From IMG/VR virus record IMGVR_UViG_3300046517_000281, positions 1 to 24,446 of that record: a stretch of 24,446 nucleotides of DNA; one strand, written 5' to 3'. Below the pieces are notes generated by a model that did no database searches, was not told where the DNA came from, and was given only the letters and a program-made list of their open reading frames with translations. Shown here in pieces: positions 1-24,446 of this stretch. Numbering within the stretch: position 1 is the first letter of the stretch; the number at the start of each line of letters is the position of its first letter. A program made the translations under genes and the position numbers. The DNA comes from a virus.

Positions 1-842
1 GTTTGAATGAAATAAGCAAGATCAGTACCCGTGAGCGTTGTTTGTGCCGTATTGACGGTAAGATACACGAGGCCGGGAAAGCCGGGAACATAGGGCGCGG
101 TGTATTGAGCGGCGGCAATGAGCATTGTGCCGCCCCATGATGCCGTCCAGCCATCGCAGACATAGCCGGGTGTCCCGCGTCCTGTAGTGCCTAATTCCTG
201 ACTCACCTCCATGCCACCGTTAATCTGCAAGCCGCTGTAAGCCATCGCGTCGAACGGCGCGGCGACAATATTTTGCCGCGCCTGTTGCTGTTGCGCGGCG
301 CTTAATGCTTGCGCGGTTGTCTTGACGACGACGGCGTCGGCCGCTCGCGACGTATCGCTCGGGTGAATATGGTCTTGCCGCGCGAACAATAGGGAGGTGC
401 CGATCGTTGCGACACTATCCATGATCGGCGGCGCGGTAGCGGGAGCGCCCGCGCCGTCGACACCCGCCGCGCCTTGCGGGCCGGTCGCCCCGGTATCGCC
501 TTTTGGTCCTTGCGGCCCTGTTGCGCCAGGCGGTCCCGGCACCGTCGAGTCGGCACCCGGTGTGCCTGTCGCGCCTGTCGCGCCTGTCGCACCTTGCGGC
601 CCGGTGTTTCCTTTTGGTCCTTGCGCTCCCGCTGGCCCGCTCGGGCCGGGGATGCCTTGCGGCCCTGTTTCCCCTGCCGGTCCCGGTGGTCCCGGTGGAC
701 CGCCGGGCGTGCCCGGTGGTCCTGGCGGACCTTGGTCGCCTGTAATGATCGTTTCGACGTCATCCGGCGAAAGAATAACGACCGGCGGCAAGTTGTCGGC
801 GATGCTGACGTCGCTCGTTGTGGTAATCTCGACCGTGCTCAC
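1..842 (-). CDS. Collagen-like tail fibre protein, 3' end outside window
   Basis: This frame is open from a GTG at 842 to the window edge (280 residues visible, no stop). The GTG overlaps the TGA of the upstream gene (GTGA), which is why I chose it; the upstream Shine-Dalgarno is weak. Residues 1-34 form a short beta-type head. Residues about 35-130 are an almost uninterrupted Gly-X-Y collagen repeat rich in GPP, GPQ and GAT triplets. Around 146-165 comes a DHIHPSDTS motif, common in phage tail-fibre proteins. From about 199 a globular domain starts ([18 protein letters not shown]) of a kind I associate with rhizobial phage tail proteins. Phage collagen-like proteins usually form trimeric fibre shafts, so a distal, receptor-facing fibre is likely. 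The fibre role is inferred from motifs and from its place at the end of the tail genes. Confidence 0.85.
564..590 (-). repeat. Three perfect 9-bp tandem repeats in the collagen fibre gene
   Basis: The plus-strand unit gcctgtcgc occurs three times head to tail. It encodes three Gly-Ala-Thr triplets of the collagen shaft. Because the unit is 9 bp, gain or loss of a copy keeps the frame and only changes shaft length. A 16-bp stretch (ccttttggtccttgcg) also occurs twice nearby, at 499-514 and 610-625. Confidence 0.85.
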
Positions 843-1186
843 CGCGTCGGCCCCGCGTTGTTGGTTAATGTGCCGTTCCAAATTCTCGTCTTGAGGCCGC
901 CGCGCGACATGATGTTGGAATGGTCGAAACTGCCGAGGCCGAGTCGTTCCAAAACAATCTGAGCAATGTAAACGGTGAACAGCCCTTGCGTCGCGCTGGT
1001 AATGGCGATCTCGCCGGTATCGGTCGCGAGCCGCAATACCGCTTCCGTATCCTCGGCGTGACGCCGCAGCATCATTTCCATTGTTGCGCCGGTAATATCA
1101 ATCGGTGTGCCTGACGAGCCCATGACATATTGAAACGTGCGGTAAAAATCCGCGTCGTTTTCAACGGTGATATTGACGGTCGCCAT
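839..1186 (-). CDS. Small beta-rich tail-fibre-region protein, unknown function
   Basis: This is a 115-residue protein starting with [14 protein letters not shown], 2 bp after the stop of the preceding gene, with its TGA overlapping the GTG of the collagen fibre gene. It has alternating hydrophobic residues typical of a beta-sandwich, with a phrase GTPIDITGA followed by a charged stretch and a [12 protein letters not shown] segment. This resembles small proteins that precede fibre genes in other phages and the N-terminal domains of some baseplate-upper or fibre proteins. I do not recognise a named family with confidence. Its position between the DUF4376-like gene and the collagen fibre suggests a fibre-attachment or fibre-assembly role, which is inference. 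No clear Shine-Dalgarno is visible, so translation may be coupled to the gene before it. Confidence 0.8.
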
Positions 1187-1188
1187 GT

Positions 1189-1755
1189 CTAGGGAATGAC
1201 GTTCGATATTGCGGCAAATGCCGCGTCGACTTGCGCGTGTGTGGTGATCGTGCCGCCAACGATGCCGCTTACCGTCGTACCCTCACATGTAAAGCAGGAT
1301 TGCACGAACGTCGTGATGTCATTATTGACGGTCGCCATTTGCGTATTACTCAACGCAATAAAACTGCCGTTCGACATTTTCCAGTTTGTAATATGCGCCG
1401 GGTTGGCTTGGGCATATTGAAAGGCACTGTTGACGGTATTGCGCGAGGTCGGATCGGTCAGGAACGGCACCGTGCTTATCGTAGTAATAGTAAAGCCGCC
1501 GCCGGCGTGGTTGGATCGCGCATAGGCAGCATAGGCAGCCAAATCAATGAAAAGATTAAACGGCGTCAGCACGGCCTGTAAGGTGGCAATAGTCTGCATG
1601 TCGGACGCATCGCGCGGCCACGGCGTCGCGACATTGCCGGCGCCCGTCCAGGCAATATAGGCCGCGTCGGTATTGTCGACGACGATTTGCCGCGCGCTCG
1701 CAAATATGCGGCCATCGTCGGCCAGCCAAAACCAGTCATACGGATTATAACTCAT
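1189..1755 (-). CDS. DUF4376-like tail fibre accessory protein
   Basis: This is a 188-residue protein whose ATG overlaps the stop of the beta-helix fibre gene (ATGA). The N-terminal part (residues 1-45) begins MSYNPYDWFWLADDGRIF, a short phrase that reads a displayed field value as in other phage fibre-adjacent proteins. The C-terminal half has the layout I associate with DUF4376: a TDPTSRNTVNSA helix, a NWKMSNGSFIALSN segment, a helix ending FVQSCFTCE, then a GGTITTHAQVDAAF end. DUF4376 proteins lie beside tail-fibre genes and are thought to help fibre assembly or attachment, but their role is not firmly established. The family call rests on motif layout from memory. Confidence 0.75.
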   Translation of the reverse strand: MSYNPYDWFWLADDGRIFASARQIVVDNTDAAYIAWTGAGNVATPWPRDASDMQTIATLQAVLTPFNLFIDLAAYAAYARSNHAGGGFTITTISTVPFLTDPTSRNTVNSAFQYAQANPAHITNWKMSNGSFIALSNTQMATVNNDITTFVQSCFTCEGTTVSGIVGGTITTHAQVDAAFAAISNVIP

Positions 1756-2801
1756 AGGTATTGCCCTCCGGTCCCTGTCACCCCGGCAATCGTGCCGGGA
1801 TAGTAGTTAATGCCGCCGCCGTTGCTGTTGATGGTCGCGTTAGTGGCCGCGGAATATTTTTGGCCGGTCACATTCGCGGCACCCGAAAACGATGAAAAGA
1901 TTGCGCCGGTGTTCGCGTTGCCAGCACAATTTATGAACACGCCGATAGAATGCGCCTCGGGAATTACGATCGTCGGAAATGCCGGAATATTGGCGGTGAA
2001 TACCCACGCCGAAATGTTTGCATTTATGAAATTCGCGGAATTGCCCTTTATGCGAATAGCTGTTCCGCCCGCGATGCCGATGGCGCCAACGGTCGCCATG
2101 ATGTGACCATCTGCACAAAAACCAAACTCGACGGCGGTCCCGCTACCGCCCAAAGTAAAATTCGCCGCACCGGAGTTCCAAATTCCGGCACCGGGAAACC
2201 CCGTTGTTGAATCGTAAACGTCGGATTCAAAACGAAAGCCGGTTACGACATAATTTTGGCCGTTGACCTGTAGAGCGGGACCGGCATTTGCGTGAATAAT
2301 GCAATTGCCGGGAATGGCGCTGTTGCCGGTTATAAAAATATATCCGGTGCCGTTGATATTCGGCAGAATAACTTTTCCATAAGTGCCGTCGGCAACAACG
2401 ATTTGAATATTAAAGCCGTTAAGATTGAACACCGAACATTGATTGACCGCCCGCTGAATTGTCTTGAACGCCGCCCCTGACGAGGTGCCGGGATTGTTGT
2501 CGTTGCCGGTGGTCGTATTGACATAATAGGTTTGCGGCGCGGTCAGCTTATTCGAATTGACGAGTCCCCAAATCGCCTTGAGCAATTGTTGCAAGTCGGC
2601 GTTGCTTGGGTTCGCGCACAGCGCCCCGACCATATCGTGATAGCCGTGATCCGCCGCCCACTGGATCACCGCGACGATTTCGCGCTGGTCGTATTCAATA
2701 CTTTCGGCGGGCGGGATCGAACCCATCGTGCCGGTGGTGGGGTTGCCGTTAATATAGACGGCATTGGGATCGCTAATGCCGTAAGGCTGGTTATATTTCA
2801 T
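1752..2801 (-). CDS. Tail fibre/tailspike with pectate-lyase-like beta-helix
   Basis: I start this at the ATG at 2801 (349 residues). A longer reading from 2846 would run into the gp48 gene, whereas the 2801 ATG has a GAGGA Shine-Dalgarno 4 bases upstream and lies 10 bp after the gp48 stop. Residues 1-35 (MKYNQPYGIS..., NGNPTTGTMGSIPP) look like a conserved virion-docking end. Residues 35-85 are helical. From about 91 comes a TYYVNTTTGNDNNPGT...FKTIQRAVN pattern, the classic entry to a right-handed parallel beta-helix, followed by short repeated beta rungs rich in Asn, Gly and Ile up to the C-terminus. Such proteins bind or cut surface polysaccharide. No catalytic residues can be assigned from sequence alone, so binding without cleavage remains possible. 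Confidence 0.8.
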   Translation of the reverse strand: MKYNQPYGISDPNAVYINGNPTTGTMGSIPPAESIEYDQREIVAVIQWAADHGYHDMVGALCANPSNADLQQLLKAIWGLVNSNKLTAPQTYYVNTTTGNDNNPGTSSGAAFKTIQRAVNQCSVFNLNGFNIQIVVADGTYGKVILPNINGTGYIFITGNSAIPGNCIIHANAGPALQVNGQNYVVTGFRFESDVYDSTTGFPGAGIWNSGAANFTLGGSGTAVEFGFCADGHIMATVGAIGIAGGTAIRIKGNSANFINANISAWVFTANIPAFPTIVIPEAHSIGVFINCAGNANTGAIFSSFSGAANVTGQKYSAATNATINSNGGGINYYPGTIAGVTGTGGQYL

Positions 2802-2803
2802 CG

Positions 2804-2810
2804 TTTCCTC
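2804..2810 (-). promoter_or_regulatory. Ribosome binding site that sets the fibre start
   Basis: The minus strand reads GAGGAAACG directly before ATG at 2801. It lies in the short gap after the gp48 stop, and it decides the 2801 start over an in-frame candidate at 2846. Confidence 0.75.
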
Positions 2811-2811
2811 A

Positions 2812-3579
2812 TTACGGTGTGCCAGCCATCGGATCGCCGGGATCACTCAGGCTTGAGTAGTCGAAAATTATTTCAGTGTGCGCGGGCTTGAGCCGGTTCA
2901 ATAGGCATTCAAGATCGTCGGCCAGGCCGATCCGCAAATGCGGATCGACGCCGGTTTGTCCCTTGGTGACGCGGAACCAAATCAACGACGATTGATGAAC
3001 GTGGACGGTCCAGTAGAAACGATTGCCGGGCGGCCCGAGGCCGTAATTCGGCCATTCGGATAGCTCGCCCGCTTTCACATGCGTGCCGTCGGGATTAAGG
3101 ATCGGCTGGTCCCACTCGTTAAACATGGGATCGGTGCCGTCGCCGTAAACGCGGTTATCGCCGCAACGATCAATGCCGACGACGAACACGCGATATTCGG
3201 TAATCGTGATCGTGTAGCCGATCTCGGCGGCGACCTCGATAAAAAATTCCCGGCTTTGCGAGCCGAGCATCGTCATGCGCATGACGAGCGCGAGTTGTCT
3301 TTGTCCTATGGTTTGCGGCGCGGTGTAACAAGGATCGGGCAAGCCATAATTGTATTCCCAATCGGGCAAGAGCTCGATCGTTTGGCGCGGGTCGCTTTCT
3401 ATTTCCAATAGATCGGCGGCGCGGGCGTCGACCGGGTCGCCCCAAATTTGGGAAAAGCCGCCGACAAGTTTCATCAAGGTTGAGTCGTATTCGCGCGGCC
3501 ACGCCGGGCCGACCGGCAATAGCGCGGCCAGCGCGTCGACGTAATCATCGCCGCTGCGCCGCATATGCTTGTCGGTCAT
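2812..3579 (-). CDS. Baseplate wedge/tail protein, Mu gp48-like (DUF2313)
   Basis: This is a 255-residue protein with an ATGA overlap to the gp47 gene. The N-terminus (YVDALAALLPVGPAWPRE) is the characteristic DUF2313 opening, where a small protein reads 'LLP.G.AW'. It is followed by a helix with DPRQTIELLPDWEYNYGLPDP and RQLALVMRM, also typical of Mu gp48 and P2 gpI-type proteins. The C-terminal part is aromatic and beta-rich (residues about 120-230) and ends in a helical CLLNRLKPAHTEIIFDY stretch. In Mu-type phages this protein sits at the outer baseplate and links the wedge to the tail fibres. Its position between gp47 and the fibre gene fits that role exactly. Confidence 0.9.
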   Translation of the reverse strand: MTDKHMRRSGDDYVDALAALLPVGPAWPREYDSTLMKLVGGFSQIWGDPVDARAADLLEIESDPRQTIELLPDWEYNYGLPDPCYTAPQTIGQRQLALVMRMTMLGSQSREFFIEVAAEIGYTITITEYRVFVVGIDRCGDNRVYGDGTDPMFNEWDQPILNPDGTHVKAGELSEWPNYGLGPPGNRFYWTVHVHQSSLIWFRVTKGQTGVDPHLRIGLADDLECLLNRLKPAHTEIIFDYSSLSDPGDPMAGTP

Positions 3580-4634
3580 TCGTAAAGAATTGTCTCTAGC
3601 ACCGCCATTGAGCCGGGCGCCGGCATGACGGCATCGTCAAAAATCAACGTATGGTGATCCTCGCCGATCGCGCTCGATATCGCCTCGTCGATCCATGAGC
3701 GATAAATCGTTTGCCCTGGCGAGGCTTGAGCATAGAGCATATTTTGAATCGATTGCTCGATCGCGGCGCGGGTCGCTTCGTTGTCGACGACCAGGTCGGC
3801 GATGGTGAGGCTGATAAATTCCTTAACCGGCGATGTGACGTAACAGTCTTTCACCGTGACCGGCCGCCTCGCGTCGATATAGAGCGCAACCGTCTGGATA
3901 TCGTCGGGCGTCGGCCATCCGTCATCGTCGGCGCGCAAGTCGTCCATGAGAAATCGCACGGTAATCGTGCCGGTGCCTTGCTCGGGCGCGGCCCAGGCGC
4001 GCGTCACGCCGGGCACCTGCTTGGCCCATGCAACGTAATCGTATTGCGCGCCGCCCATTGGCGGTTGACGAATCCGCTCTAGCACGCGCTGACGCAATTC
4101 GTCGTCGCTTTCCATGTCGACGCCGCCGTCCATTGTGACAATGGTCACGGCGCCGTCGATGCCGGCGAGCGCATTAACAAACGCGATGATTGAGCCCTCG
4201 TCGAGATTGCCGGCGGCACCGGCGTCAATGGCGCGGATGCCGACCGGCGTCGGGCCGCTCCCGACAATGATTTGCTCGGTCGTTTCGTAGAGCACGCCGG
4301 CGCCGTTGGATAATTGCGTCCCTTGCGGCAAGACGATGCCGCCGATCCCGGTTGCCGTTCCCGAGCCGGATGCAAAGGTCGCCGGCTTGCGGCCGGCGCC
4401 AGGCAACCAAATCGCGGCATGGCGGTCGAGCCATTCGGTTTCCGCGGTGTCGGGGAGCAATTGGCGCGCCAGCCAATCGATATAGAGCAAATTTAGGAAC
4501 GCCAGGCCGGCGTTGCCGTCGGCGAGCACGCGCAAGACGCTGTTCGGGATCATCGCCGCGGAATGCAAGCGCGCGGTGATATAGTCGCGGTTTTGCTTGC
4601 GGACCGCGTCAAGCGTCGGCGTTTGCCACGGCAA
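3576..4634 (-). CDS. Baseplate J-like protein, Mu gp47
   Basis: This is a 352-residue protein of the baseplate J family, the inner wedge component of contractile tails. It starts at a TTG, not an ATG; a strong AGGAG seven bases upstream supports this. Family marks are an early PDTAETEWLDRHAAIWLP segment, a GNLDEGSIIAFVNALAGIDGA segment, a DDELRQRVLERIRQPPMGGAQYDYVAWAKQVPGV stretch, and a C-terminal region with LDARRP-like (YIDARRPVTV) and GEDHHTLIF features. The length matches Mu gp47 (about 360). It lies 2 bp after gp46 and overlaps gp48 by ATGA, the standard Mu baseplate order, and probably is translated in step with both. Confidence 0.93.
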   Translation of the reverse strand: MPWQTPTLDAVRKQNRDYITARLHSAAMIPNSVLRVLADGNAGLAFLNLLYIDWLARQLLPDTAETEWLDRHAAIWLPGAGRKPATFASGSGTATGIGGIVLPQGTQLSNGAGVLYETTEQIIVGSGPTPVGIRAIDAGAAGNLDEGSIIAFVNALAGIDGAVTIVTMDGGVDMESDDELRQRVLERIRQPPMGGAQYDYVAWAKQVPGVTRAWAAPEQGTGTITVRFLMDDLRADDDGWPTPDDIQTVALYIDARRPVTVKDCYVTSPVKEFISLTIADLVVDNEATRAAIEQSIQNMLYAQASPGQTIYRSWIDEAISSAIGEDHHTLIFDDAVMPAPGSMAVLETILYE

Positions 4635-4636
4635 GG

Positions 4637-5134
4637 CTAGACTCCTATCTCGTTCCAGAGGGCTTGATATTGCAATTGGATCGTCGGCAACGGCCCGCGG
4701 TAAAGCATGATATTGGCAACGATGGTTTGTAAGGCCGTGCGCGTGACGGTGACGTCGACGCGCGAAACAATTTGTTGCTGAATGAACGGCTGTAAGGCTT
4801 CGCGGATATAACTATCGGCACGCGCGAGCGTTGAGCCCTGGCGCGCCTCAAAGCCGGTGATCTTGTGGCGATCAAGCAACCATAGCCGCGATCCGATCGG
4901 CCAGCCGTTCCAAATAACGTCGGCGTTTTCGTCGGCCCACCATCCGCGCCGGTCGGTATCGTCCTCGTCGTTTGGCAAGATATCGTCGGCGTTGGCGCGC
5001 TTGTTGGTGCCGAGCGCGACAATCACCGCGGACGCGAGCGCCTCGGTTTCGTCGATCAAATTGTCCGGCCGTTGCAAGAGGTCGAACGTAACGACAATCG
5101 GCGTGACAATGTCGTAAAGCCGGAGGTCGGGCAT
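4637..5134 (-). CDS. Baseplate protein, Mu gp46-like
   Basis: This is a 165-residue protein of the GP46 family, the gp25-like wedge protein of Mu-type tails. Its marks are an N-terminal RLYDIVTPIVVTFDLL segment, a WWADEN...NGWPIGSRLWLLDRHK block in the middle (residues about 64-92), which is the family's most typical stretch, and a C-terminal SRVDVTVTRTALQTIVANI strand-helix end. The T4 gp25 homologues of this family prime sheath assembly at the baseplate. It follows gp45 by 3 bp and precedes gp47 by 2 bp. Length is near that of Mu gp46 (146 residues). Confidence 0.9.
   Translation of the reverse strand: MPDLRLYDIVTPIVVTFDLLQRPDNLIDETEALASAVIVALGTNKRANADDILPNDEDDTDRRGWWADENADVIWNGWPIGSRLWLLDRHKITGFEARQGSTLARADSYIREALQPFIQQQIVSRVDVTVTRTALQTIVANIMLYRGPLPTIQLQYQALWNEIGV
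4642..4646 (-). promoter_or_regulatory. Ribosome binding site for the TTG start of gp47
   Basis: The minus strand reads AGGAG, then TCTAGCC, then TTG CCG TGG. Seven-base spacing to the TTG, and the lack of a better ATG nearby, fix the start at 4634. Confidence 0.75.
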
Positions 5135-5137
5135 GGG

Positions 5138-5884
5138 CTATTGCGGGTCCGCTTTAATTTGTATCGGCACGGTCGACCAGCATCCGCCATCGTCAACAAA
5201 TATCGCATTGCCGCCATGCTTGATATGCGTATGGCTCGCGTCGACGCGCATTGATTTGTTATCGTCGTTGCCGAATTTGCAAAGAATTTTGTCCTTGTCG
5301 ATAAACACCTTATTGCCGCCGACGCCGATCTCGATTTGCGTCGGATGCGTGACGGTCCATGAGTCTTTTGTAAGCGTCAGGGACGCGAGCGCCTCTTGCC
5401 CGGCTTGCTTTCCCTGCCCGAGATTTTTTGCGTCGCCCTGGCCGGTGGTCGGCTTGGGCGCGTTCTCGCCTTTCATGATTTGCGAGACGATCTTTTTGCC
5501 GCTCGGCGCCGAGACGACAATGCCGTCGCGTGTGATGTGGACCTGGTGACCCTGGTCGTCGAATAGTGCGACCTCGCCCTCGGCCAAACCTTTGATCCGA
5601 TAGCGCCGATCGCCGACGACCAGCAAGGCGCCGTGCGAACGGTTGCCGCCGGTAAACACCATAACGGCTTCGGCCTTTTTTTGGTTAGGCTTCTGGCCGG
5701 TCGGTTTCTTGACGCGCGAGGTCAGGCCGTAGGGCTCAAAGTGCTCGATCTCTTTTTGCTTTTCTTGCGTGTAGAGCGATACTTCGTGCTCGCGAAAAAG
5801 CGGATCGTCATTGTTGCTTTCAATGGTCACGCGCTTAACCGCGTTATTCATGCGGTCGCCGACCGTGCGCGTGGAAAATCTCAT
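5138..5884 (-). CDS. Baseplate spike protein, Mu gp45-like
   Basis: This is a 248-residue protein in the position of the Mu membrane-piercing spike. It overlaps gpP by ATGA. The N-terminal half has an OB-like arrangement (residues 1-110) ending GDRRYRIKGLAEGEVALFDDQGHQVHITRDGIVV, the typical Mu gp45 'GEvalyDdqG..v.l...gi' phrase. The C-terminal part has beta-helix-like strands (TQIEIGVGGNKVFIDKDKI) and a SHTHIKHGG segment with His218-Thr-His220. Spike tips of P2 gpV and Mu gp45 carry an HxH motif that binds iron in the trimer, so His218 and His220 are good candidates; the residues 'HGG' follow. The linker at about 130-165 is polar and disordered-looking, longer than in Mu. Confidence 0.9.
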   Translation of the reverse strand: MRFSTRTVGDRMNNAVKRVTIESNNDDPLFREHEVSLYTQEKQKEIEHFEPYGLTSRVKKPTGQKPNQKKAEAVMVFTGGNRSHGALLVVGDRRYRIKGLAEGEVALFDDQGHQVHITRDGIVVSAPSGKKIVSQIMKGENAPKPTTGQGDAKNLGQGKQAGQEALASLTLTKDSWTVTHPTQIEIGVGGNKVFIDKDKILCKFGNDDNKSMRVDASHTHIKHGGNAIFVDDGGCWSTVPIQIKADPQ

Positions 5885-7035
5885 GGCGCTCCTTGTGATT
5901 CTTCCTCTTTCGGCATCGCCGGTTCGGGCGACGACGGCTCGGCGCTTTGGTCGGCGGCATCGCCTTTGCTGGTATCGTAATGATCGCGGCCGCCGAGCCG
6001 ATCTTGCAGGACCAGCGTCAAGGTCGAGGTGGTTCCGGTTTGGTCATTCTGGCGCGCGGTCACCGCTTGGATTCCGAGCGTGGCGCGATCGCTCGGCAAC
6101 AACATAGGCGAATAAAGGTCGATCAGGTTGCCGACCTCGTTGAGCCATAGCTTGCCGTTATTGCGGAGCCAACCGGCGACGGTCACGTTAGCCTGGAACA
6201 TGCTGGCCGCGTTGATATCGCCCATATGGTTTGCGTGCATTTGCGCGTCTTTGACGTCGCCCGGTTGCGGCGCCACCACACGCAACGGCGCCGGGACGTC
6301 GCCGCTATAGTTTTGGTTTTTTGCTTCCGCCGATTGCGCACGCGCCTTGTCCATATTGTGATCGTCATTCCCATGCTGGTCGGTGTCGGAAATGATGTTT
6401 GAAACGGCCGAGTTATTCGTCCAAATTAATTCCGCCGATAGGATGTTGCGGCCCTCTTGCAATTCGGCGACGACCTGGCCGCCGCCGCGGATGCCGACAA
6501 TATTGCCGAGCTCGTTGTCCATGATGTGAATGTTGCGCATTTGCGCCAGCCGCAAAATAAACTGAAACGGGCTTTCGCCCCAATGAACGCTAACGCGCTC
6601 GAAAACCTTGTCGGCGCCTTCGGGCGAGCCGCGCAACGAAAACGATATGCCGAACTTTTTTAACGCGGCGTTGGCGAGTTGCGTGAGCGTTTGATTCTTG
6701 AATTGCCCCGGCGGCAAGTCGAGCGAGCCCTTGACGATATCTTGCGGCTTTGAATGAACGATAATTTTTACGTTATGGTTTTGCCCGTCATAGACGACCT
6801 GGCGCACCGCCACCGCGCCGGTCGCCGCCAATTGGCCGGCGAGCGTAACCTTGGCCGGATCGCCCGGCTTGAGGCGCAACGAGCTCCATCCTTTATTGAG
6901 ATCTCCGACCTCGGCGACGACGAGCGAGCATTGACTAACCTCCTCGTTCATATCGCGAACGACCTCGACCTCCTTCCACCATTTGTAATTGGTGCCGCCG
7001 ACCTGGACGACGCAAATTTCTTGCGGGTTTGGCAT
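5881..7035 (-). CDS. Baseplate hub protein, Mu gpP (gp44)-like
   Basis: This is a 384-residue protein in the gpP position, the hub on which the spike sits. It starts with ATG 3 bp after the upstream stop. Family marks include a WKEVEVVRDMNEEVSQCSLVV opening, a LRLKPGDPAKVTLAG strand pair, a central FERVSVHWGESPFQFILRLAQMRNIHI block (residues about 145-172) typical of gp27/gpD/gpP hubs, and a later NGKLWLNEVGNLIDLYSPML segment that matches the gpP C-terminal domain. The C-terminus (about 350-384) is acidic and Pro/Ser-rich with no predicted fold. Length agrees with Mu gpP (about 380). Confidence 0.9.
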   Translation of the reverse strand: MPNPQEICVVQVGGTNYKWWKEVEVVRDMNEEVSQCSLVVAEVGDLNKGWSSLRLKPGDPAKVTLAGQLAATGAVAVRQVVYDGQNHNVKIIVHSKPQDIVKGSLDLPPGQFKNQTLTQLANAALKKFGISFSLRGSPEGADKVFERVSVHWGESPFQFILRLAQMRNIHIMDNELGNIVGIRGGGQVVAELQEGRNILSAELIWTNNSAVSNIISDTDQHGNDDHNMDKARAQSAEAKNQNYSGDVPAPLRVVAPQPGDVKDAQMHANHMGDINAASMFQANVTVAGWLRNNGKLWLNEVGNLIDLYSPMLLPSDRATLGIQAVTARQNDQTGTTSTLTLVLQDRLGGRDHYDTSKGDAADQSAEPSSPEPAMPKEEESQGAP

Positions 7036-7038
7036 GAC

Positions 7039-7710
7039 CTATTGCGACAACGCCCGAACCGGCATTTGCATAAAGGCCGGATGCACCGGGTTATTCTCGC
7101 CGACGAGCTCGACGGCGCGGGACTCGCCGCCGTAGAGCCGGTTGCAAAGCCAAAGCGCCGGCCGCGGCTTGGCAAAATTATAAACCACGATCGTCGGCAA
7201 CGTCCGCTCGCGCGTCGTGAGGTCGTAGGTCACCGCCGCATGGAGCGCGACCAGCGATTGATAACTCGCCTGGTCCTTGGAATTGCCGGCGAGCGACTCG
7301 GCATCATCAAACGCCGGATTCATGCGGTCGAGATAATCGTCGACTTGCGGCCGGCTGGCGAACTCGGTCAACGAAAGAATGCGCGCGCATTGGATCAAGC
7401 AAAGCCGGATGCAAGTGTTACCGACCGACCAGGCGGCAAAATAATTAACGACCATCGCCGCGGTATGCGCGCGAACAACGTCGAACGTATTGAAGGTAGC
7501 GCCGGCCTGGCGCGCCAGGTCGAATAGCTCGGCGAGCGGCGTCGCGATCGCGGCGTCCTCGATCAATTGCTCGGCGCCGGCGAGGAGATCGCCGCACGCC
7601 AGCCGAAACAATGAGCCGTCGCGGCCGGCGTTAACCGTTGCGTTGGCGATCAAATCGGCAATCACCGCCCGAACGACCTGGGTCGCTTGCTCGCGTTCGA
7701 GCGCGCGCAT
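7039..7710 (-). CDS. DNA-circulation protein C-terminal half (split Mu gpN)
   Basis: This is a 223-residue protein that matches the C-terminal half of Mu gpN-type DNA-circulation proteins, which form a ring at the tail-baseplate junction. Marks are a helical bundle over residues 1-110, an RERTLPTIVVYNFAKPRPALWLCNRLYGG segment and a terminal NNPVHPAFMQMP phrase; in Mu-type gpN the ending is similarly 'N...HPgF.p'. Its ATG directly follows the TAA of the N-terminal half and lies in the same reading frame, so the two look like one ancestral gene cut by a stop. The ribosome binding site is poor (GGCGG four bases off), which suggests reinitiation after the stop. I cannot exclude a sequencing error at the TAA. 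Confidence 0.8.
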   Translation of the reverse strand: MRALEREQATQVVRAVIADLIANATVNAGRDGSLFRLACGDLLAGAEQLIEDAAIATPLAELFDLARQAGATFNTFDVVRAHTAAMVVNYFAAWSVGNTCIRLCLIQCARILSLTEFASRPQVDDYLDRMNPAFDDAESLAGNSKDQASYQSLVALHAAVTYDLTTRERTLPTIVVYNFAKPRPALWLCNRLYGGESRAVELVGENNPVHPAFMQMPVRALSQ

Positions 7711-8325
7711 TTATCCGCCAAAACCGGCATCGCCGGCCGGGTTGCCGATTTCGGGATCGCCGATTGTGACCTCGCCGGTGCCGGTGCCGGGCGAGCCAGG
7801 ACCAAATACGGCGTCTTCGGAACCGCCGGCGCCGAAACTGTTGCCGCCGAGATCGGCATTTGAAGAATCGACGGCTTGCGCTTGCGCGTCATCGGCGGCG
7901 GCGTTGGCTTCCGATTGGCTCCCGATATCGCTGGTGAATCCGGTTTCGCCGGCCTCGACAAATTGCATCTCAAATTCGGCCATGCCGCCGGCCTGGCGCG
8001 TCTCGCGTACGGTGTATTCGCGCGGTTGCACGAGGATGGTGTCGCGTTGCAACAACGTCGGCAAAATCAGCAAGCCCGGCCCCTCGGCCTCTAGCGCCAG
8101 GACGAGGAGCTCGCGCCATATTTGATAGTCCGGCCCGATCACATAGCCGGTAACCGGAAAACGCCGCGCCGATCGGCCCATATCCTCGGCGTATGGAGTG
8201 TCGCGCTTGGGAAATTCGTGCAAGACGACGCGCCGGCCCGAGGTGCGCGAGTTGGCGTCGACATGAAACGGCGCCATGCGAAAGAACGCCGGGACCAACA
8301 TGCGACGCCAAAGCGGGATTGCCAT
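7711..8325 (-). CDS. DNA-circulation protein N-terminal half (Mu gpN, DNA_circ_N)
   Basis: This is a 204-residue protein with the DNA-circulation N-terminal domain over about residues 10-125. Marks are SGRRVVLHEFPKRDTPYAEDMGR near the start, GYVIGPDYQIWRELLVLALEAEGPGLLILP, and a VREYTVRETRQAGGMAEFEMQFVEAG end, all typical of this family. Residues 140-204 are Asp/Gly/Ala-rich and look disordered. Mu gpN is about 490 residues; here the protein stops at TAA and the rest is encoded by the directly abutting, in-frame downstream gene. Its own ATG directly follows the TAA of the second tape-measure-like gene. In the particle it is expected at the tail end by the baseplate; the DNA-circulation name is historic. 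Confidence 0.88.
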   Translation of the reverse strand: MAIPLWRRMLVPAFFRMAPFHVDANSRTSGRRVVLHEFPKRDTPYAEDMGRSARRFPVTGYVIGPDYQIWRELLVLALEAEGPGLLILPTLLQRDTILVQPREYTVRETRQAGGMAEFEMQFVEAGETGFTSDIGSQSEANAAADDAQAQAVDSSNADLGGNSFGAGGSEDAVFGPGSPGTGTGEVTIGDPEIGNPAGDAGFGG

Positions 8326-10593
8326 TTAAGCGCTTTCACTTGCGTATGGAATCGTGCTCCCGCGGTGCAATTGCACCTCGGAAAATATGCCGCTCGACGG
8401 GCCGGTCGTCCCCGAGGGCGCCTTGCCATAACCGGCGAGATCAATGCGGACGGATGCCGCGCCCTCGATCTTGGCGACCTGGCTTTGCCGCGCCGAGGCG
8501 TCCATCATGCGATCGCGTGGCACCGCCGGCGGCCGGGCCGCGGAAACATTATAGAGCGCGTCTTTCGGCATACCGCCGAGCCAGCGTTGCTTTGCACCAT
8601 AGTCAAATTGATTTTTATTTTCCGGTGTATAGGCGGCCTCTCTTAACCGTTCAGCCGGTGACGGTGCCGGTGGCGGCGTCCGCTCGTCGGGCTTGCCGGC
8701 CGTTGGCGGCGGCCGCGGCGTCGCGTCGGGTTTGCCGTCCGGCTTTGCCTGTTGTTTTTGTTGTTGTTGGCGCGCCTCGTATTCCTTGCGCGTCATGACC
8801 TCGGCGCGCCCGTTGCGGCCGATATGAATCATCAGCGGCCCTTTTTTGGATTCCTCCAAAAGCGCCTTTTTGAACGCCGGCCATTGCGCGCGCGGGACCG
8901 CAAAGCACCCCTCGGTGTACAATTGGTCGAGCGTGGCGCCCGACCCTGGATGAATTTGGATTCCGGCGCGCGGATGCCCTGGATATTTCGGATCGTTGAT
9001 AACGCCGCCGATGCCGCCGATCGAGGCGACCGAGCCGATGCGGTGCCCGACGCTGCCAATATTGCGATAGTCCTGGCCGAAATTGATCGGATAGTCGCCA
9101 TAAGGAAGCGAGCCGCGCCGCGCGCCGCCCGACTCCCAGGTAAACGATTTGCCGCCGACCGTGACCTTGCCGCCGATCCTATATGGCCGCTTCGATTGAT
9201 CCGGCTCGGCACCGCCGGCGCCGACGGATGCCTTGCTTCCCGGTTTGTCCTCGTCACCGCCATCGCCACCATCGCCGCCGGTCGAGCCGTCGCCGCGCGA
9301 GGCCGTTCGCCGTCGTCCGCCGCTCGAGCCGCCATCGCCACCGTTGCCGCCGAGCGAGGCGCGGATCACCGGCGCACCGCCGCCCGCTCCGTCGCCGCCG
9401 ACGCCGCCATGCGCGCCCGGTCCCTCGGCGCCCTGGTCGAGCGCCCATTTTTTGAGGCCCTCGACCACGCCCTCGGCGATCGTCTCTTTGGTTTTTTCCT
9501 CGTCGCCGCCGCCGACAAGCGAGGCGCGAATTACTTGCGCGCCGCCGAACGTGCCGGCGCCGTAGGACATTTTTTGCGGGCTCGCCGGCGCGGTTGCCGG
9601 CGGCGTTGCCGGCGCATTGCCGCCGCCGGCGCCCATGCGTTGCTTAAACGATTGCCACCACTCCTCCCAGGAGCCGCCCGGCAATTGCGGCGGCGTCAGT
9701 AAATTTTTGAGTGTGCCGTAGTATCCTTGGAACGTATCGACCGCCTTGATAAGCCTTGGGATAAGGTCGGCGATGGTATTGAGCGAGGCCGCCAGCTTGT
9801 CGAAGGTGCCTTGCTCGGCCATTTTTTCGGTGAGCTTTTCAAAGGAATTACCCATTCGCCAAAGCGAATGCTCAAAGCGTTCCGCCGCCGCCTCGTCCTC
9901 TTTGCTTGTGGCGCCGACGCTATCGCGCCATTCCTTGATAAGCCGCTCGCGTTCCTTGCGGTTGGCGTCGGCCAGGCCCGGCGGTAACCCGCGCGCCTTG
10001 AGGAAATCGCGCCGATGTTGCGGATCGTGCAACGTATCGAGCTTTTTAAGAATAAGGTCGAGCGCCTCGGCGTTTGTTTTGGTGCGGCGCAATTGCTCGC
10101 CAAACTCGCCTTGCCCGCGCAGCCGCAAGTCTTTCGCCGACTCGCCGATGTCGAGCCGCGTCTTGTGCATCTCGGCGGCAAAGTCGCGCCAACCCTGGCG
10201 CATTTCGCCGGCCGAGATTCCGAGGCGCCGGCCGACCGCCTCCATTTCGCGCATTTTGTCGATCGAGACGCCGGTTTCGCGGCTTAGGCGCGATAGCACC
10301 TCGGTCGTGCCGGCAAAACCCTTGAGCGCCGTAACCGCCGTCGCAATGGTGGCGCCGACGCCGACAAAACTAATACCGAGCGCGCGCAACGCCGGCACCA
10401 ATGTCACGTTGAGCGCGTTGCCGACTTGCGTCGCCGCGTCGCGCAAGCCGTCAAAATTCTTTTTAACTTTGGTGGCGCCGTCGCCGCCGCGGTCGCTGAT
10501 ACGGTCGAGCTCTTTCTTGAGGTCGTTGAGCGGTTTAGAAAACTTGTCGACGACCTCGACAACGACCTTGATTGCCTCGTCTTGCTCGGCCAT
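8326..10593 (-). CDS. Second tape-measure-like protein with L,D-transpeptidase-like domain
   Basis: This is a 755-residue protein, paralogous to the gene just upstream. Residues 1-300 align with it throughout; over residues 100-144, 37 of 45 are identical. A hydrophobic segment lies at about 60-96. Then come a Pro/Ala linker, two copies of an IRASL.GG phrase (around 354 and 410) flanking a GVVEGLKKWAL helix, a Gly/Asp tract (417-446), and a domain at about 475-600. That domain has PYGDYPIN, then IQIHPG with His548, then TEGCF with Thr560 and Cys563, the H...[S/T]xGC layout of L,D-transpeptidase (YkuD or Tlde1/DUF2778) enzymes. The C-terminus again matches the upstream paralogue. It starts directly after that gene's TAG with a GAGAGG site. 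The tape-measure role comes from position and homology; the enzymatic activity is inferred. Confidence 0.82.
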   Translation of the reverse strand: MAEQDEAIKVVVEVVDKFSKPLNDLKKELDRISDRGGDGATKVKKNFDGLRDAATQVGNALNVTLVPALRALGISFVGVGATIATAVTALKGFAGTTEVLSRLSRETGVSIDKMREMEAVGRRLGISAGEMRQGWRDFAAEMHKTRLDIGESAKDLRLRGQGEFGEQLRRTKTNAEALDLILKKLDTLHDPQHRRDFLKARGLPPGLADANRKERERLIKEWRDSVGATSKEDEAAAERFEHSLWRMGNSFEKLTEKMAEQGTFDKLAASLNTIADLIPRLIKAVDTFQGYYGTLKNLLTPPQLPGGSWEEWWQSFKQRMGAGGGNAPATPPATAPASPQKMSYGAGTFGGAQVIRASLVGGGDEEKTKETIAEGVVEGLKKWALDQGAEGPGAHGGVGGDGAGGGAPVIRASLGGNGGDGGSSGGRRRTASRGDGSTGGDGGDGGDEDKPGSKASVGAGGAEPDQSKRPYRIGGKVTVGGKSFTWESGGARRGSLPYGDYPINFGQDYRNIGSVGHRIGSVASIGGIGGVINDPKYPGHPRAGIQIHPGSGATLDQLYTEGCFAVPRAQWPAFKKALLEESKKGPLMIHIGRNGRAEVMTRKEYEARQQQQKQQAKPDGKPDATPRPPPTAGKPDERTPPPAPSPAERLREAAYTPENKNQFDYGAKQRWLGGMPKDALYNVSAARPPAVPRDRMMDASARQSQVAKIEGAASVRIDLAGYGKAPSGTTGPSSGIFSEVQLHRGSTIPYASESA

Positions 10594-12543
10594 CTAAACC
10601 CTCTCGGTCGCGAGCATGTTGCCGCGGTGCGTTTCGACGTCGCCGAATACGCCGCTCGCCTCGGTGCTCGTGCGCGTGCCGCGCGGGAAACCGTTGAGCG
10701 TGACGCGAAGCGAGGCCGCGCCCTCGGTGCGCGGCGCGCCGTCTCCGGTCGCCGCCGCTTCGCGCAACCGCTCGCGTGGCACCGGCGCCGGCGGCGGCGT
10801 TGGCGCCGGCTCGCTTTGCGGCGTGGCGCCCGCCGTCGGCGGCGTCCCGGTATAATCCTCGACGCCAGGCAAGCCCTTTTGATACTGGCGCGCGCGCTCG
10901 TTTTGGTGCCGTTGCGCGGGTTTAAGATACTCGCGCAAGAACGCAACCGCGGCGCCGGTACGGCCCGAGTGCTTGAGCTTTTCCCATAGTTTCGGATAGC
11001 CGGTTTTGAGCCGGTGAATCAAAAATTGCGTTTGCAAGCGCGGGTCTTGCCAGGACTCGCCGGGATGATTTTCGCGGAGCCAGCGCGCGTAATTATTCCA
11101 CTCGGTGCCGCCCTCTTGATAGAGGCCGTGCGCGAAATGCGGCTCGCCGGTGAATCCCGGTTGGTCGGGATGCCGCAAGGTCGGGTCGAAATTACTTTCC
11201 GAGCCGATATTTGCCAGGATGCCGGCGATCGCCTCGTCGGATAGGCCGCTCTTGCGGAGCTCGTCGACGACGACGGCGGCGACGCCGCGCCGGTTTTTCG
11301 GAATGTTGGCGCGCCCGCCTGGCGCCGGCTCGCTTTCGTTGTCGCCGCCGCCGGGACCGCCGCGGTTGCGACCGCTACCGCCGCCGAGCGAGGCGCGAAT
11401 AAGCGACGCGCCGCCGAACGAACCATCGCCGCCGCCGGTATCGAGCGCCATTTTTTTAAGGCCCTCGACCACGCCGGCGCTCGTGCCTTGCTTAATAATC
11501 TCTTTGGTTTTGTCGTCGCTTTGCGGCGTTGCCGCCGGATGCTCGGGCTCGCCGGCACGAAACCCCAAGCCATGCAATTGCTCCCAAATCGTGAGCGGCC
11601 GGCCCGGCGATTTCGGCGCCTGGCGCGGTTGTCCGATAATCTTGTCCGCGATCGAGCCCGGCCGAACCGTGATAAACGGCTTGTCGGCGAGCGTCTCATT
11701 GATCTTGTCGAGCGCGCCGACGGCCGACTCGAGCGACTTAACGACGCCGTCGAGCGTGCCGTCGCGCGCCATTTCTTTTGTGATTGCTTCCCAACGATTG
11801 CCGAGATTTTGCATTGAATCTTCAAAGCGTTTCGACGCCGCGATCGTGTCCTTTTTGGTAGCGCCAACCTCTTTGCGATATTCGGCGACGAGCGCCTCGC
11901 GTTGCGCGCGCGAGGCGTCGGCAAATTCGGGCGGGAAAAAATGCAATTGCAGAAAACGCCGGCGCTCGTCGGGATCGCGGATTTTGTCGAGCTCCGCAAA
12001 CATGATCTCAAGGGCGTCGCCCGTCGTCTTGGCGGCCTGGAGTCGGTTGGCGTATTCGTTAAGCCCGATGCCGCGCAAGCCGGTCAAGGTTTCGCTTTGC
12101 GTATGCGCGCGTATCTTGTGCATTTCCGCGGCAAAGTCGCGCCAGCTTTGCCGCATTTCGCCGGCGGTGGCGCCAAAGCGGCGGCCGACCGCCTCAAGCT
12201 CGCGCATCCGGTCGATTGTTAAGCCCGTCTCCCGGCTCAAGCGACTCAAGGTGTCGAGGTTGCCGGCAAAGCCGCGCAAGGCCGAGACGACGCCGAACAC
12301 CGCGGCGGCGATGCCGGCAAAGCCAAAGCCGAGCGAGCGAACCGCGGGGAGCAAGAGATTAACGCCGCTCCCGAGGCTTTGCGAAACCGTCCTCAAATTG
12401 TGGAAATGTTTGGTAAGTTTCTCGCCGTCGGGCGCCTTGTCCCCGACGGCGATCAAATGCTTCCGCATATCCTCAAGCGGCTTGGTAAACTTGTCGACGA
12501 CCTCGACGACGATCTTAACGACCTCGTCTTGCTCGTTCGCCAT
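10594..12543 (-). CDS. Tape-measure-like protein with tail-lysozyme domain
   Basis: This is a 649-residue protein in the tape-measure position, starting at the ATG that overlaps the TAA of the chaperone frameshift extension. The N-terminus (EVVDKFTKPLEDM) and a hydrophobic run at about 61-92 are followed by helical, charged sequence to about 290, then a disordered Pro/Gly-rich linker. Residues about 416-566 form a Phage_lysozyme2-type tail-lysozyme domain: GVAAVVVDELRKSGLSDEAI, the catalytic-type NIGSESNFDP with Glu449, HGLYQEGGTEW, and a C-terminal helix run. The C-terminal 45 residues (EGAASLRVTLNGFPRGTRT...SGVFGDVETHRG) have the shape of tape-measure C-termini. The lysozyme probably cuts peptidoglycan when the tail penetrates. 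Confidence 0.88.
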   Translation of the reverse strand: MANEQDEVVKIVVEVVDKFTKPLEDMRKHLIAVGDKAPDGEKLTKHFHNLRTVSQSLGSGVNLLLPAVRSLGFGFAGIAAAVFGVVSALRGFAGNLDTLSRLSRETGLTIDRMRELEAVGRRFGATAGEMRQSWRDFAAEMHKIRAHTQSETLTGLRGIGLNEYANRLQAAKTTGDALEIMFAELDKIRDPDERRRFLQLHFFPPEFADASRAQREALVAEYRKEVGATKKDTIAASKRFEDSMQNLGNRWEAITKEMARDGTLDGVVKSLESAVGALDKINETLADKPFITVRPGSIADKIIGQPRQAPKSPGRPLTIWEQLHGLGFRAGEPEHPAATPQSDDKTKEIIKQGTSAGVVEGLKKMALDTGGGDGSFGGASLIRASLGGGSGRNRGGPGGGDNESEPAPGGRANIPKNRRGVAAVVVDELRKSGLSDEAIAGILANIGSESNFDPTLRHPDQPGFTGEPHFAHGLYQEGGTEWNNYARWLRENHPGESWQDPRLQTQFLIHRLKTGYPKLWEKLKHSGRTGAAVAFLREYLKPAQRHQNERARQYQKGLPGVEDYTGTPPTAGATPQSEPAPTPPPAPVPRERLREAAATGDGAPRTEGAASLRVTLNGFPRGTRTSTEASGVFGDVETHRGNMLATERV

Positions 12544-13039
12544 TATTTTTTGTCCTTGAGCTCGATAAGCTCACGAATGAGATCGTGTATTTGCGACATG
12601 GGGAGATCGGCGAAAGCGAGCGGACTACAATGGAAATTGAGCGCTAGGCCGATGCAATCGCCGATCAAATCTTGCCCGGCACCGGCACGAAAAAAGGCGT
12701 AACGCCCCAGGCGCACGTTATAAAATCGCGCGTCGTGAGCGAGGCGATCGAGGACGGCGGCACGCCGGAAAGCGCCGATAACATTGCGTTCATGCGCTTT
12801 TCATCGTGCATGATTTTCGGCGGCTCCGAGATCGGATCAAAGATAACCGGGTTGCCGATGCTCAAGAGATCGCGCGCGGTCGGCTCGCGAAACACGAGCG
12901 TTGTCACGGTTTGACCGTGCGCCTCGATCGGGCGCGTGAGCTCGCAAGTATAGCCCGGCAATGGCGAGGCGGTTTCGGGCTCGGGTATCGGCGGCGCCGT
13001 TGCCTCGCGTTGCTTGATATCGGTGACGTTGACGGCCAT
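12543..13039 (-). CDS. Tail assembly chaperone, -1 frameshift fusion product
   Basis: Ribosomes that slip back one base at 12689-12695 would read 117 codons of the chaperone, then 48 more codons in the -1 frame (starting at base 12689, beginning RAGAGQDLIGDCIG), stopping at the TAA 12545-12543. The product is 165 residues. The extension has no good start of its own, is free of stops, contains an LNFHCSPLAFADLPMSQIHDL segment and ends in a charged helix (LIRELIELKDKK). Its TAA overlaps the tape-measure ATG by one base. Conserved frameshifts between the two tail chaperone frames are known in lambda, P2, Mu and many other phages, where the long and short forms wrap the tape measure. That this site is used here is inferred. 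Confidence 0.82.
12665..13039 (-). CDS. Tail assembly chaperone, short form (Mu gp41-like)
   Basis: This is a 124-residue protein directly after the tube gene, in the slot of Mu gp41 and P2 gpE. It starts at an ATG nine bases after an AAGGA site. The first 30 residues are Pro/Glu-rich and probably flexible. The core reads CELTRPIEAHGQTVTTLVFREPTARDL, then an RMNAMLSALSGVPPSSIASLTTRDF helix pair, the pattern of the phage tail assembly chaperone family (E/41/14). It is not part of the finished particle; it binds the tape measure during tail building. It ends at a TGA at 12667-12665, 22 bases past the slippery site, so most product should be this short form. Confidence 0.88.
   Translation of the reverse strand: MAVNVTDIKQREATAPPIPEPETASPLPGYTCELTRPIEAHGQTVTTLVFREPTARDLLSIGNPVIFDPISEPPKIMHDEKRMNAMLSALSGVPPSSIASLTTRDFITCAWGVTPFFVPVPGKI
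12689..12695 (-). promoter_or_regulatory. Slippery heptamer for -1 frameshifting (T TTT TTC)
   Basis: In the chaperone frame the codons read CCT TTT TTC GTG. The heptamer T TTT TTC is in the correct X XXY YYZ phase, so both tRNAs can re-pair after a one-base slip. This is the U UUU UUC class of slippery site. I did not identify a definite stimulatory stem downstream, although CGTGCCGGTGCCGGGCA is GC-rich. Confidence 0.8.
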
Positions 13040-13051
13040 GTTGTTTTTTCC

Positions 13052-13423
13052 TTATGCCGCGACCGCGACCTCGTCGCATTGCATACCCTCAAAGCGGACA
13101 TGGAATTGCCCGTCGCGGGTATTGACGGTTGAGCGTTCGGCGCGCCAGGCGTTGCGGAGATAGTAAACCGTACCGTTGGCGGCCTCGACCGTGATCGTCG
13201 CGTCGGTAATCGCGTCGATATCCTCGACGCTCGTACCTTCCAGCGTCGAGACGTCGCCGGCGACGTAAGGGACGACCGGCAATTCCGAATATCCATGCAC
13301 CGCGTCCTGGCCGGCGATTCCGGTCCTCTCATAACGTGACGGCATGACCTCAAGATTGCCACGCACGGCGAGTTGCCGGCCGTCGACGCTCCAATAGGCA
13401 ACGCCCGCGAATCTATTTGACAT
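13052..13423 (-). CDS. Tail tube protein (Mu gpM/gp40 family)
   Basis: This is a 123-residue protein right after the sheath, with a strong AAAGGAG seven bases before its ATG. It has the Mu-type tail tube pattern: N-terminal RFAGVAYWSVDGRQLAVRG, then YERTGIAGQDAVHGYSE, a GDVSTLEG strand, and AANGTVYYLRNAWRAER...VRFEGMQCDEV near the C-terminus. Subunits stack in hexameric rings to form the inner tube that is driven through the cell envelope. Length matches Mu gpM (about 118). The strong ribosome site fits a protein needed in high copy number. Confidence 0.92.
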   Translation of the reverse strand: MSNRFAGVAYWSVDGRQLAVRGNLEVMPSRYERTGIAGQDAVHGYSELPVVPYVAGDVSTLEGTSVEDIDAITDATITVEAANGTVYYLRNAWRAERSTVNTRDGQFHVRFEGMQCDEVAVAA

Positions 13424-13448
13424 GACTCTAGCTCCTTTCGGTTTTCAA

Positions 13449-14966
13449 TTAGGCCGCAAGCGCGAGCGGGAATTGCAAGCGGAATTGCGCGAGCACGGCA
13501 AACATTCTGAGTTGGTTGATAACGTCGCCGGGCCAAAGAACATTGACTCTGTTCGGATCGACGTCGTCGCGCTCGACGATCAACGCCGCCTTAAAGGCGG
13601 AGCCGTTTTCGACCAGGCCGTCGTATTCGCATTGGCGATATTCCGAGATCAATTCGCCCTTGAGAATGTTCGGAGTAACGATCGCCTGGCCGGGACCAAA
13701 ACGAGTCCCGTTGTCGGCAAGTTTCACGCGCGGATATTTATTGGTGATGCTTTGCCGCATCCGGCGGAAAAGCTCGGCCAGTGTCGCGAGCGTCGTCATG
13801 AGCTCGTAAGCATTGTCGGCTTGGCCGAGCGTGTTCTTTTGGTAGGTCGTTTGCTCACGCGCGAGCGCGGCAATCTCGCCGGCGTTGACCATTTGCACGG
13901 CCAGGCCGACGTTAGCGAGCGCGTTCAATTGCGTTTTATTAAAGCGCAAATGCTTCGGCGCCGGCGTGATCCCCTCAAGCGTCAAGGTTTGCAACGGGCG
14001 GGCCGGGTCGATCGAAAGAGCCCCCGCCGCGCGCGCGCAATAGGCGCCGATCCATTCATAGATCGGCGACGGCGAATCCGGCTCGATCGCCAGCAACGAA
14101 ACGACGCCGCTATTGTTGGTCGGGCCGTAGCTGAAAAGGTTGGCATAGGTGTCGCGCTTGGCCGAGATCACATGGCCGTAAACCTCGCGCAACCAACCCC
14201 AACGGCCGGAGTCGCTAAAGCCGTATTCGGTTTCCCAGGCAATGAGCGTGCCGCTATCGTTGAAACCGAGGCCGACGTATTCGTACGGCTCGTCGCCGAG
14301 GTTGGCGATCGCGGTCGTCCAGGTCGGGACGCCGACGCCGCTGGTCAGGTTGGCGCCGGTTGCCGGCGTGACGGTGAGGCCGATCGGCAACATTTCGCCG
14401 CCGTTCGGGCCGAGCACGTTATAGTCAAACGCGATATCGTTGCCGGTGATCCCCTTCCATTTGGCGGTGAGCGTGACGACCGCACCCGCGGCCGCCGCGG
14501 TGACCGGCAAATCGGGCATCGCCGTAATGGCCGCCGCGATGTTGGTCCCGATCGTCGCAATAACGTCGGTCGTTGCGACGCCGACCGATACCTTTTGGCC
14601 GGCGATATAAAGCGCGAGCTCGCCGGCTTGCGTCGCCGGTGTCGCGACCGTAATGGTGCCGGTTGCCGCGACGCCGGCCGCGGCTTGCGCGATCGGCAAG
14701 AGCAAAACGGGCGTCGACTTGTTGAGCAAGAAAAATTCCTGGTACATGCGCGCCAGCGGCGAGCCCTGGCCGGCGAGATTGATCGCGTCGGCGACCGAGC
14801 CGCACGCGATCGGGACGTCGACCGGCGCAACGCCGGCGGCGAGCTTGTAGTCGACAAGCAACGCATATTTTTGGCTTGTCGGCGTGCCGGCTTGGCTCGG
14901 GTCCACTTCAATGTAAACGAGCGGAAGCTTCCACCCCGACGGTATGGAATTAAACGAGATCGGCAT
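13449..14966 (-). CDS. Tail sheath protein (Mu gpL/gp39 family)
   Basis: This is a 505-residue contractile sheath protein, close to the 495 residues of Mu gpL. It starts with ISFNSIPSGWKLPLVYIEVDPSQA, the characteristic opening in which a residue pair 'IP...P..YvEid.s.A' appears. It ends with a conserved sheath-type C-terminal domain (ERDDVDPNRVNVLWPGDVINQLRMFAVLAQFRLQ). The central part carries Ala/Thr/Gly-rich strands. Sheath subunits surround the tube and contract to drive it into the cell. Its ATG has an AGGGAG site 7 bases upstream, and a terminator-like hairpin lies just before it. The sheath proves that the tail is contractile. Confidence 0.95.
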   Translation of the reverse strand: MPISFNSIPSGWKLPLVYIEVDPSQAGTPTSQKYALLVDYKLAAGVAPVDVPIACGSVADAINLAGQGSPLARMYQEFFLLNKSTPVLLLPIAQAAAGVAATGTITVATPATQAGELALYIAGQKVSVGVATTDVIATIGTNIAAAITAMPDLPVTAAAAGAVVTLTAKWKGITGNDIAFDYNVLGPNGGEMLPIGLTVTPATGANLTSGVGVPTWTTAIANLGDEPYEYVGLGFNDSGTLIAWETEYGFSDSGRWGWLREVYGHVISAKRDTYANLFSYGPTNNSGVVSLLAIEPDSPSPIYEWIGAYCARAAGALSIDPARPLQTLTLEGITPAPKHLRFNKTQLNALANVGLAVQMVNAGEIAALAREQTTYQKNTLGQADNAYELMTTLATLAELFRRMRQSITNKYPRVKLADNGTRFGPGQAIVTPNILKGELISEYRQCEYDGLVENGSAFKAALIVERDDVDPNRVNVLWPGDVINQLRMFAVLAQFRLQFPLALAA

Positions 14967-14983
14967 AGGTCGACTCCCTGGTT

Positions 14984-15013
14984 AGAAATGAAACGGCCCG
15001 CTTTCGCGGGCCG
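14984..15013 (-). terminator. Hairpin with GAAA loop before the sheath gene
   Basis: On the minus strand an 8-bp perfect stem, CGGCCCGC / GCGGGCCG, closes a GAAA tetraloop (14994-15013) and is followed by TTTCATTTCT. It lies 10 bp after the DUF2635 stop and upstream of the sheath ribosome site. It looks like an intrinsic terminator, though the T-run is interrupted, so it may be leaky or act as a processing or stabilising structure at the head-tail boundary. Confidence 0.6.
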
Positions 15014-15022
15014 GGTGGCTCA

Positions 15023-15244
15023 TTACTTTTTCCGTTTATCGTCGCCACCGTGATCGGCCGGCGGCGGCGCTTTCCGTTGCGGGTCGCCGCTTCCTTCCGG
15101 CGGCACCTCGGTAATGTCGCCGTCGCGGATCAACCGGAACGTATATTGATCGGCGGTCCACTCGCCGCCCTCGGCCGGCAATTTGCCGTCAATCGGGTGC
15201 GGCGGAACGTCGTCGCGGTTTGGTGTTACTTTTATTTTTGCCAT
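15023..15244 (-). CDS. DUF2635 protein, Mu gp38-like
   Basis: This is a 73-residue protein immediately upstream of the sheath. DUF2635 proteins are small, occupy this slot in Mu-type tails and share a pattern 'P....lP..G........W.R.l.dGDv'. Here it reads DGKLPAEGGEW...YTFRLIRDGDITEVPP at residues 18-50. The last 25 residues are Pro/Lys/Asp-rich and probably disordered. It starts at an ATG 6 bases after GAGGA, 56 bases inside the 3' end of the previous gene in another frame; the ribosome site supports that overlap. The function of DUF2635 is not established. Confidence 0.82.
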   Translation of the reverse strand: MAKIKVTPNRDDVPPHPIDGKLPAEGGEWTADQYTFRLIRDGDITEVPPEGSGDPQRKAPPPADHGGDDKRKK

Positions 15245-15839
15245 TGTGTCCTCGCTTGGTTGTATTGATCTCGCCCGTTTGCATATTCCATTCCATTTCG
15301 ACGATCGGCGCGTCGGGATTCTGGATCGGCCGCGCGTCGATATGCAGCGTGATAAACTCGTCGGTAATGGTCGGCTTGAATATCGCGGTGCCGAGGTCGG
15401 CGGTCATGTCGAATTGCAATTCGAGGATCGGCGTCTCGTTGTCGAGCGCGACCGAGCCGTATAGGTGCGTGCGTTCGCCGCGCGTGATCCCCTGCAAGAG
15501 CTTGTGATTGAATCCGGTGAGCGTCGTGTCGCAAAGCAAGCCGTTGGTGATCTCGGCGAAAGCCTGGTCGAGCGTTTCCTCGCCGCCCTCGTTTTCGTTG
15601 TCGAGCACGATCACCGAAAAGCCGTAGCGCGCGCTATCGCGCAAGCGGATATCGCCGGCGTTGCTGTCACCCTCGGGGACGAGGAGCTCGTTAATCAAAT
15701 AGACTCCGCAATAGGGCAAGTCTTGCGTTTGAATGCGGAGCATTTTGTTTTTGGCAAAGGTAAAGCCGTCAAAGAATGCCATCGCCTTGACGCGATCGTA
15801 AATCGCGTCGCGCACGATCAACGCCGGCGTTTGCGTCAT
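15189..15839 (-). CDS. Tail completion/terminator-type protein
   Basis: This is a 216-residue protein between the head-tail joining gene and DUF2635, where Mu-type phages encode the tail terminator (gpK/gp37 class). The layout fits: an N-terminal helix (ALIVRDAIYDRVKAMAFF), a strand PYCGVYLINELLVPEG, a GYSVI-like strand (RYGFSVIVLDNENEGGEE), a helix LDQAFAEITNGL, a strand GSVALDNETPILELQFDMTA, as in phage tail-completion folds. The ATG overlaps the TGA of the gene before (ATGA). The C-terminal 30 residues are basic (TKRGHNGKNKSNTKPRRRSA) and overlap DUF2635 in another frame. The role is inferred from position and secondary-structure layout. Confidence 0.65.
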   Translation of the reverse strand: MTQTPALIVRDAIYDRVKAMAFFDGFTFAKNKMLRIQTQDLPYCGVYLINELLVPEGDSNAGDIRLRDSARYGFSVIVLDNENEGGEETLDQAFAEITNGLLCDTTLTGFNHKLLQGITRGERTHLYGSVALDNETPILELQFDMTADLGTAIFKPTITDEFITLHIDARPIQNPDAPIVEMEWNMQTGEINTTKRGHNGKNKSNTKPRRRSAAPD

Positions 15840-16207
15840 GGACTAGCCTTGACCAATTTAAGCGGCGTCTTGGTCATGAGCTTGCGGAGCGTGAGCGTCG
15901 TTTCGCCGCCGCCGTTGCGGCTTGTGTCGATCACTTCCCAGGCGCCGGCGTCGGGCAAGGTGCCGTCGGCCGGGATCGCGACCAGGTCGCCTTGTATTGG
16001 CACCGCGCCAAATTCGTTGTCGCGGACGTCGAGGATGGTGCGTTGCTCGGAAATGATCGAGCCGTCGATCGCGACGACGTCGATCGAGACGGTATCGAAT
16101 ATGCCGCGCGCCTGGTAGGCCGTGCCGACAAGCGGCGTAACCAGGATCGCGCGCGCAAACGTGTCGAAGCAAGGCAAATAGACTTGCGCGGAAAAGTCGA
16201 CCGGCAT
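15836..16207 (-). CDS. Head-tail joining protein
   Basis: This is a 123-residue protein between the MuF-like protein and the tail-completion protein. It has the compact beta-barrel layout of head-tail joining proteins (lambda FII or HK97-type): FARAILVTPLVG, then YQARGIFDTVSIDV, a SEQRTILDVRDNEF strand, PIQGDLVAIP, and a C-terminal GETTLTLRKL. Family members ring the bottom of the head and receive the tail. It starts 3 bp after the upstream stop with AAAGG seven bases before the ATG. The family call is from memory of the fold and position, so I hold it with moderate confidence. Confidence 0.65.
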   Translation of the reverse strand: MPVDFSAQVYLPCFDTFARAILVTPLVGTAYQARGIFDTVSIDVVAIDGSIISEQRTILDVRDNEFGAVPIQGDLVAIPADGTLPDAGAWEVIDTSRNGGGETTLTLRKLMTKTPLKLVKASP

Positions 16208-16210
16208 CGT

Positions 16211-16753
16211 TTACCCTTTGCCTTTTTGCCGCTTGTAAACCTTGATCGCGCGATAGCCGCTCGGCGCGACAAATCGCTTACCCTTTTTGCGAAGCTTGGT
16301 AATCGAGGCGCCGCGTTGCGGGACCTTTTTGCCTTTTTGCTTGATTGCCCGCCGCGCCCTTACCGCGTTTCGCACGGAATAAAGCATATACTTGCTAAAC
16401 TTTTCGAACGTCGGTTGCGCCAGGTACGCCGGATCGGTCGCGCGCAACGATCGGATTTGGCAACGGCAACCAGGATGGTGCGGCAATTGTTTCTTGGCGT
16501 CGCCGTAGGAATACGGATTATGCGCGACCATGTCCTGACAGTATTTGCAAACGCGGCCGTCGTTGGCGGTCACGATCTTGACGAGGTCGGTATCCTTGTA
16601 TCGTTTCTTCCAGGATTTGCGCGTACCCTTGAGGACGACGACCTCGTCGGGATGCAATTTTTCGAGGTCGGCGGTAAGCGCGTCGGTCAAGAATTGTTTG
16701 ACCTTGTCGAGCGAGGGCTCGATCGTGATATTAAACGTCGATTTTTCCGGCAC
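16211..16753 (-). CDS. MuF-like/head morphogenesis protein with CxxC...HxxCxC
   Basis: This is a 180-residue basic protein starting with GTG, 4 bases after the upstream stop region (TGA GCC GTG). The central block NDGRVCKYCQDMVAHNP...KKQLPHHPGCRCQIRSL (Cys69, Cys72, His92 or His93, Cys96, Cys98) matches the treble-clef-like C-terminal motif of phage Mu F / SPP1 gp7 head morphogenesis proteins, which read 'D.RvC..C......P..Hp.CRC'. The long N-terminal part of real MuF proteins (about 200 residues) is absent. The remaining N-terminal 65 residues have a helix resembling an HK97 gp10-type start, and the C-terminal 60 residues are strongly Lys/Arg-rich. It could be a stand-alone head-tail adaptor with DNA contact; that is inference. 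Confidence 0.68.
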   Translation of the reverse strand: MPEKSTFNITIEPSLDKVKQFLTDALTADLEKLHPDEVVVLKGTRKSWKKRYKDTDLVKIVTANDGRVCKYCQDMVAHNPYSYGDAKKQLPHHPGCRCQIRSLRATDPAYLAQPTFEKFSKYMLYSVRNAVRARRAIKQKGKKVPQRGASITKLRKKGKRFVAPSGYRAIKVYKRQKGKG

Positions 16754-16756
16754 GGC

Positions 16757-17401
16757 TCAAGCTTCGTAGCGCGTGAAATGCGTCAAGAGATCATGCGCGG
16801 CGCGTTGCGCCGGCGTACCGCCGGCCGAGCCGCCGCTCGATCGGGCGAGCAAATTCGGATCGAAATAAATTATTCTCGATTCCTTGTGACCGATCATGCG
16901 GACGGTCGCGTCGCCGCGCACGCTCGCGTAATACGCCTCGCGCATGAGCATAACCGCGGCTTGCTTCAAGGCCGGCGGCGCCTCGTAGGGCAAGTGATAG
17001 CCGCCGGAATATTCGATAATCGTTTGCTCGACATAGACCCCGCTCGGCAACGTCAGCTTGCCCCATAGCGAGTCGAGCAAGAGGCCGTCGGGATAGGTTT
17101 GCGCGGCGCCGTTAATGGTGATCGCGGTGATCCCGGTGTCGTCTTGCGGGATCGGATAGCGCGCCAGGAATAGCCGGTTTTTGTCGTCGACCGATAATTC
17201 GGTAAAGGTTTCGACGACCGTCTCGTAACCGAATACCCGGTTATTGCAATAGGCGGCAATTTGCGCCGATACCCGCGTAATCAGGTCGGCGAGCATTGCG
17301 TCGCTTGTGGTCGCCGTAATGTTAAGCGCGCGCTTGAGCTCGTCGAGCTCAATCAGGTCGATCGACGTCGCCGGCGTCGTAACGACGATGGTCGATTGCA
17401 T
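16757..17401 (-). CDS. Head-tail connector protein, HK97 gp6-like
   Basis: This is a 214-residue protein of the phage gp6-like head-tail connector type. Marks are the N-terminal helix set (IELDELKRALNIT...DAMLADLITRVSAQIAAYCNR-like NNRVFGYE), a beta domain with RLFLARYPIPQDD...TINGAAQ...SLWGKLTLPSG, an IEYSGGYHLPYEAPPALKQAAVMLMREAYYA helix pair, as in gp6/gp15 adaptors. It abuts the collagen-like gene exactly (TAG then ATG, same frame), with GAGG eight bases upstream. The adaptor ring sits below the portal and extends the DNA channel. Confidence 0.85.
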   Translation of the reverse strand: MQSTIVVTTPATSIDLIELDELKRALNITATTSDAMLADLITRVSAQIAAYCNNRVFGYETVVETFTELSVDDKNRLFLARYPIPQDDTGITAITINGAAQTYPDGLLLDSLWGKLTLPSGVYVEQTIIEYSGGYHLPYEAPPALKQAAVMLMREAYYASVRGDATVRMIGHKESRIIYFDPNLLARSSGGSAGGTPAQRAAHDLLTHFTRYEA

Positions 17402-18193
17402 CTAGCGCGCCTCGGCCTGGTATTGCTCGAAAAGCGCGCGCAACGGGATCGGCGGCCCGAGCGTGCCGTCGCTCATGAGCGGAAACGCCTCGTAAGTTTT
17501 GGCGCGGATATCCCACTCGACAATGCGGACGCTCGCGCCAGGCTCCCCGCGCTGGCCGCGCTCGCCGCGTTCGCCTTTTTCGCCGCGCCGCCCGCTCGGC
17601 CCCGCCTTCCAATCGGGACCAGGACAAGGACCGGGCGCGTCCTTGCGGGCGATGAACCAGGTTGCGTTGAGCGTGACGACGTCGAGCTCAAGGTAGTTTT
17701 CGGTCGGGTCGTAGGTATCGCGGATCGTGAACGAGCGGCCATCTAGTCCGCGAGCGCCGGCGGGTCCGACGGCGCCGTCGTTTCCGTTGCTTCCGTCGCT
17801 TCCGTCGCGGCCGGCTTCGCCGGGCTCGCCTTTTTCGCCCTGGATACTTTCGCCCTTTTCGCCAGGCGCGCCCGGATCGCCTTTTTCGCCTTTGATCGCC
17901 TCGCCTTTGTCGCCTTGCTCGCCTTTTTCGCCTTTTTCACCGCGTTCCCCTTTCTCGCCGTCGCGCACGGTCGCGAGGCGGTTGATAATGTCTTGCTCAA
18001 GCTTGCTCAGGCGGAGCTCGTGCTCGGCCTCGCGTTGCTTTAGCTCGGCCAGCTTGCGCCCGAGCAATAGATCGCGCTCGCGCTCGGCCTGGCCGGCGAC
18101 GGTCGCGATTTCCTGGACGACGAAATCAGCCAGCGAGCCGATTGATTCGGTGGTGGGCTCGAATGTTTCGGCGAATCCGTTTTCGCTCGGCAT
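17402..18193 (-). CDS. Collagen-like protein in the head module
   Basis: This is a 263-residue protein. Residues 1-30 are acidic, residues 30-75 form a charged coiled-coil (EIATVAGQAERERDLLLGRK...), residues about 76-150 are a Gly-X-Y repeat dominated by GEK, GEP and GDK triplets, residues 152-195 contain a small aromatic domain (DPTENYLELDVVTL...WFIARKDAPGPCPGPDWKAG) resembling the carbohydrate-binding-like modules found next to phage collagen repeats, and 200-225 is a second short GEK repeat. The C-terminal 35 residues are globular. It begins 68 bases inside the portal 3' end, where a TGGAGG site lies 8 bases upstream, and its stop abuts the gp6 start. Trimeric fibre on the head surface or at the neck is plausible. 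Confidence 0.85.
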   Translation of the reverse strand: MPSENGFAETFEPTTESIGSLADFVVQEIATVAGQAERERDLLLGRKLAELKQREAEHELRLSKLEQDIINRLATVRDGEKGERGEKGEKGEQGDKGEAIKGEKGDPGAPGEKGESIQGEKGEPGEAGRDGSDGSNGNDGAVGPAGARGLDGRSFTIRDTYDPTENYLELDVVTLNATWFIARKDAPGPCPGPDWKAGPSGRRGEKGERGERGQRGEPGASVRIVEWDIRAKTYEAFPLMSDGTLGPPIPLRALFEQYQAEAR

Positions 18194-19535
18194 CGCTCAA
18201 ACCTCCAGAATCGGCCGCCGACGCGCTCGGGCTTGCCGGTGGTGCCGACGGTCCCGGCGCCGCCGGTATCTTTTCCGCCGCCGACAACGGGACGACTTGT
18301 TGCTGGACTCGCGGCTCCTTGCCGTATCCGCCGGGAACCTTGGCGTAACCTTCCAACGCGCGCGCCTCGTCGGGCGCCAGGATGCCGCCTTGCACCGCGC
18401 GCGCGAGGCCCTCGATTCTATCCTTGAACGCCGAGCGCAAGAGCGCCGCGGTATCAAATTCGACGTATTCGTACGGTTGGCCGTCGAGCGCGAACAAGAG
18501 GCCGATCGCTTCCTCGATATGGTTGAGGCAAAAGCCCAAGCCCGAGGCGATCCAGGACTGCATGAGAATTTCGGTCGAGTTGACCGGCCCGCCGGCAAGC
18601 CCGAGAATTTGCAACGGGATACGAAACGCGAGCGCGATATTCTCGTTGCTCAATTTGAGGATTTCCGCGGTCGCGGCGTCCTTGCCGGCAATCGCCCAAG
18701 GTTGCACCTTGAGGCCGGCGGTTAGGATCGGCGTGCCGCCCTGGTTCATGCCGCGCGCTTGCTCGTTCCAGCGATCGCGTAGCGCCGTGACCTGGTCCTT
18801 ATCGAGCACCAGGTCGGTCGAGAGCACGGCCGAGGGCCGCGCCTCGTTTCGATAGAACGAGGTTTGTTGTTGCGCGATCGCGGCGGTAACGCCGATATCG
18901 GAATAGGCGGCGACCAGCGGCGAGACGCCGAGGAGCGGCGTCGGAAACCGCACGCGCTCGGTATGCAAGCGGATATGCAAAACGTCGCGCGCCGGGACGA
19001 TCAGATCTTGCGGACTATTGAGCCGCATCGCCATGACGTCATTGCCGTTGAGCGTATAGAATATTTCGCCGTTATAGGCGACGCGCGGATAGCAGAGATC
19101 GGGATTCATCAAGTGTAATTCGGAAACCTCATAGCGATCGTTGCGGAGCGCAAGCGCGTAAGCGTTGCCGGTCAAGTAAAGCCCGCGCGTCGCGTTGAGG
19201 AGAAAATCGGAAATACTTTGGTAGTCGTTGGGATGCCGTAACAGGCGCGACAAGGCGCTCGTTTCGACCCGCTCACGGCCGCCGTCGTCGTTTGTAATCC
19301 AGTGATCGCCGGGACACATGGCGACCGTTTGCGCGTAGGCCGAAACGCACGCCTCGACCATTGCGGATTGTGCGCCGGTTACCGGCGTATAGCCCAATTG
19401 CCACCAATTGTCCGGCACGCCGGCGGGTAACCATCCGCCGGTGACCGGCAAGTAATACGGGCCGGGTCGGTAATCGCCTTCGGCTTTACCGATAACCCGG
19501 CCCGCAACGCGGTTGAGAAACCCGCGGACGGTCAT
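18126..19535 (-). CDS. Portal protein, HK97 type
   Basis: This is a 469-residue portal of the HK97 family. Marks are VEACVSAYAQTVAMCPGDHW, RLLRHPNDYQSISDFLLNATRGLYLTGNAYALALR, the stem-side LLGVSPLVAAYSDIGVTAAIAQQQTSFYRNEARPSAVLST, then LKVQPWAIAGKDAATAEILKLSNENIALAFRIPLQILGL, all typical of phage portals. The last 80 residues are Pro/Ala/Ser-rich and then basic (RKRIRRNIRAHHRINR). Twelve copies form the ring through which DNA is pumped by the terminase. Its ATG overlaps the preceding gene (ATGA). Its position after the capsid gene is unusual, since HK97-type modules usually place it before the protease. Confidence 0.95.
   Translation of the reverse strand: MTVRGFLNRVAGRVIGKAEGDYRPGPYYLPVTGGWLPAGVPDNWWQLGYTPVTGAQSAMVEACVSAYAQTVAMCPGDHWITNDDGGRERVETSALSRLLRHPNDYQSISDFLLNATRGLYLTGNAYALALRNDRYEVSELHLMNPDLCYPRVAYNGEIFYTLNGNDVMAMRLNSPQDLIVPARDVLHIRLHTERVRFPTPLLGVSPLVAAYSDIGVTAAIAQQQTSFYRNEARPSAVLSTDLVLDKDQVTALRDRWNEQARGMNQGGTPILTAGLKVQPWAIAGKDAATAEILKLSNENIALAFRIPLQILGLAGGPVNSTEILMQSWIASGLGFCLNHIEEAIGLLFALDGQPYEYVEFDTAALLRSAFKDRIEGLARAVQGGILAPDEARALEGYAKVPGGYGKEPRVQQQVVPLSAAEKIPAAPGPSAPPASPSASAADSGGLSDAERKRIRRNIRAHHRINRLAG
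18202..18207 (-). promoter_or_regulatory. Ribosome binding site for the head collagen-like gene
   Basis: TGGAGG lies 8 bases before the ATG at 18193, inside the portal coding sequence. It decides the start even though the gene overlaps the portal by 68 bases. Confidence 0.75.
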
Positions 19536-19861
19536 GCCTTGGCCGTCGCGGTCCTGGTTTGATAGCCGGCCGGCTTGTCGGCCGCTATTTGCTTTTCTTT
19601 GGCTTGCAGCGAATTTGGATCGGGACCGCTGCCGTCGTCCTCGTGCTCGGCAACATAGACGCCCGAGGCGGCGAGATCGTTTTCCTCTTGCGTCGGCGTC
19701 GGCTTGATATCGCCGGCCGCCTTGGCGGTTTCCTTGCTCGCTTTTTCGCGCATGGTGCGCTCGTCCGCGAGTTTCTTTTTCGTCTCCTCGGCGTGTTTCT
19801 TTTGGTCGTCGGCGCGTTGCTTGGCCGCGGCGTCGGCCTTGGCGTGATCGGTGTCGGTCAT
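19532..19861 (-). CDS. Hydrophilic helical protein between capsid and portal
   Basis: This is a 109-residue protein with no recognised domain. Residues 1-50 are a charged Lys/Glu/Ala helix (MTDTDHAKADAAAKQRADDQ...), likely a coiled coil. A conserved-looking KPTPTQEENDLAASGVYVAEHEDDGSGPDP stretch follows, in a style I associate with small proteins beside portals in Hyphomicrobiales phages. The C-terminus is Lys/Ala-rich. It lies after the capsid terminator-like hairpin, with AAAGG seven bases before its ATG, and overlaps the portal start (ATGA). A head-assembly or scaffold-type accessory role is possible but not shown. Confidence 0.78.
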   Translation of the reverse strand: MTDTDHAKADAAAKQRADDQKKHAEETKKKLADERTMREKASKETAKAAGDIKPTPTQEENDLAASGVYVAEHEDDGSGPDPNSLQAKEKQIAADKPAGYQTRTATAKA

Positions 19862-19883
19862 TGGCTTGCCTTTCGGGTTTCAG

Positions 19884-19923
19884 AAAAAACGGGGACCGGC
19901 CCGCCGGGATGAGGACGGGCCGG
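19884..19923 (-). terminator. Terminator-like hairpin after the capsid gene
   Basis: Starting 5 bases after the capsid TAG, the minus strand has an 8-bp perfect stem CCGGCCCG / CGGGCCGG with a 12-base loop (19896-19923), then TCCCCG and six T (19884-19889). It resembles an intrinsic terminator although six bases separate stem and T-run. Because downstream portal and tail genes seem to lack their own promoter, it is probably partial and lowers expression after the capsid. Confidence 0.65.
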
Positions 19924-19928
19924 CTTGA

Positions 19929-22025
19929 CTACCAGGTAACGCCCGCGACCCAAGCAACGGTCCCGGCGCGGCGGATCGTCCAATTGATCGGCATAATCAA
20001 CCGCAAAGCCATCGAGTCGGTTTGGAACATACTCTTTGCGGGATAGGCGACGACCGCCGGCGTTCCCGCCGTCGAGATATCGGTCGGCGTCGTATCCTCC
20101 ATGTGCAAGGTCGCCTGGTCCGAGATTTCAAACCGCGGCCCGTCGCCGGTGACCGAAACGAAATCGGCGGCGTCGATCGCGATAACCGTCCCGGCCGGCA
20201 CGGTGCCGGATTGGATGATCGGCCAACCGCCGAGGCGGCCTTGGCTTATTTCATCGCGGAACGGGAACACGCCGGCCCCGGTTGCGATCGCCAGGCCCGC
20301 GCTATTGACCTGTTGCGGGTTCATGAGCCATCGCGGATTGCGGACGTTGCCGAGCGTGCCAGTGAGCAAGGCGCCCGACAATTGCTTGATATCGCCGGTG
20401 AGCGCGTTAAAGCCGCCGCCGGCGGTTGGGGTTAAGCCGGAAACGCCGTTGAGGATGCCGGCCGGCCGTACCGTCGTCGCCGCGTTGGTATCCAGCAAGA
20501 TAGCGTCGAGCGCGACGCCGGTATCGTATTGGATCGCATCGCGCAACAATCCCTGGATCGCCGGGACCGAATGCTCGTCGATCTCCCGCGTCCAGGTGGT
20601 GATAACCGCCATTTTTTTCGGCGTGAGGCTTTGCGAAGTGAAAGCGCCCTGGCGTACCGGGATCGGCAAGCCCTCGCCGACGAATGAGCCGGCGATCGTT
20701 GGCGTCCGCGACCTGGTCGGGATGATGATTTTCCCGTTGCGCCCGAACGTGAGCGACAAGCCGGCCGCCGACAATGGTGCAAAGATTGATTGCACCTGGA
20801 GCAATTGCATAAAGTCGACGACGATTTGTTGCACGAGCTCGGCCGCCCAACCGACCGTTGTCGTCGTTGCCATTGTGCTCGCGGCCTTGGTTTGCCATTC
20901 CGTAACCGCCCTGGTCGCCTCGTCGTCGCCAAAGATTTGACGGCGAATCTCGTCGACCGGCTTGCGCTCGCGTTGCGCCAGGATCATTGCGGTGCCGGCG
21001 CGCAAGAACAATTCGATCGGATCGACCTTTTTCGGCCCCAGGCTAAACGGCCGCGCTTGTGCGGTCATATGGCCGGCCGCCTTGGCCGCCGGGACGACGG
21101 CGCGGGCGCCGCCGTCGGATTGTTCGCCGAGATTTTTCTCGGAATCGCGCAACGTGGCTAGAACCTTTTGCTCGTGTGCGACCTCGGCATTGGCTTTGCC
21201 GATCGTTTCCATATCGGCGTCGGTATAGTTGCCGTCGCCTTTAGCGTCATGGAAGGCGGCGAGCTCGTCCTTTTTCGCGAGCAACCGCTTTTCCGCTTCG
21301 ATAATATTTTGAGCAAGCGTTGACATGGGTTTTGTCTTTCCAGGTGGAGAGGTTTCGGCTTGCTTGCCAATGTGCCGGCGCGCGGGCGCGGTGTTTTGTT
21401 TGCCGTGCTTGGCAAACACCATGCGGAGCGTGTCGGCGGAAATCTTTAAGCCCTTTGCGAGCGCGAGCGCGTTCGGATTGGCCGGGATCGAGACGAGGCT
21501 ACACTCGACCAATTCTTGCTTGAGGTATTTGAACGGGCCGAAATACTTGTCGGCCTTGTCGTCGATCGGCCGCTTGTCGATCGGCGAAAAGCCGACGCTA
21601 ACGGCCTTGAGGATGCCTTGCTCGACCAGGCTCCGAATCTCGTTAATGCGGTCGCTCGTCCCTTGCTTGGCAAGGACAAGGCGGCCGCGCAACGCGCCGC
21701 CCTCGACGCGGACGTTATGCCACTCGCCAATTACAAAATCGCTTTTATGATTGAATAGCGCGGGCGCGTGTTTGTCGAAATTGCCAAGGTCCCAACCGGC
21801 GAGCGAAATCACCTCGCCCATGCGGTCGACCGTTTCGTCGCTCATGGTAAAATCGAGGCCGTCGGCTTTTGAAACGTGAGTCTTGTGGACTATGCGCGCG
21901 CCGCTCTTTTCGTCTTGCGCGTCGTCCCAAGCGGTTTGACAAGCATCCTCGTCGTTGTCGTCGGTACAACGGTCCATGAAATCCATATAATTTTCGTCGT
22001 CATCCGGCTGGTCGATTTCGGGCAT
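19929..22025 (-). CDS. Prohead protease-major capsid protein fusion, HK97 type
   Basis: This is a 698-residue polyprotein. Residues 1-40 are very acidic (DFMDRCTDDNDEDACQTAWDD). Residues about 42-200 form the HK97/U35 prohead protease: FNHKSDFVIGEW with His93, LKAVSVGFSPI with Ser143, ELVECSLVSIPANPNAL. Residues 234-310 are a coiled-coil scaffold (delta) domain beginning MSTLAQNIIEAEKRLLAKKDEL. Residues about 340-698 form the HK97-fold capsid protein, with GEGLPIPVRQGAFTSQSLTPKKMAVI, WLMNPQQVNS and GGWPIIQSGTVPAGTVIAID as marks. Most phages encode the protease and capsid separately; fusions are known. Residue 234 is an ATG with GGAAAG 11 bases upstream, so capsid alone might also be made. GGAG ten bases before 22025 supports the main start. 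Confidence 0.92.
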   Translation of the reverse strand: MPEIDQPDDDENYMDFMDRCTDDNDEDACQTAWDDAQDEKSGARIVHKTHVSKADGLDFTMSDETVDRMGEVISLAGWDLGNFDKHAPALFNHKSDFVIGEWHNVRVEGGALRGRLVLAKQGTSDRINEIRSLVEQGILKAVSVGFSPIDKRPIDDKADKYFGPFKYLKQELVECSLVSIPANPNALALAKGLKISADTLRMVFAKHGKQNTAPARRHIGKQAETSPPGKTKPMSTLAQNIIEAEKRLLAKKDELAAFHDAKGDGNYTDADMETIGKANAEVAHEQKVLATLRDSEKNLGEQSDGGARAVVPAAKAAGHMTAQARPFSLGPKKVDPIELFLRAGTAMILAQRERKPVDEIRRQIFGDDEATRAVTEWQTKAASTMATTTTVGWAAELVQQIVVDFMQLLQVQSIFAPLSAAGLSLTFGRNGKIIIPTRSRTPTIAGSFVGEGLPIPVRQGAFTSQSLTPKKMAVITTWTREIDEHSVPAIQGLLRDAIQYDTGVALDAILLDTNAATTVRPAGILNGVSGLTPTAGGGFNALTGDIKQLSGALLTGTLGNVRNPRWLMNPQQVNSAGLAIATGAGVFPFRDEISQGRLGGWPIIQSGTVPAGTVIAIDAADFVSVTGDGPRFEISDQATLHMEDTTPTDISTAGTPAVVAYPAKSMFQTDSMALRLIMPINWTIRRAGTVAWVAGVTW

Positions 22026-22040
22026 GATTGTTTCGCTCCA

Positions 22041-22142
22041 CTAGCAACAATTCCCATAACCGGCGAAATAGACGCCGACGCCAACCGCAAACGCGACCAA
22101 CGCGGCCAGGATCAAAAGGCCCGACCAATTGACCGGCATCAT
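22041..22142 (-). CDS. 33-residue single-span membrane peptide
   Basis: A short frame begins with ATGATG, overlapping the TGA of the preceding gene, and ends at a TAG 15 bases before the capsid start. It encodes MMPVNWSGLLI, then a hydrophobic span (about residues 9-27, LLILAALVAFAVGVGVYFA), ending GYGNCC with two terminal cysteines. It looks like a single transmembrane helix. A longer reading from 22280 in the same frame would overlap the gene before it and is less likely. Function is unknown; small hydrophobic peptides in phage head modules are often left unannotated. The translational coupling makes it more than chance. Confidence 0.6.
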   Translation of the reverse strand: MMPVNWSGLLILAALVAFAVGVGVYFAGYGNCC

Positions 22143-22516
22143 TCCCGGCGCGAGCTCGACGCGGCCGCGGCGCCGGCCGGCGTTTCGATCGCAATGGCGA
22201 ATTTGCAATCCTCGCGTTGCTCGACCGGGTTGTCGCGCGAGCCCGAGCGGAATTTTATGTAAGCAACCGAGCGCACCCAAAGGCCGCCGATCACGATGCC
22301 GCTATTGGGCGTCGCCGTAATCATGACCTCGTCGCCGCGGTCGTCGAATAGATCGTTGTAAAAATTGCCGTCGGTCGACACCTGGAACGTCAGATTTGCC
22401 TCGGTGAACTCTTGCGGCACGGTGATCCGCACAATCTCGCCGGCCGAGCAATCGACGCCGTCGGAAAGCGATTCCCCGCGCGCGATGGTCGGGCCGTCGA
22501 TAATTTGTAGTGTCAT
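22139..22516 (-). CDS. Conserved beta-rich phage protein, unknown function
   Basis: This is a 125-residue protein with CGGAGT about 7 bases before its ATG. The middle reads LTFQVSTDGNFYNDLFDDRGDEVMIT, then IVIGGLWVRSVAYIKFRSGSRDNPVEQRED. That pattern (a strand set with 'ltFq.S.DG..y.dly.d.G.ev', then 'lkvRSGt...pv.Q') recurs in small proteins near packaging and capsid genes of many phages in my memory. The fold is probably a jelly-roll or discoidin-like beta sandwich, which would fit a decoration or accessory head protein. The last 20 residues are Ala/Ser-rich. The function is not assigned. Confidence 0.8.
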   Translation of the reverse strand: MTLQIIDGPTIARGESLSDGVDCSAGEIVRITVPQEFTEANLTFQVSTDGNFYNDLFDDRGDEVMITATPNSGIVIGGLWVRSVAYIKFRSGSRDNPVEQREDCKFAIAIETPAGAAAASSSRRE

Positions 22517-22545
22517 AGCTGGACTCCGTGTTTGTCAGGAATTGA

Positions 22546-22560
22546 CCCGCGCGCCGCGGG
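22546..22560 (-). repeat. Small GC hairpin, copy A
   Basis: This is a perfect 6-bp stem CCCGCG / CGCGGG with a three-base loop, 30 bases before the start of the 125-residue gene. It has no T-run. The same stem occurs again at 22596-22610. Confidence 0.7.
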
Positions 22561-22595
22561 TTGTGGCGTTCCTTGAGTGGGTAGGGGGAACGGGC

Positions 22596-22610
22596 CCCGC
22601 GACGCGCGGG
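22596..22610 (-). repeat. Small GC hairpin, copy B
   Basis: This has the same 6-bp stem as copy A with a different three-base loop, 8 bases after the PEP-CTERM-like gene's stop. There is no T-run, so it does not look like a classical terminator. The only other content of this roughly 100-base gap is the ribosome site of the next gene. Confidence 0.7.
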
Positions 22611-22618
22611 ATAGCGAG

Positions 22619-23347
22619 TCAGGCTCGGCCCGCTATCGGTTGCCGGCGCCGGCGCATGAACAAGCCAAAGCCGGCGAGGCCGGATGCAAACAACCAGGCG
22701 GCGCCAGGGATCGGCGTCTCGGCGGCGGCAAGCAACGGCACGATGTAGAAACTTTCCGCGCCGTCGGACGCGCCCGACCATGACGCATGAAATAGCAAGA
22801 GGTCGCCGGCGCTCACGTTGGAAAGGTCAAAGCCGGTGATCAGATAGTCGCCTTTGCCGTTGCCGTTGTTGATATCGGGCAACGCGATCGGGCCGTCGAT
22901 ATCGAATATCACCCGTTGACCGGCCGGCAATGACAGGTCGATCAATTGAAATTGCTCAAGCGTCTCGCCGTTATGCGCGGTATTGACGTCGATCGCGACG
23001 CCGAATTTGAGCGAGACGTCGCCGGCGCCTTGCAAGAAAGCGTCGAGGAGCGCGCCGCTATACGGCAAGGCGTTGGCTTCCAAATTGCCGAGCAGCGGGC
23101 CGCCACCGAGAATGTCGGTCGAGAACGTGTTAAAGCTCGTATCGCTGCCGGTATTGGAAAAATTGTTGTAACCGAAATTCGCCGGTTGTCCCGGTGCCGT
23201 CGTGCCGCAAATAATACAAGGATTGCTCAACGATTGCGGGACCGGGTTTGGCAATGCGCCGATCGTGAGATTGTTGACCGTGTCGGCGCGCGCCGGGTGG
23301 ACAACCAGCAAAACGGCGGCGGCGAGGATTGCAGCAAGGTATTTCAT
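22619..23347 (-). CDS. Secreted protein with PEP-CTERM-like sorting tail
   Basis: This is a 242-residue protein with a signal peptide (residues 1-21, MKYLAAILAAAVLLVVHPARA, cleavage likely after Ala21). The mature part is Asn/Gly/Ser-rich and beta-type (LDAFLQGAGDVSLKFGVAIDV, GDLLLFHASWSGASDG), as usual for PEP-CTERM proteins. Residues 211-236 are TPIPGAAWLFASGLAGFGLF followed by MRRRR: a Pro-containing motif, a hydrophobic span and an Arg cluster, the tripartite PEP-CTERM sorting signal read by exosortase. The motif is PIPG rather than PEP, a known variant class. It sits 18 bp after the terminase stop with AAGGAG five bases before ATG. It is not a known phage structural type, so it is probably host-modifying cargo. 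Confidence 0.82.
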   Translation of the reverse strand: MKYLAAILAAAVLLVVHPARADTVNNLTIGALPNPVPQSLSNPCIICGTTAPGQPANFGYNNFSNTGSDTSFNTFSTDILGGGPLLGNLEANALPYSGALLDAFLQGAGDVSLKFGVAIDVNTAHNGETLEQFQLIDLSLPAGQRVIFDIDGPIALPDINNGNGKGDYLITGFDLSNVSAGDLLLFHASWSGASDGAESFYIVPLLAAAETPIPGAAWLFASGLAGFGLFMRRRRQPIAGRA

Positions 23348-23352
23348 AGAGA

Positions 23353-23358
23353 CTCCTT
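23353..23358 (-). promoter_or_regulatory. Strong ribosome binding site for the PEP-CTERM-like gene
   Basis: AAGGAG lies 5 bases before the ATG at 23347 in the 18-base gap after the terminase stop. There is no room for a promoter in the gap, so the gene is probably read from the terminase transcript or from a promoter inside the terminase gene. Confidence 0.75.
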
Positions 23359-23365
23359 GTTTGGC

Positions 23366-24446
23366 TCAACCGATGAGCGTGGCAAAATCAACGACCTTTC
23401 GGAGCCGATCGCGCGCGCGCAAGCCCATGAGCATTGCAAGCGCGACGGCGCCGTCGATCCGAAAGCGGGATTTGTCCTTGTCGAGCTTGCGGCCGCCGGC
23501 CGGGTCCATGACCGCGATCGCGTTCGCCATATTCCAGTTAAGACAAGGATTGTTTGGATGGATAAGCTTGCGGTCGACGACCGCCGACTCGAGCGCGTCA
23601 ATCGCCGGCGCCATGTCCTTGAAGCCTTGACCCCAGGGGACCAGGCGCAAGCCGTCGCGCGGCAATTCCTTGGTCGGCTTGCCGGGCTCGTCCTCGCCGG
23701 CGGCCTTGTAGGCTTTGAAACCGATCCGATCAAACTCGCGCAACAAATCCTCGATCCGCCAACGATCGTACGCGAGCGCGGCGACGTTATAGCGCCCGGT
23801 TAATTCGGCGATCGTTTTGGCGATCGCTTCCTTGTCGATCGATTTGCCCGCCGTAGTTGCGATGTGGCCCGCGTCGGCCCATTGGACATAGCGGAGGTTG
23901 CCCGAGCCGAAATCTCGGAATGATTGCTCGGCGAGCGGCTCGGCCGGTTTCCAGAAAAACGGTTGAACACGCGCAACGTCGTCCGCCGAGCCCATGAGCA
24001 AAGCCGACAGGTCGAGCGTATTGGATAGATCGAGCGCAAGGTAAACCGTCTCCCCTGGCGTGAATTTTGCCGTGCCGGCGCAAGCCATCCATTCCGCCCG
24101 GCTTATCAGGATCGAGGCCGGGGAAACTCGTTGATTGAGCAAAAGGTTGCGAACCTTGGGCTCCTCGGCCGGCATCCGGCTCGCCTTGAGCACCGCGGCG
24201 GCCAGGTCGTCGCGATCGCGGAACAGCCCGAGCGCCGGATTAGCCTTTTTCCATTGCCGCCGATCGCCGAGCTCGCAGTTTTCGTCCGCGGCGTGCAATT
24301 GGCAAACGATAGTCGGGTCGACGCCGCTCATGCCATCGTCGATCAATTGGCTCAAGATATGCTCGGGATCGTTGGATTGCGTCGACAGCGTAATAAATAG
24401 CGGCTCGTGACAGGCGCCGAACGAGGTATCGAGGACGTCGTAGAGG
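23366..24446 (-). CDS. Terminase large subunit, C-terminal part (5' end outside window)
   Basis: The frame is open past the window edge, so only the last 359 residues are seen and the ATPase Walker A region is absent. The visible start reads LYDVLDTSFGACHEPLFITLSTQ, then DPEHILSQLIDDG: this end of the ATPase domain is typical of HK97-type TerL. Next come the linker RQWKKANPALGLF, then a nuclease domain: VYLALDLSNTLDLSALL with the first acidic residue, VAALAYDRWRIEDLLREF, GQGFKDMAPAIDALE, then HPNNPCLNWNMANAIAVMD and a DKSRFRIDGAVALAMLMG end. A TTG at 24355 is an internal codon, not the start. TerL cuts and pumps DNA into the head through the portal. A small terminase is expected to lie further to the right. 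Confidence 0.95.
   Translation of the reverse strand, partial: LYDVLDTSFGACHEPLFITLSTQSNDPEHILSQLIDDGMSGVDPTIVCQLHAADENCELGDRRQWKKANPALGLFRDRDDLAAAVLKASRMPAEEPKVRNLLLNQRVSPASILISRAEWMACAGTAKFTPGETVYLALDLSNTLDLSALLMGSADDVARVQPFFWKPAEPLAEQSFRDFGSGNLRYVQWADAGHIATTAGKSIDKEAIAKTIAELTGRYNVAALAYDRWRIEDLLREFDRIGFKAYKAAGEDEPGKPTKELPRDGLRLVPWGQGFKDMAPAIDALESAVVDRKLIHPNNPCLNWNMANAIAVMDPAGGRKLDKDKSRFRIDGAVALAMLMGLRARDRLRKVVDFATLIG

Follow-up and report, generated by a model that had tools for sequence, protein, structure and literature searches.

Tape-measure proteins (TMPs) are oligomers that occupy the lumen of the phage tail, and they are usually treated as homo-oligomers of the product of a single gene. 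Several of them deliver a peptidoglycan hydrolase: the TMP of the mycobacteriophage TM4, pb2 of T5 and gp95 of phiCbK, which has a CHAP domain, are each the product of one TMP gene and provide one activity (PMC3556154, PMC5380687). CwlP (YomI) of the Bacillus subtilis prophage SP-beta, probably located in the tail, combines a muramidase with a crosslink-cleaving endopeptidase, but it is one 252 kDa polypeptide of a siphophage with a Gram-positive host, and the account of it there describes no paralogous second gene (PMC5380687). The staphylococcal phage proteins phi11 gp49, phiMR11 gp61 and HydH5 likewise place a lysozyme and an amidase on one virion, but with both domains on one non-TMP protein (PMC5380687). 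The papers that speak of two tape measures deal with chaperones (PMC8407745, PMC5028729, PMC3556154) or contain a mass-spectrometry list (PMC3447690), and our literature search found no description of tandem paralogous TMPs with partitioned cargo. Precedents thus exist for a TMP that has a single wall enzyme and for a tail protein that combines two.

The window analysed here, i.e. the whole of the 24,446-base IMG/VR record IMGVR_UViG_3300046517_000281 from a metagenome-derived virus, has on its minus strand a Mu-type contractile-tail module with the gene order: sheath, tube, Phage_TAC_7 chaperone, two TMP-like genes, a DNA_circ_N/hub gene (two ORFs) and a gpP-like hub. The two adjacent TMP genes encode predicted wall-active domains of two types. 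The relevant features are:

13449..14966, minus strand: tail sheath of the contractile tail (phrog_165, 9e-152)
13052..13423, minus strand: tail tube (PF10618, 2.2e-35)
12665..13039, minus strand: tail assembly chaperone Phage_TAC_7, with no other chaperone upstream of the two TMPs (PF10109, E 1.1e-13)
12689..12695, minus strand: -1 frameshift heptamer T_TTT_TTC, read from the sequence (TTTTTTC-type run in relatives checked)
10594..12543, minus strand: TMP1, slot-1 tape-measure paralogue, 649 aa (ORF; PHROG tape measure families, e.g. phrog_9570, 8.9e-15)
11689..12543, minus strand: TMP1 N-terminal paralogous domain, residues 1-285 (alignment with the TMP2 N domain)
10885..11277, minus strand: TMP1 cargo, Phage_lysozyme2, residues 423-553, with Glu449 inside (PF18013, E 9.1e-20)
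10597..10791, minus strand: TMP1 C-terminal tail, residues 585-649 (homology to the TMP2 tail; groups with clade B slot-1 tails)
8326..10593, minus strand: TMP2, slot-2 tape-measure paralogue, 755 aa (ORF; PHROG tape measure families, e.g. phrog_2276, 1.7e-10)
9739..10593, minus strand: TMP2 N-terminal paralogous domain, residues 1-285 (alignment with the TMP1 N domain)
8758..9198, minus strand: TMP2 cargo, predicted L,D-transpeptidase (LDT) fold, residues 466-612 (AlphaFold2 pLDDT 84.8, pTM 0.83; top 23 structural alignments LDT-fold)
8950..8952, minus strand: codon of His548, putative catalytic base of the LDT-like domain (invariant in 19 domains)
8905..8907, minus strand: codon of Cys563, putative nucleophile of the LDT-like domain (invariant in 19 domains)
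8329..8529, minus strand: TMP2 C-terminal tail, residues 689-755 (homology to the TMP1 tail)
7711..8325, minus strand: DNA circularisation/hub protein, N part (PF07157, 1.5e-23)
5881..7035, minus strand: Mu gpP-like baseplate hub (PF22255, 1.6e-11; PF21683, 1.4e-8)

We interpret this locus, at a probability of about 0.6, as a duplicated tape measure whose copies divide complementary wall-cutting activities and are probably co-assembled in one tail, the co-assembly being what we infer from the comparisons below. Both proteins match annotated TMP families (phrog_2276, 8125, 2013 and 9570; E 1e-7 to 1e-15), and both genes lie where tape measures are expected, after the tube and the frameshifting chaperone and before the hub/DNA_circ gene. 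The TMP genes abut (TAG, then ATG) with an SD-like GAGAGG upstream, and the -1 frameshift yields a longer chaperone, of about 165 residues, whose stop overlaps the start of TMP1. As an observation in its own right, two tape measures are here served by one frameshifting chaperone (12543-13039).

The initial annotation had described two tandem genes, recovered here as minus-strand ORFs at 10594-12543 and 8326-10593, and had called the second a full-length paralogue of the first. This description holds for about 390 residues at the N-terminus and for the C-terminal tail, and fails for the central domains, which are unrelated. By BLASTP the N-terminal portions have 41% identity across 399 aa (E 9e-84) and the C-termini, also said to match, give a separate 62-aa alignment (40%, E 1e-9): at the level of sequence the likeness is far above chance. 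On recounting, residues 99-143 of TMP1 and 100-144 of TMP2 indeed share 37 of 45 positions. This block is conserved family-wide, so constraint suffices to explain it, and we dropped recent gene conversion as its cause.

The central domain of TMP1 is a lysozyme that passes the curated cut-off of PF18013 (71.7 bits against 28.2), and Glu449, singled out earlier, sits within the match. For TMP2, the cargo has no significant Pfam match, with neither YkuD nor DUF2778 at E 1 or better; more generally, sequence searches of Pfam, NCBIfam and PDB did not identify the LDT, SleB-like and M15-like cargoes of this family. We modelled the TMP2 domain with AlphaFold2 from an alignment of 19 homologous LDT-like domains. 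A Foldseek comparison of the model with PDB was weak, the best match being 7o21, an LDT-fold protein, at E 0.71; on structural re-alignment, ranks 1-23 were all LDT-fold enzymes (Z 6.9-4.2), unrelated entries appearing from Z 3.5 down. Among the top matches are Pgp2 (Z 6.9), Tlde1a (Z 6.6, 106 residues), DpaA, Bd1075 and LdtMt1/2. The TMP2 cargo is thus predicted, with moderate confidence, to adopt the L,D-transpeptidase fold: since no Z value reaches 8, the case is made by the uniform list together with the invariant His and Cys. H548 and T560-E-G-C563, pointed out before, are present with the numbering given, and the H548 and C563 equivalents are invariant in all 19 sequences within a motif H-X11-(T/S)-x-G-C. 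The fold and these two residues are common to Tlde1a and the YkuD-type L,D-transpeptidases (PMC9638812); the TMP2 motif, however, departs from their H-X14-17-(S/T)HGC (PMC9638812), and it lies inside a tape measure, whereas theirs is a secreted enzyme. The second His of (S/T)HGC is replaced by E, Q, A, K or L, which makes the specificity of the LDT-like domain uncertain; by analogy we take it to be peptide-active. Both domain assignments of the initial annotation are thereby borne out, the lysozyme by Pfam and the LDT fold by model and structural alignment. Its reading of two paralogous TMPs with different wall-active domains likewise stands; that a hetero-oligomer delivers both activities is the part that we hold conditionally.

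The pair is not peculiar to the window: it recurs in further lineages (see below), and at least 10 other IMG/VR datasets have contigs, a few of them nearly the same as one another, that keep the lysozyme-LDT tandem in the same order. Across the N domain, cargo and tail of both genes dN/dS is mostly 0.15-0.35 (range about 0.1-0.5): TMP1 and TMP2 are both under purifying selection, and by the same measure no relaxed selection was seen in the N domain of either copy. A recent, functionally neutral duplication or an assembly artefact might come to mind, as tandem duplication is common in phages and the record is metagenome-derived. Such an origin is hardly credible for a pair of only 41% identity with non-homologous cargoes, kept on contigs from many datasets at these dN/dS values and recurring in other lineages, including a Bradyrhizobium genome; we set it aside on conservation across contigs and selection.

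We found TMPs paired in tandem in nine or more N-domain lineages, among them a prophage of Bradyrhizobium sp. SRL28 (L085; L numbers are our handles). We sorted the cargoes into a glycan-active class (PF18013 lysozyme, SleB-fold, SLT-like) and a peptide-active class (LDT, M15-like, CHAP, amidase). In order of first and second gene the pairs are: lysozyme and LDT in clade A, that of the window; LDT and lysozyme, LDT and SleB-fold, or M15-like and SleB-fold in clade B (L031, L038-L044); LDT and lysozyme in L079; M15-like and lysozyme in L138; SLT-like and Amidase_2 in L123; SLT-like and M15-like in L085; SleB and CHAP in clade C (L170-L177); CHAP and SleB in clade D (L136, L147, L236-L244); and M15-like and SleB in L180. 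Hence, in all nine N-domain lineages with both cargoes typed, one is glycan-active and the other peptide-active, in either gene order. The rule was set on clades A and B, L079, L085, L123, L136/L147 and L138; L170-L177, L236-L244 and L180, found afterwards by profile scans with SleB-like and M15-like cargoes, obey it. With classes assigned unblinded, we estimate the chance of nine out of nine under independent equal-chance draws at about 0.002; when A/B and C/D are each taken as one lineage, it becomes 0.008.

The typing is of uneven strength. Pfam provided PF18013, Amidase_2 (2.6e-7), CHAP (1.8e-5), Phage_lysozyme (2.5e-15), Glucosaminidase (3.8e-8) and M15_4 (6.5e-4); homology chains were used for CHAP, M15 and SLT cargoes; PDB profiles added weak matches to SLT/lytic transglycosylases (E 0.045-0.16) and to the Ply500 M15 peptidase (E 0.14). 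The M15-like cargo of L180 was typed by a His/Asp motif read from the sequence, and the SleB cargo by fold: its model, of pLDDT just 62.7, aligns with 4fet at Z 8.3 over 88 residues, the next match being at Z 2.0. The M15, SLT and SleB assignments are thus drawn from weak profile matches, homology chains or fold. Foldseek alone was weak for both cargo models, and a BFVD search with the models yielded nothing useful; beta-propeller matches of the M15-like domain in phmmer look like repeat matches and were discarded. Four pairs depart from the simple split: the second copy is DPBB/RlpA-like in L075, L235 and L257 and has no recognised enzyme in L217, while the other copy is bifunctional in L075, L257 and L217. 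L235 may have two glycan-active copies. The coordinates of these pairs are L217:4228-9845, L257:3358-9134, L075:3351-8999 and L235:1866-7455.

A survey of viral contigs and genomes based on the sheath found single TMPs in most of them, and all 16 further isolate prophage regions, from 397 genomes of the order of the Bradyrhizobium host, have a single TMP and no tandem pair; the paired form is thus a minority but recurrent one. L064, L066 and L069/L070, whose sheaths are 83-88% identical to that of the window, have a single TMP with an LDT cargo only, so the second TMP is dispensable over evolution. On the N-domain tree eight changes between pair and single are needed, of which well-supported branches impose at least four; the pair of Bradyrhizobium is nested among singles. 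Other single TMPs have both kinds of cargo in one chain (L080, L077, L078, L135, L145, L223, L201, L204, L253 and others): lysozyme and LDT in L080, LDT and SleB in L077, CHAP and SleB in L223, SleB and M15 in L201, SLT and M15 in L253, and lysozyme and CHAP in L145. This frequent fusion of the glycan and peptide classes links the two activities to one tail. A candidate relative, L035, was rejected as a podovirus-like internal protein with the lysozyme domain alone in common. Separately, L182 (2036-6889) and L184 (3214-8067) each have one tape measure only, a protein of 1,618 aa in which three wall cargoes are predicted, namely an M15-like, a SleB-like and an LDT domain.

That a tail needs one ruler, as the single-TMP relatives show, raises the alternative that only one copy measures, the other being a TMP-derived passenger or a baseplate-hub enzyme that uses its N domain to enter the initiator complex. 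The pairs L075, L217 and L257, in which a bifunctional copy accompanies a second copy with other or no recognised cargo, would fit it; but within a pair the N domains resemble each other in both length and sequence and are kept alike, and neither shows relaxed selection (see above), which leaves this alternative improbable.

A co-assembled pair also accords with how the ruler halves have evolved. In most pairs the N domain of each copy has its nearest relative in the other copy, and the cargoes are unrelated. In clade B this sisterhood is fully supported (100/100), and orthology of N domains by slot or by cargo between clades A and B is rejected by the AU test (p 4e-6 and 7.5e-4); in larger quick trees, TMP1 and TMP2 of the window are not direct sisters with support. 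The C-terminal tails of clades A and B group by slot and not by cargo, with moderate support (86/85), the alternatives to slot orthology not being rejected (p 0.12-0.33). Clades C and D have the same SleB and CHAP cargo families in opposite gene order: their N domains group within each phage clade (AU p below 1e-31) and their tails group weakly by cargo. The signature common to these trees is that N domains evolve in concert and cargo is exchangeable; it may stem from a separate duplication in each clade and not from homogenisation of an old pair.

Two tail populations could be envisaged instead, each tail having a homotypic oligomer and hence one of the two enzymes, the lysozyme in some virions and the LDT-like one in others, by which the phage would hedge its bets across hosts or growth states. 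The paralogues do differ in length (649 against 755 aa) and in their C-tails, and the LDT-only single-TMP relatives attest that a tail with one cargo can persist in evolution. We consider this unlikely: wherever a lineage was typed the cargoes are complementary, and not alternative, the two activities are fused within a single TMP in many relatives, the similarity of N domains within a phage fits co-packing better, and the abutting genes are provided with one chaperone.

In the co-assembled pair that we favour, TMP1 and TMP2 would be made together and form a mixed oligomer inside the lumen of one contractile tail, which their common ruler half, hub-facing tail and single chaperone could allow. 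The C-terminal tails of both would sit at the hub, for which the TMP gp41 of Pseudomonas phage Pa193, with a trimer of C-termini anchored at the hub and tail tip, is a precedent, though as a homotrimer from one gene (PMC11042391); the SPP1 TMP has also been termed possibly trimeric (PMC8718954). Contraction would eject both TMPs together into a wall perhaps rich in LD-crosslinks, where one would open the glycan strands while stem peptides or crosslinks are opened by the other. A bolder version is plausible though tentative: many Mu-like phages, at least some of them with alphaproteobacterial hosts, would have an obligate hetero-oligomeric two-slot ruler with co-evolving N halves and always a glycan and a peptide cargo, whose synchronous double cut possibly answers LD-crosslinks. 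If true, a paired, cargo-partitioned tape measure would change models of tail assembly and of length control, and nature would offer in it a modular means of sending two enzymes through the same contractile tail.

Relatives of the pair were sought among plasmids and none was found; in the INPHARED phage collection neither TMP2 nor the second TMPs of L085 and L138 have a relative, and TMP1 has only weak lysozyme-domain matches. The related prophages in named genomes are from Hyphomicrobiales: Chelatococcus, Methylobacterium and Bradyrhizobium. The walls of this order abound in LD-crosslinks, which make up about 30% of crosslinks in Agrobacterium (PMC11527210), and lytic transglycosylases, phage ones included, are inhibited by them (PMC11390936). 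In such LD-rich walls a peptide-active partner for a glycan-cutter makes sense; we infer this link to the paired cargo from the hosts of relatives. The paired tape measure would also allow a test of whether LD-crosslinks, by inhibiting those enzymes, make such a partner necessary to phages of Hyphomicrobiales.

Two further features of the window concern neighbouring modules. The Mu gpN/DNA circularisation hub gene is present as two ORFs, an N part and a C part (7039-8325), and the closest relatives are split alike. The head is HK97-like, with a portal and a capsid joined to an S78 protease: the Prohead S78 protease and HK97-type capsid form a single 698-aa ORF (19929-22025), alongside the Mu-type tail.
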